Assembly: GCF_000381545.1 (NCBI RefSeq)
Contig: NZ_KB906680.1
Location: 1 to 64,000 of the forward strand
Length of the DNA: 64,000 nucleotides
DNA from: Rhodonellum psychrophilum GCM71 = DSM 17998
GTDB taxonomy: Bacteria > Bacteroidota > Bacteroidia > Cytophagales > Cyclobacteriaceae
Direction: 5' to 3'
The notes under the pieces were generated by a model. It was given only the letters and a program-made list of their open reading frames with translations. It did not search any database and was not told the origin of the DNA. Of the stretch, positions 1 to 64,000 are shown in pieces. The position numbers and the translations under genes were made by a program. Within the stretch, counting starts at the first letter, position 1; the number at the start of each line of letters is the position of its first letter.

Positions 1-259
1 CCTGCTTTTGGAGTTCAAGAAGCTTTTTGGTATCACTGTCTGTTTCAACGATAAGTCTTTCCGCTTTCTTTTTCATCTTGCCATATTTTGCCCGCCACCT
101 TCTGACGGTGCTGTCTGTGATTTCATATTCCCTGACAAGTTCGCAAATTCTGACGACCCCTGACTCCAATTCCCGGACTTTTTCAATCTTAAAGGATTCA
201 CTGAAATTACGGACTCGACGCTGGGCTATGCTCATCTTAAACTGATTTCTATTCGCCAT
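1..259 (-). CDS. IS3-type transposase helix-turn-helix subunit (OrfA), cut by the window edge
   Basis: The minus strand reads open from an ATG at 259 to the window edge, giving 86 residues. It begins MANRNQFKMSIAQRR and contains a helix-turn-helix (about residues 20-60: ESFKIEKVRELESG, then EYEITDSTVRRWRAKYG) followed by a charged coiled-coil-like stretch. This is the layout of IS3-family OrfA or transposase_8 proteins, which bind the element ends and are fused by frameshifting to a DDE OrfB. OrfB would lie outside the window. The element end upstream of the start was not resolved. Family assignment is from the motif pattern; the exact IS is unknown. Confidence 0.75.
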   Translation of the reverse strand, partial: MANRNQFKMSIAQRRVRNFSESFKIEKVRELESGVVRICELVREYEITDSTVRRWRAKYGKMKKKAERLIVETDSDTKKLLELQKQ

Positions 260-323
260 CTTTCTACTGATTTGGTTAAAATTTATCACGGTTTAACGGT
301 CAGCGTATTTCAGGCACTATCAA

Positions 324-484
324 AATGAAGACTGACGACGGAAGACGGAAGGAGGGAAAGGGACGGGAGACGGGAGACCGAAAATGAAGACGGAAGACGG
401 AAGTTGGAAGAGGGACGGAAGACGGGAGACGGGAGACCGAAAATGAAGACGGAAGACGGAAGGTGGAAGACGGGAGACGGGAGA
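324..484. repeat. Polypurine tandem repeat (GACGGAAGAC/GGGAGACGGGAGACC)
   Basis: One strand is almost pure purine. A 41-bp block occurs identically at 363-403 and 422-462 (period 59), with a third start at 470-484 and a degenerate copy at 324-356. The subunits are variants of GACGGAAGAC and ACGGGAGACGGGAGACC. Open frames across it on either strand are low-complexity and not credible genes. Confidence 0.85.
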
Positions 485-544
485 AATCTGAAATTCTGTG
501 TTGTTCAGGTTTTTCGAAAGGACCATTGGTTTATTGGCGGAGTA

Positions 545-682
545 GGATCAGGCCTTATTTTCCAAATAGGCTGATTTTCTTGCAGTTTCAACTCCTTCAG
601 AAAACCGAATGCATTTCCCATCTAACTTTCCTCAAATTAGCTGCATTCCGCTACTTTTCGGCTGTATTGGAATTCGGGTTTA
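545..682 (-). repeat. Dispersed repeat copy A (long-type left end, truncated right end)
   Basis: Reverse-oriented copy of the window-wide repeat. It has the core 'ctgattttcttgcagtttca' and ends in ggaattcgggttta. It carries the longer left arm with a decayed hairpin, and the distal (TGCATAAAACGGG) end is missing. Confidence 0.7.
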
Positions 683-713
683 AAAAAAAGAAACCCTGAC
701 AAAGCCAGGGCAT
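683..713 (-). terminator. Hairpin followed by a T-run on the minus strand
   Basis: On the minus strand GCCCTGgctttgtCAGGGT is followed by TTCTTTTTTTT. This fits a factor-independent terminator for the minus-strand operon ending at 1126, although three repeat copies lie between. Confidence 0.4.
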
Positions 714-753
714 CATTCTTAAAAACCTATTTAGAACCTATAAAATTTTCTTG

Positions 754-937
754 TTTTAACCCGTGATATGTATTCCCATCCATTTCTATTCGAGCCAGAA
801 AACAACCCAATCAGTCTTTGCCTACTGTTTTTGAATCACCACATTGGCCCTTCGTTTTATTCAACAAACAGTCTGATTTTTTTGCCTTTAAAATTCAACA
901 CCCATTTGGAAACCGAATGCATATTTCAGGTTTAAAC
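754..937 (-). repeat. Dispersed repeat copy B
   Basis: Reverse-oriented copy running from ttttaacccgtgatatg to gcatatttcaggttta. It is joined head-to-tail to copy C through a shared TTTAA. Confidence 0.75.
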
Positions 938-1105
938 CGTTTTATGCATTCCGAACTCCATTCAACAGTATAATTAACTGATGTTCAATTGGCTGTTGAT
1001 TGTTTTTGACTTCAGCCTTTTGGAGTCAGGAAACAGTCTCCCAATAATCTGATTTTCTTGCAGTTTCGATCCCATTTGGAAACGGATCCCATATTTCGGG
1101 TTCAA
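931..1105 (-). repeat. Dispersed repeat copy C
   Basis: Reverse-oriented, near full length (175 bp), from tttaaaccgttttatgcatt to catatttcgggttcaa. It lies just past the 3' end of the permease gene, with its left end facing that stop codon. Confidence 0.8.
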
Positions 1106-1125
1106 TCCTTGTGGAATATTGAAAA

Positions 1126-2262
1126 TCAATCTGCGGAGCTGTCCTTCAGTTCCTTCTTTTCAAAAGGGATAAAGGAAAATTCAGGGGTTTTGATCCACTG
1201 AAGAATCCTTGGCAATGCTGCCCCGATTGTCAAAATACCGCCCAAGATCAACACATGATAGGGATTGGTGAAATAACTACCGGAAGTAAACACCCCCAAA
1301 ATCAACAGGATGCTGAATGGCATCGATACGGCCAAAACATTGATGCCCAATTCCAAATCAAATGTAGGCTTGTTTTCCAAAGCCGGATTGGCTTTTTCCA
1401 TGGTCCTGACAGCCGACATGTGTGCAAAGGGCCAGAAACTGCAGGCACTTTGAGGAAACACCACTGCCAGTAAGATCGCCGCTTCGCTGGGCAAAGGCAC
1501 CAATAGGATAAATATTCCACTCAGAAGAAAGGTAATCCCGGCCCTGAAAGTCAACAAGGATGTGATCAACCGCAATTGATCCCACTTGAAAATCACCGCC
1601 ACTCCGATAAACAAGAGCACCAAGGGTGTCATCATGTTCTTCATCATCACAATGCTTTCGCTAAGAAAGACGGGCAGCTTTTCCAAATTCAAACCAAAAC
1701 TCAGCAAGAGAATGGCGATGATCATGACCATGTTGATCGGTTCCTTGACCATTGCAATCAAAAGCTCCTTTATTTTCTGCCCGTTTGAGCGATTTGCCAA
1801 TCCATGGCTTTTGTAAAACCAATGCATCGCAAGAAGATAAGCCAAAATCAGAACAAAGATTTTGTTCCCGATATCTGCCAAAGCTCCCCAAGCAAGCACA
1901 TCATCGCCCAAGTATTCCACCAGGAAAGGGAAGCAGGACAGGCCTGGGGCCAATGATGGCAACAGCATCATCAAAGTCCTCATGGCAGGTGTCGCTGCTT
2001 CCACTCCGAAAAAGGGCATCACATATCGGGTCACCAATAGCATCAACACATTGAAAACCAAGGCCAACACAGGAAGAATAAGCAAATCTGAATTGATTTC
2101 GATTTTCAGCAGGGCCACAAAAATCATCGCTGGCAATGCGATGTCCAGAATGATGGTCTTGAGGCCCTTTTTATGATCTTCTTTTATCAGCTTGTTTTTA
2201 AGAAACACACCTATTAAAATCAATAAAAGCAATGATATGGTTTTCTGAAGTGCAATACCCAT
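1126..2262 (-). CDS. AEC (auxin efflux carrier) family permease
   Basis: The product is 378 residues, almost wholly hydrophobic, with about ten predicted membrane segments in two five-helix halves separated by a basic loop near residues 155-170. It starts MGIALQKTISLLLLILIGVF. The layout and the mid-helix motif ILDIALPAMIFVALL match the AEC/bile-acid-type permease fold, which moves organic anions or amino-acid-like compounds across the inner membrane. The gene is the last of a seven-gene minus-strand run and starts 12 bp after the aminotransferase gene stop, so it is probably co-transcribed. The substrate is not readable from sequence; the context suggests a small molecule delivered by the SusCD pair and processed by the exported aminotransferase. 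Family call fairly sure, substrate unknown. Confidence 0.75.
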   Translation of the reverse strand: MGIALQKTISLLLLILIGVFLKNKLIKEDHKKGLKTIILDIALPAMIFVALLKIEINSDLLILPVLALVFNVLMLLVTRYVMPFFGVEAATPAMRTLMMLLPSLAPGLSCFPFLVEYLGDDVLAWGALADIGNKIFVLILAYLLAMHWFYKSHGLANRSNGQKIKELLIAMVKEPINMVMIIAILLLSFGLNLEKLPVFLSESIVMMKNMMTPLVLLFIGVAVIFKWDQLRLITSLLTFRAGITFLLSGIFILLVPLPSEAAILLAVVFPQSACSFWPFAHMSAVRTMEKANPALENKPTFDLELGINVLAVSMPFSILLILGVFTSGSYFTNPYHVLILGGILTIGAALPRILQWIKTPEFSFIPFEKKELKDSSAD

Positions 2263-2274
2263 AGTAAAATAAGT

Positions 2275-3450
2275 TTAGACAGTGACGGATTTAAAGGTTT
2301 GTACAAACAATTCCATTTCAGACATGGTCCCCATGCTCACCCTGCACCAAGGTTTATCGTCAATGTTAAACACCCGGATAGCCACTCCCCCATCATACAT
2401 CCCTTTCATGAATTTTTGGCCTTCCATCTTGATCGGGAAGATCATGAAACTGGTAGAGGAAGGAATGCTTTCATACCCCAAAGCCGTTATTTCTCCCAAA
2501 ACATAGTCCCTGCATTCGGAATTTAAATTCCTGCAATCCGCCAAAAAACGCTCCTCTTTCATGCTGGCGATGGCTCCGCGTATGGAAGTCACGCACAAGC
2601 CCATTGTGCTGCGCACCAAACTGGTGATGGACTTCAATCTTTCAGGTTGCGCGACGATATACCCTATTCTCAACCCAGCCATTCCATGGACTTTGCTGAA
2701 CGTCCTGGCGACAATCACATCTTTGCCCTCGGCGACCAAGCCCACCATCGAATGATTTTCGGGTTTGTCCAGAAATTCCAAATAGGCTTCGTCCACAAAA
2801 ACAGGGGTTTTTGCCGATACTTTGACACAAAAAGCTTTCAGTTTCACGGGATCTGTGATGGAACCGGTCGGGTTGTTCGGATTGCAGACGTAGACCAGGT
2901 TGGTTTCCGAATCCACGGCTTTTTCCATGGCATCCAAGTCATGAGCATAATCTGTGGTCAGCTTTACCGGCTTCCAGGAAGCCCCAAGGGATTTGGCGGT
3001 ATTGATCAGGGACATATAGGAAGGATCTGCAGACACGATGTTTCCCCCGTCCTTGAACCGGACAAAAGCGGTTTTTTCAAGAAGATCCGAAGAACCGGGT
3101 CCCAGCATGATGTGCTCAGGTGTCACGCCTTCTTTTTCCGCGATCATGGCGATCAAAGTGGCTGCATCTCCATGTCCATATCTATTCCCCAAAGCCACGG
3201 ATTGCGAAATGGCCTTCACTACTGCAGGCGCCGGTCCATAAGGGTTTTCATTTGCAGAAAGCCTCGCCATGATTCTGGCCTCCTCCATTTTGAAATTGGG
3301 GAAGTTCTCTTTCATGATACTGCTGGCATTCAAAAGGGGCGATGAATTCTTTACTCCTTTTGACATGGCCATGGCTGGCGTGAGGGCGATACTTCCTGCT
3401 GCGAGAAGACCCGATTTTAGCCAATCTCTTCTGTTGATTTTCTTGATCAT
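2275..3450 (-). CDS. Exported PLP-dependent aminotransferase, histidinol-phosphate aminotransferase-like
   Basis: From the ATG at 3450 the product is 391 residues. An upstream ATG at 3516 would add 22 lysine-rich residues and hide the signal, so the later start is preferred. The N-terminus KKINRRDWLKSGLLAAG is a twin-arginine signal. The body is a fold-type I aminotransferase with NPNNPTG, DEAYLEF and the PLP-lysine motif ARTFSKVHGMAGLRIGY. The closest known theme is HisC-like class I/II enzymes, but a Tat signal implies a folded, cofactor-loaded periplasmic enzyme, not histidine biosynthesis. It sits between a small lipoprotein and an AEC permease in a SusCD operon, so conversion of an imported amino compound is a reasonable inference. 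Confidence 0.8.
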   Translation of the reverse strand: MIKKINRRDWLKSGLLAAGSIALTPAMAMSKGVKNSSPLLNASSIMKENFPNFKMEEARIMARLSANENPYGPAPAVVKAISQSVALGNRYGHGDAATLIAMIAEKEGVTPEHIMLGPGSSDLLEKTAFVRFKDGGNIVSADPSYMSLINTAKSLGASWKPVKLTTDYAHDLDAMEKAVDSETNLVYVCNPNNPTGSITDPVKLKAFCVKVSAKTPVFVDEAYLEFLDKPENHSMVGLVAEGKDVIVARTFSKVHGMAGLRIGYIVAQPERLKSITSLVRSTMGLCVTSIRGAIASMKEERFLADCRNLNSECRDYVLGEITALGYESIPSSTSFMIFPIKMEGQKFMKGMYDGGVAIRVFNIDDKPWCRVSMGTMSEMELFVQTFKSVTV

Positions 3451-3584
3451 GATGGTTTTTGGTTGAAGTGTTTTGATTTTTATTTTTGATTTTTTTGAAT
3501 TTTTAATTGTCGACAATGCCCGAAAGCACTGCCAACAATCTATTTGGGGTATAAACTGAATTGGGAATTCTTAGAAAGATATAT

Positions 3585-4028
3585 TCATTGCACCCGGACG
3601 GTGTGGTATTTCCGAAAGGATAGATTTTTGTGCATGCCGGCAAATTCAAGCCGAACCTGACTGCCCGAACGCGCTGCGGTCAATCCCAAATCTGCCCAGG
3701 AAACCGAAAGCGAAGCCTTGCCATCGGACCCTGTGGTCACCGTTCCGACCTCATTGGTTGCATTGATAAATACCCGAAGGACCAAATTGGAAACCGGAAT
3801 GGAATCAATTCCTTTGGTATGGTCAAGGATATTGGTTTTGTCCAATTCCAAAACCGTGGAAGTCACCTCTACTCTGGCCGTAGAAGGGAAAGTGGAACCT
3901 TGAAGGAGAACCAAAACCGGTGAAGCTACATTTGGAGTAGCCAATCCATCGGCCTCTACACAAGATTGCAGAAGCAGAAAGGCCGAAGCGATCAAGGTGA
4001 ACGAAAGTTGAACTATTGATTTTTTCAT
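3585..4028 (-). CDS. Small secreted lipoprotein of the SusCD operon
   Basis: The product is 147 residues from ATG 4028; another ATG at 4040 adds four residues. MKKSIVQLSFTLIASAFLLLQ then SC is a lipoprotein signal with the cysteine at the end of the hydrophobic stretch. The mature part is beta-rich with alternating hydrophobic residues, possibly one Ig-like domain, and no catalytic motif is visible. It lies 23 bp after susD and 135 bp before the aminotransferase, in the position where surface glycan-binding or accessory lipoproteins are usually found in Sus-type operons. A binding role is inference only. Confidence 0.65.
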   Translation of the reverse strand: MKKSIVQLSFTLIASAFLLLQSCVEADGLATPNVASPVLVLLQGSTFPSTARVEVTSTVLELDKTNILDHTKGIDSIPVSNLVLRVFINATNEVGTVTTGSDGKASLSVSWADLGLTAARSGSQVRLEFAGMHKNLSFRKYHTVRVQ

Positions 4029-4063
4029 GGTTTTTAGCATTTAGATTGTAGATGCAGTAGTTT

Positions 4064-5524
4064 TTATTCTTTCCACCAGAGTGGTGATCTCATGTTGTCA
4101 TCTCCACCAAGTTTGCGAAGGCCTTCCTCAAGATTGTCACGGTTGAGTGAATACTCGGCGGTAGGATATTCTATCCTTGTGGGAAGAATCCCGTCGTTGC
4201 TGAAGACTGCATTGGGATGGGCTGGCGGCATGATGGGAAAACCTGTCCTTCGGTATTCCGTCCAGGCTTCCACTCCCTGACCGAACAGGGCGAGCCATTT
4301 TTGCGTCATGATGGTTTCTTTGTCCACCGTCCCGATTCTACTCATATAATCACTTGGGAAAGCAAGACCATGCTGTTCAAATGAAGCTTTGATCGCTGCT
4401 TCCAAAAGCAGGACGGGGTCACCCATGATATCTCCATCCAGGGCCGCTTCTGCCTGGATAAAGAGCAATTCAGAATAGGTCATCAAGATGCTTGGGGCCG
4501 TCGGACTCAAAAATTTGGTACCGATCCGGGAAACATTGAAATCTCCAGCTGCTGCATCGGTAAGTCCGTTGGGAAGTCCAGCATAGCTGCCGTCATCGAT
4601 GGGTTGGGCATACACCTTGATCCGATCGTCTTTCAGCGCAACAAGCTTGTCGATCAAAGTTCTGCTCATGTTCCAATCCGAACGGGTGGAAAACACGTCG
4701 AACATTTTATTCCGACTGCCAATCACATCCACGTGCAGAAGCTGTGCAAAGTCATTGTTCCCCGTAAAAACCGGATAAGTCGCAGGGTCTGCCAAAATTT
4801 CACGCATAATCGCCCTGGATTCTGCAGGTTTTTTTGCCGCTTGATGGTTGGCCAAGCGGAGCCTGAGTGAGTTTGCGAATTTCTTCCAACGCAGGATATC
4901 CCCTTTGAAAAGGATGTCTCCGGAGATGGAAGGACCACCAACCACCAACTTTTCATTGGCAATTTTCAGCTCTTCCAGCAATCCCGCATAAATCACTTCC
5001 ATCCCATCATATTCAGGAGAATTGATCGGTACGGCTGCTGTTCCCTTGAGCGCTTGGCTGTAGGGAATCGGTCCAAATACATCGGTCAAAAACGCAAAGG
5101 AAAAGGCCTTCATCGTCAGGGCAACTCCCGTGTAATTGGAATTGGGAAAGGGTCCCTCCGGTGAAGAAAGCCTCAATACACTCTCAAAATTGACCAGGGA
5201 TTCATTGTAAATGTTGTTCCAGGTGGCTGTGGAGATCGTGAGCGGAATTTCATAGCTGTCCCCCTCGACATTGATGTAGATGTTTCGGGAAAGGTGCTGG
5301 ATCCAACACATCGCTCCATCGATGTTCAATCTTTCATACCGGGTGCTGTGTCCCCAGTACCGATCTACCGAGGTTTGAATCGCATAGGGCAGCAAAAGCG
5401 CCGGTGAAATGGCAATGGGATTGTTTGGATCTGTATTGATTTCCTCAAAATCCTCCGTACAGGACTGCGCAAAAACCAAGGAAAGGCTCAGCAGCAGAAT
5501 GGCTTGTAAACGTATTGCTTTCAT
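4064..5524 (-). CDS. SusD/RagB-family nutrient-binding outer-membrane lipoprotein (SusD-like_2 type)
   Basis: The product is 486 residues. The signal MKAIRLQAILLLSLSLVFAQSC ends in a lipobox cysteine, followed by TEDFEEINTDPNNP, the typical opening of the SusD-like_2 group. The long helical body with TPR-like stretches, and a region near residue 350 resembling SYSELLFIQAEAA (here MTYSELLFIQAEAALDG), are family hallmarks. SusD proteins form the lid of the SusC channel and capture ligand at the cell surface. The gene follows susC after 33 bp. This branch is not restricted to polysaccharides, so the ligand cannot be named. Confidence 0.9.
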   Translation of the reverse strand: MKAIRLQAILLLSLSLVFAQSCTEDFEEINTDPNNPIAISPALLLPYAIQTSVDRYWGHSTRYERLNIDGAMCWIQHLSRNIYINVEGDSYEIPLTISTATWNNIYNESLVNFESVLRLSSPEGPFPNSNYTGVALTMKAFSFAFLTDVFGPIPYSQALKGTAAVPINSPEYDGMEVIYAGLLEELKIANEKLVVGGPSISGDILFKGDILRWKKFANSLRLRLANHQAAKKPAESRAIMREILADPATYPVFTGNNDFAQLLHVDVIGSRNKMFDVFSTRSDWNMSRTLIDKLVALKDDRIKVYAQPIDDGSYAGLPNGLTDAAAGDFNVSRIGTKFLSPTAPSILMTYSELLFIQAEAALDGDIMGDPVLLLEAAIKASFEQHGLAFPSDYMSRIGTVDKETIMTQKWLALFGQGVEAWTEYRRTGFPIMPPAHPNAVFSNDGILPTRIEYPTAEYSLNRDNLEEGLRKLGGDDNMRSPLWWKE

Positions 5525-5557
5525 ATTGAATTTCTTTTAAGGTTGAAGACCGGGATT

Positions 5558-8500
5558 TTAGAAAGTGAGATTGAGATTGAAACCGACATTTCTTGTCGAA
5601 GGCATTTCCCCATAAGCAAATCCTTGGGCATTCCCACCTTTCATATCCACTTCAGGATCCATGTGGGGATGGTTTTTGTACAGAATGGCCAAGTTCCTTC
5701 CGACCACGGATACTTTCAGCGACTGGATAAATCGGGTACCGATGATGCTCTTTGGAAAATTGTACCCCAATGTCAGTTCCCTGAATTTCACATAAGTGCC
5801 ATCGAAAATCCCTGCTTCATGAAAGGTCCTTGGATTCTGGGCATTCCAGAAAGTCGATGCTTCCACGATGACATCATTGGGCACATAGACAGGCGATTCT
5901 GCGGAACCCACATTGACCACTCCCTGACCGATGATTCCTTCTTCCCTACCGATGGCCGTTTCTTGGTACATCCCTGTTTTCCTTGCCAAACCGGTTCCCA
6001 CATCGAAAATGTCACCCCCCATTTTGACATCTATAAGGGTTCCGACGGAAAGTCCCTTGTAAGAAAAAGTATTTGAAAAACCGCCGATCCAATCGGGTTG
6101 GATATTGCCGATCGCAAAAGTGCCATCTTCCAACACAGGCAATCCATTCCGATACACGATTTGTCCTTCCGGAGCGCGTAAATATCTTCTTCCGTAAAGG
6201 GTGCCATAGGGTTGGCCCACTCGGGCTTCAGAGGTGAGACTGTTTTGTGTGCCCAGAATGTAGTTCTCAAGTCCTTCCGCCAGTTCGACGACTAGGTTCC
6301 GGTTCCTGGAAAAATTGAAATTCATGTCCCAGTTCAGGCCGGTACGGGAGACGATGGGTCTGCCGCTGAGCATCAACTCCACCCCTTGATTGGTGATCTT
6401 TCCTGCATTGAGGATCTGACTGGCATATCCGGATGCTGTGGAAATGGACACGGCCAAGATTTGGTTGACGGTCGCTTGGTGATAATAGGTGAAATCCAAT
6501 CCCAGTCTTCCTTTCAAAAACCGAAGATCCAATCCGATTTCTTTTCCTGTCGTGATTTCAGGCTTCAGATTCCTATTGGCAATCGCCTTGGATTCGGAAT
6601 AGGTGGGAATGGATCCTGCCCACAACCCCCTGGATTGGTACACCTGGTTGAGGACATAGGGATCGGCATCATTTCCCACTTGTGCCCAACTCCCCCTGAT
6701 TTTGGCGAAAGACAAGACATTGCTTTTGAAATCAAACATGTCTGTCAGCACAGCACTCAAAGAAACAGAGGGGTAAAAGAAAGAATTGGCAGCAATGGGC
6801 AGTGTACTGGACCAATCATTTCGACCGGTGACATCGACAAAGAGATAATTGTTGAATCCAAACTGTGCCGAGGCAAACAAGCTGTTCACCACCTGCTTTC
6901 GGATCACACTGCTTGGCGTCACTGGACTTGCATAATTGCCCAAGTTGTAGAGACCATCAATGGTGAGTTCGCCCACATTTACCTGATTCGTTTTGTTGTA
7001 ATTGGTGCGGTTGATTCCACCTGCCTGAACCTTTAAAGAAAGGCGGTCTGAAAAATCCTTGTCAAAAGTCAGGATGACATCATTGTTGGTTTCCTGACTC
7101 CTGAAAACGATTTCCTGATAAGAGCCGAATCTTTTCACGTTGTTTTTGGTGAACTCGACCCCGGTGACATTCAATCTTGTGTCTGACCAAAAATCTGTTC
7201 CCGAACGAACCAAGACACTGAAATTGTCATTCAGCCGATAATTCAGCGCGATGCTGCCGACCAATCTGTCCTTCTCATTCCCATTGGTGTATTTTTCCTG
7301 CAAAAAGTAGGGATTGCTGAAATACTCATGCTGCCAGTTGGCATAGGGATAATCATCCCCTGGCCGAAAAGTCTGGGATTGGATTTCATAATAATCTCTC
7401 CAATCTTTCAATTTGGTAAAATCCGTATGCCGGTGTGACCAAATGAAGTCCTGACTGCTCGCAAACCGTCTATTTTCTGAGCCTGATTTCACATACTCCG
7501 CACTGACCGTGACCTGCAAGTCCGGGGTAAATTTATACCCCGTGTTGAGTTTGAAGTTGTTTCGATAATAATCATTGTTAAACATGATGCTCTGCTGATC
7601 CAAGCGCCCGATGGACAATCTGAAATTGCCCTGCTCATTTCCAGCGGAGATCGCAATGTTGTTGCTCACGCTCCTGCCTGTTTCCCAGAAATCATCCCAG
7701 TTGCCGGGCTGTGGTGTGAGCGCCACGAGGCCAGGGGCGGAATACCAAAGAGGGACCATTCTCCCATCCATGGGAGCACCCCAGCTTTCATCCACTCCGG
7801 CTGTTCCCCGAACACCATTGGCGTCAAATCCATTTCTTCCGTCCACATACCATGTCCGGTAACCGGCACCGCCACCATAGACATTTTGGAATCCCGGCTC
7901 GACCAATGGTCTGTCAAAAGTCATGTTGGTATTGAATTCCACCCCCAATCCCTTTGTTCCCGAACCATCCTTGGTCGTCACCATGATCACGCCGTTTGCA
8001 GCCCTCGAGCCATAAAGCGCCGCTGCGGTCGCTCCTTTCAACACGTTGATTTCCTTGATATTGTCCGCATTAATTTCAGACAATCCATTCCCATATTGCC
8101 GGGAGGCGGATTGTTCCAAGGGCACGCCATCCACGACGACCAAGGGCTGGTTGTTTCCCGCGACCGAAGAAGCTCCCCTGATGACGATGTGGGCGCCACT
8201 ACCCGGCATGGAGTTTCCCGTGATCTGAACCCCAGCGATTCTACCCGAAAGGTTATTGGCAATATTGCCTTGTCTGGCTTCACTCAATGCATTTCCATCC
8301 ACGCTTTGAACCGTGTAGCCCAGGGCTTTTTTGTCCCTTTCCAAGCCAAATGCGGTGACCACGATTTCACTCAACCCAATGTCAACGGATTGGAGTTGGA
8401 TGTTCATCACCGATTCCGCACCCACTTTCATTTCCTTGGTATTGAAACCGATAAAGGAAACGACCAGAACAGTTTCGGTCGCTTTGCTGTCGATTGCCAA

Positions 8501-9019
8501 GGCAAATTTCCCTTCCATATCGGTAACGGTTCCCTTAAGCGTTCCTTTGATCAGGATACTGGCGCCGGGAATCGGCTCTCCCGTTTCATCCAGCACCATT
8601 CCCTTGATTTCCTTTTCCTCTTTATAGGTTCGGGCGGTTTTAGCACTGAGGCTTGTGGAAGTAGAGAATGGGCGCTGCGTTTCGTTCTTGACCAGCATAT
8701 AAAAATTGCCGGTTCCTTTGGTATAGGTCAAATTGGATCCCTTGAGCAGGCGGTCCAGGTTTTGTTCCAAACTGAGCTTCGAATTGGCTTCAAATGCTCT
8801 TGCGGCTACCTGTTCCGTCAAATCAGACGAATAGGCAATGGAAACCTTAAAGGTTTCTTCCAATTTTTGCAATGCCCCGTCCAGGGAGGTATTGCCCAGT
8901 CCTTTGAGATTTACTGGACCCTTTGCCAATTCCGTTCCTGATTGTGCCTCCGCTTTTTGGGGAACTGTGATTCCCAGGAGCAGCGCAACCAATACATAAT
9001 TTGTAAATTTGTTGAACAT
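5558..9019 (-). CDS. SusC/RagA-family TonB-dependent transporter with N-terminal STN signalling domain
   Basis: The product is 1153 residues. Domains in order: signal peptide (1-25, ending PQKAEA); STN domain (about 45-110: SLDGALQKLEETFKVSIAYSSDLT); carboxypeptidase-regulatory-like beta domain (about 138-215); SusC plug with the motif TAFGLERDKKALGYTVQSVDG; a long 22-strand-type barrel ending in NVGFNLNLTF with the terminal aromatic. The STN domain normally contacts a FecR anti-sigma factor across the periplasm, and fecR and an ECF sigma gene lie immediately upstream, so this is a trans-envelope regulated importer. It sits in the outer membrane and works with SusD. Assignment is firm; substrate unknown. 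Confidence 0.95.
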   Translation of the reverse strand: MFNKFTNYVLVALLLGITVPQKAEAQSGTELAKGPVNLKGLGNTSLDGALQKLEETFKVSIAYSSDLTEQVAARAFEANSKLSLEQNLDRLLKGSNLTYTKGTGNFYMLVKNETQRPFSTSTSLSAKTARTYKEEKEIKGMVLDETGEPIPGASILIKGTLKGTVTDMEGKFALAIDSKATETVLVVSFIGFNTKEMKVGAESVMNIQLQSVDIGLSEIVVTAFGLERDKKALGYTVQSVDGNALSEARQGNIANNLSGRIAGVQITGNSMPGSGAHIVIRGASSVAGNNQPLVVVDGVPLEQSASRQYGNGLSEINADNIKEINVLKGATAAALYGSRAANGVIMVTTKDGSGTKGLGVEFNTNMTFDRPLVEPGFQNVYGGGAGYRTWYVDGRNGFDANGVRGTAGVDESWGAPMDGRMVPLWYSAPGLVALTPQPGNWDDFWETGRSVSNNIAISAGNEQGNFRLSIGRLDQQSIMFNNDYYRNNFKLNTGYKFTPDLQVTVSAEYVKSGSENRRFASSQDFIWSHRHTDFTKLKDWRDYYEIQSQTFRPGDDYPYANWQHEYFSNPYFLQEKYTNGNEKDRLVGSIALNYRLNDNFSVLVRSGTDFWSDTRLNVTGVEFTKNNVKRFGSYQEIVFRSQETNNDVILTFDKDFSDRLSLKVQAGGINRTNYNKTNQVNVGELTIDGLYNLGNYASPVTPSSVIRKQVVNSLFASAQFGFNNYLFVDVTGRNDWSSTLPIAANSFFYPSVSLSAVLTDMFDFKSNVLSFAKIRGSWAQVGNDADPYVLNQVYQSRGLWAGSIPTYSESKAIANRNLKPEITTGKEIGLDLRFLKGRLGLDFTYYHQATVNQILAVSISTASGYASQILNAGKITNQGVELMLSGRPIVSRTGLNWDMNFNFSRNRNLVVELAEGLENYILGTQNSLTSEARVGQPYGTLYGRRYLRAPEGQIVYRNGLPVLEDGTFAIGNIQPDWIGGFSNTFSYKGLSVGTLIDVKMGGDIFDVGTGLARKTGMYQETAIGREEGIIGQGVVNVGSAESPVYVPNDVIVEASTFWNAQNPRTFHEAGIFDGTYVKFRELTLGYNFPKSIIGTRFIQSLKVSVVGRNLAILYKNHPHMDPEVDMKGGNAQGFAYGEMPSTRNVGFNLNLTF

Positions 9020-9246
9020 AGATCGCTTGATTAGTGGTTGAATGATTCATTGTGCTTCCTTTGGGCTATTGTCAATCATTCTTAATCCTAATTCAATCTC
9101 ATCTCGGCGCTTTGCTGCTTTTCCAATACTGGGTTTAGGCAGTATTTTTCAAGCTGGTCTCTTTTGGACACCATTGCAAGCACATTTTACTTTTACAGAA
9201 TTATTTTGGGAGGTAAATCACTGTCTGGCCAAACAGTTTCCGGTAT

Positions 9247-10209
9247 TCAATAGATTGTTAGGGTATGCTCTTTATAGGCAATCTGTTTATCGAAAAGAAT
9301 GGAAAGGTTTGCCGCCATCTCATGGAAATCTGAGCCAATGGGAAGTGTTCCCGTTACTTTTTTCAGATCCAATTCATTTGAAGCCAGCACCACTTCCAAT
9401 CCGTAGATTTCCCCGATGATCGCCAAGACTTCTTGCAGGTCATCCTCTTTTAGCTTCAGTTTCCCCTCTTTCCAAGCTGAAATCCGGTCAAGGTTTTTGT
9501 GGGGTTCCACGGTCAATTTCCGGGAATTCCCATCAAATTTCGCCAACTCTCCGGGTTCAAGGAAATAAGCTTCTTCATGCCCAATCCCCTCTTTATTCAG
9601 ATTGATTTTGACACTTCCCTCGATCAGCCCCACGGCAAAGAGATCCTGCATGTTTTTCATGTTGAAAGTGGTTCCAAACACTTCCACCGCAAATGGATCC
9701 CCCTCATTGATATGAAACCTTTGTGGATCACTGGTCTTGGCCACTTCGAAGTAGGCCTCTCCTTCCATTTGTACCTTGCGGTCAAAGGTTGTCCAGTGGG
9801 AATTGGCATAAGACAATTTGGAATTTCCATTCAGGGTAATCTTCGTTCCATCCGGCAATTCGAACCGGGCCACTTCCCCGGGCTGTGTTTCATAAGAAAT
9901 GAAATCCGGTTGCCGCGCTGTCCAAAACAAATAAGAATACACCGCCACAAGACCAAAAACCGCCGCAACCCTCAGATAAGAGAGAATCAGATGTTTTTTC
10001 CTGGATTTTGCTTCGGCAAGGTTTTTTTGAACGGTGATTGCCCCAAACATTTTATTCCTCAGGGAAACCAACTCCGCCTCCGAAATCGAATCGGTAAACA
10101 AAGTTCCCCCATCAATCCCCTCACCATCGACACCCATTTCTGTGGTCTCGAAAGTTTCCGACTGGAGATCCAGTGGTTCATGAAATAAATGGAGAGGATT
10201 TTCCTTCAT
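9247..10209 (-). CDS. FecR-family anti-sigma factor
   Basis: The product is 320 residues. There is a cytoplasmic N-terminal part of about 80 residues, one membrane segment (about 88-105, VAAVFGLVAVYSYLFW), a periplasmic FecR domain (about 115-210, with ARFELPDGTKITLNGNSKLSY and GEAYFEVAKT), and a C-terminal DUF4974-like domain (LQEVLAIIGEIYGLEVVL). FecR proteins hold or activate an ECF sigma factor in response to a signal from an STN-domain transporter. It lies 67 bp after the sigma gene and 227 bp before susC, which completes a FecI-FecR-STN transporter set. Confidence 0.93.
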   Translation of the reverse strand: MKENPLHLFHEPLDLQSETFETTEMGVDGEGIDGGTLFTDSISEAELVSLRNKMFGAITVQKNLAEAKSRKKHLILSYLRVAAVFGLVAVYSYLFWTARQPDFISYETQPGEVARFELPDGTKITLNGNSKLSYANSHWTTFDRKVQMEGEAYFEVAKTSDPQRFHINEGDPFAVEVFGTTFNMKNMQDLFAVGLIEGSVKINLNKEGIGHEEAYFLEPGELAKFDGNSRKLTVEPHKNLDRISAWKEGKLKLKEDDLQEVLAIIGEIYGLEVVLASNELDLKKVTGTLPIGSDFHEMAANLSILFDKQIAYKEHTLTIY

Positions 10210-10276
10210 TGCTTTTGTCTTCTATCTTATAAGTCACTTATGACGGAATAATCCTCCATCGCAAAACCGAAAATTT

Positions 10277-10870
10277 TCAAAATAATATCAAATCCCCCGT
10301 AAGGACCAGAAATGAAAAGGAATACTTTGTCAATTGTTCGCGAATCTCTTTCAATGCTTTGATCATGTGTTTCTCCACCGTGCTTACAGAAATCTCCATG
10401 TTCGCCGCAATTTCATTGTAACTCAAGCCGCCATTGAACCTCAATTCATATACTCTTTTTCTTTGTGTAGGGAAGTGGGTGACCACTTTCTTGATACAGG
10501 ATTTCAAGTCCTTGTAAAAAACCCGCTCTTCCACATGGGACACATTTTTTTCTCCTTTGGACTTCTCTGCCGAGGCAAATTTTTCCCTTACAGACTGGGC
10601 TTTGTGGTGGTTGATGACTTTGTACTTGATCGCCGTAAAAAAATAAGAGGCCAGGGAGGTATGGATATTCAACTCCTTTCGTTTTGCCCAAAAATCAATA
10701 AAAACCTCCTGAACCATCCCTTCCACCACTTCTCGTTTTCCCGATCTTTGGTAACCATAATTGAAAAGTTTCTTCCAATATCGATCATAAATGATCTCAA
10801 AGGCGGATTCATCTCCGTTTTTCACCCTCTCCACCAAGGATTCATCACTTTGTTCTAAATTTGACATCAT
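10277..10870 (-). CDS. ECF RNA polymerase sigma factor, FecI-like
   Basis: The product is 197 residues, normal for the ECF sigma-70 group found with FecR in Bacteroidota. Region 2 is seen as AFEIIYDRYWKKLFNYGYQ and VQEVFIDFWAKR, and region 4 as LRFNGGLSYNEIAANMEISVSTVEKHMIKALKEIRE. The product should direct transcription of the downstream susCD operon once released by FecR. Two adjacent ATGs (10870 and 10867) make the exact start trivial. It is the first gene of the minus-strand run. Confidence 0.93.
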   Translation of the reverse strand: MMSNLEQSDESLVERVKNGDESAFEIIYDRYWKKLFNYGYQRSGKREVVEGMVQEVFIDFWAKRKELNIHTSLASYFFTAIKYKVINHHKAQSVREKFASAEKSKGEKNVSHVEERVFYKDLKSCIKKVVTHFPTQRKRVYELRFNGGLSYNEIAANMEISVSTVEKHMIKALKEIREQLTKYSFSFLVLTGDLILF

Positions 10871-11144
10871 CTGAATAGGTAAAGTTTTCCAATAGGCCTC
10901 GTCGAAATTTTAAATGGCAGGGTATTTAAGGTATTGCTTATTTTTAAAACCATATTTTATAAATTATGCAACAATTTAAAAATTCATTGTCAATATTAAA
11001 ACCATATTTTAGATTATTTACACTTTTTTTAATAATACTGGTTTATTTTTAAACCTAATCAGATTTTCAGTTGAAAGAATGCGCTGCCTATTTAAGACAG
11101 GCATCCACATTCATTTTCCCAAAAAGATACATTCCTCGTGGCTA
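10871..11144. other. AT-rich divergent intergenic region
   Basis: This part between the sigma gene and repeat D is very AT-rich, with two occurrences of the string aaaaccatattttaaa-like (near 10947 and 10999). No gene was seen. It presumably holds the sigma operon promoter, but no box could be assigned confidently. Confidence 0.4.
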
Positions 11145-11317
11145 GGAATCCGTGTGGTGCACTGCCCTTCTTATTCCAGACTGGAATTCACTCATAATCA
11201 ATCCGTTAAACACTGTTCATGGCTTCACCATATCAGTAATGCGACTTGTTCTTACAAGGGTCTGATCTTCTTGCAGTTCCAAGCCAATTGGAAAACCCAA
11301 TGCATATTTCGGCTTGT
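11145..11317 (-). repeat. Dispersed repeat copy D (degenerate)
   Basis: Reverse-oriented, diverged copy. Recognisable parts are gtggtgcactgcc at its right end, the internal ggcttcaccat segment, ctgatcttcttgcagttcc, and the end aatgcatatttcggctt. It lies directly upstream of the barrel gene at 11391. Confidence 0.6.
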
Positions 11318-11353
11318 AGGGATTTGGATAGGATCATTTTATTTTTTTGGTCT

Positions 11354-11361
11354 TATCTTTG
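11354..11361 (+). promoter_or_regulatory. -7 promoter box TATCTTTG
   Basis: An exact TAnnTTTG match 29 bp before the ATG at 11391. No clear TTTG was found at the preferred 19-bp spacing, so the call rests on the -7 box and position. Confidence 0.35.
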
Positions 11362-11390
11362 CCTATTGATTAAGGAAATCACCTTTTAGT

Positions 11391-12176
11391 ATGAAAAAAT
11401 TTTTGTTGGGTTCAATATTTTGCTTAGCGCTATTGACCCATACGGCAGACGCACAGGAATACCATTCGAGATGGATTTTTATCTCCGAATTTTCCCCTTC
11501 CTTTCCAACGGACAAAGCTAAAATCCTTGAAAACCCCTACCAAAGCCAGAGTCTGGAATGGAGAAACAGTTTGGGCATGAGGATTTTTGGAGAAATGTTC
11601 ATTGGATTCAATGTTACTTTTCGATCCTACAATCAAAAAGAAACTGCCATCTATCCTGACAATGAGCCTTCTGGAATTACCAGCACGTACAATTATAACC
11701 TGGAAAACAAACTTTTTGGAATGGGGCCTTTCCTCACAAAATTTTTTGAAGTGAGTCCAAATTTTTACTTAACAGCAACTGTCCTGGCCAATTTGGAGCA
11801 AGGAAGGGGAAAACAAAGCATATTGAAAGACACGAACTGCCAGAACTGTTTTGAAAATACAGCCAATGTCAATTTTACCGGAGAATCCAATGTCATCCTA
11901 AACCGGGAATTCAAGGAGCTTGTCCTTTATGGCAACGCAGAGGTTGGATTGATTTATCTCATCAACCCATCCTTAGCGGTGAATGCCAACCTGATGTTGT
12001 TTCGCTACGAAAGAAACAGCTCACGTTCAGGAAAATCAAGAGTGGATGATTCCCGGGGCGCTGAAGTGGACCGTAAGGTAAATGTCTCCAACAGGGGAAT
12101 TTCTCATGTAATGGAAAGACCCATCCTACGCATTGGCATCGTCATTCCTCTGGGCCTTTGGGAAAGCAGGTATTGA
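11391..12176 (+). CDS. Outer-membrane beta-barrel protein of unknown function
   Basis: The product is 261 residues with a signal peptide MKKFLLGSIFCLALLTHTADA. The mature part alternates hydrophobic and polar residues in strands separated by polar turns (for example VILNREFKELVLYGNAEVGLIYLINPSLAVNANLMLFRYER), as in 8-10-stranded outer-membrane barrels. A pair of cysteines (DTNCQNC) lies in a loop near residue 148. No family can be named. It stands alone on the plus strand between two minus-strand transcription units, with a candidate -7 promoter box 29 bp upstream. Confidence 0.6.
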   Translation: MKKFLLGSIFCLALLTHTADAQEYHSRWIFISEFSPSFPTDKAKILENPYQSQSLEWRNSLGMRIFGEMFIGFNVTFRSYNQKETAIYPDNEPSGITSTYNYNLENKLFGMGPFLTKFFEVSPNFYLTATVLANLEQGRGKQSILKDTNCQNCFENTANVNFTGESNVILNREFKELVLYGNAEVGLIYLINPSLAVNANLMLFRYERNSSRSGKSRVDDSRGAEVDRKVNVSNRGISHVMERPILRIGIVIPLGLWESRY

Positions 12177-12236
12177 GCTTGTCGAGATATTTTGCAGCGT
12201 TTAGGGCAGAACCGTTTATCCCCCTTTCCGCTGCCG

Positions 12237-14132
12237 CTACTTCCTCACCCTGAAAGGAATTGCGGGCAAATCACCGCTGTTGTACAGATTCACTTCGGGA
12301 TTATCCGCCCAGGCATACCGGATTTCAAGGGGAGATTTGACGCTTGCATGCGAAACTTCCACTTGATTGGGCGCAATGAGCTTTCCTTTGGCGGGATAAA
12401 AAACGCCATCTTCCCCGGCCAGAATAAATCCCAACACGGCATCCCCTGACCTGAGCTTCAAGCCCTCTCCGCAATACTCAAACTCGAGCCTGACCTTATC
12501 GGTACCAAAATCGGCATTTTTGAGCTTTGGTCCCGAAAAAAGCAACTCTTCCCCATAGGCCACTTTCTTGGCCGCCAACCAAAGTCTGTGGCCGACATCT
12601 TTTTTGTTTCTGGGATGAATGTCTTCGGCATTTCCCACATCGATGGTCACGGCCATCCCGGTATTGGGAAGCGCCAGGGTATTGGTTTGGGCCTCACGCA
12701 AAAATGCCCAGTTGGATTCCGGCTGGACTTCCTTTCTTTCCTGCCAATTGGCCAACTGGACAAAAAGGAAGGGGAAATCCCCAATGCCCCAAGCCTGTCT
12801 CCATTGCGTGATCAATGCCGAAAACAATTCCTGATAGTGTTCGTGCTGATCCGCATTGCTTTCACCTTGGTACCAGATCACCCCTTTGATGGGATAGTTG
12901 AGGATGGGCGCTAGCATGGCATTGTACATAAAGCCGGGCTGATAGTGGTGGCTTTCCACGATGGGGATGGCTTCTTCTACCCTATTGTTGTATTTCCAAT
13001 CCCCCTCCAGGGAGATGGTTTTGCCTTCGGTTTTCAGATAAAACTGCTTCTCCTTTCCCAAAACGGGGCTGTTGTCCCATGTATTGATGATCCTGATGGC
13101 CATCAGATTCTCCCCCTTCTTCAGCATCCCTGCGGGGATGATCATTTCATTCACCTGGTCGCCCCAATCCTTGTAGAAAAGGCGCATCCCATTCAGATAC
13201 ACATAGGCCATCTGCTGGATATCGCCCAGGTTCAGTTTTACATTTTCGGTCTGATTGACGGTGAATTTTTTCCTGAACCAGGCGATATCCCGAAAGGGAT
13301 TGTCCTGTGGAAGCTTTACCGTGGACCAGGCACTGTCATTGTAGGCAAGATTTGCCACCCCTTGGATCTCACCATTTTCAGGAGCGGCCACCAATTCATT
13401 TCTTTTCAATTCCCTGAGCTTGTTGTCAATGACCTCCTGCTTCCAGTAATCCGCCCGGCTGATCACGTCCTTGGCTTTTTCTTGGTATGCCGGCAATTCC
13501 GTCAATTTCTCCGCCGCAAGCCATCCTTCCGCAGGAGTTCCCCCCCAGTTGCTTTCGATGATCCCAATGGGAATCCCTTTTTCGAGGTGGTTTTGCTTGG
13601 CAAAGAACCAGGCGATGGCCGAAAATTTCAGGATATTGTTCGCGTCCGCGGTTTTCCATTCCCCGCCCCGCACGTCAAATTTATGCTTGGCATCATAATC
13701 ATGCGGGATTTTGAAGAACCGAATCAAGGGATAATCGCTGTCGGCTATTTCCTGGGACAATCCTTCCACACCGGCACTCAGCACCCATTCCATATTGGAT
13801 TGGCCGCCTGCGAGCCAGACCTCACCCACTTGTAGATCATAGAATTTCTTTCCATTGACTTCCAGTTCATAGGGACCACCGGCAGGCAGTGGATCCAGTT
13901 CCACCAGCCATTTCCCCACTTTGTCAATTTTGGTTTCCTTTTCCTGACCTTTAAATTTGACCAAGACCTTTTTCCCAGGAATGCCCTCCCCCCAAATCCG
14001 GATCGGCTGCTCCCGCTGCAAGACCATTTGGTCCCCAAAAATCTTCGGGAGAAATACCTCGGTCAAAGGTTCATCGTCTTTACATGAGGCAGTCAAGAGC
14101 AACAGCATTGCGAAAAAAAGGAAGTTTTTCAT
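12237..14132 (-). CDS. Sialate O-acetylesterase-like SGNH hydrolase, lipoprotein
   Basis: From ATG 14132 the product is 631 residues; an upstream ATG at 14186 adds 18 residues ahead of a good signal, so the later start is preferred. MKNFLFFAMLLLLTASC is a lipoprotein signal. SGNH blocks are visible: WLAGGQSNMEWVL (nucleophile Ser), WYQGESNAD, and the late DIHPRNKKDVGHRL (Asp/His). A jelly-roll insertion (about 270-390, with GDIQQMAYVYLNG) splits the catalytic domain, as in this family of 480-650 residues. Such enzymes deacetylate sialic acids or acetylated plant glycans; given the xylan genes elsewhere in the window, acetyl-xylan is possible. Confidence 0.88.
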   Translation of the reverse strand: MKNFLFFAMLLLLTASCKDDEPLTEVFLPKIFGDQMVLQREQPIRIWGEGIPGKKVLVKFKGQEKETKIDKVGKWLVELDPLPAGGPYELEVNGKKFYDLQVGEVWLAGGQSNMEWVLSAGVEGLSQEIADSDYPLIRFFKIPHDYDAKHKFDVRGGEWKTADANNILKFSAIAWFFAKQNHLEKGIPIGIIESNWGGTPAEGWLAAEKLTELPAYQEKAKDVISRADYWKQEVIDNKLRELKRNELVAAPENGEIQGVANLAYNDSAWSTVKLPQDNPFRDIAWFRKKFTVNQTENVKLNLGDIQQMAYVYLNGMRLFYKDWGDQVNEMIIPAGMLKKGENLMAIRIINTWDNSPVLGKEKQFYLKTEGKTISLEGDWKYNNRVEEAIPIVESHHYQPGFMYNAMLAPILNYPIKGVIWYQGESNADQHEHYQELFSALITQWRQAWGIGDFPFLFVQLANWQERKEVQPESNWAFLREAQTNTLALPNTGMAVTIDVGNAEDIHPRNKKDVGHRLWLAAKKVAYGEELLFSGPKLKNADFGTDKVRLEFEYCGEGLKLRSGDAVLGFILAGEDGVFYPAKGKLIAPNQVEVSHASVKSPLEIRYAWADNPEVNLYNSGDLPAIPFRVRK

Positions 14133-14585
14133 GTTAGGAAGTAAGAGGTTTGAAAACGGAATGAAAGATAGACTTTCGGTTTTCAATTGTCAAGTTTATG
14201 CGTGTTTGGGGAAAGAAGTACGAGGTAAAAGCTAAAATTGTGACATTTCAGAACCGGATTAAAGTATATCTTGCCCTGATTCCAATTGAGGTGCCTGTCA
14301 AAATTAAATGATTAAATGCGTATTTGGATATTTAGGAATTAGTTATACTTTTAGATAGGTGAAAAATAAGGGGGAGTTTTGGTGGCATGTATGGCAAATG
14401 GCATGCCTTACGCCATAATGGCGGGAATCAAACTGTTGAACAAAACCTCCTGCGTCGGTAGTTATTTCGGCAGTTAGTTATGATTTTTATCTTTATCCTT
14501 CTGATTTTTAGACAGATGGGTTATTTTTATAGCATGTTTAATCTAAATTCCTTTCAATCATGGAAAAAAAAGCCTTCGCCAAAGG
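14133..14585. other. Intergenic region with clustered palindromes left of the IS91 element
   Basis: No gene is supported. At 14384-14407 GGCATG faces CATGCC, and at 14411-14423 CGCCAT-A-ATGGCG is a perfect 6+1+6 palindrome. Further on (about 14469) GGCAGTTAG resembles the GGCGGTTAG seen at the attC-like site at 21926. These could mark the left end of the IS91-type element or a decayed cassette boundary. A frame starting MEKKAFAKGWW at 14560 is out of phase with the recombinase and short. Confidence 0.4.
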
Positions 14586-15395
14586 ATGGTGGAAGAGATG
14601 CAGATCAGAAACTATGCTGCAAGAACCATCCGGAACTACACCGAATCCATCTCACGTCTCGCACTGCATTTCAGGCAGTCTCCCGAGCTGTTGGAAACTC
14701 AGCAGATCAAGGATTTCATCCACCATTCCTACTATAACCAAAAACTGTCCGTTTCCTCAGTCAACCAACTCATCAGTGCTTTAAAAATACTTTTTTTAGG
14801 AGTGTTGGGCAGGGAATGGGATAACATAAGTATCAAAAGACCTAAAAGAGAGAAAAAGCTTCCCAATATCCTTTCAAGGGAAGAGCTGACCCGGATCCTC
14901 AGCCTTACCCAAAACCGGAAACATTACTGTATTTTCTCACTTACATATTCCGCCGGACTCAGACTCAATGAAGTCACCAACATCCGTTTCCCAGATATTG
15001 ATGCAGCAAGGATGCAACTTAAGGTAAGGTACGGAAAAGGCAGCAAAGACAGATTCACGCTTTTGTCCAACAGGGTCCTGAAAGAACTCAGGGACTATTA
15101 CAGGGAGTTTCATCCCAGAAACTATCTCTTTGAAGGAGCCAAACGTGGGGAACCGATTAGCCATCGAACTGTCCAGACAGTTTTCAAACAGGCGACCAAA
15201 CGTGCCGGCATCACCAAGGACGTGTCGTTTCACAGCCTGAGACACTCCTTTGCCACCCACCTGCTGGAGCAGGGAACCAACCTGAGGATGATTCAGCAGC
15301 TGATGGGGCACACCTCTCTCAAGACTACCACTGTATATCTTCACGTGAGCCATATTGAGCCTTCCCAGATCAAAAGTCCTCTGGACAACCTGTAA
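14586..15395 (+). CDS. Tyrosine recombinase / integrase of the IS91-type element
   Basis: The product is 269 residues, short for a XerD-like enzyme but complete. It has an N-terminal SAM-like core-binding domain (1-85) and a catalytic domain with the full set: R126 (AGLRLNE), K154 (GKGSKDR), H216 and R219 (HSLRH), H242 (GHTS) and nucleophile Y251 (TTVYLH). The first ATG after an in-frame TAA at 14544 is at 14586. The stop overlaps the transposase start by one base (TAATG), so the two are translationally coupled. It lacks the additional motif expected of integron IntI enzymes as far as can be judged, so it is more likely the IS91 partner recombinase than a cassette integrase. Confidence 0.9.
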   Translation: MVEEMQIRNYAARTIRNYTESISRLALHFRQSPELLETQQIKDFIHHSYYNQKLSVSSVNQLISALKILFLGVLGREWDNISIKRPKREKKLPNILSREELTRILSLTQNRKHYCIFSLTYSAGLRLNEVTNIRFPDIDAARMQLKVRYGKGSKDRFTLLSNRVLKELRDYYREFHPRNYLFEGAKRGEPISHRTVQTVFKQATKRAGITKDVSFHSLRHSFATHLLEQGTNLRMIQQLMGHTSLKTTTVYLHVSHIEPSQIKSPLDNL

Positions 15396-16567
15396 TGGAA
15401 GCCGTCAATGCCCGGAATTCAGGCGCAGAGCTTTCGGATATCCTTCTTTTGAACAAAAATGCCTTCTTTTCCCATAACAAGCTTTGTGTGGACCAGATCA
15501 AGGCATATGAAGCCATCATCGGATGCAGGACCTCCAAAATGGGGAGCCACACGCTGGTCTGTGACAACTGCGAACACAAAAAGACCTGCTATAACAGCTG
15601 TAGAAACCGCCACTGTCCCAAATGCCAATATGTCAAACAGGTAGTCTGGGTGGAGAAACTCAAGGCAAGACTGTTGCCCGTGAGATACTTCCATATCGTT
15701 TTCACAGTCCCGGAGTTTCTCAACAGCATATTTTACATCAACCAGCGGGAATGTTACGACATGCTTTTCTCATCTTCGGCCCAGACAATGAAAAAGGCAG
15801 CAGCAAATCCGGAATTTCTCGGTGCTGAAACGGGCTGCCTTTCCGTATTGCACACTTGGGGACAATCCCTGAATTACCATCCCCATATCCACATGCTTGT
15901 ACCTGCGGGCGGACTGGATCCAGATGGAATGGAATGGGTAAAGGCAAACCGAAAATTCTTTGTTCCGGTAAAGGCCATATCGAAAATCTTCAGAGGTGTT
16001 TTCATGGACAGGCTCAGGAAAGCGATTGCGGCAGGTTCACTCAACATCCCGCAAAAACAGTCGGCACTGTATGCAAACCCGAAGAAACTTAATTGTTTGG
16101 CATATGAAAAATACTGGCACATACATATCAAAAAAACTTTCCGGGGAGCAAACCAAGTCGTCAGCTATCTTGGCAGGTACACACATAGGGTCGCCATCAG
16201 CAACAGCAGGATACTGGATACAGACGGGAAAACCGTTAGCTTCAGATGGAAAGACTACCGTGACAACCGGCACAAGGTCATGGAGCTGCCCTGCGGGGAA
16301 TTCATCAGACGATTTATGCAACACATACTACCAAACGGGTTTTACAAAATCAGGTACTTCGGTATATTGGCACCAGCCAACAGCAGGACCAAAATGAATG
16401 ATTGCCATTGTCTTTTAAACCAAAAAAGACAGGTCTCTCACTATGAAGGGCTAACGACGTATGAAGTTCTCAGAAAGCTTTTGGATGAAAATATCTTCAG
16501 ATGTACCTGCTGCGGTAAAGGAACAATGGGTTTTGGAAAACCACAACCAGATAATGGAATACCCTGA
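15395..16567 (+). CDS. IS91-family Y2 transposase
   Basis: The product is 390 residues. An N-terminal zinc-binding region has repeated cysteines (CDNCEHKKTCYNSC, then CRNRHCPKC at about residues 50-75). The rolling-circle-type core contains the metal-binding NYHPHIHMLVPAGG and the paired tyrosines in YLGRYTHRVAISN, both hallmarks of IS91/ISCR HUH transposases. The C-terminal part ends with a further CTCCGKG knuckle. It nicks single strands and moves the element by rolling-circle transposition. Such elements can mobilise adjacent DNA by one-ended transposition, which is relevant to the foreign genes directly downstream. Confidence 0.93.
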   Translation: MEAVNARNSGAELSDILLLNKNAFFSHNKLCVDQIKAYEAIIGCRTSKMGSHTLVCDNCEHKKTCYNSCRNRHCPKCQYVKQVVWVEKLKARLLPVRYFHIVFTVPEFLNSIFYINQRECYDMLFSSSAQTMKKAAANPEFLGAETGCLSVLHTWGQSLNYHPHIHMLVPAGGLDPDGMEWVKANRKFFVPVKAISKIFRGVFMDRLRKAIAAGSLNIPQKQSALYANPKKLNCLAYEKYWHIHIKKTFRGANQVVSYLGRYTHRVAISNSRILDTDGKTVSFRWKDYRDNRHKVMELPCGEFIRRFMQHILPNGFYKIRYFGILAPANSRTKMNDCHCLLNQKRQVSHYEGLTTYEVLRKLLDENIFRCTCCGKGTMGFGKPQPDNGIP

Positions 16568-16776
16568 AAAGGATAAGGTTGAAAGTTCTTTGACATCTTG
16601 AAGCAAACAACCAAGGCAGGGCGCTGCGAGGAAAAGGTATGCCCAAAAACAATCAACAAGTGTCCAAAAGCATGTCAAACACAACAAAAAAGAACGTCCC
16701 CAAGGAATTTTCCGTCATCTTCGTCCAAAACCAAGGCAAATAAATGCCCATAATCCCGGAGGCTCCGTCCAACTAT

Positions 16777-16858
16777 GTTTTAACCGCAATTTTGGATTAT
16801 CGAATAAAATAGTTATTTTTTTGCCTGAATTGCGTTTAAAACACTTTACGTTACAAGC
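16777..16858. repeat. attC-like imperfect palindrome upstream of the giant ATPase gene
   Basis: A 19-nt arm at 16777-16795 (GTTTTAACCGCAATTTTGG) pairs with 16824-16842 with 16 of 19 matches across a 28-nt spacer, followed by CTTTACGTTACAAGC (the ACGTTA part at 16848). Size, imperfect stem and a trailing ACGTT resemble an integron-type recombination site. It does not fit the strict GTTRRRY consensus, so 'attC-like' is tentative. Confidence 0.4.
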
Positions 16859-16899
16859 AAGTGTAAAGACTGCCCCGTCCTAAAATAGGTTGACTAAAA

Positions 16900-19800
16900 A
16901 TGGAAAAAGAATATATTCAAACAATTGCCAATCAGGATATTTTAGATTTAATTGCTAAAAGAAGGGATATTTATATCAAAGACCCATTGCTTATTGTGGA
17001 ACATTTCAACAATGAAAATAAAATCATTGATGAATACAACGGTCGTCAATTGCTGGAAATGATTCAAAATGCAAATGACGAAAGCGATACTTTTAAACCT
17101 AAAAAAGTTAAAATAATATTAGAGAATAACACATTGTTAATTGCTAACAATGGAAACCCATTTTCAATTGGTGGCGTAGAATCACTAATCTATAGTGATT
17201 TGAGCCCTAAAGTAATGGAAGAAAACAAGGTAGGTCAAAAAGGGCTTGGTTTCCGTTCAGTACTTAACTGGTCCGAAGAAATTTATATTGCCAGTTATGA
17301 CCTGCATTTAAAATTTTCAAAACAACACGCTAGAGAATTTCTGGATGGGTTAATAGCAGAAAACTCAGAAATTCAAACAGTTTTAAAGCGTAAAACAAAA
17401 AAGTCTTTTTCAATTTCTCTTTTGCGTTGCCCTTATTTAGAAGAAGATACCAGTCATAAAAAAGAAACCGATTATGATACAGTAATAGAATTAAGCTTAA
17501 AAGAAGGTATCAATCAAGACATAAAAGACCAAATTGAGAAAGATATTATTCCAGAAATATTAATCTTTTTAAACAAGCTTGAAGAAATTGAAGTACAAAC
17601 TGATGAACATCATTTTCTATTAAAAAAAGAAACTACTGATAATGGTATACTGATTACCAAAACAGACTTTTTAGACGATCAAAATAATGACAGTTGTTTG
17701 TGGTTTACTTCTGAAGAAAAAGGAAAACTTACAAACAATGAAGTCACCAAAAATTATGAATTAAAAATCGCATACAATCCTAATAGTAAACCATCAATTC
17801 AAAAACTCTTTTCTTATTTCAGAACCGATGTAGATTTTCCTTATCCAGTATTGGCTCACGGTTCCTTTGAATTAACTGGAAATAGAAATCAGCTAATTGA
17901 AGACGAAAACGGATTTAATAAAATGTTGTTAGACAAATTAGCAATGTTGTTAGTGGATTGTTCTATTAAGCTTACCAAAGAAAATAGATGTAATTATGAA
18001 GCATTAAAACTTATTATTCCATCGATTACAAATAATAGCAGCTTAAACAACGCACCTTGGAATTTTAATAAAGCTATAGATGTTTCTATTGCAGATACAT
18101 CTATTTTTCCTTCTATTAACAACAAATATCTAAAGCTTTCAGAAAACATAAAGTTTTATGAAGTGCCTATACATAATAGCATTCCTAAAAAAGCGTACTC
18201 GCTATTTAATACGCTTTTGCAAGCAACTTTCGATAAAGAGATTATCTACTATTTATCAACGTTAAAGATTAATTTAAAATATCCAGACAACGAGTTTACC
18301 AGTAAAATCAATCAAATTGTTGACAGTAATTATTTAACAGAAAGACAACGTGTTGATTGGATTTATTTGGTTTGCGAAAAAACGAAAGATATTTACAATA
18401 GTAAAAATCCAGCGTTGCCATTTCTACTTATAAATTCGGAAAATAAAAAAATCAAAAGCTTTGATACTGTAATTGTACCACCAAAAGAAGTAACCTATAA
18501 ACTTCCTAAAGGCATTAAATTACAATTTTTAAATCAAGATTTGTACAGAAGAATTAGAACTCGATTTGGTAATATTCCTCCACGTCAAGTAATTGAAAAA
18601 CTAAATCTATACAATGTAGCAGAATATGCGATGAATGTTGTGGTTCAAAAAATTATTTCAAGCACAAATGAAATTGTTAGAGCAGGTAAAAAAGACAAGG
18701 TCAATGCAATTCAAGAAATGCACAAAGCTTTATTTAGTATTTATAACTCATTAGATGACAACACAGATGCTAAAAACACTTTTCCAGTAACATTAACTTC
18801 TCCATATCTATTCACAAGAAATAATGAATTAAAAGAAGCAAACAAATTATATTTTGGTAAAGAATATGCTTTAGGGTATTTAATGGAAGATTTGCTAAAA
18901 GAGGTTAATAAAGATGTTTTTGTGGGTTCTTTAGAACAAAATGGTTTATTTGAAGAACAGAAAGAATCAGAAATTTTAATGTCAAATCATTCTATTGAAA
19001 AATATTTGAAATGGCTTGGTATTGCTGATTTTCCAAAGAAAGAAATAAAAGAAATAAAATCACAATCTTTCAGCAATGATGATTATTTAAAGTTTATTAT
19101 ACAATCAATAAGATATCCTTTCACAACGCAAGGGTATAATGAAAAAATAGAAAACATTGCAGAAATGAAAAACTGTTGGGATTTTAAATGCAATGTTTTA
19201 TGGTATGAGCATTTTAATGAAATAGTTAGCGGGGCAACTTTTGAAAGTTTATTAACTTGGTTCTTAAAAGATATTGAGCTGATTAACTCATTAGTTACAA
19301 ACCAAGAATTTGGTTTAAGTGATTTTCGATTTGCATATCCTAAAAAGCAGTATTACCGTTACATACCAAAATCATATATTAAATCGTATATCTTTTTCAT
19401 CCTTCAAAAAACAGCTTTTATTCCTGTTGAAAATGGCGAAAAATCAACACCAAACAATTGTTTATTAGACAGCAATAATTTAAGTCCATTAGTCAAAACA
19501 CCTAAAATAAATTATACAGCAATACCATTTATTCACAATAATATTGATGAAGAGCAAATCAATTATTTTTTAAAAAGAATTGGATTAAAAGACAGTTTGA
19601 AAGATTTAACTATTCAATCACTTTATAAATTATTAAACCAACACAATACACATTTTTCAGAAGCAACTAGCAATATTCAAAGTTTTTATATGGCTATTAT
19701 AGAAGCTACCAAAAACAGAGAGGTTATAGAAGACAGCATCGAAAGGAGAAAATATATCGAAACAGGTAAGATTTACGCCTATTTTGAAGGTAAGAACAGC

Positions 19801-21762
19801 TTTGCTCCCATAAGTGAAGTAACCTATGTTGATAATCCCAATTTCAGTCAGGATTTATTAAAAAAATTGAAAGTTTCCAAGTTACCACACCGTTCAGGAA
19901 ACCAAAGAATTAATAGTTTATTTGGTGTACAGCCATTAGATTATATAAAATTTAATGTTCAGAAAAATGTAGAATTAAACCATAAGCTCAATGAAGCTTT
20001 TGTTGGAGAATTAAATGAAATGAAACCTCATTTATTTGCATACCGTTTTCAAAAAGGATTGAAAAAAACACAATTGGAATTTGAATTATCTGCAATAAAA
20101 AACATCAAGATTATTATGGCATATAGTCTTGAAGTAAGGTACCGTTTAAATGATGTTGACAATGATTTATCCCTAAACAAATATGAATATATACAAGATG
20201 AAGTTTCAAAAATCTTCTATGTTAAATTAGACAGTGATAATGCAAATTATCAAGAATTAAAAAAGGATTATAGATTTAAGGAAACAATTGCTGACATCAT
20301 CTGTGGTGCATTAAAAGTAACAGAAAATAGAAAAGATTTTATTTTATTATTAGGTGAAAGTCCTGCCAACTGGATTCATCTTTTAAAAAGAGAGTTTGAA
20401 GATTATGAAACTATTGAAAAAGAAATCATAGGAAAGTTTGAAGGAGTTTTATCATCTGAACAAAGATTTTGGAAGCTGTTGTTGGATTTAAAAAAAATAA
20501 AAATTAAATCTGAAACAGATTTAAATATTGATTTTATTCACGATAAGTTATTTATAAAATTGCATAAAGATGTTTTTTTTGAAATATTTAGAAAGTTGGA
20601 TTACAACAATCTTTCTGACCGTAAAAACTTCTTACATATCCAAAAAATATTCCAATATATAAAAATTGATTTAGCTGACTTTAATTCATTTGGCTATAAG
20701 ATTTTAAATTTTGAAAGTTATTTACAGAATCAACTATACACATATCACAAGGTTTTTTCAGAAAAATACGCTACCTTCTTATACAACAAAAAGCAATCAA
20801 ATGGTTTTATAGAAAAATGGGAACAGGTATCTAAATTCAATTCCTTTAAAGTAAGTAATTCAATCAATTTTGATGTCAAAAAGGCTCATAAATTAGCAAT
20901 TTCACAAAGTTTTAAAGGTATAAATTATAATGCTATTGAGGATATATTAAAAGTTGATTTAGAGGCAATATATAGTAAAAACATCAAGACATTAGAATCT
21001 GACTTGAGATTACTACCAAATTTTAATGATACTATTTTCAATGATAATAAATATGAACTTTCATTCAGGAATGCTTTATATTTTAATGAGGTAGAGAACA
21101 TAAAAACAGATTTAATTCAAAAATTCAATAATCTAACCGAAGACCATACCGAACTGAAAATTAATATTGCGAATACCTCAGTTTCTTTTTCTAACAATAA
21201 TGTAAACGATTTATTTGATTTCATTGAAGAGCAAGTAAAAAATAATGATTTAACAATGGATTATTATGACCCAACAAAAGTCCTAGAATCCGTTAAATCT
21301 GGTAATGGAAATAGTTCAGGCGGTCAATCTTTTAATGGAAAATCAAAAAAATACAAAAATGAGAATATTGGTTTTATAGGAGAAAAATATGCTTTTGAGT
21401 TGTTAAAGAAAGAATTTGAAAGCGTTGAATGGGTCTCAGAATATGCAATAAAGGCAGGATTTCCTAATGGTAGAGACGGCTTGGGTTATGACTTTGAATG
21501 TAAAAAAGGAGTTGAAACACGTTTTGTTGAAGTAAAAAGTTCTGTCACCAATAACTACTCATTTAACATAAGTATGAATGAGGTTAAAGTTGGACATTCA
21601 ATAGAAAAATCATTTGATATACTTTTAATAACTAATCTTTTATCTGATGATATTAATTTCAAATATTTAAGAAATATATTTGATTATACAAACAATGAGA
21701 GTTTTTTGGAAAATTCAAAATTTCATGTAGAAAATGACAGTTATAAAATTAAGTTTAAATGA
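16900..21762 (+). CDS. Giant sacsin-like GHKL ATPase with C-terminal DUF3883 nuclease-like domain; putative defence protein
   Basis: The product is 1620 residues. The N-terminal GHKL/Hsp90-type ATP-binding domain shows E53-xxx-N57-A-N-D60 (LLEMIQNANDES), IANNGNPFS at 81-89 and GQKGLGFRSV at 112-121, the sacsin-like order. About 1300 central residues show no recognisable motif. The C-terminus (about 1460-1560) has GEKYAFELLKKEF, DGLGYDFECKKG and RFVEVKSS, the E/D/ExK pattern of DUF3883, a restriction-endonuclease-like domain. Proteins joining these two domains occur in prokaryotic defence islands; a direct function here is inference. The gene is strongly AT-rich compared with its neighbours, follows an IS91 element and is flanked by two attC-like palindromes, all signs of acquisition. 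It is expected to be cytoplasmic. Confidence 0.8.
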   Translation: MEKEYIQTIANQDILDLIAKRRDIYIKDPLLIVEHFNNENKIIDEYNGRQLLEMIQNANDESDTFKPKKVKIILENNTLLIANNGNPFSIGGVESLIYSDLSPKVMEENKVGQKGLGFRSVLNWSEEIYIASYDLHLKFSKQHAREFLDGLIAENSEIQTVLKRKTKKSFSISLLRCPYLEEDTSHKKETDYDTVIELSLKEGINQDIKDQIEKDIIPEILIFLNKLEEIEVQTDEHHFLLKKETTDNGILITKTDFLDDQNNDSCLWFTSEEKGKLTNNEVTKNYELKIAYNPNSKPSIQKLFSYFRTDVDFPYPVLAHGSFELTGNRNQLIEDENGFNKMLLDKLAMLLVDCSIKLTKENRCNYEALKLIIPSITNNSSLNNAPWNFNKAIDVSIADTSIFPSINNKYLKLSENIKFYEVPIHNSIPKKAYSLFNTLLQATFDKEIIYYLSTLKINLKYPDNEFTSKINQIVDSNYLTERQRVDWIYLVCEKTKDIYNSKNPALPFLLINSENKKIKSFDTVIVPPKEVTYKLPKGIKLQFLNQDLYRRIRTRFGNIPPRQVIEKLNLYNVAEYAMNVVVQKIISSTNEIVRAGKKDKVNAIQEMHKALFSIYNSLDDNTDAKNTFPVTLTSPYLFTRNNELKEANKLYFGKEYALGYLMEDLLKEVNKDVFVGSLEQNGLFEEQKESEILMSNHSIEKYLKWLGIADFPKKEIKEIKSQSFSNDDYLKFIIQSIRYPFTTQGYNEKIENIAEMKNCWDFKCNVLWYEHFNEIVSGATFESLLTWFLKDIELINSLVTNQEFGLSDFRFAYPKKQYYRYIPKSYIKSYIFFILQKTAFIPVENGEKSTPNNCLLDSNNLSPLVKTPKINYTAIPFIHNNIDEEQINYFLKRIGLKDSLKDLTIQSLYKLLNQHNTHFSEATSNIQSFYMAIIEATKNREVIEDSIERRKYIETGKIYAYFEGKNSFAPISEVTYVDNPNFSQDLLKKLKVSKLPHRSGNQRINSLFGVQPLDYIKFNVQKNVELNHKLNEAFVGELNEMKPHLFAYRFQKGLKKTQLEFELSAIKNIKIIMAYSLEVRYRLNDVDNDLSLNKYEYIQDEVSKIFYVKLDSDNANYQELKKDYRFKETIADIICGALKVTENRKDFILLLGESPANWIHLLKREFEDYETIEKEIIGKFEGVLSSEQRFWKLLLDLKKIKIKSETDLNIDFIHDKLFIKLHKDVFFEIFRKLDYNNLSDRKNFLHIQKIFQYIKIDLADFNSFGYKILNFESYLQNQLYTYHKVFSEKYATFLYNKKQSNGFIEKWEQVSKFNSFKVSNSINFDVKKAHKLAISQSFKGINYNAIEDILKVDLEAIYSKNIKTLESDLRLLPNFNDTIFNDNKYELSFRNALYFNEVENIKTDLIQKFNNLTEDHTELKINIANTSVSFSNNNVNDLFDFIEEQVKNNDLTMDYYDPTKVLESVKSGNGNSSGGQSFNGKSKKYKNENIGFIGEKYAFELLKKEFESVEWVSEYAIKAGFPNGRDGLGYDFECKKGVETRFVEVKSSVTNNYSFNISMNEVKVGHSIEKSFDILLITNLLSDDINFKYLRNIFDYTNNESFLENSKFHVENDSYKIKFK

Positions 21763-21800
21763 TTTCAGTTTTGCCAATAAATCAAAAAACACCAGCTTGT

Positions 21801-21936
21801 AACAGGCGTTTGGCTCAATGGCGGCTTAAGTGGTTAATTGAACATTCTACCTTGCATCAACTTTTGTGGTGTATTGACAGTTTTGTGCTCCGTAATCCGC
21901 CACTGCGCCAAGCGCCAAAACGTTGGCGGTTAGATT
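21801..21936. repeat. attC-like imperfect palindrome downstream of the giant ATPase gene
   Basis: The arm at 21804-21824 (AGGCGTTTGGCTCAATGGCG and one more G) pairs with 21897-21917 at 17 of 21 positions, with a 72-nt central spacer. It ends in AAAACGTTGGCGGTTAGATT, where GTTAGAT (21929-21935) fits GTTRRRY and the left side has TTGTAAC (5 of 7 to the inverse core). The total of about 136 bp is within the usual attC range. There are 12 extra bases on the right arm, so folding needs checking. Confidence 0.5.
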
Positions 21937-21974
21937 AAAAAGATGAGAAAACAACTTAATACTACAACAATCAA

Positions 21975-22391
21975 ATGAATACTTTTTGGGTCATACTGAT
22001 AATTCTTATAAGTTTAATTATTTTAGGTGTTCTATTCTTCCTATTTATGGTTTGGGGAATTTCTCAAGGTTTAAGAAATAAATACGGACCTGAATGGATT
22101 TCTGGTGAATTAAATATCAGATTCAATCATTTTAATATTAATTCTGAAAACAAAAAAACAATAAGGTACTTATTATCAGAAAATGAGACCTATGAAATAA
22201 CAACTCAAATAGAAGATTCGATGAATAGTCACATAGAGAATAATTACTTAACAAATTCAGATAAATTTAGCGTTCTAAAATATATTTGGATAAAAAGCAA
22301 CAACGAAACATATGAGTATCGACAAATAGAAAATGACAAATTAAAAGCAATGTTGTTATTGAATTCCAGAGAGCTGATATATTTTAAGTAA
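21975..22391 (+). CDS. Small membrane-anchored protein, unknown
   Basis: The product is 138 residues with one strong N-terminal membrane segment (about 4-30, FWVILIILISLIILGVLFFLFMVWG) and a charged cytosolic or periplasmic tail rich in N, E and K. No family recognised. It is AT-rich like the upstream ATPase gene. An 11-codon open frame starting at the ATG at 21943 ends in a TGA that overlaps this start (ATGA), which could couple translation. It is the first gene after the attC-like site, as a cassette gene would be. Confidence 0.55.
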   Translation: MNTFWVILIILISLIILGVLFFLFMVWGISQGLRNKYGPEWISGELNIRFNHFNINSENKKTIRYLLSENETYEITTQIEDSMNSHIENNYLTNSDKFSVLKYIWIKSNNETYEYRQIENDKLKAMLLLNSRELIYFK

Positions 22392-22405
22392 AACTACTCT
22401 TATAA

Positions 22406-22771
22406 ATGAACAATAAAATATTTAAAATAATAGCGAAACTTCTTTCATTTATAGCGGACAAGACAAAGCTAACATATAATGAAATCAATATTATAGTATA
22501 TTATTTATTAATTCCTTTTTCATGGCTGTGTCTATTAGACATTATATTTAATTTCCATCACTTGAAAATCGCTTTTGTGATTTTCACAATAGGATTCTTT
22601 GTGGGTTGCAGGGATTTTAAAACGTACTCGGACTGGTTGTTTGCCAAATCAGTTTCATTTTTGAATTATTTCAATAGGTATGGCAGTAATTATTTTGCCT
22701 CTTCCGTGTGGATTTGTGTATCGCTGCCCATCCTGGTTTATGGGCTTCTCCTCTTCTTGATTTTGAAATAA
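22406..22771 (+). CDS. Small multi-pass membrane protein, unknown
   Basis: The product is 121 residues with about three membrane segments (about 28-45, 50-65 and 95-119). It contains KLTYNEINIIVYYLLIPFSW and the cysteine-containing FFVGCRDFKTYSDWLF. I recognise no named family. It starts 15 bp after the preceding gene, so the two are likely co-transcribed. It closes the AT-rich island; host-type sequence with a dispersed repeat begins directly after its stop. Confidence 0.55.
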   Translation: MNNKIFKIIAKLLSFIADKTKLTYNEINIIVYYLLIPFSWLCLLDIIFNFHHLKIAFVIFTIGFFVGCRDFKTYSDWLFAKSVSFLNYFNRYGSNYFASSVWICVSLPILVYGLLLFLILK

Positions 22772-22782
22772 ATCGGCAAAAA

Positions 22783-22950
22783 CCTGTGGAATGCATGACC
22801 AGATCATTTCCGTCCTGCAATTGCTTCATCATCATTCTTGGTTGGCAATGGACTTCATCCTTTCAGCACTTTTCTATTTCACCAAACAGGCTGATTTTTT
22901 TACAGTTTAAACCCTATTGGGAATTTACAACTAATGCATATTTCGGGTTC
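22783..22950 (-). repeat. Dispersed repeat copy E (degenerate)
   Basis: Reverse-oriented. Recognisable are ggaatgcatgacc, the core caggctgatttttttacag, and the end atgcatatttcgggttc. It lies at the junction between the AT-rich island and host sequence. Confidence 0.6.
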
Positions 22951-23214
22951 TATGTAGCTGGCTACTTGGGAGAATAAGAAAGCATCGACATGCCCATTTT
23001 TTCTCACACGCAACAAAGTGATCGTAGAAATCAGAATAGGACTTTGGGCTATATCCTCCTCCCCTTTTTCTTGTTCATCCCCTGGTGATTCAAAGCCAAG
23101 CCTTGGCCCCCTACTCCAAGCCGTCAACCCACAAATGCTTTATGCATACAGGCACATGGTAGTATCCGGGAAATCAGGAACGCTCACCGTCCAGGTACTC
23201 CCCATGCACAGCAC
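22951..23214. other. Intergenic stretch without visible function
   Basis: No gene, hairpin or promoter could be supported here. The frames present are short and cross the repeat. Confidence 0.4.
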
Positions 23215-23256
23215 AAAAAAAAATCTCCCTTGATCACGACCAAGGGAGATTTTTTG
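23215..23256 (-). terminator. Rho-independent terminator
   Basis: On the minus strand AAAATCTCCCTTG pairs perfectly with CAAGGGAGATTTT across an 8-nt loop, followed by a run of T. It sits 17 bp beyond the stop of the 56-residue membrane protein gene. Confidence 0.85.
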
Positions 23257-23272
23257 TTTCATTATTTCCAAG

Positions 23273-23443
23273 TTATATTCCCTTAAAGGAGGTTCCCAAT
23301 GCAAGGAGGATGAAACCTGCCAACAACAGATTAAAACTATTGGCCGTGATAAAATCGATGGACGTGAAATGACCGATGATTCCGGCAATGCCCAGAATAA
23401 GACCAATAATCCATACAAATTTCGAGGGTGCTGATGCTTTCAT
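23273..23443 (-). CDS. 56-residue two-helix membrane protein
   Basis: The frame runs MKASAPSKFVWIIGLILGIA..., with two hydrophobic segments (about 9-26 and 35-50) separated by HFTSIDFITANS, ending FKGI. It is too short for most gene callers, but it has a strong terminator just downstream and a TACATTTG -7 promoter box upstream (23467-23474), so it is probably a real gene. It resembles the very small helix-hairpin membrane proteins common in Bacteroidota; function unknown. Confidence 0.7.
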   Translation of the reverse strand: MKASAPSKFVWIIGLILGIAGIIGHFTSIDFITANSFNLLLAGFILLALGTSFKGI

Positions 23444-23466
23444 GTCTCTCTTTTTTTTATAGAAAA

Positions 23467-23474
23467 CAAATGTA
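23467..23474 (-). promoter_or_regulatory. -7 promoter box TACATTTG for the 56-residue protein gene
   Basis: An exact TAnnTTTG match on the minus strand, 24 bp ahead of the ATG at 23443. The upstream -33 region would fall inside the left end of repeat copy F, so the repeat may contribute promoter sequence. Confidence 0.4.
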
Positions 23475-23480
23475 TTCTAT

Positions 23481-23584
23481 TTTAACCCGAATTATGCATT
23501 GGGCTTCTGAATGAGATCGAAACTGCAGGAAAATCAGTGAATAATGATATTGAATTGAGTTCGTAAGGCATATAACGGGTTAAA
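23481..23584 (+). repeat. Dispersed repeat copy F (internally deleted, 104 bp)
   Basis: Both ends are present (tttaacccgaattatgcatt and gcatataacgggttaa), but the middle part containing the GAAGTCAAAAATAGTCAAC segment is missing. It shares its right end with copy G. Confidence 0.75.
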
Positions 23585-23705
23585 CCCGAATTCTAAGACA
23601 GCGGAAAAGTAACGTAGGGCATCTAACTTGACTAAGTTAGATGGAATATGCATTGGGCTTCTGAATAGCGTTGCAACTGAATGAAAATCAGACTATTTAG
23701 GGATA
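23579..23705 (+). repeat. Dispersed repeat copy G (long type, truncated)
   Basis: Begins ttaaacccgaattctaagac and carries the hairpin CATCTAACTT-GACT-AAGTTAGATG at 23620-23643, then atgcattgggcttctgaat and aatcagactattta. The right end is missing. Confidence 0.75.
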
Positions 23706-23828
23706 ATCCTTCCCTTTGGTGGGGATTTCAGGATTTGAGTGGACCATTTAGTGATTTTGAAAACAGCCATGCCAACGCAATAAAAAAGCTTAGCCTATTG
23801 CACATTAAAATGTAGCAAGTCCCCTTCC

Positions 23829-24635
23829 TCACAAAACATGCGTACTCAGTACCGAACCATCCTTCATGGATTTGAGCTGGGTGGTCACTTTTCCGTCTTC
23901 CCCAAGCGTACAGATCCGGTACCCGGGATGGGGAGAGCCCCAACTTCCCCCAAAATGTCCACTCCATAAATAGGGTTTTTTGAGGTGGTACATGATGCCA
24001 TCCACATCATGGTCATGGCCGTGAAATGTCGCACGTACATTTGGATAACTCCCAATCAAGTCCAAAACTTCTTCACAAGCAATCCCATGTTTGGTCCAAT
24101 CCCGTTGGGAAATGTGGATGAAAATAAAGACATGGGAAAATCCCTTGAATGCCTCCAGACGCTCTTTCAGCCAAATTGTGTCGACGCAGAGATATTCCCC
24201 CTGTTGATTGGAACTGTTGGCCAGGACAAAACCGAATGCATCGCCGTGGACAAAGGCATGGTTCGCGGGAATTCCCCAGATCGCCTCCCAATCCTCCTCC
24301 GAAATCTGATCATGATTGCCTTTTACCGGATAATACGGCACATTTAGGGAGTCATAAACCCTCTTGACCTGTGGCATAAAGGCGGGTTCATCGTGTATCA
24401 GATCCCCATTAAACACCACGAAATCCACCCCTTCTTCCAGATGGATTGCAGCTATCAGCTTTTGGTGGCTACTTTCGAAAGCAGTTTCCCGCTGGCCGTA
24501 ATGACCATCGGAAGCGACAATGAATTTCAGAATAGGCTCCATGTTGGTTATGGTTTTGCCGATTAGGGGAAATGGGATTACCGCAGTGGCTGTGGCAATC
24601 AAGCTGATGTTTTTGAGAAAAGGTCTTCGCTGCAT
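23829..24635 (-). CDS. Calcineurin-like metallophosphoesterase with Tat signal
   Basis: From ATG 24635 the product is 268 residues (a TTG at 24644 would add three). The N-terminus MQRRPFLKNISLIATATA is a twin-arginine signal, so the enzyme is exported folded. Metallophosphatase blocks are in order: SDGHYG, FNGDLIHDEP, GNHDQ, IFIHIS and FHGHDHDVD, supplying the two-metal site. It hydrolyses a phosphomonoester or diester in the periplasm; the substrate is unknown. It is a single gene on the minus strand with repeats on both sides. Family certain. Confidence 0.92.
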   Translation of the reverse strand: MQRRPFLKNISLIATATAVIPFPLIGKTITNMEPILKFIVASDGHYGQRETAFESSHQKLIAAIHLEEGVDFVVFNGDLIHDEPAFMPQVKRVYDSLNVPYYPVKGNHDQISEEDWEAIWGIPANHAFVHGDAFGFVLANSSNQQGEYLCVDTIWLKERLEAFKGFSHVFIFIHISQRDWTKHGIACEEVLDLIGSYPNVRATFHGHDHDVDGIMYHLKKPYLWSGHFGGSWGSPHPGYRICTLGEDGKVTTQLKSMKDGSVLSTHVL

Positions 24636-24807
24636 GGTTTTCAAGAATGTTTGTCCATTGATTTAGAAACCGTCGGAGGCATTGAGAATCGATAAATTCC
24701 CTGGCTTTGCAAAGTTAAAAACCAAATCAGGAATTTTAGACTTTGCATATGCTTGAGCTTGCCAAGCTATTGGTTAACTTTTGCCATTCTAAATTTAGCG
24801 GAAAAAA

Positions 24808-24982
24808 ATTTAACCGAAATATGCATTAGGCTTCCCAATGGGCTTGTAATTAAAAAAAATCAGACTAATTATGGAATTGAGCATATTACCGATTTGGTGA
24901 AAGTCAAAAATTGGAGACTAAGACTGAATATTAAGTGACGCAATTTTGGACTGGAATAGAAACGGTAATGCGTAACAGGGAT
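24808..24982 (+). repeat. Dispersed repeat copy H (degenerate)
   Basis: Forward copy from tttaaccgaaatatgcatta to aatgcgtaacaggg, with aaaaaaaatcagacta and ggtgaaagtcaaaaattgg inside. It lies between divergent genes. Confidence 0.65.
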
Positions 24983-25242
24983 ATAATGTGATTGCCCGCC
25001 GTTGGGCAAGTGGTATTGATTTTAAAAAAATGGGCTGGCCCCGCCTCGGACATCGGGAATTTCGTGACAAAGAGGGGGAACTTTAAATTTCTGAGTTTAC
25101 GGGTTTCTCAACTGCCCCAGTGGTTTATTGGCAAGGTAGCGGGGACACATTTTATTTTGGCAAAATGTACAAGTTGGGAGGAATAAAGAAAAGGGAATGT
25201 AAACCCATCGCTTAACACAACCGAAATTTTGTATTTTCGCAC
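24983..25242. other. Intergenic region before the TspO-like gene
   Basis: It contains a small inverted repeat ACATTTT...AAAATGT (25146-25168) about 75 bp before the start codon and TATTTTCG near 25232, a weak -7-like box. No gene is supported. Confidence 0.35.
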
Positions 25243-26058
25243 ATGAACCAAACCGCAGCCATTTCAAGCAAAAAAACATTTGCGCTTTTAGTCCTCAACA
25301 CAATTACATTCTTCGGGATGCTTTTTTTGAATTTTGCCGCAGGCACTGGCAAAATAGGGGGGAATTCCATTGGAGAAGTCAGTGATCAGTACAACACCTT
25401 GATCAGCCCTTCGGGATATGCATTTTCCATTTGGGGCCTGATCTATCTGATGCTCTTTGGATTTGTTGCCTATCAATGGTACGGTTTTTTCAATAACCGC
25501 AACCTCGAATCGCTCGAGAAAGGCAGTATTTGGTTTTCGGTTTCCAACATTGCCAATGGCTCCTGGATCGTGGCTTGGGCCAATATAGAATTGGGACTTT
25601 CGGTTATGATCATGGCCGTATTGCTATTTTCATTGATTCAACTCGTACTCAAACTGAAATTGGAAATTTGGGATGCTCCACTGCGCATTATTTTCTTCGT
25701 ATGGTGGCCGATTTGTATCTACATCGGTTGGGTGATCCTGGCTTCCGTACTGAATGTGGCCGTTTGGTTAAAAAGCGTGAACGCATTGGATGAGGTTATC
25801 TCCCCTGAATTTTGGGCGGTGCTGATGATCTCAATCGCCACGATGGTCTACTTGTTTTTGATCCAGAAGCGAAATATGCGCGAAGCAGCTTTGGTCGGTG
25901 TTTGGGGATTGTTGGCCATTTCCCATCAGCAATGGGAGGCAAATCAAACGGTAGTCTGGGCTTCACTGCTGGCATCCGGCATTTTATTGCTTTTTTCGGG
26001 AATCCATGCTGCCAAAAACTACAGCACCCTACCCTTTTTGAACCTGAAAAAAAATTGA
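25243..26058 (+). CDS. TspO/MBR-like tryptophan-rich membrane protein
   Basis: The product is 271 residues with about eight hydrophobic segments and many tryptophans. The block SPSGYAFSIWGLIYLMLFGF resembles the P-x-x-F-x-I-W-x-x-I-Y region of TspO-like proteins, and SHQQWEANQTVVWASLL near the end is also Trp-rich. Canonical TspO is about 160 residues with five helices; this is the longer Bacteroidota type. TspO proteins bind porphyrins and related ligands in membranes. The role here is not evident from neighbours. Confidence 0.65.
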   Translation: MNQTAAISSKKTFALLVLNTITFFGMLFLNFAAGTGKIGGNSIGEVSDQYNTLISPSGYAFSIWGLIYLMLFGFVAYQWYGFFNNRNLESLEKGSIWFSVSNIANGSWIVAWANIELGLSVMIMAVLLFSLIQLVLKLKLEIWDAPLRIIFFVWWPICIYIGWVILASVLNVAVWLKSVNALDEVISPEFWAVLMISIATMVYLFLIQKRNMREAALVGVWGLLAISHQQWEANQTVVWASLLASGILLLFSGIHAAKNYSTLPFLNLKKN

Positions 26059-26229
26059 ATGGGGGAAGCCCCAATTAGTCAAGAGTAATTTCAAAAAGTT
26101 TTAAAATAATGGATGGGGCGAACGGTAAGTTCACCCCAGTCCCCGTTCGATAAAGAAACCCTGAATTGACAATCTAAAAAAAATTGCCTTCCAAAACTTA
26201 GGTTGCTTGATCCGGTGAATGTGTAGAAA

Positions 26230-26430
26230 TTATTTTTTCCCCTGTGCAGTCAAGACAAGACCGACGACAAGCATCACACCGCTTATAATTACCGGCGTCC
26301 AATTGGCGGAACTTACGGCAATATCCAATCCGAAGAGACTGAAACTCTCAGAATCCTGCATGGCCTGTATGCCAAAAACCACGGTGCCTATCGCACCTAA
26401 AATCAATAAAATCATTCCTGCTGTCTTCAT
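26230..26430 (-). CDS. 66-residue two-helix membrane protein
   Basis: Starting at ATG 26430 (an upstream ATG at 26496 gives a poor N-terminus), the product begins MKTAGMILLILGAIGTVVFG and has a second helix TPVIISGVMLVVGLVLT before a KK end. The middle segment SFSLFGLDIAVSSANW joins them. Very similar short proteins are widespread in Bacteroidota and unnamed. It stands alone between repeats and the TspO-like gene, convergent with it. Confidence 0.7.
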   Translation of the reverse strand: MKTAGMILLILGAIGTVVFGIQAMQDSESFSLFGLDIAVSSANWTPVIISGVMLVVGLVLTAQGKK

Positions 26431-26686
26431 AACGCTTAGTTTTTTTAGGTTTGAAATATAGGAAAAATTATCGGATGAAAAAGTCAACCTTTTCATTTAG
26501 GTAAATACTGACCAAGAAGATTTTATATTACCAGTATTTTCCCAAAAAAAACCAAAAAAAACCCTAAGGATTTACCTGAAATTAAGGAATCAAATTTGAT
26601 CGATTCCAGAAATTTGGATCTTTGATACTGCCGGGACTATATGGGCATTGCTGTCTCGCTTGATCTGGAACAAAAAAGCCGCCAAA

Positions 26687-26722
26687 ATATCATCTTGATT
26701 CGATGAAGAAACAAGATGATAT
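26687..26722. repeat. Perfect 11-bp inverted repeat (ATATCATCTTG/CAAGATGATAT)
   Basis: The two arms match at all 11 positions around a 14-nt loop. No T-run follows on either strand and no gene end is near, so it is not an obvious terminator. Confidence 0.6.
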
Positions 26723-26835
26723 CCCAACAAATCAAAGGCCGATCGGAAAACAAACGCCCTTGACAAAAAATCAAATAACCATCAAAAACTTAACGGGGGT
26801 CATTGATAAAATACTGGTTTAGGATATTTTTTTGA

Positions 26836-27010
26836 TTGAACCCGAAATATGCAAGAGGTTTCCAAATGAGATCGAAACGGCAAGAAAATCAGACTATTGG
26901 GAGAATAATTCCTTACTCCAATAGGGTGAAGTCAAAAACAGTCAACTCCTAACTGATTCCCAGTAAATCACAATATTGAATTGAGTTCGCAATGCATAAA
27001 ACGGGTTTAA
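26836..27010 (+). repeat. Dispersed repeat copy I (full length, 175 bp)
   Basis: One of the best-preserved copies: ttgaacccgaaatatgcaa at the left, gcataaaacgggtttaa at the right, with tttccaaatgagatcgaaac, aatcagactattgggagaat and gggtgaagtcaaaaacagtc inside. Confidence 0.85.
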
Positions 27011-27575
27011 CTATTACGAAAGACCTCGGAAACACTCAAAAATTTCTTTTGGTTTGAAAATCCATCACCAATACTTCATCATCCAGGCTTAATATGTTTA
27101 CTTAAAATATAGATTTATTACAATTTTTTGGCATGCTTAAATTCGACTTTTAACCCTATAAAAATCAATTTGAAATTTGCTTTGCGGCATCATACTCTCC
27201 TGCTAAAGAAATAACAAAACAAGAGGAAAGAATTAGAAAAAAGAATCCATTGGTTCCCTAAAGTTGACTTGATCGTAAAGTTAAATACCGATTTTATCTT
27301 CCATTTCCCATTTTTGAAAAAAATATTTGCTTTTTGAAAAACGGGAACATTTCTGATATTTCAGTTTGCATACATTTTTTTGCTCCGGATAAATCAAAAA
27401 AAGGAGCTTGAAATAGATGGAAATAGTTTAAAAAAATGACTTAAACAGTATTTTTATATTGCATTATTTATTGATGCTTTGTACTTATATTTATCTAGAA
27501 ATAAATCCAAAACACAGGATTTTATTTCCTCAAAAAAAAAAGGATTCGCCCTAATTTCACAAAACGTTCCTCAAA
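27011..27575. other. AT-rich leader region before the PKD protein gene
   Basis: About 560 bp without a credible gene. It should contain the promoter for the gene starting at 27576, but no TAnnTTTG with a spaced TTTG stands out. Confidence 0.35.
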
Positions 27576-29141
27576 GTGAAACTCCAATGGAACATCATAT
27601 TGCCCCTACTTTTTGTATTCGGTTTTTTACTGAATACAGGCGAAGCGTCTGGACAAAACTGCAGCCAAAATAACGTAAGTGTTCAAAATTTCTTGCTTTT
27701 GGATAGCAACGGCAATCCATTTACAAGCGGCAGCAATTATGAATTAGGAGAGGTCGTCAATGGTAAATTATTTGTTACTATAAATGTGAGTAGTTCCGGA
27801 AATGCGTATTCCACCAAGATATTTTTTGACTTGATTGTTGGAGGCGTCAATACCGGAAGAAAATCAATCTGTATTTCTGATAAAACACAATTGCCAACCG
27901 GTGTTTCCATCTATGTAATCGACCTCAGCTGGAAATGGGGAAATTTGGTGGAGGTTAAAAATTTATACATGAGCTGGTTTACAAGTGCCGGTAAGGCATG
28001 TTCAGAATTGGATGAAACCAGTAATTCGCAATGCTATACTTCCATTCCAGGATTTACGGCAGAACTTCCTGTCCTTCCGGACTTTTCCTATACTGCCTCG
28101 GTATGTAACCCTGTGGTCCAATTCAAAGACTTGACCATGGGAGGAAAACCACCTTACACCTACCTTTGGGACTTTGCCGGCAGGGGGACTTCCACGTTAA
28201 AAGATCCATCCTTTACATTTCCGGGAACAGGAACCTATGCGGTGTCTTTGACATCCACGGATGTGAACGGCAATTCCAACACCATTATCCAAAACGTCAC
28301 AATTCCGACACTCACCATCCTGGTGGACGCGACGCCTTCCAAACTGAATGCCAATACCGGATCGATCAAAGTCGATATCAGCGGAGGAAATTCACCCTAC
28401 ACCATCGATTGGCTCAGTGATCCGGAAGGGTTTTCTGGCTCGGCAAACACCGTCGACAACACTTACACCATCTACAATCTTGGCAATGGGACTTATTCCA
28501 TTACCGTAACAGATGCCATTGGCTGCAAAGAAACCATCAGTGTATTTATAGATTGGGCCCAGATTTTAAGCAATCCCATGAGTGATTTTAAGGTAGAAAT
28601 AGACAAATCCAAGAGAATGTCCATCCTCAATTGGTCTACCGAATCAGAGCGAACAGCCTGTACCTTTATAGTGGAAAGGGCAATCGCAGACGTTACTCAC
28701 TTCCAGGAAATTGCGGAGATCAAAAGTACGGGTTTCAGTGAAATGCGAAGTGATTACAGCTTTACCGACGATCACTTGCCAAGCCATGAGGTCCGGGTCT
28801 ATTACCGGATCAAACAAGTTGACGGAAACATGCAGGCATCCTTCACCCATGTTTCATCGATCATGGTGTCCGGACTGACTGACAAAATAGGTTGGAAGGC
28901 ATTTCCAAATCCTTCAGTCCATAACAAACTTCAATTGGCCTATTCAGGAAGTTTGGAAGCAAAGGACGAAAAAATCCTAATCAAAATAATATCCCCACAA
29001 CTTCAAAAAACCTTTGAGACGCAAGCCACTGGCAATTTCATTCAACTGGATGGACCCATCCAATTGTTCCCCGCGGGACTATTGCTGGTTGAAATCCAGT
29101 ATGGAAACCGGGTTGAAATCCTGAAAATCTTCAAACGTTAG
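27576..29141 (+). CDS. Secreted PKD/SprB-repeat protein with T9SS-like C-terminal domain
   Basis: The product is 521 residues, starting with GTG at 27576 (signal peptide KLQWNIILPLLFVFGFLLNTGEA). A PKD domain spans about 170-245 (PPYTYLWDFAGRGTSTLKDPSF). A SprB-type repeat spans about 248-325 (DISGGNSPYTIDWLS, ITVTDAIGCKETI). A beta-sandwich follows, and the last 90 residues begin GWKAFPNPSVHNKL, resembling type IX secretion sorting domains (FPNP motif), ending in VEILKIFKR. It would be secreted across the outer membrane and anchored or released. No catalytic domain is visible, so adhesion or matrix binding is likely. Confidence 0.8.
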   Translation: MKLQWNIILPLLFVFGFLLNTGEASGQNCSQNNVSVQNFLLLDSNGNPFTSGSNYELGEVVNGKLFVTINVSSSGNAYSTKIFFDLIVGGVNTGRKSICISDKTQLPTGVSIYVIDLSWKWGNLVEVKNLYMSWFTSAGKACSELDETSNSQCYTSIPGFTAELPVLPDFSYTASVCNPVVQFKDLTMGGKPPYTYLWDFAGRGTSTLKDPSFTFPGTGTYAVSLTSTDVNGNSNTIIQNVTIPTLTILVDATPSKLNANTGSIKVDISGGNSPYTIDWLSDPEGFSGSANTVDNTYTIYNLGNGTYSITVTDAIGCKETISVFIDWAQILSNPMSDFKVEIDKSKRMSILNWSTESERTACTFIVERAIADVTHFQEIAEIKSTGFSEMRSDYSFTDDHLPSHEVRVYYRIKQVDGNMQASFTHVSSIMVSGLTDKIGWKAFPNPSVHNKLQLAYSGSLEAKDEKILIKIISPQLQKTFETQATGNFIQLDGPIQLFPAGLLLVEIQYGNRVEILKIFKR

Positions 29142-29222
29142 GGTAGACTGATCAGCTTCCAACGACCAATCAGCCAAGGGACCAATAATTTTATCAAATT
29201 CAAATCTCTGGCAAATCTCGGA

Positions 29223-29274
29223 TCAAAAAAGAGAGGAAGAATAGGGAGTATGTCCCCTATCCTTCCTCTTTCAA
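29223..29274 (-). terminator. Strong terminator hairpin, possibly bidirectional
   Basis: AGAGGAAG-AATAGGG pairs with CCCTAT-CCTTCCTCT with one mismatch. On the minus strand it is followed by TTTTTT, fitting the gene ending at 29349. It also sits 80 bp past the plus-strand gene ending at 29141, so it separates the convergent pair. Confidence 0.75.
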
Positions 29275-29348
29275 TTCTCGAAAAAATGATTGTTCCTTTC
29301 CTTGACGATCAAACTCTAATGTCATGGCGCAAACAAAGCCTGTTTTTA

Positions 29349-29849
29349 TTAGAGGATATTTCCGAGTTCATCGGTCTTGACTCTCATCCGACGATTCCCC
29401 CTCTCCAATAAAATCTTGAATTCTTTTTTCATCACTCCTCTATTGTCATGATAATTGACGAGATACACATTTTCCGCAATGGTCCATCCCGAATAATTTT
29501 TCGTGATGGATTGCGCAACTTCAATCGGAAGTTTCATGTTTTTGTATTTTTCGACGGTCCTTAGAATATTTCCATCTTTATCATAGGCCGCAAGAATTTT
29601 ACCATCTGGAATAAAGAAAGAGATGAAATATTTTTCATATTCATCCTCATAATACTCCGAGTTTTTTAAGTCAAATTCAGTCGCATAGCGTTGGAGTGCT
29701 TCCACCGCCGACCCCACACCAGGCAAATTTACGTCATCGAGGTATTTGTAGTTTCTAGCAAGTACCTCAACCTCAGGCAATGTGATCACCTGAGCAAAAG
29801 ATTGGATCATAAATCCAAAAACGAACAAAACAAGAATGATTTTTTTCAT
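29349..29849 (-). CDS. Secreted PepSY-like (DUF2874-type) protein
   Basis: The product is 166 residues with signal peptide MKKIILVLFVFGFMIQSFAQ. The segment AAYDKDGNILRTVEKYKNMKLPIEVAQSITKNYSGWTI (split over about 85-125) is typical of the beta-lactamase-inhibitor-like PepSY domains of Bacteroidota: a strand-turn-helix unit with 'D.dG.il.t.e' and 'yp.w.i'. Periplasmic location is expected; function is not established for the family. It is convergent with the PKD protein gene and separated from it by a strong hairpin. Confidence 0.6.
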   Translation of the reverse strand: MKKIILVLFVFGFMIQSFAQVITLPEVEVLARNYKYLDDVNLPGVGSAVEALQRYATEFDLKNSEYYEDEYEKYFISFFIPDGKILAAYDKDGNILRTVEKYKNMKLPIEVAQSITKNYSGWTIAENVYLVNYHDNRGVMKKEFKILLERGNRRMRVKTDELGNIL

Positions 29850-30359
29850 GACTTTTAGGTGTTTTAGTTTTTAATGAGAAAAATTGGAAACATTAATTTT
29901 TAGTACATTAGAATTCATTATAAATTTAATTGATTATTAAGTAATAAAAAACCATAAACACAGTTTAATTTTATTATTGTTTTATAAAAAATCATTATTT
30001 ATCATTTTTTTTATACTAATTGTTTTATTTTAATATTAATTTAAATTTTAATTATTTTAAAACTAAATCCAATGATTTTCTTAAAACACCCGCAAGCATT
30101 CCGGAAAAGATTTTAAAATAAATAAAGTTAAAGTGGCTACTTGAAGATTTCTCTGCTCCAAATGGTCCTAATTGAAGATGGAAATTCAAAAAAAAGCTTA
30201 TCCTTCATCAATGCCTTAATGTTCGGCAAAGAGACCAAACGATGCGGCCTTATAATCCCAATCGATTTCGCTCAAAACCCTTCCAAAAAATCCAGCAGAT
30301 TATTGTTTTCGGGTAATTTCTTTAATTGGAGTTTAAAGTATATTTCTAATGCTTTTTTA
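29850..30359. other. AT-rich intergenic region
   Basis: About 500 bp, extremely A+T rich between 29930 and 30065, where almost no G or C occurs. No gene is supported. It lies between divergent genes and ends at the GH43 promoter. Confidence 0.4.
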
Positions 30360-30360
30360 T

Positions 30361-30391
30361 TTTGAAACCGATTTCAATTTTTATAATTTAG
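30361..30391 (+). promoter_or_regulatory. GH43 promoter with overlapping LacI-type operator
   Basis: TTTG (30361-30364), a 19-bp spacer, then TAATTTAG (30384-30391, one mismatch to TAnnTTTG). The palindrome TTGAAACCGATTTCAA (30362-30377) has 6-bp arms around a central CCGA and covers the -33 box and spacer, so a bound repressor would block polymerase. The same operator core occurs at 50277 and 50631. Confidence 0.65.
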
Positions 30392-30436
30392 GTTTTTCAA
30401 AATAAAATAAATTGAAATCTATAACGCACTCCTATT

Positions 30437-31534
30437 ATGAACCTGAAATTTCTCGGAAACACGGCCCTTCTGGTAATGGCCTCTACCTACATGATTTCCT
30501 GCAATTCTCCCCAAAAAACCGAGGTAGAAACGGTTGAAGAGAAGGTAAATCCCTATCTCAATTCCCCGCTGATCAGCCACATGTACACTGCCGATCCATC
30601 TGCACATGTATTTGAAGGGAAAATTTACATCTATCCTTCGCATGATGTGGAATCGGATGTCAAGGAGGATGATTCCGGGGCGCATTTCAATATGCGGGAT
30701 TTCCATGTGTTTTCGATGGATTCACCAGGTGCAACGCCACTCGACCATGGTCGTGCCTTGGATGTGGACGATGTCCCCTGGGCAAAAAGACAAATGTGGG
30801 CTCCCGATGCAGCAGAAAAAGATGGGAAATATTATTTCTATTTCCCCGCCAAAGACAAGGATGACATCTTCAGACTTGGTGTGGCCGTAGGGGATCGCCC
30901 AGAAGGTCCTTTCAAGGCACAGCCTGAACCCATGAAAGGGAGTTTCAGCATCGATCCTGCAGTATTTCAGGATGGAAATGAGTATTACATCTATTGGGGT
31001 GGAATTTGGGGCGGCCAATTGCAGAAATGGAGAACCGGGAAATACCTCTCCACCGGAAATCTACCTTATGATGATGAGCCTGCCGACGATGAGCCTGCCA
31101 TCAGTCCGGTTGTGGCAAAGTTGAGCGCCGACATGTTGGAATTCGGAGAAAAACCAAGGGAAATAAAAATACTGGACCAGGATGGTTCGCCTATTCTTGC
31201 CGGTGACCATGAAAGAAGGTTTTTCGAAGCCGCATGGGTCCACAAATACAATGACAAATACTATTTCTCCTATTCCACCGGAGATACACACAACATTGCC
31301 TATGCCACAGGTGACAGTCCTTACGGACCCTTTACCTATCAAGGCGTCATCCTCAAACCTGTACAAGGCTGGACCAACCACCATTCCATTGTCCAATTTG
31401 AAGGCAAATGGTACATCTTCTATCACGACACCGAACTTACGGACAAAACACATCTTAGAAACATCAAGATGACCGAATTGACACACAATCCTGATGGTAC
31501 CATCCAAACTATTTCTCCTTTGACAGGAAAATAA
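30437..31534 (+). CDS. GH43-family glycosidase lipoprotein (arabinofuranosidase / beta-xylosidase type)
   Basis: The product is 365 residues. MNLKFLGNTALLVMASTYMISC is a lipoprotein signal. Five-blade propeller signatures are present: TADPSAHVFEGKIYIYPS (general base Asp), MWAPDAAEKDGKYYFYFPA, FSIDPAVFQDGNEYYIYWGG (second Asp) and RRFFEAAWVHKYNDKYYFSYS (acid Glu). The full catalytic set is present. GH43 enzymes remove arabinose or xylose from xylan side chains or oligomers. Its promoter overlaps a LacI-type operator shared with the xylan genes 20 kb away. A strong terminator follows, so it is monocistronic. Confidence 0.92.
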   Translation: MNLKFLGNTALLVMASTYMISCNSPQKTEVETVEEKVNPYLNSPLISHMYTADPSAHVFEGKIYIYPSHDVESDVKEDDSGAHFNMRDFHVFSMDSPGATPLDHGRALDVDDVPWAKRQMWAPDAAEKDGKYYFYFPAKDKDDIFRLGVAVGDRPEGPFKAQPEPMKGSFSIDPAVFQDGNEYYIYWGGIWGGQLQKWRTGKYLSTGNLPYDDEPADDEPAISPVVAKLSADMLEFGEKPREIKILDQDGSPILAGDHERRFFEAAWVHKYNDKYYFSYSTGDTHNIAYATGDSPYGPFTYQGVILKPVQGWTNHHSIVQFEGKWYIFYHDTELTDKTHLRNIKMTELTHNPDGTIQTISPLTGK

Positions 31535-31554
31535 ACAGTCAAATCCAGGACTCT

Positions 31555-31590
31555 AAAATCCCATCCCTCAATTGGATGGGATTTTTTTTG
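31555..31590 (+). terminator. Rho-independent terminator after GH43
   Basis: AAAATCCCATCC pairs perfectly with GGATGGGATTTT around a 7-nt loop, followed by TTTT. It lies 20 bp after the GH43 stop. Confidence 0.9.
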
Positions 31591-31607
31591 CTCCAAATCC
31601 AAACCTG

Positions 31608-31760
31608 TTTAACCCGTTTTCTTTCGGGTTTCAACCCGTGTTATGCATTACCAATTCAATTTCAGGGTATAATTTCTATAGCATCGGTTATTTGTCTATT
31701 ACTTTTGGCTTCGCCATAAGGTATTTTACTTCATCAAACGCCTCCATTGGGAATATTTTC
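31608..31760 (-). repeat. Dispersed repeat copy J (partial, decayed)
   Basis: Reverse-oriented: tttaacccgttttc, then tttcaacccgtgttatgcatt and a diverged middle (attacttttggcttcgcca). The left-end segment is missing. Confidence 0.55.
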
Positions 31761-31805
31761 GTTCCAAAAGTCCTTTGTTCCAAAGTATTTCCTCAAATTC
31801 AAAGC

Positions 31806-32966
31806 ATGAAATTGAACCGTATTGCAGCTGTCCTTTTTCTTTTGTTTCCTTTTATGGGCAAAGGTCTTTTTGCCCAAGGGACTCAGGAAATCCTATACAT
31901 CGGGACTTTTTCAGAAAGAGGAAGTGAAGGAATTTATGTGATTTCATTTGATCGAAGATCAAATGCACTTGAAAAAATCCAATCTTTAACCCAAAAAGAC
32001 AGTCCCTCCTATTTGGAATTTCATAACAATGGAAGCTTTCTCTATGCCGCCAACCGCCAAGGAATAAAACGCTCCTCAGATGAAGGGTCAGTCAGTGGCT
32101 ACAAAATCGATCAGAAATCCGGGAAATTGAAACCGATCCACACGAAGGCTTCCGGCGGAATAAGCCCCTGTCACCTCAGCGTGGATCCTTTTGGTGAATT
32201 CCTCTACATTTCGCATTATGCCAGTAGCCATGTTTCTATGTTTCCAATCAAAAAAAACGGAAGATTAGGGAAGCAATCGTTTTCCATGCAGCTGCAGGGT
32301 TCCAGTATCCATCCACAGCGACAAAGCAGCGCGCATACCCACTCGGTTATCCCGGATCCAAGCGGCCGTTTTGTGTACATCTCCGATTTGGGAACAGATA
32401 AAATCCTACAGTTTGAAGTGGACAGAAAAAACAAAGGCTTAAAACTATCCACAGCAGTTTCGACCGCAGTATTGCCAGGCTCCGGTCCGAGGCATTTCCA
32501 GCTGCATCCTCATGCCCCCTTGGCATTTTCAGTTGAGGAACTGAATTCCACTTTGGCTGTCTATGAAATCGATTCAAGGTCGGGACGCCTCAATTTTCTG
32601 GACAGGGAAGCGATGCTCGTTTCGGAAGAAGCATCCGCTTTGGAAAATACAGCCGCTGACCTCGCCATTTCCCCAGATGGGAGATTTGTGTATGCAAGCA
32701 ACCGTGGCTTGGACAATATCGTCATCTATGCCGTGGATGCCAGCAAAAAACAAATCCAATATGTCGGCCAAATCAAAAGCGCAGGCGAGCACCCACGGGG
32801 AATTGCGATGGACAGTTTAGGAGAATTTCTGTTTGTCACCAACCGAGATTCGGACAATTTGGTGATTTTCAAAAGGGATTTGGATACGGGATTGTTAAGT
32901 CCAACAACCATGGAAGTGCAGGTTCCCGCAGCAGTGGTGATCAAGCAAATGGTCCTTTATCCATGA
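31806..32966 (+). CDS. Lactonase-family seven-bladed beta-propeller (6-phosphogluconolactonase-like)
   Basis: The product is 386 residues from ATG 31806. An open frame continues upstream through repeat J but the signal peptide MKLNRIAAVLFLLFPFMGKGLFAQ fixes the later start. Propeller repeats are evident: EILYIGTFSERGSEGIYVISFD, SPCHLSVDPFGEFLYISHYASSHVSMF, HTHSVIPDPSGRFVYISDLGTDKI and ISPDGRFVYASNRGLDNIVIYAVD. Cytosolic members hydrolyse 6-phosphogluconolactone; this one is exported, so another sugar lactone is more likely. Neighbours are GH43 upstream and a metallopeptidase downstream, each separated by repeats. Confidence 0.88.
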   Translation: MKLNRIAAVLFLLFPFMGKGLFAQGTQEILYIGTFSERGSEGIYVISFDRRSNALEKIQSLTQKDSPSYLEFHNNGSFLYAANRQGIKRSSDEGSVSGYKIDQKSGKLKPIHTKASGGISPCHLSVDPFGEFLYISHYASSHVSMFPIKKNGRLGKQSFSMQLQGSSIHPQRQSSAHTHSVIPDPSGRFVYISDLGTDKILQFEVDRKNKGLKLSTAVSTAVLPGSGPRHFQLHPHAPLAFSVEELNSTLAVYEIDSRSGRLNFLDREAMLVSEEASALENTAADLAISPDGRFVYASNRGLDNIVIYAVDASKKQIQYVGQIKSAGEHPRGIAMDSLGEFLFVTNRDSDNLVIFKRDLDTGLLSPTTMEVQVPAAVVIKQMVLYP

Positions 32967-33011
32967 TTGTTTGGACAATTTGCCTCCGTCTGAATTTATC
33001 AATTATAGCAT

Positions 33012-33187
33012 CTTAAACCCGGGAACTGCATTGCCCATTCAATTTCAGCCTGAAATTGAATGAAAATCCTTCATTTGCTTCGGTATTTTGACTTCACCCT
33101 ACAGGTACTTCGCCTTATTCACCGAACAGTCTGATTTTCATACAGTTTCAATCCCAGTTTGAAAAGGAATGCATGACTCAGGTGAAT
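33012..33187 (-). repeat. Dispersed repeat copy K
   Basis: Reverse-oriented, from cttaaacccgggaactgcatt through ttgacttcaccctacagg and cagtctgattttcatacag to ggaatgcatgactcaggtgaa. Confidence 0.7.
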
Positions 33188-33314
33188 TACCGAAAATCCA
33201 TGTTGGATGGGATTTGTCATGAATCGGATCGCAATCTTCAAAAAATATCACATCCATGCCCCCAGCCATTTTTTTATGCTGAAATTGCAATTCGGATCAA
33301 TTGCAGACCCAAAT

Positions 33315-33893
33315 ATGTCCAAAGAACCCCACATCAGTTTCCACCACAACATTCCATTGGAAATCAGGGAAGTCACCCTGAAGGCACTTTCCCACTACCC
33401 GAAATTAAAGGAGGTTGGAATTGAATTTTTGTTCAATGAAAATATCCGGAAGTCCGTCATGCAGGCGCAACCAAAATTCACCAGCATGCTCGGGGCCAAG
33501 GAAAACAGGACCTATGTGATCAAGGTGAGCAGGAATTTTTCCTTGAAGGGCAAAAGTACCCCGATCCAAGATCTGCCTGAAGCGGTCCTGATCGGATGGA
33601 TTGGGCACGAATTGGGCCATATCATGGATTATTTGAACAAAAGCAATTTGGCCATGGTCTATTTTGGCATTGGCTATTTGTCTTCCAAACGTTTTGTGAT
33701 TTCAGCAGAAAGGGATGCGGACACTTATGCTGTCAACCATGGATTGGGCGACTATATTTTGGCCACAAAGGATTTTATCCTGCATCAGGCAGGAATGTCG
33801 GAAAAATATATCCAAAAAATCAAACGGCTTTATCTTTCTCCGGAAGTCATCATGGAATTGATGGAAAACAAAATATCGGAGGAGGAAATCTAA
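33315..33893 (+). CDS. Small HExxH metallopeptidase-like protein
   Basis: From ATG 33315 (MSKEPHISFHHN) the product is 192 residues; ATGs at 33207 and 33273 are possible earlier starts but add sequence that begins close to repeat K. The zinc motif is GWIGHELGHIMDYLNKS, with a likely third ligand in the downstream FVISAERDADTYAV (E/D pattern as in gluzincins, where ExxxD follows the helix). No signal peptide is clear from this start. The catalytic helix context resembles M48-like peptidases, but the protein is shorter. Substrate unknown. Confidence 0.65.
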   Translation: MSKEPHISFHHNIPLEIREVTLKALSHYPKLKEVGIEFLFNENIRKSVMQAQPKFTSMLGAKENRTYVIKVSRNFSLKGKSTPIQDLPEAVLIGWIGHELGHIMDYLNKSNLAMVYFGIGYLSSKRFVISAERDADTYAVNHGLGDYILATKDFILHQAGMSEKYIQKIKRLYLSPEVIMELMENKISEEEI

Positions 33894-33922
33894 ATCAACC
33901 AAATCCTCCCCCGGATACCTGT

Positions 33923-34052
33923 TTTGAACCCATGCGATGCATTCCAAGCGCTACGTGCGACTGAAATTGCCTAATCATCGGTTAGTTATTGACTCTTATT
34001 GACTTTCGCAGTTGGGTGTCATGAAGTATTCTCCCAATCGACAGACTTTCTT
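33923..34052 (-). repeat. Dispersed repeat copy L (truncated)
   Basis: Reverse-oriented, right half only: ttttgaacccatgcgatgcatt, ttattgactcttattgactttcg, ending in gacagactttcttgg where copy M begins. Confidence 0.65.
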
Positions 34053-34225
34053 GGACCCGTTTTATGCATTGCGAATGCCTTTCAATACTTTATTTATCTG
34101 ATAATTGGTCCCTTGTTGACTTCTATTGACTTCACCCTATCGGTATCAGGAATTGATCTCCCAATTGTCTGATTTTCTTTCAAATTCAATCCCATTTGGA
34201 AACCTATTGCATATTTCGGGTTGAA
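34050..34225 (-). repeat. Dispersed repeat copy M (full length)
   Basis: Reverse-oriented, 176 bp, from ttggacccgttttatgcatt to gcatatttcgggttgaa. It contains ttgacttcaccctatcgg and caattgtctgattttctttc. It is fused head-to-tail with copy L. Confidence 0.8.
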
Positions 34226-34235
34226 GTGTCAATCC

Positions 34236-34266
34236 CCTGGAAGCAGAATGCATATTTTAGGTTGAA
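34236..34266 (-). repeat. Repeat remnant overlapping the GH3 gene stop
   Basis: Only the left end survives (gcagaatgcatattttaggttgaac). The minus-strand TAA at 34259-34257 that ends the GH3 gene lies inside this remnant, so the last codons derive from repeat sequence. Confidence 0.65.
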
Positions 34267-35795
34267 CCTTTTGTTTTGTCAAGCACAAATTTTTCCCAGT
34301 CCCTAAAATCGGCTTCTTTCATTACCCTTGGGAATTTGACCTGCCCTCCTTTTTGTTTGGTTTCCTCGGTCCATTCTTGGAATAAATTCACAGGGATCAA
34401 TTTGGCCTCAACAGATTTGAGGGCTTTGCCTCTTGCTACTTTATAATTTTTGTTGTTTTCCTGAAGAAGCGCATCTATGCGATTGGCAATTGCTTTTTCG
34501 TCCCGATCGATATTTCCATCCAATCCCAGATACCATCGGTGCAAGTATTCGCCCTCTTCCAGGATCGCCGAAACCGTGAATTCTTTGATGTCACAGTCAA
34601 ATTCTTCCCCAATTTGTTCCAAAGCCTTGTTCATTTGGATGACAGACAATTGTGAACCCACCACATTCAGGAAGTGCTTGGTCCTGCCGGTGATTTTAAT
34701 TTCCGCCTTGTCCTTATCCGTAAAGGCGACGGTATCCCCGATCATGTATCTCCAAGCACCAGATACTGTACTGATTATCAATACATAATCCACACCTACT
34801 TCAACCTCCCCGATTTTAAGCGACTTCACATCCGGCTTCACTGTCCCGTCATCGTTCATGTTTTCGGGAAGGAAAGGGACAAACTCAAAATACACCCCAT
34901 TGTCCGTAATCAGCGCCATGGAATCGGTGTCCTTTCTGATCTGGGTAGCGAGGTATCCTTCCGAAGAAAGATAAGTATCGATGACCGTGATGGGTTTTGA
35001 GGTGATTTTTTCGAAACTCTTTCTATAAGGTTCAAAGGCCACGCCACCGGATGTGTATACTTGAAAATTTGGCCAAATTTCATGGATATCGCTTGCGTTG
35101 TGGTAGGCAATCACCTTCTTCATCATCAGTTCAATCCAAGCAGGAATCCCGGAAATCCCACCGATATCCCAATTTTTCGCCTCTTTGGCCAATGCTTCCA
35201 CCCTTTCATCCCAATCGTTGATGGATGAAATCTCCTTTCCCGGACGGTAAAATCCATCAAACCAAAACGGGATCTGACTGGCACTGATGCCACTGATTTC
35301 CCCTTCCAGATGGCCGTTGACTTCCTTCAGGTCCGTGCTGCTGCCAAACATCAGGATTTCCTTCTCAAAAAACTCTGCAGGAAGGTCAAAATCAGCGATC
35401 CCCTTGATTTGCTGCATTCCGGCTTTTCGGATGGAAATCAACATGTCCTCGGTCACGGGAATGTGTTTCTTGGTACTCGTGGTCCCACTGGAAACCGCAA
35501 AATAACTCACCTTTCCGGGCCAAGTGATGTCTTCCCCTCCGTCGATCACCTTTTGCCACCACTGCTCCCGGAGGGTGTCATAACTGAAATAGGGAACCTC
35601 CGCGGCAAATGCTTGGTGAAGGTCCTCCTCATTGAGGATTTTCTCAAATTGATAATATTTACCAAAAGCCGTTCCTTTGGCTTTTTTGAGTAAATCCTTC
35701 AAAACCGTTTCCTGTGCCTCGACAGGATCGGGATGGCTGAAGATTTTACCGGATACTTCAACTGCCTTTTTAATTATTTCTCCAATAATGGGCAT
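34257..35795 (-). CDS. GH3 auxin-responsive-promoter family acyl-adenylating enzyme
   Basis: The product is 512 residues, normal for this family of acid-amido synthetases (unrelated to glycoside hydrolase family 3). It shows the ATP-binding loop FAVSSGTTSTKKHIPVTE (about 97-114), the second block VYTSGGVAFEPYRK, and a C-terminal segment with the GRTKHFLNVVGSQLS motif (about 370). These enzymes adenylate a carboxylic acid and transfer it to an amine. Plant members conjugate auxin or jasmonate; bacterial roles are mostly undefined. It is a single minus-strand gene. Its stop codon lies in a repeat remnant. Confidence 0.9.
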   Translation of the reverse strand: MPIIGEIIKKAVEVSGKIFSHPDPVEAQETVLKDLLKKAKGTAFGKYYQFEKILNEEDLHQAFAAEVPYFSYDTLREQWWQKVIDGGEDITWPGKVSYFAVSSGTTSTKKHIPVTEDMLISIRKAGMQQIKGIADFDLPAEFFEKEILMFGSSTDLKEVNGHLEGEISGISASQIPFWFDGFYRPGKEISSINDWDERVEALAKEAKNWDIGGISGIPAWIELMMKKVIAYHNASDIHEIWPNFQVYTSGGVAFEPYRKSFEKITSKPITVIDTYLSSEGYLATQIRKDTDSMALITDNGVYFEFVPFLPENMNDDGTVKPDVKSLKIGEVEVGVDYVLIISTVSGAWRYMIGDTVAFTDKDKAEIKITGRTKHFLNVVGSQLSVIQMNKALEQIGEEFDCDIKEFTVSAILEEGEYLHRWYLGLDGNIDRDEKAIANRIDALLQENNKNYKVARGKALKSVEAKLIPVNLFQEWTEETKQKGGQVKFPRVMKEADFRDWEKFVLDKTKGST

Positions 35796-36445
35796 GGTAC
35801 TGGGCTGGTTTAATGATGGTATTTAGGATAAATTAAAATCTGGAACCAATCTTTTAGGATTTTTTTCGTGAAAAATAATTAAAGAAAAATAATTCTGCAA
35901 AATTCTTTCCCTTTTGTTTGCTTCCGAAAATGCACCTTGAATTTCAACTTTGAAACCAATCCTTTCGGCAAAAAAGAGTTTGCTTGGCAGTTTTCAGTGG
36001 CATAAATGCAAATTTCCAATTTGAAATTCAAGATCTTGAAATTCATCAAAGACCATTCCTTTTTTGGAAGTTAAAGCCGTTAATTTTAACTTTTTTCACT
36101 CTGCAAAATCCACAACTTGGGAAGACAGATTGCATTTTCACAATCGAAGCAGGTCAAAACTCAATATTGCTTTCTACAACAAAAATCAATTTTATGGAAT
36201 TTTGTTTATAGGGAAACCCGATGAAGACTGAATTCAATAAGTTTTTATTTAACTAAGAGGATATTAAAAATTAATGTGTTTTATTTAAGGTAAAATGCTC
36301 TTTGCCCATTGAAAATTTCTCGACATCCCCACGTCACATCCATTCGATATCGCTTTTGGCATGAAAAAAGTGGGTTTAATAACAAAAAAACGTGAGAATT
36401 GGTGGCGTTTTTATTTGGTTAAATCTTACTGTTTGGATAACCTAT
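35796..36445. other. Intergenic region between divergent GH3 and GH16 genes
   Basis: About 650 bp, AT-rich, with no gene, repeat copy or convincing promoter box that I can support. Confidence 0.4.
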
Positions 36446-37303
36446 ATGATTTGTAAAATTAAATTGCCCTTTTTGTTGGTTTTATTACTTTTGACTTTCA
36501 TTTCATGCAAAGAGGATGAAAAGGTAGAGGAAGTATTGTGTGATCCTTGTGAAAGCCCTCTGAGTTATGAAGGTTATAATTTGGTTTGGAATGATGAATT
36601 CGAAGGGTCAAATCTTTCTGCAAATTGGACTTCAGATTTTGGAGATGGTTGTCCTTTAATTTGCGGATGGGGTACGAATGAATTGCAATATTACCAAACG
36701 GAGAACACGGAGATAAAAGAAGGTTTTTTGATTATCACCGCCAAAAAAGAAACCGTCCTGAATAGCAATTACACCTCTTCCAGAATCAAAACAGAAAACC
36801 AAAAGACATTTACATTTGGCAGAATCGATATTCGTGCCCAGTTACCCAAAGGTCAGGGAATATGGCCTGGAATATGGATGTTGGGGGAAAATATCAATGA
36901 GGTGGGATGGCCATCCGCAGGGCAAATCAATATTGCCGAAATGATCGGAGGAAAAGCCGATGGAAAGGACAATACCATTTTCGGGGCAATTTATTGGGGA
37001 AATAATGGGGATTCGGGTTATAAAACCGGTACAAAGAGGCTGAGCAAGGGTGTATTCAACGATAAACCCCATGTTTTTTCACTCTCTTGGGACAATGAGA
37101 AAATCGTTTGGCTTTTGGACAATAGCCCCTATTTTGAAATGGATATTCGGTCCGCAAGTTTTGATGCCTTTAGAAAACCATTCTTTTTATTGTTTAATGT
37201 TGCCGTAGGGGGTGACTATGTGGGGAATCCAGATGCAAGCACCGTTTTTCCACAACAAATGAAAATCGATTACATCCGGGTGTTTCAAAAAACCCCCGGC
37301 TAA
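36446..37303 (+). CDS. GH16-fold lipoprotein with substituted catalytic nucleophile
   Basis: From ATG 36446 the product is 285 residues. MICKIKLPFLLVLLLLTFISC is a lipoprotein signal. The jelly-roll is clear: NLVWNDEFEGSNLSANWT, GWGTNELQYYQTEN, YTSSRIKTENQKTFTFGRIDIRAQLPKGQGIWPGIWMLG, and the C-terminal FLLFNVAVGGDYVGNPDASTVFPQQMKIDYIRVFQ. The family's catalytic E-I-D-x-x-E reads Q-I-N-I-A-E here (Q160, N162, E165; codons CAA at 36923 and AAT at 36929). The nucleophile Glu and assisting Asp are both amidated while the acid Glu is kept, so it is probably not a hydrolase and may bind beta-1,3-glucan-type substrates at the surface. Confidence 0.85.
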   Translation: MICKIKLPFLLVLLLLTFISCKEDEKVEEVLCDPCESPLSYEGYNLVWNDEFEGSNLSANWTSDFGDGCPLICGWGTNELQYYQTENTEIKEGFLIITAKKETVLNSNYTSSRIKTENQKTFTFGRIDIRAQLPKGQGIWPGIWMLGENINEVGWPSAGQINIAEMIGGKADGKDNTIFGAIYWGNNGDSGYKTGTKRLSKGVFNDKPHVFSLSWDNEKIVWLLDNSPYFEMDIRSASFDAFRKPFFLLFNVAVGGDYVGNPDASTVFPQQMKIDYIRVFQKTPG

Positions 37304-37503
37304 ACGATACAGAGACTTCACTTCCATTCGAAATACTTCCCATTCCACAAAAGCTTTACCTGCTAGATGCATAGCCAATATGGTACAAATGGTATGCAAA
37401 TATGAATGAATACTCAATACGGAATTTGTCTTCACCCGAAAAAACCCTTCACCAGACCCTGTTTTTCTTTCAAAAAAGTACTTCTTTTTGGGCATCGGAC
37501 GAT

Positions 37504-37736
37504 TTTAACCCGAATTCTAAGACCGCGGAAAAGTAACGCAAAGCGTCTAACTTGAGGTGAGTTCGATTGAAATATCCATTCCGTTTCCCAAGGGATCTTG
37601 AACCTGCAAAAAAATCAGACCATTAGGAGAATACGCTATAGTGCCAAAATGGTGAAGTCATAAACTGTAAACATAGACTGATGATGAAGATTTTTCAGGA
37701 TGGAAAGAGATTGTTAATGCATAAATCGGGTATAAA
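37504..37736 (+). repeat. Dispersed repeat copy N (long type)
   Basis: Forward, about 233 bp: ttttaacccgaattctaagac, ggaaaagtaacg, a decayed hairpin (gcgtctaacttgaggtg), aaaaaaatcagaccatta, aatggtgaagtcataaac, and gttaatgcataaatcggg. It lies between convergent GH16 and CE1 genes. Confidence 0.75.
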
Positions 37737-37819
37737 TTAGAAAAGAACACAGTTCTCCGACAAATTTTTAGGGATTTTTCAATTGGAGTACTTGTAAATA
37801 CAGCTCTGCCCAAGGGACA

Positions 37820-39073
<1,254 letters not shown>

Positions 39074-39081
39074 TACTTTTG
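39074..39081 (+). promoter_or_regulatory. -7 promoter box TACTTTTG for the SDR gene
   Basis: An exact TAnnTTTG match 22 bp before the ATG at 39103. A TTTC at 39055 is the nearest -33 candidate, but its spacing is shorter than usual. AGGAG at 39097-39101 is too close to the ATG to be a good ribosome binding site. Confidence 0.45.
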
Positions 39082-39102
39082 CACCCTTGAAAGTTTAGGA
39101 GC

Positions 39103-40662
39103 ATGGAGAAGGAAATAGAATCTGGCGAATCAGTGAAGATCAGCCAAGGACAAATAGAACAGTGCATTGCGATTCTGGAGCAACTGAATGCAGATACGAA
39201 TCAGATTTTTGACATTCCGAAAGAGCAAAGGGTGGCTTTGCTGATGGCTGCCGGTAAATTTTCCCGCCCGAGCAAGGAGGAATTGAAAAAGCGGAAAAGA
39301 GGCGCTAAAAAAGTCAATCAAAAGAAAATTGCGGCCATTGCTATTCAAGCCCGCAATGCAACGGGGATTCGAAGTGCACGGGAAGCATCCATTTTTATCG
39401 CGCCGGCCATGTTGACATTGACGGGTGACGAGGCCGAGAAAGCTGTCCTCCTCGATTCTCCCCGGGAATGCTATGTCTGCAAGGCTTCTTACAACAGACT
39501 CCACCATTTCTATGACACGATGTGTCCCGAGTGCGGGGATTTCAATTATGCCAAACGCTTCCAAAATGCAGATCTTACCGGGCAAGTTGCCTTGGTGACC
39601 GGCTCCAGGTTGAAAATCGGATACCACATCACGCTGATGATGTTGCGGGCCGGAGCAACCGTCATTGCCACTACCCGATTTCCGGTGGATTCAGCCCTGC
39701 GCTTTGCCAAAGAGCCCGATTTTAAGGAATGGGCAAGCAGATTGAAAATCCATGGCTTGGACCTGCGACATATTCCCAGTGTGGAAATTTTCTGCAATTT
39801 TATCGAGCAGCAATACGACCGACTGGACATCCTGATCAACAATGCCGCACAAACGGTAAGGAGACCTTCAGGATTTTACCAACACCTGATGGCCAATGAA
39901 ATCCTGGAACTGAAAGACCTTTCTTTGGATGCGCAGCACCTGCTTTCAGATCATGGCGCCTGCCTGCAGGAACTGAAGACATTGAGTCAGGGATATTCCG
40001 AAGGCGAATACAAAAACCTGCCGGTTTCCTGGCATGGAAAGCAGCTGGGCATAGGCCTGAGTTCCTCTGCCAAGCTGACCCAGATTCCTTACAGCATAGA
40101 CGATTCGATCAGTACGGAGGAGATTTTTCCCCTTGGCAAGCTGGATGCAGACTTGCAGCAAGTGGACCTGAGGAAAACGAACAGCTGGCGGCTGAAACTT
40201 GGAGAAATCCACACCAACGAGATGCTGGAAGTGCAGCTGGTCAATTCCGTGGCTCCATTTGTCTTGTGCAACAGGCTGGTCAATTTGATGAAAAGAGAGA
40301 ATACCGGCAAGAAACACATCATCAACGTGTCCGCCATGGAGGGTAAATTCCACCAGTTCCACAAGGAATCTCGCCATCCGCATACCAATATGGCCAAAGC
40401 CGCTTTGAACATGATGACACTCACAGCAGCATCCGACTTCGTGAAGTTCGGGATCTATACCAATGCCGTCGATACCGGCTGGGTGACCGACGAGGATCCT
40501 GCAGACCTTGCGCGTATCAAGCAGGAATTGCATGATTTCCAGCCTCCCCTCGACATTGTCGATGGTGCAGCGCGGGTGATGGATCCACTTTTTGACGGCA
40601 TCAATACCGGCAAACATTGGTGCGGAAAGTTTCTGAAGGATTATAAGCCCACGAGCTGGTAG
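39103..40662 (+). CDS. Large SDR-family oxidoreductase with internal zinc-knuckle
   Basis: The product is 519 residues, about twice a classical SDR. An N-terminal extension (1-120) is helical and basic. A four-cysteine segment (about 126-150: [16 protein letters not shown] then MCPEC) precedes the Rossmann domain [33 protein letters not shown] (about 165-200). Later come [21 protein letters not shown] and [11 protein letters not shown]. The usual YxxxK is replaced by HTNMAK, where Thr occupies the Tyr position while Lys is kept. From memory this large SDR type with the Cys segment is conserved across bacteria and some eukaryotes, so this is a family trait. Reaction unknown. Confidence 0.8.
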
Positions 40663-40673
40663 CACCGGGAAAT

Positions 40674-40728
40674 ATGACCAGAATTTTCAATTCTGGTCAT
40701 TTGTAGGTCAAGATTATAAATCTTGACC
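40674..40728. repeat. Two tandem perfect palindromes
   Basis: ATGACCAGAATT-TTC-AATTCTGGTCAT (40674-40700) has 12-bp perfect arms. GGTCAAGATT-ATA-AATCTTGACC (40706-40728) has 10-bp perfect arms. They are five bases apart, lie between the SDR stop and the cas6 stop (convergent genes), and lack T-runs. Confidence 0.85.
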
Positions 40729-40873
40729 AGCCGACGCTATTCGATATATGAAATGTTGCATCCAGACACAAGCGATTTGTAATCCCCTAAGCTGAAGAGG
40801 ACCATTATTGCCATTTTTTGAAAATCTGGATGCGAGATTTTAAATGTAAGACAGCGGGAATTTCAATCTCCCA

Positions 40874-41662
40874 TCAAGCCAAAACCCCCACGCATCCGAA
40901 GCCCATCGCATTCTTGCTCCCAAACCCGCCGTAATACCCGAGCTCCTGAAGGATCGGGGAAGCTTTCAGCTTGAAATCGAACTGATAACCGATGACTTTG
41001 ATGGGTTTTTCGCTGAAGGATTTTAGGGTGATTCCTTTCTTTTTTGGCTTACCTATGAGCGAAAAGGAAATTTCGGGACAGTAGCTGTCCAGATCTTTCA
41101 AACCGACGACCTCTGGATGAAAGCTCAAAAATCTTCTGAGCAGATTGGTCTTAAAAACGCAGGAGTATCGTTCGTCCTCTGGCGAAAGATAATCCGCTCC
41201 TCCATCTTTTCGGACAGCACTCAAAAAAACCGGGGAAAGGCAACTGTATTGCATTTCATCCGAAAAATAAACCGGGGCTGCTGCTTCAATCCGCACAACC
41301 TCATAATCCACCTGGCTCAGCTTGTCGCCCAATCCTATCTTTTGGTTTAAAAACAGACCCCTGATGAATCCTTCCGCTGCCCGATCCACAGCAAAGCGGA
41401 TATCCAAAGTGACATTTGTTCCGGTATGTTCCAACCTGTTGAATTCAGGATGGATGATAAAATTATCGAATTTCAACAAGGAGAAGGTAAAAGGTTTATA
41501 ATGCTTGTTTTCGTATTGATAACCCTCAAAATGAAGGAATTGACTGTATTCCGCATCCGCCTGCTCCAAAACCTTATAAATGGCGGAAGACAATTCATAT
41601 TGATAATTCAAAGGCAAAAACCCACTTTTCCCAATCCTTTGTAATTGAAGTAAAAATTGCAT
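40874..41662 (-). CDS. cas6: CRISPR-associated endoribonuclease Cas6, solitary
   Basis: The product is 262 residues, normal for Cas6. Two ferredoxin-like halves are suggested by FLHFEGYQYENKHYKPFTFSLL (the conserved 'H...kpFtfS' region) and by the C-terminal glycine-rich loop ELGYYGGFGSKNAMGFGCVGV, the hallmark of the RAMP fold. Cas6 cuts CRISPR precursor RNA within the repeat hairpin. No other cas gene and no repeat-spacer array is present on either side within this window. It may serve an array elsewhere in the genome or be a relic. The start follows about 470 bp without genes. Confidence 0.85.
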   Translation of the reverse strand: MQFLLQLQRIGKSGFLPLNYQYELSSAIYKVLEQADAEYSQFLHFEGYQYENKHYKPFTFSLLKFDNFIIHPEFNRLEHTGTNVTLDIRFAVDRAAEGFIRGLFLNQKIGLGDKLSQVDYEVVRIEAAAPVYFSDEMQYSCLSPVFLSAVRKDGGADYLSPEDERYSCVFKTNLLRRFLSFHPEVVGLKDLDSYCPEISFSLIGKPKKKGITLKSFSEKPIKVIGYQFDFKLKASPILQELGYYGGFGSKNAMGFGCVGVLA

Positions 41663-41963
41663 CTGTTATGTTAAATAAAACGCTGTAAAAATAAATTCTG
41701 AACTGCTGTATTTGTCCACCTCCTCGCACATCTTTATGTGCTTCTCAATGCCCCATTGCCAAGCTCCACGTTGCGGCAACAACCAATTTATTCCTCATCC
41801 ATAAGAAAGCGACTGACAACTTGTTTTCCCTAAAACAGTCTGGAAACGCCAACAACTTAGTACAAAACCGATCCGACTGCAACAAATTGACGCTACCTGT
41901 CTCGATAAATTTCGATAAAAGACTAAATCTTTCGTAATGCAAAGTAGACATTCCGTTCTTAAT
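41663..41963. other. Intergenic region upstream of cas6
   Basis: No direct-repeat array, no credible gene and no clear promoter. An 84-codon minus-strand frame (41745-41999) crosses a terminator-like hairpin and has no family features. Confidence 0.45.
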
Positions 41964-41990
41964 AAAAAATACCTGAAACAGGGTATTTTT
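41964..41990. terminator. Second hairpin, AAAATACC/GGTATTTT
   Basis: AAAAAATACCTG-AAA-CAGGGTATTTTT forms a stem with one bulged base, A-run on one side and T-run on the other, so it could terminate in both directions. It lies 87 bp beyond the xyl operon terminator and upstream of cas6. Confidence 0.55.
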
Positions 41991-42076
41991 CAACCCCATT
42001 TACCTGTTTAATCTTATATAAAATCCATATATCTATATTTTTCGTTTTTCACAGGATTATGAAAAATTCCAAGCCA

Positions 42077-42105
42077 CAAAAAAACCGATGATTTCCATCA
42101 TCGGT
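42077..42105 (-). terminator. Rho-independent terminator of the xyl operon
   Basis: On the minus strand ACCGATGAT-GGAA-ATCATCGGT is a perfect 9-bp stem followed by TTTTTTT, 30 bp after the xylA stop. Confidence 0.92.
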
Positions 42106-42134
42106 CCTTTTCTAAAGCTTATACCCTTTCGAGA

Positions 42135-43448
42135 CTAAATAAACTGGTTCAAAATGTTTTCATACCGCTCCTGCTTTCCGCTGGTTTGCTTGGGTTCCCC
42201 AACTGACAAGGCATGTGCCCTAAGGTCTTCCAGTTTGAGTTTACCGGTTTCATACTCCTTTCCTTTGCCTGCGTCGAAAGAGGCATATCTTTCCTTTCTC
42301 ATCGACTTGTACTCGGATTTTTCCAGGATTTCACTGGCAATCAACAAGCCTCTTGCAAAGGCATCCATGCTGCCGATATGGGCATGAAACAGATCTTCCA
42401 TGTCGGTGGAATTTCTTCTCAGCTTCGCATCAAAGTTTACACCACCCCCTTGAATACCGTCACTTTCCAGGATCACCAACATCGATTCGGTCAACTCCTG
42501 CAAGTTGATCGCGAACTGGTCGGTATCCCAGCCGTTTTGGTAATCACCACGGTTGGCATCGATACTGCCGAGCATTCCTGCATCCACCGCTACCTGCAAC
42601 TCATGTTGGAAGGTATGACCTGCAAGCGTGGCATGGTTGACTTCCAAATTCAACTTGAAATCCTTGTCCAATCCATGCTGCTTCAAAAACCCGATGACAG
42701 TGGCTGCATCGTAATCATACTGGTGTTTGGTAGGCTCCATCGGCTTCGGCTCGATCAGGAAGTTACCTTTGAACCCTTTGGAACGTGCGTAGTCCCTGGC
42801 CATGGTCAGGAACTGGGCAAGATGTTCGGTTTCCCTTTTCATGTCGGTGTTGAGCAAGGACATGTATCCTTCTCTCCCACCCCAGAACACATAGTTCTCT
42901 CCGCCAAGGGCGATGGTAGCATCTATCGCGTTCTTTACTTGCGTACCGGCCCAAGCCACCACATCAAAATCAGGATTGGTGGAAGCACCGTTCATGTACC
43001 GTGGATTGCTGAACACATTGGCTGTGCCCCAAAGCAATTTCACACCGGTTTCTGCCTGCTTTTGCTTGGCATATTCCACGATGGTTTTCATTCTATGTTC
43101 GTATTCGGCGATATCAGCGCCTTCGTCGATCAAATCGATGTCATGGAAACAATAATAAGGCGCTCCGATTTTGGTGATGAATTCAAATGCCGCATCCATT
43201 TTGTCTTTGGCACGTTGGATAGGATCGGCGGCGGCATCCCAAGGATGTACGATGGTACCGGGACCGAATGGATCTCCGCCATTTCCGCAGAAGGAATGCC
43301 AATAGGCAATGCCAAATCTGAAATGGTCCTTCATGGACTTTCCTGCGATGATTTTGTTTTCATCATAAAATTTAAAAGCCAAAGGATTCTTGGAATCCCT
43401 TCCTTCAAACTTGATCTTTTCGATGTTTGGGAAAAATGTTTTCGACAT
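42135..43448 (-). CDS. xylA: Xylose isomerase
   Basis: The product is 437 residues, typical of the class II (longer) xylose isomerases. Hallmarks are the N-terminal [20 protein letters not shown], the active-site His/Asp region [60 protein letters not shown], and [17 protein letters not shown] with metal ligands. It converts D-xylose to D-xylulose in the cytoplasm. It is the last gene of the minus-strand operon symporter-xylB-xylA, 104 bp after xylB and before a strong terminator. Confidence 0.98.
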
Positions 43449-43551
43449 GGTTAAATAGGTTTTGTTGTGATAGACCGAAGACCATCTTGGGCTCCGGATA
43501 TTGTTTGTTGTATAAAATTATTGTTTTGACAAGATCGCTGGCATTTCCTGA

Positions 43552-45045
43552 TCAGCTCCGCACCTTCTCCAGCGCACTCAGCCAGTTGGCGTACACCTCG
43601 GCATATTGAGCGACCAATTTCGGTTCTGGGTCGAGGGAGGCGAGTTTTTCCAGACCGCCAAAAGCCTCTTTCGGAGAAGCATAAATTCCCGCTCCGATTC
43701 CTGCGCCCCTAGCGGCTCCCTGAGCACCATCGGTGTCATAGAGTTCCAGCGAAACCTGGTTCATGTTGATGAAAGCCTGCCTGAATAGTGGACTCAAGAA
43801 CATATTTGCCCTTCCCGCCTTGACCGTTTTCATGTTCATCCCCATTTCCTTCATGATGTTGAAACCATAGGTCAGGGCGCTGACGATTCCTTCCTGTCCA
43901 GCCCTGAGCACATGTCTCTTGTCGTGCTTCAATAGATTCAGACCTGAAAGATGGGCACCAAGGCCTTTGTTTTCCATGATCCTTTCCGCTCCATTGCCGA
44001 AGGGGATGAAATTCAATCCTTCTGCACCAACCGGAACTTCCGAGGCCAAAACATTCATTTCCTCATAGGAAATGCTTTCGCCACCAAGTATTTTTTTCAG
44101 CCATGAATTTAAAATCCCGGTGCCGTTCACGCAAAGCAAGACACCATAACGGGGGTTTTCCTGGCGATGATTGACATGTACAAAGGTATTTACTCTTGAT
44201 TTCGGATCATATACCGCTTGTGTACTTACGCCATAAACAGTCCCGGATGTTCCGGCCGTGGTGGCCAGTTCTCCCTCTTCCAAGACATTCAATGAAAATG
44301 CATTGTTGGGTTGATCACCGGATCTGTAGGTCACGGGTACACCTGCTTCAATGCCCAAAAGTGCAGCGACCTTTTCAGTCACTTTTCCCTGTTCGGAAAA
44401 AGAAGGAACTGCCTTCGCCAAAATAGAGGCATCAATGCCATAATGGTCAAGCAAGTTTTGGGAAAGGCCATTGGCTTTGAAATCCCAAAAGATCCCTTCA
44501 GAAAGACCTGTCTCAGAAGTCAGGATTTCTCCCGTAAGTTGCATGGCGACAAAATCACCGGGGAGCATGGCCTTATGAATCCTTGCATACTTCTCAGGTT
44601 CATTTTCTTTGACCCATTTGAGCTTGGAGGCAGTAAAATTTCCCGGGGAATTCAAGAGATGGGGAAGACAAAAGTCCGCTCCCAATTCCTGAAAAGCTTT
44701 GTTTCCGATTTCCACCGCCCGGCTGTCACACCAGATGATGGAGGGGCGGATCACTTCCTGGTTTTTGTCCACCAAAACCAAGCCATGCATCTGGTAAGAA
44801 ATCCCGATTGCCTTCAGTTCTCCTTTTTGGATATGGCCATTCTTCACAATGGCTTGGGTGGTCTCCACGATGTATTTCCACCACATCATGGGATCCTGTT
44901 CGGCCCAGTCTTTTTGTGGTGCATCGATGGTCATTTCTATCTTGGGCAAACCCTCTGAGACAACGACTTTACCGGAATCAGCATCCAATAAAGTGGCTTT
45001 TACCGAAGAACTCCCAATATCATATCCTATTAATAATCTTCTCAT
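43552..45045 (-). CDS. xylB: Xylulokinase (FGGY family)
   Basis: The product is 497 residues. N-terminal phosphate-binding LIGYDIGSSSVKATLLDAD, catalytic-region MHGLVLVDKNQEVIRPSIIWCD, the FGGY block around EGIVSALTYGFNIMKEMGM, and GGLEKLASLDPEPKLVAQYAEVYANW near the end support a sugar kinase specific for xylulose by context. It phosphorylates D-xylulose to the 5-phosphate for the pentose phosphate pathway. It starts 15 bp after the symporter gene. Confidence 0.95.
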   Translation of the reverse strand: MRRLLIGYDIGSSSVKATLLDADSGKVVVSEGLPKIEMTIDAPQKDWAEQDPMMWWKYIVETTQAIVKNGHIQKGELKAIGISYQMHGLVLVDKNQEVIRPSIIWCDSRAVEIGNKAFQELGADFCLPHLLNSPGNFTASKLKWVKENEPEKYARIHKAMLPGDFVAMQLTGEILTSETGLSEGIFWDFKANGLSQNLLDHYGIDASILAKAVPSFSEQGKVTEKVAALLGIEAGVPVTYRSGDQPNNAFSLNVLEEGELATTAGTSGTVYGVSTQAVYDPKSRVNTFVHVNHRQENPRYGVLLCVNGTGILNSWLKKILGGESISYEEMNVLASEVPVGAEGLNFIPFGNGAERIMENKGLGAHLSGLNLLKHDKRHVLRAGQEGIVSALTYGFNIMKEMGMNMKTVKAGRANMFLSPLFRQAFINMNQVSLELYDTDGAQGAARGAGIGAGIYASPKEAFGGLEKLASLDPEPKLVAQYAEVYANWLSALEKVRS

Positions 45046-45060
45046 TTTAAATTGTTCATT

Positions 45061-46704
45061 TTACCAGAACACGATGTATAGTGCTGCTGTAATCCCTACA
45101 ATGATAAAAGCACCAATCTTGAAAGCTGTACTGGTTTGGAACAGGTCTTTGGAGATTTCAATGCTATTTGGATGGTCTTTGCCTTTTCCTTCTACCAAAC
45201 TGATGATAATCATCAAGGAGGCTAGAACCAAGAAAACAACCCCCATCCTATCCAGGAATGGAAGATTTGGGAAGCCTATTTTGAGCACAACCGAAAGCGG
45301 AATGCTCAATGCTGCTGCTGTCAAGGCCGCATTGGAAGTGGTTTTTTTCCAGAAAACCCCGAAAAAGAAGATGGCAAAAACACCTGGACTGATAAATCCG
45401 GTATATTCCTGGATAAACTGGAAGGCCTGATCCAATTGTCCCAATGCCGGGGCAACAAGTGCAGCCACAATAAACGCAACTGCCGCGGTAATCCTTCCCA
45501 CTTTTACTTGCTTGGTTTCAGACGCATTCTGACCAAAATATTTCTTGTAAATGTCCATGGTGAAAATCGTGGAAGTACTGTTCGCCATCGAAGCAAGCGA
45601 AGAAACAATCGCAGCAGTCAAGGCTGCAAATGCCAATCCTTTCAAGCCCGTAGGCAACAACTGCAACAAGGTAGGATAAGCCCTATCCGATTTGATGATG
45701 CCTGTCACAGGATCTTTCATCGATTCGACAAACCCTACATCAATCCCATTCTGTACAATCACAAATGCTGCAATTCCTGGAATAACGACGATCAAGGGCA
45801 TCAACAATTTCAGGAAACCTGCGAAAATCATCCCTTTTTGCGCCTCATCCAAATTCTTTGCCGCCAAAGCCCTTTGGGTGATGTATTGGTTAAATCCCCA
45901 ATAACTCAGGTTGGTAATCCACATGCCCCCGACCAAAACGGAGATGCCGGGAAGATCTTGATAAGCATCCCTTGTGCCTCCCTGTCCGTCAGGAATCATC
46001 ATTTCACCTCTGGAAAGGATCATGGAGAAATGTCCGGGAACTTCATTTCTCAACAAAGTAATTCCATCCCAAGCGCTGCCCGATCCCACCATCGTCAATG
46101 CGATGTAGGTCGTGGCCAATCCACCCGCAACCAAAAAGAAAACCTGAACGACATCTGTCCAGGCAACTGCCTTCAAACCACCATAGATGGAATAAACCAT
46201 GGCAAAAGCCGCTAAACCAAGGATCCCGTAAACCATTGGCACATTCAATATCGTGTTCAAACTTAAAGCACCCAGATAAAGGACAGAGGTCAAGTTGACA
46301 AAAACGTACAACAACAACCAGAAAATGGCCATCGTGGTCCTAACCCTTGTATCGTATCGGTCAAGCAAAAATCCAGGCATTGTATAAATACCCTTTTTCA
46401 TGTAAATCGGCAGGAAGAAAATCGCAACCACCAACAAGGTTATCGCCGCCATCCATTCGTAAGTGGAAATGGCCAAACCCAGGGCAAATCCAGAACCCGA
46501 CATCCCGATAAACTGCTCAGCAGAAATGTTGGATGCGATCAGCGATGCCCCTACAGCCCACCAAGGAAGTGCTTTAGAGGCAAGGAAATAATCCTGTGAG
46601 TTTTTGACATGGCCTTTTTTCTCCCTGGAGACAAAAAGACCCATGCCGATAATGAGTAGGCAATACCCTATGAATACTGCTAGGTCTAAAGGTTCTAATA
46701 ACAT
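45061..46704 (-). CDS. Sodium/xylose symporter (SSS family, SglT-like)
   Basis: The product is 547 residues with about 14 membrane helices. Signatures are the N-terminal SQDYFLASKALPWWAVGASLIASNISAEQFIG and the sugar-transporter region YGGLKAVAWTDVVQVFFLVAGG. The family moves sugar with Na+ across the inner membrane; being first in an operon with xylB and xylA points to xylose. Preceded by a candidate TAnnTTTG box. No outer-membrane importer is linked to it. Confidence 0.93.
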   Translation of the reverse strand: MLLEPLDLAVFIGYCLLIIGMGLFVSREKKGHVKNSQDYFLASKALPWWAVGASLIASNISAEQFIGMSGSGFALGLAISTYEWMAAITLLVVAIFFLPIYMKKGIYTMPGFLLDRYDTRVRTTMAIFWLLLYVFVNLTSVLYLGALSLNTILNVPMVYGILGLAAFAMVYSIYGGLKAVAWTDVVQVFFLVAGGLATTYIALTMVGSGSAWDGITLLRNEVPGHFSMILSRGEMMIPDGQGGTRDAYQDLPGISVLVGGMWITNLSYWGFNQYITQRALAAKNLDEAQKGMIFAGFLKLLMPLIVVIPGIAAFVIVQNGIDVGFVESMKDPVTGIIKSDRAYPTLLQLLPTGLKGLAFAALTAAIVSSLASMANSTSTIFTMDIYKKYFGQNASETKQVKVGRITAAVAFIVAALVAPALGQLDQAFQFIQEYTGFISPGVFAIFFFGVFWKKTTSNAALTAAALSIPLSVVLKIGFPNLPFLDRMGVVFLVLASLMIIISLVEGKGKDHPNSIEISKDLFQTSTAFKIGAFIIVGITAALYIVFW

Positions 46705-46742
46705 AAGTAAACGAGGTTGGGGTTATTTGATTTTGAGAATTT

Positions 46743-46750
46743 CAAAGATA
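46743..46750 (-). promoter_or_regulatory. -7 promoter box TATCTTTG for the xyl operon
   Basis: A minus-strand TAnnTTTG match 39 bp before the symporter ATG. TTTG boxes lie nearby (catagTTTGaaaag), but none at the exact 19-bp spacing. The operator found near GH43, GH30 and lacI is not present here. Confidence 0.4.
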
Positions 46751-46768
46751 AACTTTTCAAACTATGAT

Positions 46769-47094
46769 TTTGAAGTTTTTTGATAATTATGCTGGACATT
46801 CCCATACGATCTTAAACAAAACCTTCTCTTTATAAGGGAAAAAAGGAGGTGCTCCCAATATAATCGATTCATTTTTTATTTTTAGTTTGTTTTTATTTCA
46901 CTATCCCAACAATACCATAGATTTGCTTGAATTGAAAATCTCTTAAAATACTGGACGCTAATGCTTGAAACCCACAGGTGAATTGCTCTCCAACCACAGT
47001 TTTGTACCCTCACAGACCTGAAGACAAGAATTTGAGAAACAAATAGAAATGCCTATCTCATAAGTCTGTTTCTCCTCAGACCAGATTTCTTGTA
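46769..47094. other. Intergenic region between the xyl operon and uxuA
   Basis: No gene. A 64-codon minus-strand frame overlapping repeat O is not credible. It presumably holds the upstream control region for the xyl operon, but no operator could be identified. Confidence 0.35.
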
Positions 47095-47268
47095 TTCCAC
47101 CCGTATGGTGCATTGCCCATTCAGTACCAGCCTGAAATCCCTTGATGATCAACGTTCCTTTACAATTTTTGGCGTCATGCTCATATCTTCAGGAATTAGT
47201 CTTCCAGTGATGTGAATTTCTTTCAGTTTCGACCCCATTTGGAAATCCAATGCATATTTCGGGGTTTA
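47095..47268 (-). repeat. Dispersed repeat copy O abutting the uxuA stop codon
   Basis: Reverse-oriented, 174 bp: ttccacccgtatggtgcatt at the right end, gtttcgaccccatttggaaat and aatgcatatttcggggttta at the left end. The last bases include the TAA stop (47266-47268, minus) of uxuA, so the element ends exactly at the gene. Confidence 0.7.
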
Positions 47269-48432
47269 TTGGTTCTGGGAGGACAAAATCCCCAACTCCA
47301 ATCCTCTCAGTTCTGCCAGCCCCTTCAATCTTCCGATGGCCGAATAGCCGGGGTTGGTGATTTTTTCGAGGTCATCCAGCATTTGATGTCCATGATCAGG
47401 TCGGAAAGGGATCGGCTCGGAACGTTCTTGGTTGAGCCGCACCAATTCCCGCATCACCGTCACCATATCCACATCGCCTTCCAAGTGGTCCGATTCATGA
47501 AAATTTCCCAAAGCATCCTTTTTCACATTTCGCAGGTGGGCAAAATAAACCCTGCCTCCAATGGTCCGCAATATTCTGGGAAGGTCATTGAAAGGTCCAG
47601 CACCCAATGAACCTGTACAGAAGCAAATGCCATTGAAAGGTTTATCCACCTCTTCGAGTATCCATTGGAGATCTTCGAGGTTGGAGGCGATCCTAGGCAG
47701 ACCCAAAATCGGGAAAGGTGGATCATCGGGATGCAGCGTCATCTTGATCCCTTCTTCCTCACAAACATCTGCAATGGATTCCAGGAAATAAGCAAGGTTT
47801 TTCCTCAAGCCCAATTTCCCGATGGGCCGGTAAATTTCCAGGCTTTCCCTAAGGGATTCCACACTGACGCTGCCTTCGGTGGGCACGCCCATGCAGACGA
47901 CTTCTTCGAGTTGTCTTCTTTTTTCATTGTCAAATTCGTCCAGCCTTTTTAGCAGTTCCGCATTTATTTCGGGGGAGTAACTTTTTTCTGCCCCTGCCCT
48001 TTTCAATATATGTTGGTCAAAGAAAGCAATGTCCGTCCAATCAAAATAAAGTGCCTTTGCCCCATTGGGCAACGCATAGGCAAGGTCCGTTCGGGTCCAA
48101 TCCAAGACCGGCATGAAATTGTAACAGATGGTTTTGAGTCCACAAGCAGCAAGATTCCGAAGGCTAATCCGGTAGTTTTCCAGATAGTGCTCCACATCCC
48201 CATTTCGGGTTTTGATGGCTTCGTGAATCGGCAAACTCTCCACGATCACCCATTCCAAACCAGCAGCTTCGATCATGTTTTTGCGTTCCATGATCTGATC
48301 TTCTCGCCAGATTTCTCCATGTGGCAACTGATGCAAAGCGGACACTACGCCCGAAGCGCCAGCCTGACGGATATCGGACAAGGACACCGGATCATTTGGT
48401 CCGTACCAGCGCCAAGATTGTGTTAACTTCAT
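47266..48432 (-). CDS. uxuA: Mannonate dehydratase
   Basis: From ATG 48432 the product is 388 residues; ATG 48453 would add seven. The start MKLTQSWRWYGPNDPVSLSDIRQAGASGVVSALH is highly typical. Further blocks are MTLHPDDPPFPILGLPRI, CFCTGSLGAGPFNDLPRI, HLRNVKKDALGNFHESDHLEGDVDMV, and the late RPDHGHQMLDD, which provide the metal site of this TIM-barrel enzyme. It converts D-mannonate to 2-keto-3-deoxygluconate in glucuronate breakdown. Placed beside GH30 and GH67 genes, it would handle glucuronate released from glucuronoxylan. The uxuB and uxaC partners are not in the window. Confidence 0.97.
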   Translation of the reverse strand: MKLTQSWRWYGPNDPVSLSDIRQAGASGVVSALHQLPHGEIWREDQIMERKNMIEAAGLEWVIVESLPIHEAIKTRNGDVEHYLENYRISLRNLAACGLKTICYNFMPVLDWTRTDLAYALPNGAKALYFDWTDIAFFDQHILKRAGAEKSYSPEINAELLKRLDEFDNEKRRQLEEVVCMGVPTEGSVSVESLRESLEIYRPIGKLGLRKNLAYFLESIADVCEEEGIKMTLHPDDPPFPILGLPRIASNLEDLQWILEEVDKPFNGICFCTGSLGAGPFNDLPRILRTIGGRVYFAHLRNVKKDALGNFHESDHLEGDVDMVTVMRELVRLNQERSEPIPFRPDHGHQMLDDLEKITNPGYSAIGRLKGLAELRGLELGILSSQNQ

Positions 48433-48667
48433 AGAACCTTTTTTATTGATCATTCTAAAATCTTACTTTATACTTTTTGTGTTTGCCCAAGGAAATCTTG
48501 ACAGCCATGCGCATTTGACTATTCCCTGGATTCATTTTGCTGGCAGATTCAAATTGCATTTTTACCCTTCATCTTGGATGCAATTGTTGGAAGCGTTTCC
48601 CAATTGGATCAAGACCGTTTTTCCAGGAATTGACCCTGACAAGCATTCCTCCTTTCAAGCCACTCCA

Positions 48668-50056
48668 TCAAATATCAGCTACGATCGTGGTGATGGAGTT
48701 TTGGGTGATTTTGATGGAGGAATCCGGACTAAGGTTTTTGATTTCTTGAAAGTAAATCCCCTCGGTACTCTGAAACCCCTTAAGACCACTTACCACTTTG
48801 TCCTTCACTTTAATTTTGTAATCCAATTCCCGCGAATCGGGATTGAGAATCACATAGGTGATTTGGGTTCCCGCAGGGTTGATATAGGCAGACACCTCCA
48901 GGGAAGTGATGCTGGAAGTCACCTCAATCCTCCGATATCCCTTGTGGATAAATTTAGAGAAATGTTTGATCAAATGATAGTAACCGGTGGTATTGTAATT
49001 TCCGGAGGCATCGATATTGATCAAGGGGAAATCTGTCCGGTTGGGATCACCCCAGACCAACTCCCAATAAACATAGGCCGAAGCATTGGCCAATGTCAGG
49101 GACCTGTGGATGAATCTTCCGGTCTTGAACCAAGACATATTGGAATATTCCGTCATGATATTGGGTTTGTTGCCAAATCTGGTTTTGATATCTCCCAACC
49201 ATAGGTCTGTGTGCTCGATCTGTGTGCCCTCGTTGAAGTTGTAGGGATGCCAGCCATAATGGGAAATGTAATCCTTCTGGGCAAGGAAGGGCATGAAATT
49301 GCTCCAAGCGGTTTGGTTTTCGGTTTCGGGACCTATCAATTTCGGGACTTCCGCTCTGTTTTTTATTTTCTCCCAAACACTTTCGATGGCTTTGTCATAG
49401 CCTGCCATGGCTTCATTTTCTGTTGCGGCCCATGCGCAGGTTGTCCAGCCAGCGTTGACATAACCCGGTTCATTCTGGATGCTCAGGTAATCCGGCGAAA
49501 AGGCAATATTGTCCAAAATATCTTCCCAATATTGGGCAAACTCGGTGTACATAAACCGATCTCCATCTTTTCTCAGCGTTCCTTCCCTTAAATTGTCATT
49601 GCTTTTCAAGGCTGCTGGAGGTCCCCAGGAAGACAGCATGACTTCAATATCCGGGTTGCGGGTTTTGGCTTTTTCATAAAAAACATTGGTGGCGTTGAAC
49701 ATCGTGAGGTCACCGTTGCTGACCATTTGTTCCGGCGATTTATTGTTGGGATAATCACTTGGGTAGTACCAGTTTTTTAGCCGGAGGATATCAATTTCCA
49801 AATCATCAAAAATCAATGCATAGATTTCCTCCGATTTGGGACTGGAAACGATCCGATCACTCCACCAGGTCAATGCTCCCCCAAAACCGATCATTTCCTG
49901 ATGGGTCACGTTGGGATTGGCAAGGATATCAGCGGTGGCAGCAGGTGGTGAAGTTGGGCTTGGATTGGGTGCTGGATCCACGGAGATTTCGGCGCCACAA
50001 CCCACGGCGCCCAGGGCAAGAATAAAAAAGAAAGTATTTATTAAACTAAACTTCAT
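48668..50056 (-). CDS. GH30-family glycosidase, probable (glucurono)xylanase, lipoprotein
   Basis: The product is 462 residues. MKFSLINTFFFILALGAVGC is a lipoprotein signal, then a Pro/Ser/Thr-rich linker (PAPNPSPTSPPAAT). The barrel starts HQEMIGFGGALTWW, typical of GH30. The acid/base is in LSIQNEPGYVNAGWTTC, and the nucleophile is in NIMTEYSNMSWFKTG. The C-terminal beta-domain ends VSAYINPAGTQITYVILNPDS. Bacterial GH30 subfamily enzymes cut xylan next to methylglucuronate; this fits the neighbouring GH67 and uxuA genes. A LacI-type operator lies about 220 bp upstream of its start. Confidence 0.9.
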   Translation of the reverse strand: MKFSLINTFFFILALGAVGCGAEISVDPAPNPSPTSPPAATADILANPNVTHQEMIGFGGALTWWSDRIVSSPKSEEIYALIFDDLEIDILRLKNWYYPSDYPNNKSPEQMVSNGDLTMFNATNVFYEKAKTRNPDIEVMLSSWGPPAALKSNDNLREGTLRKDGDRFMYTEFAQYWEDILDNIAFSPDYLSIQNEPGYVNAGWTTCAWAATENEAMAGYDKAIESVWEKIKNRAEVPKLIGPETENQTAWSNFMPFLAQKDYISHYGWHPYNFNEGTQIEHTDLWLGDIKTRFGNKPNIMTEYSNMSWFKTGRFIHRSLTLANASAYVYWELVWGDPNRTDFPLINIDASGNYNTTGYYHLIKHFSKFIHKGYRRIEVTSSITSLEVSAYINPAGTQITYVILNPDSRELDYKIKVKDKVVSGLKGFQSTEGIYFQEIKNLSPDSSIKITQNSITTIVADI

Positions 50057-50128
50057 GTTATATTGATTTTAAAAATAGAAAAACAGCAGATGACTTTGTG
50101 AACCCCCGGAATGATCAAATACGGAGGA

Positions 50129-50165
50129 TTAAACCCTTGTTGTGCATTGCCAATTCTATCCCTCC
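50129..50165 (-). repeat. Dispersed repeat remnant (right end only)
   Basis: attaaacccttgttgtgcatt followed by gccaattct matches the first 35 bp of reverse copies. The rest is absent. Confidence 0.5.
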
Positions 50166-50273
50166 AATTGCTCCAATTTCCTGCCCTACGGCCGTGACAA
50201 GGTTGATTCGGCAATGGGAAGATGGTCAATTGGTACGATTTGCGCCCATAAACTTGAGGAAATCGATTTATTT

Positions 50274-50300
50274 TTGCAACCGATTTCATATTTTTATTTT
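50274..50300. promoter_or_regulatory. LacI-type operator upstream of GH30
   Basis: CAACCGATTTCATA continues to 50300 as a 24-base string that recurs identically at 50631-50654. The core AACCGATTTC also occurs in the palindrome at 30362. It lies 218 bp ahead of the GH30 start; no canonical promoter was seen between. Confidence 0.6.
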
Positions 50301-50628
50301 ATAAAAATTCAACAGCGGTTCAATCCTTCCAATTTCTTGAAATTAATAATTGGAATTTTGTTCCGTTATCCCACAAAACAGACGCTATTTTCAGTTTTTA
50401 AGATCGTTTAAGTAGAATTGACAATATTATCATCCTGGACAATCAAGCTTGACTTCTAAATCCCAACAGAATTGGACCGAGTTGCAGCATAGCTTTTAAG
50501 ACTTTAAATTCATTGCGCTCCATAAAAACCCTAAAACGATTTGCCGACAGAAAAATAATAGCTTTCTTTTATTCACTTTATAAACTCAAAAAATTGAATT
50601 GAGATCAAAAACAAAATAATAAATTTAA

Positions 50629-50645
50629 TACAACCGATTTCATAT
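50629..50645. promoter_or_regulatory. LacI-type operator upstream of lacI-GH67-GH10
   Basis: TACAACCGATTTCATA with central CG, seven bases upstream of the -33 box of the lacI promoter. Part of the 24-base repeat shared with 50277. Confidence 0.6.
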
Positions 50646-50651
50646 TTTTAT

Positions 50652-50682
50652 TTTGAAATAAAATTAAAATCAGATACTTTTG
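50652..50682 (+). promoter_or_regulatory. lacI-GH67-GH10 promoter (TTTG-N19-TACTTTTG)
   Basis: TTTG at 50652-50655, exactly 19 bp, then TACTTTTG at 50675-50682: a full match to the Bacteroidota vegetative promoter. The leader to the ATG at 50814 would be about 125 nt. Confidence 0.75.
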
Positions 50683-50813
50683 AAAACCACGCTTTTTCCC
50701 AGTAAAGAAGGAAAAGCGAATATTGAATAAAAAAGGTATCTTGATTTACCCAAGAGAATGCAATCAAAATCAATCAGGCACATGCTCCCGATAAAGCATT
50801 CCAATCAATAACC

Positions 50814-51848
50814 ATGGAAAAAGAAATAACCATCTACGACATCGCAAAGGACCTTGGTGTATCCCCCACCACCGTCAGCAGGGCCCTCAATAACCATCCG
50901 GCCGTCAAGGAAAAAACAAAAATGAGGATTTTTGAGGCAGCACTGAAAATGGGCTATCAATCCAATGTTTTTGCCGCCAACCTGAGGAGCAAAAAAACAC
51001 ACAACATCGGTGTGATTGTGCCCAGACTGAACAGCAGTTTCCAATCCTCGGTCATCGCTGGAATGGAAAAAGTGGCAACAGATGCGGGATTCAACCTGAT
51101 CATCAGTCAATCCCTTGAATCTTACGACAAAGAAATAGCCAATGTCCACACGATGTTTAACAGCCGGGTAGATGGACTTCTGGTCTCCTTGGCCGCCAAC
51201 ACCGAAAAGATCGACCACTTCAAGCCATTTATGAAAAAAGGCACTCCCGTTCTTTTCTTTGACAGGATCGCCGAGTGTGAGGATTGCACTGGAGTCACCA
51301 TTGACAACATCCAAGCTGCTTACAAAGCCACCAACCATTTGATAGAGCAGGGTTGCAAAAAAATCGTCCATGTCCTTGGCAATATCAAAATCAACGTCTA
51401 TGCGGATCGATTGAAAGGTTATAAATACGCACTATTGGACAAAGGCCTTGCCTTCGAAGACGCATTGGTTATCTACTCCGACCTCAATGAGGAAGCGGGA
51501 GAAGCTATAGTCAAAAAAATCATGGCTTTGAAACCATTGCCGGACGGCTTGTTTGTGTCTAACGATGCCTGCGCGGCGAGCTGCATCAGACACCTTAAAC
51601 TGGAAGGGATAAAAATCCCGGAAGACATCGCCGTAGTTGGTTTCAACAATGACGTCATTTCCAGATTGATCGAACCCAACATCACCACGGTTAACTATCC
51701 CGGATTTGAAATGGGAGAAGTGGCGATGAAAAACCTAATCAATCATTTGGAAGGGCAAACAATAGGGATTCTTACCAATACCAACAAAATCACCCTGAGA
51801 TCAGAACTGATCATCCGGGATTCCTCGAAACGAAAAAAAGAACAGTAA
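50814..51848 (+). CDS. LacI-family transcriptional regulator
   Basis: The product is 344 residues. The N-terminal helix-turn-helix and hinge read ITIYDIAKDLGVSPTTVSRALNNHP and ANLRSKKTHNIGVIVP. The periplasmic-binding-like effector domain follows (GLFVSNDACAASCIRHLKLEG, IAVVGFNNDVISRLIEPNITTV). It should bind a palindrome with central CG; three such sites with the core AACCGATTTC lie before GH43, GH30 and its own promoter. It starts the apparent operon with GH67 and GH10. The effector is probably a xylan-derived sugar; this is inference. Confidence 0.95.
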   Translation: MEKEITIYDIAKDLGVSPTTVSRALNNHPAVKEKTKMRIFEAALKMGYQSNVFAANLRSKKTHNIGVIVPRLNSSFQSSVIAGMEKVATDAGFNLIISQSLESYDKEIANVHTMFNSRVDGLLVSLAANTEKIDHFKPFMKKGTPVLFFDRIAECEDCTGVTIDNIQAAYKATNHLIEQGCKKIVHVLGNIKINVYADRLKGYKYALLDKGLAFEDALVIYSDLNEEAGEAIVKKIMALKPLPDGLFVSNDACAASCIRHLKLEGIKIPEDIAVVGFNNDVISRLIEPNITTVNYPGFEMGEVAMKNLINHLEGQTIGILTNTNKITLRSELIIRDSSKRKKEQ

Positions 51849-51934
51849 AATACATCAACCCAAACGATGTGATCCAACTGCTACGGAAGTTGGTGGAGCA
51901 TCCTCTCAAATCCTTAAAACCTAAACCCAAAAGC

Positions 51935-54076
51935 ATGAAAAAATCATTCCTAACCTTCACCTTGCTTTTGGCAAGTTACCTGCTGATGGCCAATGACGGT
52001 TACAAACTTTGGCTCCAGTATTACCCCTTGGAAAACCCCAAGAGTGAATACCGGGAAATCCTTGGAAATGCACGGGTACCCGGAGAATCCCCGACCCTAT
52101 CCATCATCAAAACAGAACTCGAAATTGCACGATCGGGATTTTTTGGCCCGGCCACGCTGCAAAAGGATAGCAATAGCCCAAAGTTGATCATTGCCCTTAA
52201 AGATACAGATCCGGCGATCAACAAAAATACCACACCTGAAGAAATGGCTGTATTGGGCGAGGAAGGTTACTTGATCAAAAAATTCAGCGAAGCGGGCCAA
52301 AACAAAATTCTGATCACCGCCAATTCGGAAATCGGTTTGTTGTATGGCACTTTCAAACTCTTGCAAACCATCCAGACAGGCGAACAAATCCCCAATACAG
52401 GACTTAGCAATTCCCCAAAAATCAAACATCGGGTACTCAACCACTGGGACAATCTCGACAGATCCGTAGAACGCGGCTATTCCGGTTCCAGTATCTGGAA
52501 CTGGCACCGTTTGCCCCGGCACATCGACCAGCAATACCTGGATTATGCCCGAGCCAATGCTTCTCTCGGGATCAACGGCGTCTCGGTCACCAATGTCAAC
52601 GCAAATGCCCTGGTTCTGACACCTGAATATTTGGCGAAAGCCAAAGCACTTGCCGATGCATTCCGTCCGTATGGCATCAAGCTTTACCTGACGGCACGGT
52701 TTTCTTCCCCAATGGAAATCGGTGGACTTCCCACCGCTGATCCCATCAACGCCGAAGTACAAGCTTGGTGGAAAGAAAAAACAAAGGAAATCTACCAATA
52801 CATCCCTGATTTTGGCGGCTTTTTGGTGAAAGCGGATTCTGAAGGACAACCGGGACCCCACAATTATGGGAGAACCCAAGCGGAAGGCGCCAATGTGCTT
52901 GCCGATGCGGTTAGACCCTATGGTGGAATCGTGATGTGGCGCGCATTTGTCTACAATGAAAAAACGCCCGATGACAGACACAAACAAGGGTACAATGAGT
53001 TTAAAAAAATCGATGGGGAATTCAGGGAGAATGTCATCGTCCAGGTCAAAAACGGAGCCATAGATTTCCAACCCAGAGAACCTTTCCATCCCTTATTTGG
53101 CGCTATGCCCAAGACGCCCTTGATGATGGAATTCCAGATCACGCAAGAATACCTGGGTCACGACACACACCTGGCATTTTTAGCCCCCATGTTTGAAGAA
53201 ACCCTGAAAAGTGACACCTATGCCAATGGAAAGGGAAGCTTGGTCAGCAAGGTAATCGACGGTTCCCTGCACAAATATCCCTTGACTGCCATGGCGGGCG
53301 TTGCCAATATCGGGACAGACCGCAACTGGACCGGACACCATTTCCATCAAGCGAATTGGTTTGCCTTCGGCAAGCTGGCATGGGATCCGGAAACGCGTTC
53401 TGCCGATATCGCCGAAGAGTGGCTGAAACTCACCTTCACTACCGATAAAAAATTTACAGAGCCCATTCAGAAAATGATGTTGGCCTCGCATGAAATGGTG
53501 GTCAACTACATGACCCCTCTGGGCTTGCACCACATCATGGCAAGGGGCCATCATTATGGACCTGGGCCATGGGTTACTGGTGGCGGAAGAGATGACTGGA
53601 CGGCTACCTATTATCACAAAGCAACCGAAAAAGGTGTTGGTTTTGACAGAACCGCATCAGGCAGCGATGCCTTGGGCCAATATGCCCCGGAAATCCAAAA
53701 AGAATGGGGAAACCTGAAAACTGCACCGGAAAAATTCTTGCTTTGGTTCCATCACTTGCCTTGGGACCACCGACTGGCCAATGGAAATACTTTGTGGGAC
53801 GGTATCGCACTGCATTACCAAAAGGGGGTCGAAGAAGCAAAAGCCAACGTAGCCATCTGGGAATCGATGGAAGCTCATGTAGATGCTGAAAGATTCAAAC
53901 ATGTACTTTCCTTTATGAAAATCCAAGCCGAAGAAGCTGTTTGGTGGAGAGATGCCTGCTTACTTTATTTCCAACAGTTTTCTAAAATGCCATTACCAGA
54001 TGGTGTGGACAAACCAGAACACGACTTGGATTACTACTTGAATTTCAATCCGAAATTTGTTCCTGGCAACGGTTGA
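51935..54076 (+). CDS. Alpha-glucuronidase, GH67
   Basis: From ATG 51935 (signal MKKSFLTFTLLLASYLLMAN) the product is 713 residues; the frame opens further upstream at 51869 but would bury the signal. Family blocks are YKLWLQYYPLE at the start of the mature protein, KHRVLNHWDNLDRSVERGYSG, GINGVSVTNVNANALVL, GFLVKADSEGQPGPHNYGRTQAEGANVLADA with catalytic acids, FQPREPFHPLFGAMPKTPLMMEFQITQEYLG, and GLHHIMARGHHYGPGPW. It removes (methyl)glucuronate from the non-reducing end of xylo-oligosaccharides. The signal peptide places it in the periplasm. It lies 86 bp after lacI. Confidence 0.97.
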   Translation: MKKSFLTFTLLLASYLLMANDGYKLWLQYYPLENPKSEYREILGNARVPGESPTLSIIKTELEIARSGFFGPATLQKDSNSPKLIIALKDTDPAINKNTTPEEMAVLGEEGYLIKKFSEAGQNKILITANSEIGLLYGTFKLLQTIQTGEQIPNTGLSNSPKIKHRVLNHWDNLDRSVERGYSGSSIWNWHRLPRHIDQQYLDYARANASLGINGVSVTNVNANALVLTPEYLAKAKALADAFRPYGIKLYLTARFSSPMEIGGLPTADPINAEVQAWWKEKTKEIYQYIPDFGGFLVKADSEGQPGPHNYGRTQAEGANVLADAVRPYGGIVMWRAFVYNEKTPDDRHKQGYNEFKKIDGEFRENVIVQVKNGAIDFQPREPFHPLFGAMPKTPLMMEFQITQEYLGHDTHLAFLAPMFEETLKSDTYANGKGSLVSKVIDGSLHKYPLTAMAGVANIGTDRNWTGHHFHQANWFAFGKLAWDPETRSADIAEEWLKLTFTTDKKFTEPIQKMMLASHEMVVNYMTPLGLHHIMARGHHYGPGPWVTGGGRDDWTATYYHKATEKGVGFDRTASGSDALGQYAPEIQKEWGNLKTAPEKFLLWFHHLPWDHRLANGNTLWDGIALHYQKGVEEAKANVAIWESMEAHVDAERFKHVLSFMKIQAEEAVWWRDACLLYFQQFSKMPLPDGVDKPEHDLDYYLNFNPKFVPGNG

Positions 54077-54265
54077 GGAATTTGTGGGACCAACATACAG
54101 TTGGTCCATTTTTGTATTGAATTGGCTTGAATCCTTCGTATTGGAACCAGTACATGGAACCAACTGGTCTCATGCGGATGTACTTTTCCAATCGATTCCT
54201 CTAAAAATCAATGACAAAGACAGCTCCTTAATTGCGAGATGATTTTAACCCTATCCTTCTTTACG

Positions 54266-55387
54266 ATGCAAAAACGAATTTCCCTTTTGATTTTAATTTC
54301 ATTTGTCTTGTTGGCATTCATTCCCAAATCCACTTCGGTAGACAACAGCCTGAAGATTGCATTCAAAGACCATTTCCTAATAGGTGCAGCGGTCAATAAC
54401 CGGCAAGTCTCAGGAATGGACCAGGCGGCACTTCCCGTATTGGAAAAACACTTCAGCAGTATTTCTCCCGAGAACCTACTGAAGTGGGGTCCTGTACATC
54501 CCATGCCGGGCGTTTACAATTTCACCCCAGCCGATCAATTTGTGGAAATGGGAGCGCAATTGGGGGCTTTTATTGTCGGGCATACCTTGGTGTGGCACCA
54601 GCAGACCCCTGATTGGGTCTTTGAAAATGACAATGGAGAATTGCTTGAAAAAAAGGAATTGATCGCAAGAATGGAAGACCATATCGAAACGGTAGCGGGC
54701 AGATACAAGGGGCGTATCCATGGATGGGATGTGGTCAACGAAGTGTTCTTCGACAATGGCCAGTACCGAACTTCAAAATGGTACAATGCCGCTGGAAAGG
54801 ATTTCATCAAGGCGGCATTCCGAAAAGCACATCAGGTAGACCCCGAAACAGAGTTGTATTACAACGATTACAACATGTGGAAGCCTGAAAAAAGAGAAGC
54901 TGCAATCGCCTTGGCCAGAGAAATGCGTTCCGAAGGAATAAAGATTGACGGAATTGGGATGCAGGGGCATTATGGGCTAGACTCTCCAAGCTTGGACCAA
55001 ATAGAAGCATCGATCGTTGCCATCGCAGCGGCTGGATTCCAGGTGATGTTTACGGAGGTAGATATCGATGTCCTCCCTAATCCCGTCAACCGACAAGGGG
55101 CAGATATTGACGCCACATTTGAGGCGGATGAAAAATACAACCCCTACAAAAACGAACTACCCCAAGAAATCCAGGAAAAGCTTGCCAAAAGATATGCTGC
55201 GCTTTTTGCGCTTTTTGTCAAACACAGTGACAAAATCAGCCGGATTACCTTTTGGGGCGTCAACGATGGGGGCAGCTGGTTGAACAACTGGCCAATCAAA
55301 GGTCGAACCGCTTATCCCCTGCCTTTTGACAAGGAGTACAAAGAGAAAGAAGCGGTGCTGAAAGAAATTCTTGGCGTCCTCAGATAA
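54266..55387 (+). CDS. Endo-1,4-beta-xylanase, GH10
   Basis: From ATG 54266 (MQKRISLLILISFVLLAFIP) the product is 373 residues; ATG 54239 would add nine. Hallmarks are FLIGAAVNNRQ, SPENLLKWGPVHP, GHTLVWHQQTPDWVF, the acid/base in IHGWDVVNEVFFDNG, IDGIGMQGHYGLDSP, and the nucleophile in MFTEVDIDVLPNP, followed by FWGVNDGGSWLNNWP. It is a catalytic domain alone with no binding module. It cuts xylan internally. Third gene of lacI-GH67-GH10, about 190 bp after GH67. Confidence 0.97.
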   Translation: MQKRISLLILISFVLLAFIPKSTSVDNSLKIAFKDHFLIGAAVNNRQVSGMDQAALPVLEKHFSSISPENLLKWGPVHPMPGVYNFTPADQFVEMGAQLGAFIVGHTLVWHQQTPDWVFENDNGELLEKKELIARMEDHIETVAGRYKGRIHGWDVVNEVFFDNGQYRTSKWYNAAGKDFIKAAFRKAHQVDPETELYYNDYNMWKPEKREAAIALAREMRSEGIKIDGIGMQGHYGLDSPSLDQIEASIVAIAAAGFQVMFTEVDIDVLPNPVNRQGADIDATFEADEKYNPYKNELPQEIQEKLAKRYAALFALFVKHSDKISRITFWGVNDGGSWLNNWPIKGRTAYPLPFDKEYKEKEAVLKEILGVLR

Positions 55388-55477
55388 AAATATTTCCCCT
55401 TTATACCCTCTAGTTTCTGGTGCGGGATCTCTCTTAAACATCTCCCTGAAGTCTTCCTTTCTGATTGCCACATTCAG

Positions 55478-55652
55478 TTGAACCCGAAATATGCAATAGG
55501 TTTCCAAATGGGGTTGAAACTAAAAAGAAATCAGACTATTGGGAGAATAATTCCCGACACCAATAGGATTTAGTCAAAAATAGTCAACACCTAATTGATT
55601 ATCAGCAAATTAAAATATTAAATGGAGTTCGCAATGCATAAAACGGGTTTAA
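55478..55652 (+). repeat. Dispersed repeat copy S (full length, 175 bp)
   Basis: A close-to-consensus forward copy: ttgaacccgaaatatgcaat, tttccaaatggggttgaaac, aatcagactattgggagaat, gcataaaacgggtttaa. It lies 90 bp after the GH10 stop. Confidence 0.9.
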
Positions 55653-55823
55653 CCCGATAGATGAATGCAATGGGTTTCCTATTGGAGTTGAAATTGCAAA
55701 AAATTCAAATTCTTAAGAGCATACCACAGATTGCTGATAGGGTGAAGTCAAAAATCAGAATCTACTGAAGAATATGCAGCAATTTCAGGCCGGATTAGAA
55801 TTGTTCATGCGTGACATGGTTTA
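55648..55823 (+). repeat. Dispersed repeat copy T (degenerate, tandem to copy S)
   Basis: Forward copy starting in the shared TTTAA: tttaacccgatagatgaatg, cctattggagttgaaattgc, agggtgaagtcaaaaatcag, catgcgtgacatggtttaa. It is older than its neighbour by divergence. Confidence 0.75.
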
Positions 55824-55915
55824 ATCCATCCCTTTTTCGTGAATTTGAGCATTTTGGGATTACTTTTGAGACCTCGCCGACTTCCACACTCATTTTGATC
55901 AAAACTCCTTTATCC

Positions 55916-56419
55916 ATGCATCTCCAAAAATCTCTTTCTTGGTTTTTTTTAATATTCTTGATATTCTCTATTGCGGGGAATCTCGATGCCACCAATGGAA
56001 CTGCGAAAAATGATGATTTCTTTCAGGTGGAAAAGGTCGTCGATGGCGATACTTTTTGGGTAATCAACAAAAAAGGTGAGCGGGAAAAAATCAGGTTGAT
56101 CGGGGTAGATACTCCGGAAGTAAGACGGTCCAAAAACAAGGAAATCGGACATTACGGAAAGGAAGCCTCCGACTTTGTCAAAAACCTTCTCGATGGCCAG
56201 CGGGTTCGCCTGGAATATGATGTGGCAAAATACGACCGCTACAAAAGAACCCTTGCCTATGTTTACTTGGAGGACGGGACTTTTTTGAATGCACATTTGG
56301 TGAAGGAAGGCTATGCCGCTGTCATGACAATCCCCCCCAACGTCAAACACGCTGATCTCTTTGTCGATCTCCAAAGAATGGCACGAAAAAAGAAAAAAGG
56401 GCTTTGGAATATTCCTTGA
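55916..56419 (+). CDS. Secreted thermonuclease-family (SNase) nuclease
   Basis: From ATG 55916 (signal MHLQKSLSWFFLIFLIFSIAG) the product is 167 residues. An open frame continues upstream into repeat T but is not needed. Active-site elements of staphylococcal nuclease are all present: VVDGDTFWV (calcium Asp), IRLIGVDTPEVRRS (Arg, Asp, Thr, Glu) and YDRYKRTLAYVYLEDGTF (second Arg). It would degrade DNA or RNA outside the cytoplasm. It stands alone after the xylan cluster. Confidence 0.92.
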   Translation: MHLQKSLSWFFLIFLIFSIAGNLDATNGTAKNDDFFQVEKVVDGDTFWVINKKGEREKIRLIGVDTPEVRRSKNKEIGHYGKEASDFVKNLLDGQRVRLEYDVAKYDRYKRTLAYVYLEDGTFLNAHLVKEGYAAVMTIPPNVKHADLFVDLQRMARKKKKGLWNIP

Positions 56420-56696
56420 AAGAAGGACAGTTGCATCCAGCGTCTTTGAACAATTTTGCCAATACCTCGAAATGAATTGAACTGGAACGGAAGCCAAAAA
56501 CCAACCCATATACCAAGGGAGCTTGCCTAATGCGATTCTTCATTCATTGATTTTTAAAAAATTACAGGCTGCAATTCAATTGGTCATGGGTTTAAATATA
56601 TTCATATTATTTCAACTTAAAATTATTTAGGGATGTTTAATTAGCCTTTAAACATGATTTTTTATATTTTTAATTTCCTTTTTTTGTATAACCGGT

Positions 56697-57410
56697 ATGA
56701 TGAGAACATTCATTTCAATCCTGATTTTGTTATGTACCCTGAAAATTTCAAATGCCCAATATATCAGGGACCATATATCTATTGGCATTGGCCCCTCCAT
56801 GTTGTATGGCGACAATGCCGGGGAATACACTGCCTTTAAATTCAAAATCCTGCCTTCTGCCACTCTTGCCTACAACAACCAAATTGCGGATATCATGGAC
56901 TTGAGGGCCACCTTTGGTGTCCAAATGCTCAACAGTGGTGGATATGATCCATTGAACACTGGAAGGGTGGTGCGGTGGGGTGACAATGACCAAGCCTTCG
57001 ATTTCAAGGGAAATGCATACTTTGGGGACATCATGTCGGTTGTCAATTTCAACCCGAACATTCCGGGAAGAGCCGGTGAAATCGCCAACTTCTATGCAGG
57101 CCTTGGCCTCGGTGTCATGTATGTCAATCGAGATCAGGAGGTGCTCAAGAACGGAAGAATTGAAAATGAGATTTTATTGGAAGGGGAAATCATAAAATCA
57201 AAACAATCCACCACATTGGCTTACCTGCCATTCAGGGTTGGTGTCAGCACAAACCTGGAAAGCGACTGGGATTATTCTTTTGATTTCTCACTTTTTACCG
57301 CTTTAGATTCTGGATTGGACGGCAACAACATGAAAACCAAACGAATCAAACCAGACATGATGGGACAATTCCAGATTGTAATCAAAAGATATTTCGGCAG
57401 ATCTTGGTAG
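56697..57410 (+). CDS. Outer-membrane beta-barrel protein, unknown
   Basis: The product is 237 residues (second ATG at 56700) with signal peptide MMRTFISILILLCTLKISNAQ. The mature part has alternating strand pattern (ISIGIGPSMLYGDNAG, FYAGLGLGVMYVNRD, LPFRVGVSTNLESDWDYSFDFSLF) and ends MGQFQIVIKRYFGRSW with a terminal aromatic residue, as outer-membrane barrels do. It resembles the DUF6089-type porin-like proteins of Bacteroidota. Function unknown. Confidence 0.65.
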   Translation: MMRTFISILILLCTLKISNAQYIRDHISIGIGPSMLYGDNAGEYTAFKFKILPSATLAYNNQIADIMDLRATFGVQMLNSGGYDPLNTGRVVRWGDNDQAFDFKGNAYFGDIMSVVNFNPNIPGRAGEIANFYAGLGLGVMYVNRDQEVLKNGRIENEILLEGEIIKSKQSTTLAYLPFRVGVSTNLESDWDYSFDFSLFTALDSGLDGNNMKTKRIKPDMMGQFQIVIKRYFGRSW

Positions 57411-57480
57411 TGATTTTTTTTTGAAAGCTTAAAATTGTACCCCCTAAGAATCGTGGACAAATCTGCAAATATCTGGATTT

Positions 57481-57672
57481 TTACCCTAAACATACATTGG
57501 TTTTTTTAAATGAGGGTTACAACTACAAGTAAATCAGACTCATTGAAGAATAATGCATGCTACCAAGATGCTGGAGTCAAAAAAAGTAAACATCTAACTG
57601 ATTATTAGGAATTTACAGTCTATAACTGGATTGATGATGCACAAAATTTATTCAAACCCGACAGCAACGGGT
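57481..57672 (+). repeat. Dispersed repeat copy P (degenerate)
   Basis: Forward: ttaccctaaacatacattgg, gagggttacaactacaagta, aatcagactcattgaagaat, ctggagtcaaaaaaagtaaac, and a decayed right end near gatgcacaaaatttattc. It leads directly into copy Q. Confidence 0.65.
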
Positions 57673-57846
57673 TAAACCCGAAATATGCAATAAGTTTCCA
57701 AATGGGGTTGAAACTACAAGGAAATCAAACTATTGGGAGAATAATTCCCGACACCAATAGGCTGAAGTCAAAAATAATCAATACCTAATTGATTATCAGT
57801 AAATCACATTAATGAATTGAGTTCGTAATGCATAAAACGGGTTAAA
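57673..57846 (+). repeat. Dispersed repeat copy Q (full length, 174 bp)
   Basis: Close-to-consensus forward copy: ttaaacccgaaatatgcaat, tttccaaatggggttgaaac, gggagaataattcccgacac, gcataaaacgggttaa. Confidence 0.9.
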
Positions 57847-58269
57847 CACGAACAATCTGCTGCTCCCCGTTCCAATAAAAACCAAGGCCCAAAGGCTCGA
57901 TTGAAATTTCCCTGCTGGATCCAAAATAATTTCCCATCCACCTCCTGTATTCCACATTGAAATCCACGGAACCGTGTCCCCTGATAGCCCCCCCTTAGAT
58001 CATAAACTTTCCCTTTTAAAAGCACCAATAAATCAGTACATTTGCACTTTAATTTTAAGGAAAATAAATATTTATTACGGAAAACATGTAAATATCCTTC
58101 CAGCTGCGGTAAGTTTTTGTTCAATTCTCTAAGCCAATCCCCCTTTTTACTGCGGCTATTTTATCTCAGCACAGCTAAGCTTTCCACGAAGTACCTCACC
58201 TGAAAATGTTGTGAGCTCTTTTTGAACAGTACTTTAATTCCCCAAAACCAATTCCCCATCTCCAATCCT
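57847..58269. other. Leader region of the SulP gene with -7 box TACATTTG
   Basis: An exact TAnnTTTG lies at 58037-58044 on the plus strand, giving a leader of about 220 nt before ATG 58270. No riboswitch fold could be named. A 106-codon minus-strand frame here runs into repeat Q and is not credible. Confidence 0.4.
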
Positions 58270-59844
58270 ATGGAAACAAATACTACCTCCTACAAAAAAC
58301 ATTTTAAGACTGATCTTTCCGCCGGTTTGGTGGTATTTTTGATCGCCCTGCCACTTTGTCTCGGAATTTCTTTGGCTTCAGGCGCTCCGCTTTTTGCTGG
58401 TATTATTTCCGGGATCGTTGGGGGTATCGTGGTTGGATTCCTTAGTGGTTCCAGCATCAATGTCAGTGGACCTGCTGCCAGTGTTGCATTGGTGATTTAT
58501 ACTGCAGTGCAAACATTGGGAAGTTACGAGGCCATTTTGGTGGCTGTCGTTTTGGCGGGAATCTTTCAAATCATTCTTGGGTACATCAAAGCGGGAACAG
58601 TCGCCTATTTCTTCCCAAATGCCATGATCAAGGGTATTCTGGCTTCAATTGGACTGGTCTTGATTCTCAAGCAAATCCCCCATGCCTTGGGAATCAACAA
58701 GGTTTTTGAGGGTGTTGAATCCTTCAACCAGGCTGATGGAAGCAATACATTCTCCACGATCGTGTACACACTACAGAACATCGGATGGGGTTCAACCATT
58801 ATCACATTGGTTTCCTTGGCCATTATCATCTTGTGGGACAGGCCTCAAATGAAAAAAATGGTCTTTTTCCAGTTTTTCCCTTCTGCTTTAGCGGCAGTAA
58901 TTGCAGCAATTGGATTAAGTGCCTTGTACAATTTTTATTTCCCTGAATTGGTTTTGGGAGCGGACAATCTTGTTCAACTTCCCAGTGCAGCCAATTTCGG
59001 TGAATTCTTCGGTTTCTTTTCCTTCCCGGATTTTTCCCAGATTGGAAATCCCCAGATCATCACGATTGCTTTGAGTATCACCTTTATCGCCAGTTTGGAA
59101 ACCTTGTTGAGCACAGAGGCTGGTGACAAATTGGATCCCTACAAAAGGAAAACGTCTACAAACAGAGAATTGAAAGCGCAAGGAATCGGTAATATCGTGG
59201 CTGGATTGATCGGTGGATTGCCCATCACCGCCGTGATCGTAAGGACCTCCGCCAATGTCAACTCCGGTGGCCGGACCAAAACTGCGACCATCACCCATGG
59301 CCTCATCATGCTGGTTTGTGTGGCGCTGATTCCGACCATCCTCAATCTTATTCCACTGGCTGCACTTTCTGCTGTTTTGTTTGTGGTGGGTTATAAATTG
59401 ACAAGTTATCCCATTTACAAATCTGTTTTTGTTCAAGGAAAAAAGCAGTTTTTGCCGTTCATCATCACTATCGTGACCGTTTTGTTTACGGATTTGATCA
59501 CGGGAATTATCGTAGGGGGTACTGTGGCCGTTTTCTTTGTCCTAAGAGACAATTACAAAAACGCCTATCTATACAACAAAGTCAGCCATGAAGGCGAGGA
59601 AAAAACAATCATCAAACTGGCCGAAGAGGTCACCTTCCTCAACAAGGCCGATATTATGTTATTTTTGGACCATATTCCCAACAACCATACGGTCGTCATC
59701 GATGGCAGCAAATCCATCTTTATCCATCCGGATATTTATGACATCATCGATGATTTCGAACAAGGCGCCCAATACAAAAACATCAAACTTGAATTGATTG
59801 GCTTGACCGATAGAAACAAATCCAAAGTGTTTTGGGTGGGCTAA
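58270..59844 (+). CDS. SulP-family inorganic anion transporter with STAS domain
   Basis: From ATG 58270 (METNTTSYKKHFKTDLSAG) the product is 524 residues; an ATG at 58222 adds 16. It has about 12 membrane helices with the SulP opening DLSAGLVVFLIALPLCLGISLASGAPLFAGI and the conserved GGLPITAVIVRTSANVNSGGRTK. A C-terminal STAS domain (about 440-524) contains FLNKADIMLFLDHIPNNHTVVIDGSKSIFIHPD. The family carries bicarbonate, sulfate or related anions with Na+ or H+. It overlaps the next gene by 13 bp. Confidence 0.93.
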   Translation: METNTTSYKKHFKTDLSAGLVVFLIALPLCLGISLASGAPLFAGIISGIVGGIVVGFLSGSSINVSGPAASVALVIYTAVQTLGSYEAILVAVVLAGIFQIILGYIKAGTVAYFFPNAMIKGILASIGLVLILKQIPHALGINKVFEGVESFNQADGSNTFSTIVYTLQNIGWGSTIITLVSLAIIILWDRPQMKKMVFFQFFPSALAAVIAAIGLSALYNFYFPELVLGADNLVQLPSAANFGEFFGFFSFPDFSQIGNPQIITIALSITFIASLETLLSTEAGDKLDPYKRKTSTNRELKAQGIGNIVAGLIGGLPITAVIVRTSANVNSGGRTKTATITHGLIMLVCVALIPTILNLIPLAALSAVLFVVGYKLTSYPIYKSVFVQGKKQFLPFIITIVTVLFTDLITGIIVGGTVAVFFVLRDNYKNAYLYNKVSHEGEEKTIIKLAEEVTFLNKADIMLFLDHIPNNHTVVIDGSKSIFIHPDIYDIIDDFEQGAQYKNIKLELIGLTDRNKSKVFWVG

Positions 59845-60470
59845 AATGCAAGTTGTGTCAAGCAGCATCCGGTTTTCTGAGAGATGACTTACAATCACTA
59901 TTTGTAAAGTGCGCAAATTGTGGACTTAACCAAAAAACCAATTTTTGCTTTCCGGCTGCAATTGAGGAAAAAGAACATTATTCAAGACACAATAACGGGC
60001 CGCAATATCCCGCTTATGTGAAATTCCTGAAAAAGGCTATAGATCCTCTTCTCCCCTACCTGGATAAAAATATGCAGGCCCTGGATTACGGATGTGGTCC
60101 CGGGCCTGCCATTTCGCATGTTTTACAGGGGTATGGTATTTTTTGTGACAACTATGACCCCTTCTTTTTTCAGAATGGGATCAAATCCACCGCCTACGAC
60201 TTGATATTTGCCACAGAATGTCTGGAACATTTTCACAATCCTTTGGAGGAATTGTTGAAAATCACAACACTTCTGAAAAAAGGGGGATATCTCTCGATCA
60301 TGACGGTATTGTATCATCGGGATGATCAATTCCCCGACTGGTATTACACCAAAGATCCCACACATGTTTCTTTTTATCATTTGAAAACCATCCAATGGAT
60401 GGAAAAATCATTAAATTTAAAACGCATCATCTCTGATGGAAAACGGGTTTTTGTGTCCCAAAAACAGTAA
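59832..60470 (+). CDS. Class I SAM-dependent methyltransferase with N-terminal zinc ribbon
   Basis: The product is 212 residues with a TTG start at 59832; no ATG in this frame precedes the zinc ribbon, and the TTG overlaps the SulP stop, fitting translational coupling. CKLC then CANCGL (about 6-30) form a four-cysteine ribbon. The SAM site reads ALDYGCGPGPAISHVL (about 82), and ATECLEHFHNPLEELLKI is the post-motif acid region. The substrate is unknown. A TTG start is uncommon. Confidence 0.85.
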   Translation: MGGLKCKLCQAASGFLRDDLQSLFVKCANCGLNQKTNFCFPAAIEEKEHYSRHNNGPQYPAYVKFLKKAIDPLLPYLDKNMQALDYGCGPGPAISHVLQGYGIFCDNYDPFFFQNGIKSTAYDLIFATECLEHFHNPLEELLKITTLLKKGGYLSIMTVLYHRDDQFPDWYYTKDPTHVSFYHLKTIQWMEKSLNLKRIISDGKRVFVSQKQ

Positions 60471-60474
60471 CCGA

Positions 60475-60813
60475 ATGACAGAAAAAGAAGAAGAAAAAGT
60501 CAGAATGGTCATGATGGAAAAAATTCATGAACTGAAGAAGGAAGTAGAGGATTTGAAAGAATTGACAAAACCTTTGGGCCTTGACAGTGCCATCGGGAGA
60601 ATCAGCCGAATGGATTACATCAACAATAAATCCATCAATGAATCCCAACTCAGAAAATGTGAAGCCAAATTAAAAGCCCTTCACAATTGGTCCGCAAAAT
60701 TAGGGACTACTGAATTCGGCAAATGTTCCCGATGCGGAAACGAAATCAATATCAATCGTTTGCTTTTTATGCCCGAAAGTACACTTTGCATCCATTGTGC
60801 TTCCAGACCCTGA
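60475..60813 (+). CDS. DksA/TraR-type zinc-finger protein
   Basis: From ATG 60475 the product is 112 residues. An N-terminal coiled coil (1-50, MTEKEEEKVRMVMMEKIHEL...) is followed by a four-cysteine finger FGKCSRCGNEININRLLFMPESTLCIHCA, the TraR/DksA pattern. Such proteins bind RNA polymerase in the secondary channel or act as small regulators. It starts 5 bp after the methyltransferase stop, so SulP, methyltransferase and this gene are probably one transcript. Confidence 0.88.
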   Translation: MTEKEEEKVRMVMMEKIHELKKEVEDLKELTKPLGLDSAIGRISRMDYINNKSINESQLRKCEAKLKALHNWSAKLGTTEFGKCSRCGNEININRLLFMPESTLCIHCASRP

Positions 60814-60876
60814 GTGGATATTTTTTCCAAAACCCAAAAATTTTTTGGACTGAGAAAGCCATTTTTATCCCCTTCA

Positions 60877-61107
60877 TTAAACCCGAATTCTAAGACATTG
60901 GAAAAGTAACGTAGCGCATCTAACTTGAATCAAGTTAGATGGAAATATGCAATAGGTTTCCAAATGGGATTGAAACTGAAATAATATCAGCCTATTGGAA
61001 GAATAATTCCTGACCCCAATAGGGTGAAGTCAAAAATAGTCAACACCTAATTGATTATCAGTAAATTAAAATATTTAATAGCGTTCGTAATGCATAAAAC
61101 GGGTTAA
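60877..61107 (+). repeat. Dispersed repeat copy R (long type, 231 bp)
   Basis: The best long-type copy: ttaaacccgaattctaagac, ggaaaagtaacg, the perfect palindrome CATCTAACTTGA-A-TCAAGTTAGATG at 60917-60941, then aatatgcaataggtttcc and the rest of the short-type sequence to gcataaaacgggttaa. Confidence 0.9.
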
Positions 61108-61181
61108 ATTTCAAGACCCGGTCTTTTGCTTGATAAATGGGTGAATCACCCAAAAACAAAATAGACTTGATTTCAACCTAT

Positions 61182-63953
61182 TTACATTTCACTTCCATTG
61201 GAGCCACCAAAACTCCTCAAGTTATAGGTTAGGCTGAGCATGAAAAATTGCTGCAACACCTGCGTTCTTTCATTCTGAATATAAACATCCGTCACGTTTC
61301 TTTCTATGCTCGTGTTCTGATTCAACAAATCAAAGACGGTGAGTTTCAATTCCAGTTTTTGTTGTTTCGGAAACCTATAGCCAACATCTGCATTCATCAA
61401 CCAAATCGATTGGTCAAAGTCACCGCCCAGCCCTCTGTAGAACTGATTGTTGACATTGGTGCTAAAGAAAAATCCACCCGCAAATTGCCAATAGAGATCG
61501 AGTCTGGAATTCTGCGAATAATAGTTATTGTCTAGGTTTTCCTGAAGACTGCTTCTGACAATGTTGTAATTTCCATTCGTGGAAATATTGAAATCCAGAT
61601 TTTCACTGATGTTGCTACTGAGTCCAAACCCCTGTCCGATCCCTATATTTCGGTTGATATTGACTTGATCATTGATCAATCCCGGTCGGTTGCTGATGTT
61701 TGCCCTGGCATTGATATTCAGATTGCTTTTGATAAAGGACAAGGGAAAGCCCATTCCAAAATAACTCCTCGCATCCCAATAATTGTCCAAATTGACAGGC
61801 CTGTTGAATTGCCCCCCCTGCCGGAGCAATACGCCTCCCTGAAGCAGGGTATCACTTTGCGCGATAAAGGTAGAATTGCCAAGATAGTTGTTCCTAACCG
61901 AACCTGAAACAAACATGAACATCGACCTGGAGGATTCCGGATCCACTTTTCTGATCCGGGTAAAAAGCCTGTGGCCATACTCCTGAACCAAATTTGGATT
62001 TCCAGTTGAAACCTGAATAGGATTGCTGTTGTCAATGACTTCCTGGAGCTGCCTCACTGAAGGAGCATCGGTACTTGCGCGGTAGTCCACCCGTACATTG
62101 GTTTTTTCACTCCAATCGTAATTGAACACAAATCGGGGAATAAAATTCTTGAATGTCCTTTGTGTATTCTCAAAACCGGGAAACAAACGGTCACTGTTCA
62201 AATTGGAAATCTCATAATCAAGTGAGGTATAAATCCTTATTTTATCCGTGTTGTAGCGATAGGCCATTCCCAATTGGTGCTGGAGATAGGTATTTTCAAA
62301 TTGATTGGACAAAGTGCTGTCTATTCGAAATTGGGTGGATTCCAATTCCCTCTGGAATACCTCCTGCTTGTTTTTTCCAAGGTCATTTCCCAATTCATAT
62401 TGGAACCTCAACTGGGAAAATTCACTCAAGGGTTCTGTGTATTCAATTTCGATTTGATAATTGAGACCATTGGATTTTGAAATTGAATTTTGAATCAAGC
62501 TGTCCAGATTGTTGGTTTGAAAGTCCCTGTTTGTGGAAATCAAATTGGACGTGTTGTCATTTTGATTGATTCTGGTCCTGATCCCTGTGGAAAGTATTCT
62601 TCCCGGCTTGTCGAATTTATACCGATAAGTAAAATCGTTGTCAAATCTAAACCCCTCATTGTTGGACTTCGTGCTGTTCTGGGTTTCGTTGATTGGCGTG
62701 TTCTGGTCAAATAGATTTTGGGCCGAAAGAGTATTTACAGTTTCCCTTTTGGAAAATCTCAACCTTGGCCTCACGATTATGGCATGTTTTTCGGAAATAT
62801 CATAATCCAATCTAAAATCAAGCCGATGGCTTTGGTTTATGTTTTCACTGCTACTCACCTGATTGTACAGCTGAAGGCTATCACTTGGCAGAATGTAGGT
62901 TCTCGAAGAGCTGCGGGTCAAATTGTTCCGGCTATTGTTAAAGAAGTAGCTTCCGGTCAGTTTGGCTTTGCCATCATCGTATTTGTCCGTAAAATTGATC
63001 CCTAAAGCATTGGTAACCGTGATTCCCGGTCTTTCTCTGGTCATCAGGGGGTTTCCTCCCCTTCCCCCTCCGCCGGACTGCTCCCCACCTGATCCAAATG
63101 CGCCGGTCAAATCATCCGAGGAAAAATTCTGTTGGTTCACATTGTTGGTCAAACCCAACACGGTGACCCTTCTTGCCCCTTTGAAATAATTGACATTTCC
63201 CCCGACAAGGTAATTGTTGTTGGTCCCGTAGCCGCCATACATCCTTCCGAATTTACCGCCTCTTTTTTCCTTTTTGGTGATGATGTTGATGGTTTTGATC
63301 GTCTGCCCGTCATCAAAACCGGTTAAAATGGCTTGATCGGATTTCTGATCCAAGAACTCAATTCGATCGATGATTTCCACAGGAAGGTTCTGCATGGCCA
63401 TGGCCGGATTGTCCCCGAAAAAGGGCTCACCATCCACCAAAACCCTACCCACGGTCTCTCCCTGAACTTCAATGGTTCCTCCCATCATGACAACGCCAGG
63501 CATTTTTCTCACCAACTCTTCGGCATTGGCCTGTGGACGGGTTTTGAAAGCATCTGCATTGAAGGAGATGGTATCCCCTTTGACCTCTCCGGTCAGGATC
63601 TGGGCCTTCAGCTCAAAAGCATCCAAAAGTTTCCCCTCCTGCTCCAGTTCGAAAACACCCAAACTGATTCCCGCATCAGGAGTTTCGATTGTTTTTTTGA
63701 AAGTCTCAAACCCAATAAAACTAATTTCCAAGACAAAAGAAGCGCTCTTCGGTTTGTTGATGGTGAATTCCCCATTCATATTTGTAAACGTATTTTCAAG
63801 GGTTTCATCGGCAGCGTTTTTGACAAAAACGTAGGCCCCTGGAAGTGTTTCCTGCGAGGACTTGTCTATTATCTTACCCGTCAATTTGGTTTGTGCAACC
63901 AAAACACCTGGCACCATGAATAAAAAAATAAGCAATCTTTTTAAAATGAACAT
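61182..63953 (-). CDS. Outer-membrane beta-barrel family protein with carboxypeptidase-regulatory-like and plug domains
   Basis: The product is 923 residues. Signal peptide MFILKRLLIFLFMVPGVLVAQ; carboxypeptidase-D-regulatory-like domain (about 22-105, LTGKIIDKSSQETLPGAYVFVKN); TonB-type plug (about 115-230, RKMPGVVMMGGTIEVQGETVGRVLVDGEPFFGD); then a barrel of the OMP_b-brl_3 type. A glycine-rich loop (SGGEQSGGGGRGGNP) lies near residue 295. It lacks STN and SusC-specific motifs and no susD is adjacent, so it is not a SusC. A role as a general transporter or assembly protein is possible; substrate unknown. Confidence 0.88.
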   Translation of the reverse strand: MFILKRLLIFLFMVPGVLVAQTKLTGKIIDKSSQETLPGAYVFVKNAADETLENTFTNMNGEFTINKPKSASFVLEISFIGFETFKKTIETPDAGISLGVFELEQEGKLLDAFELKAQILTGEVKGDTISFNADAFKTRPQANAEELVRKMPGVVMMGGTIEVQGETVGRVLVDGEPFFGDNPAMAMQNLPVEIIDRIEFLDQKSDQAILTGFDDGQTIKTINIITKKEKRGGKFGRMYGGYGTNNNYLVGGNVNYFKGARRVTVLGLTNNVNQQNFSSDDLTGAFGSGGEQSGGGGRGGNPLMTRERPGITVTNALGINFTDKYDDGKAKLTGSYFFNNSRNNLTRSSSRTYILPSDSLQLYNQVSSSENINQSHRLDFRLDYDISEKHAIIVRPRLRFSKRETVNTLSAQNLFDQNTPINETQNSTKSNNEGFRFDNDFTYRYKFDKPGRILSTGIRTRINQNDNTSNLISTNRDFQTNNLDSLIQNSISKSNGLNYQIEIEYTEPLSEFSQLRFQYELGNDLGKNKQEVFQRELESTQFRIDSTLSNQFENTYLQHQLGMAYRYNTDKIRIYTSLDYEISNLNSDRLFPGFENTQRTFKNFIPRFVFNYDWSEKTNVRVDYRASTDAPSVRQLQEVIDNSNPIQVSTGNPNLVQEYGHRLFTRIRKVDPESSRSMFMFVSGSVRNNYLGNSTFIAQSDTLLQGGVLLRQGGQFNRPVNLDNYWDARSYFGMGFPLSFIKSNLNINARANISNRPGLINDQVNINRNIGIGQGFGLSSNISENLDFNISTNGNYNIVRSSLQENLDNNYYSQNSRLDLYWQFAGGFFFSTNVNNQFYRGLGGDFDQSIWLMNADVGYRFPKQQKLELKLTVFDLLNQNTSIERNVTDVYIQNERTQVLQQFFMLSLTYNLRSFGGSNGSEM

Positions 63954-64000
63954 TTTTGTTAATATGATTTGAATAGTATTTAGGAGAATTGGGAATAACC

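Follow-up and report, generated by a model that had tools for sequence, protein, structure and literature searches.

Results

A self-closing cassette with a Tiamat-type gene

The window, as we call the whole stretch of 64,000 nucleotides of Rhodonellum psychrophilum DNA that was analysed, contains a real and precisely bounded unit at 16850-21921 (+ strand). This unit, the TmtA cassette, measures 5,072 nt and runs from the GTT at 16850 to the base preceding the next GTT core, at 21922. Its limits are set by closure: the start box, GTTACAAGC (16850-16858, +), is complementary to the R'' box at its far end, GCTTGTAAC (21795-21803), which makes the unit self-closing. The cassette holds one gene, the TmtA (Tiamat-type) gene, an ORF of 1620 aa at 16900-21762 (+), with a sacsin-type ATP-binding domain at aa 49-130 (NF047352, E 3e-20) and a NOV_C/DUF3883 domain at aa 1494-1588 (E 7e-10). 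GC content per kb is 0.25-0.30 across 17-22 kb, against mostly 0.39-0.50 beyond 17-23 kb. An original prediction, made from the letters of the window, had described an AT-rich gene of 1620 residues here, and the ORF, the low GC content and both domains bear it out; the two palindromes that it placed around the gene are likewise present at their predicted positions.

Compared with the PADLOC profile TmtA (PDLC03964), the protein scores 1345 bits, aa 6-1620 being aligned to profile positions 5-1535 of 1538, a full-length match. PADLOC TmtA is presumably Tiamat; the full-length match is what the window gene has in common with it, while here the gene forms a single-gene cassette. Tiamat is listed as an anti-phage system in the available text of PMC12629846, in which the name TmtA is absent. 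Judged by its sequence, the cargo would act in phage defence. Among 148 genomes of the family one other TmtA homologue was found (27% identity), and no cassette site lies near it, which counts against the cassette reading.

At the right junction the core is GTTGGCGGTTAG (21922-21933, +). The original prediction erred in taking GTTAGAT as the core of the right site; the core is GTTGGCGG, that is, the GTT inside ACGTT at 21922. A further cassette beyond this junction was sought by closure and none that closed was found. Immediately behind the cassette, at 21975-22771 of the window, come two short ORFs (138 and 121 aa) of AT-rich sequence; neither matched a family of Pfam, NCBIfam or PADLOC at the limits applied, and no closing site was seen there. 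At the left junction in the window, the GTT has neither an attI-like nor an attC-like flank, which counts against the cassette-capture reading. The expectation that a cassette of about 4.9 kb would be unusually large did not hold, as many of the listed cassettes exceed 3 kb, some of the longest perhaps hiding missed sites.

An IS91-like element upstream of the cassette

Directly upstream lies an IS91-like element (14435-16849, +), which extends from the left end GTT|GAACAAAACC to the base preceding the next GTT core, as delimited by comparing the ends of 17 elements. It encodes a tyrosine recombinase of 269 aa (14586-15395, +; Pfam Phage_integrase) and an IS91-family Y2 (HUH) transposase of 390 aa (15395-16567, +; Y2_Tnp and Zn_Tnp_IS91; NF033538 438 bits, cut-off 125), and it finishes in an attC-like right end (16767-16849, +) made up of the box GTCCAAC, a hairpin at 16777-16842 and ACTTTAC before GTT. 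The DNA fold z-score of this left palindrome is -3.5 on either strand, and the right end of the element recurs as an 87% copy across 135 nt on contig C5 of the same genome.

Two candidate roles were rejected. A reading of the left palindrome as another cassette attC was ruled out because the comparison of 17 elements identifies it as the end of the IS91-like element; the attC that the original prediction had bounding the cassette on this side thus belongs to an element with a tyrosine recombinase of its own. The recombinase of the insertion sequence (IS) as the array integrase was likewise ruled out, since the platforms (described below) bear another recombinase and IS elements occur within arrays.

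The insertion points of the 17 elements are attI, attC, a further copy in tandem or some other GTT; 11 of the elements have a next site beyond their right end, and in 10 of these the cassette that follows closes. A scan of 148 genomes placed the left end of the element at 43 positions in 13 genomes; among the 30 places inspected, 7 adjoin a model-detected site and about 10 an attI-like sequence (both by eye), 1 is a tandem and the rest lie elsewhere. A further IS91-like group, seen in genomes G040 and G095, occupies the R'' box in reverse orientation in 5/5 cases. Exact shared ends with GTT on both sides fit site-specific recombination at least as well as rolling-circle (ori/ter) transposition. 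Given these ends, insertion sites and closures, we regard the window element as a mobile dock that occupies a secondary GTT and is followed by the TmtA cassette. That IS91 ends alone might form the boundaries had been named as the finding that would speak against a cassette: an IS91-type end does form the left boundary, whereas the right boundary and the closure are features of a cassette. The proposal of a mobile defence cassette in a non-classical integron-like array therefore survives in part, upheld by closure and by the full-length TmtA match but not by the left site, which is the end of the IS91-like element.

The Y2 HUH transposase is shared with the IS91 family and ISCR; unlike these, the window element has a tyrosine recombinase and an attC-like end, sits at GTT cores of attI and attC, and docks cassettes. 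Mobile elements at integron sites are familiar, in that IS1111-type and group IIC elements insert in attC. The IS91-like element differs from them in being placed exactly at GTT, in the fashion of a cassette, with closed cassettes after it. A literature search on IS91 with tyrosine recombinases and on insertion sequences at attC (bioRxiv outside its scope) gave no such case among the matches listed.

The right site belongs to a family of folded sites

The attC-like site at the right end of the cassette (21795-21921, +) consists of the R'' box, L'' (21805-21814), L' (21907-21916) and the spacer AAAAC. Taken singly, its palindrome folds modestly (DNA fold z-scores -1.4 on the + and -3.0 on the - strand); it is more than chance because relatives exist, as found with a covariance model built from sites of the same genome. 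A script retrieved eight own-genome sites in which AAC and GTT are exactly 121 nt apart, together with two weak matches in the window at other spacings; the relatives sit between genes on contigs C5 and C22, and the right site has their arms and their 121-nt spacing. RNAalifold on ten sites gave 19 pairs, with two-sided compensatory change in 13/19, on an alignment that was not fitted to structure. The covariance model R1 was made from ten own-genome sites, including the right site of the window, aligned with MAFFT; in the same genome it yields 20 matches at E<=1, one being a minus-strand twin. The right site scores 131.7 bits with R1, of which it is a member by construction, and 124.3 bits with the model R2, built on 148 sites. 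Rfam returned nothing relevant in the window at the gathering cut-off, or in 16600-22100 at E<=10.

Isolated matches, some of them weak, also occur on contigs C21, C11, C14, C7 and C18, away from the arrays on C5, C8 and C22, and may be single cassettes or remnants. Within the C5 array, a minus-strand ORF of 417 aa (L005 15105-16358) lies beside a site at about 17405 with a disrupted left arm and resembles, by eye, a group II intron reverse transcriptase; an annotated enzyme of this kind is found in a Chryseobacterium plasmid array (L272 21714-23030). Behind the platform on contig C22 (L007 6665-16672), the cassettes comprise a gene with a weak likeness to Pycsar cyclases (E 1e-7) as well as one cassette of 6.8 kb that holds several genes.

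R1 matches were obtained in 112/148 genomes of the family. At E<=1e-5, R2 finds sites in 188/395 Bacteroidota genomes against 4/148 genomes of a control phylum, apparently that of Desulfobulbus propionicus (<=59.7 bits), and in this control group an IntI above the curated cut-off is present in 44/118 genomes. The sites occur in chromosomes and plasmids, stand at the 3' end of cassettes and mostly measure 118-124 nt from AAC to GTT, and their arms pair despite sequence variation. With 90% of cells paired, an alignment of 144 distinct sites reaches a covariation of 0.715, against 0.172 when shuffled and <=0.103 with slid partners; for sites beside named integrases the value is 0.670 against 0.170 shuffled (the alignments behind 0.715 and 0.670 were fitted to the model). 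The site is thus, as in integrons, a folded one with imperfect inverted arms whose structure is conserved over its sequence. At one inner arm pair (columns 19 and 220), T stands opposite G in 46/144 sites, giving an A-C mismatch on the other strand, which could mark one strand.

Cassettes close on themselves and are shared between genera

Cassettes are GTT-bounded units of one or a few genes each. Across the arrays of 12 genomes, after removal of neighbour pairs without AAC/GTT at the called positions and of duplicates from overlapping loci, the R'' box in front of AAC is complementary to the start of its own cassette at a mean of 5.53 of 6 positions beyond AAC/GTT (n=119), perfectly so in 99/119. 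Over 2000 rounds of shuffling, the partners give 2.40 (sd 0.11, maximum 2.76); the box immediately downstream gives 2.41. Tandem copies in genome G113, where one long array (L068-L072) has recurring blocks of the same two cassettes, mean that the cassettes counted there are not all independent. Three of the 20/119 cassettes below 6/6 have an IS91-like insertion at the R'' box. Pairing of a box with its own start is expected of cassettes that exist as circles joined at GTT; GTT-bounded units closing as circles, a defining property of integrons, are therefore found here.

Near-identical cassettes, compared after removing matches below 85% identity or covering less than 80% of the cassette, are shared between genera in the pairs G121/G113 (91%, edges -5/+4 relative to GTT), G077/G095 (93.5%, edges -1/+4) and G023/G113 (92.6%, edges -11/+3), and within one genus between Cecembia rubra (G053) and G113 (99.4%, edges -3/+3). 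The edges of the remaining pairs lie further out or in, or the pairs are block duplications inside G113.

Integrase platforms and attI

Arrays mostly start 70-108 nt behind a co-directional tyrosine recombinase, at an attI of the form TATAAACAA|GTT. These platform recombinases are of about 368 aa and share 55-70% identity with the own-genome copy; in 8/8 platforms the first cassette closes 74-143 nt past the stop codon. We examined the best 80 of at least 571 named integrase loci, and among these, sites were present in 27/32 having at least 2 kb downstream; the 5/32 of these loci at which no site was found count against the cassette-capture reading. All 85 sites at integrase loci (88 matches minus 3 minus-strand twins of palindromic sites) are downstream and co-directional, with 0 in about 424 kb upstream. 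First cassettes close with at least 6 nt at 33/38 loci; in 32 of these they lie no more than 300 nt behind the stop. The attI consensus (n=33) was drawn solely from loci with a closing first cassette; positions -8 (A), -7 (T) and -1 (A) do not vary, and position -6 is A in 32/33. An attI adjoining the integrase gene, another hallmark of integrons, is thus present. Two Chryseobacterium plasmids carry the integrase with the identical TATAAACAA|GTT, one followed by seven site matches (the weakest at E 0.029) and the other by a single match about 13 kb downstream.

Several observations accompany the platforms. The 90 nt upstream of attI fold better than all 60 mononucleotide shuffles at 18/33 loci, often as a hairpin, which may be a terminator of the integrase gene or a part of attI. 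As if assembly broke at repeated sites, 26/80 integrase contigs (L138-L217) stop at most 350 nt behind the integrase. Downstream of the integrase on a Chryseobacterium oryzae plasmid (L273 19325-26424) is a type III restriction-modification set, flanked by two copies of the pair of IS91 and tyrosine recombinase. Plasmids of Klebsiella, Acinetobacter and Aeromonas have related recombinases (H7-H15; 41-51% identity over 64-79% of the query).

Recombinase matches at E<=1e-60 occur in 102/148 genomes of the family, a figure that includes IS-type recombinases and so is not a count of platforms. The N-terminal domain of the platform enzyme was modelled with a pLDDT of 92, and its first Foldseek match was the HARP domain of SMARCAL1, a weak one (E 0.045, probability 0.84, rmsd 8.0); N-terminal pieces matched Pfam HARP in 3/5 cases, below the Pfam cut-off, and DUF5710 in 4/5. 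The resemblance to HARP suggested by the model is therefore weak.

The platform recombinase and IntI

With TIGR02249 (cut-off 265) three platform enzymes score 219, 217.5 and 207.3 bits and the window recombinase 199.6; with NF040815 (cut-off 220) the same comparison gives 227-232 bits for three platform enzymes and 213 for the window recombinase. No IntI above cut-off was found in the genome. The span from GKG.K.R to HxxRH is 107 residues in IntI (19/19), 65-66 in platform enzymes (41/41) and 66-67 in IS recombinases (9/9), as measured in 19/20 IntI and 41/43 platform rows, in which 3 platform pairs are identical; the IntI-specific insertion I2 is absent from the platform enzymes. In a midpoint-rooted tree of 48 rows, IntI (100/100), IS recombinases (96/94) and platform enzymes (89/59) form separate groups, IntI and IS recombinases cluster together (96/87), and two other recombinases of the genome fall outside. 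This tree drew on 18/43 platform rows, each trimmed of its first 88 residues, and IntI_L223 was left out; the two outgroup rows are own-genome tyrosine recombinases assumed to be Xer. By sequence, then, the platform recombinase is not an IntI, and as the defining features of IntI were looked for and not found, we call the system integron-like in its working and place it outside the IntI class. Two points go against the original prediction: sites and integrase are not of the IntI type, and the genome does possess a separate integrase platform (contig C22).

Xer/XerA (NF040815) is the closest NCBIfam model, and the closest solved structures by sequence are of this kind (XerA 5hxy). Unlike Xer/XerA, the platform enzymes are linked to cassette arrays and attI and have an extra N-terminal domain.

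Discussion

Integrons are usually recognised through IntI with its additional domain. The system described here resembles them in having a folded site at the 3' end, a GTT core, circular closure, an attI beside the integrase and arrays of unrelated genes. It departs from IntI integrons in its recombinase, which lacks the insertion, forms its own group, points towards the array and has a HARP-like N-terminal domain, in the near-constant spacing of its sites (mostly 118-124 nt) and in its attI. A co-directional integrase is reported for Treponema integrons (PMC3607928, in the available text). There these integrons are described as bearing intI, whereas the Bacteroidota class is without the IntI insertion. 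IntegronFinder 2.0, as far as the available part of PMC9024848 goes, gave a single complete integron, that of Salinibacter ruber, for Bacteroidetes proper. In a literature search on Bacteroidota and non-IntI integrons and on integrase origins (bioRxiv outside its scope), such a system is undescribed among the matches listed. A gene-capture system spread through the phylum Bacteroidota has apparently gone undescribed.

Comparison of sequences makes it probable that 16850-21921 is a gene cassette of this integron-like capture system, widespread in Bacteroidota. Recombination would proceed through folded single strands, and the cassettes would be mobile at present. The platform recombinase would recognise the cassette site as a folded single strand and join it to the double-stranded attI at GTT, with circular cassettes being inserted or excised; its HARP-like N-terminal domain may replace I2 in recognising forked or folded DNA. 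For the window cassette, the att end of the IS91-like element would have served as the dock; the recombinase of this element is probably also active at GTT cores, and single strands could be supplied by the HUH transposase or by conjugation. The TmtA cargo, presumably an ATPase with a DUF3883 effector, may sense or stop phage infection. For the system as a whole, we lean towards a second, Bacteroidota-wide class of integron that captures folded single-stranded cassettes without I2, perhaps via the HARP-like domain, and that is accompanied by self-propelled IS91-like cassettes, each with its own recombinase, a HUH transposase able to supply single strands and an att end on which cassettes may dock.

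Food for debate is whether single strands are needed at all. The same cassettes and arrays could be served by Xer-like double-stranded recombination, the hairpins being features of binding or resolution and not the fold of the substrate. Enzymes without the IntI insertion would suit this mode, given that the available text of PMC7790495 ties that insertion to single-strand recombination, but two observations make it rather unlikely. Over about 100 nt the arms stay paired while their sequence changes, a constraint that recognition of a duplex would not impose; and the partner of a start box is the R'' box at the far end of the same cassette, not the R'' box of the site in which the start box lies.

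A canonical IntI integron, or an ordinary attC array without integrase (CALIN), would follow an identical cassette logic, and IntI integrons are reported in the Bacteroidetes/Chlorobi group and Bacteroidota (PMC9024848, PMC2426708, PMC8618304 and PMC9668308, each in its available part). This is nonetheless a very improbable identity for the system, since the genome yields no IntI above the cut-off, the platform enzymes reach 207-219 bits where 265 are required, their span is 65-66 residues against 107 and they form separate clades. Moreover, the site model finds little (4/148) where IntI is common (44/118). It is scarcely credible that the IS91-like element alone carries the gene, moving it by one-ended (ISCR-like) transposition with the palindromes as transposon ends: an IS91-type transposase pair does lie immediately upstream and the left palindrome is its end, but the right site is of a kind found in arrays without such an adjoining element and the cassette closes on itself. 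Finally, ordinary terminators, REP-like repeats or chance palindromes, for which the position of sites at gene 3' ends and the modest single fold of the right site might speak, can practically be dismissed in view of the constant spacing, the closure pattern and the shared cassette boundaries.

The reading that we prefer, capture of folded cassettes by a recombinase without I2, bears on how integrons arose. I2 is described as necessary for cassette capture and as conferring single-strand recombination, and intermediates are lacking, according to the available text of PMC7790495. Natural cassette-linked integrases without I2 make this requirement testable. With sites in 188/395 sampled genomes of the phylum, such a class would alter current counts of gene-capture systems in bacteria; defence-type genes are among the cargo of its cassettes. 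If this reading is true, IntI would represent a single branch within a wider radiation, and the capture of cassettes would be older than I2 or independent of it.
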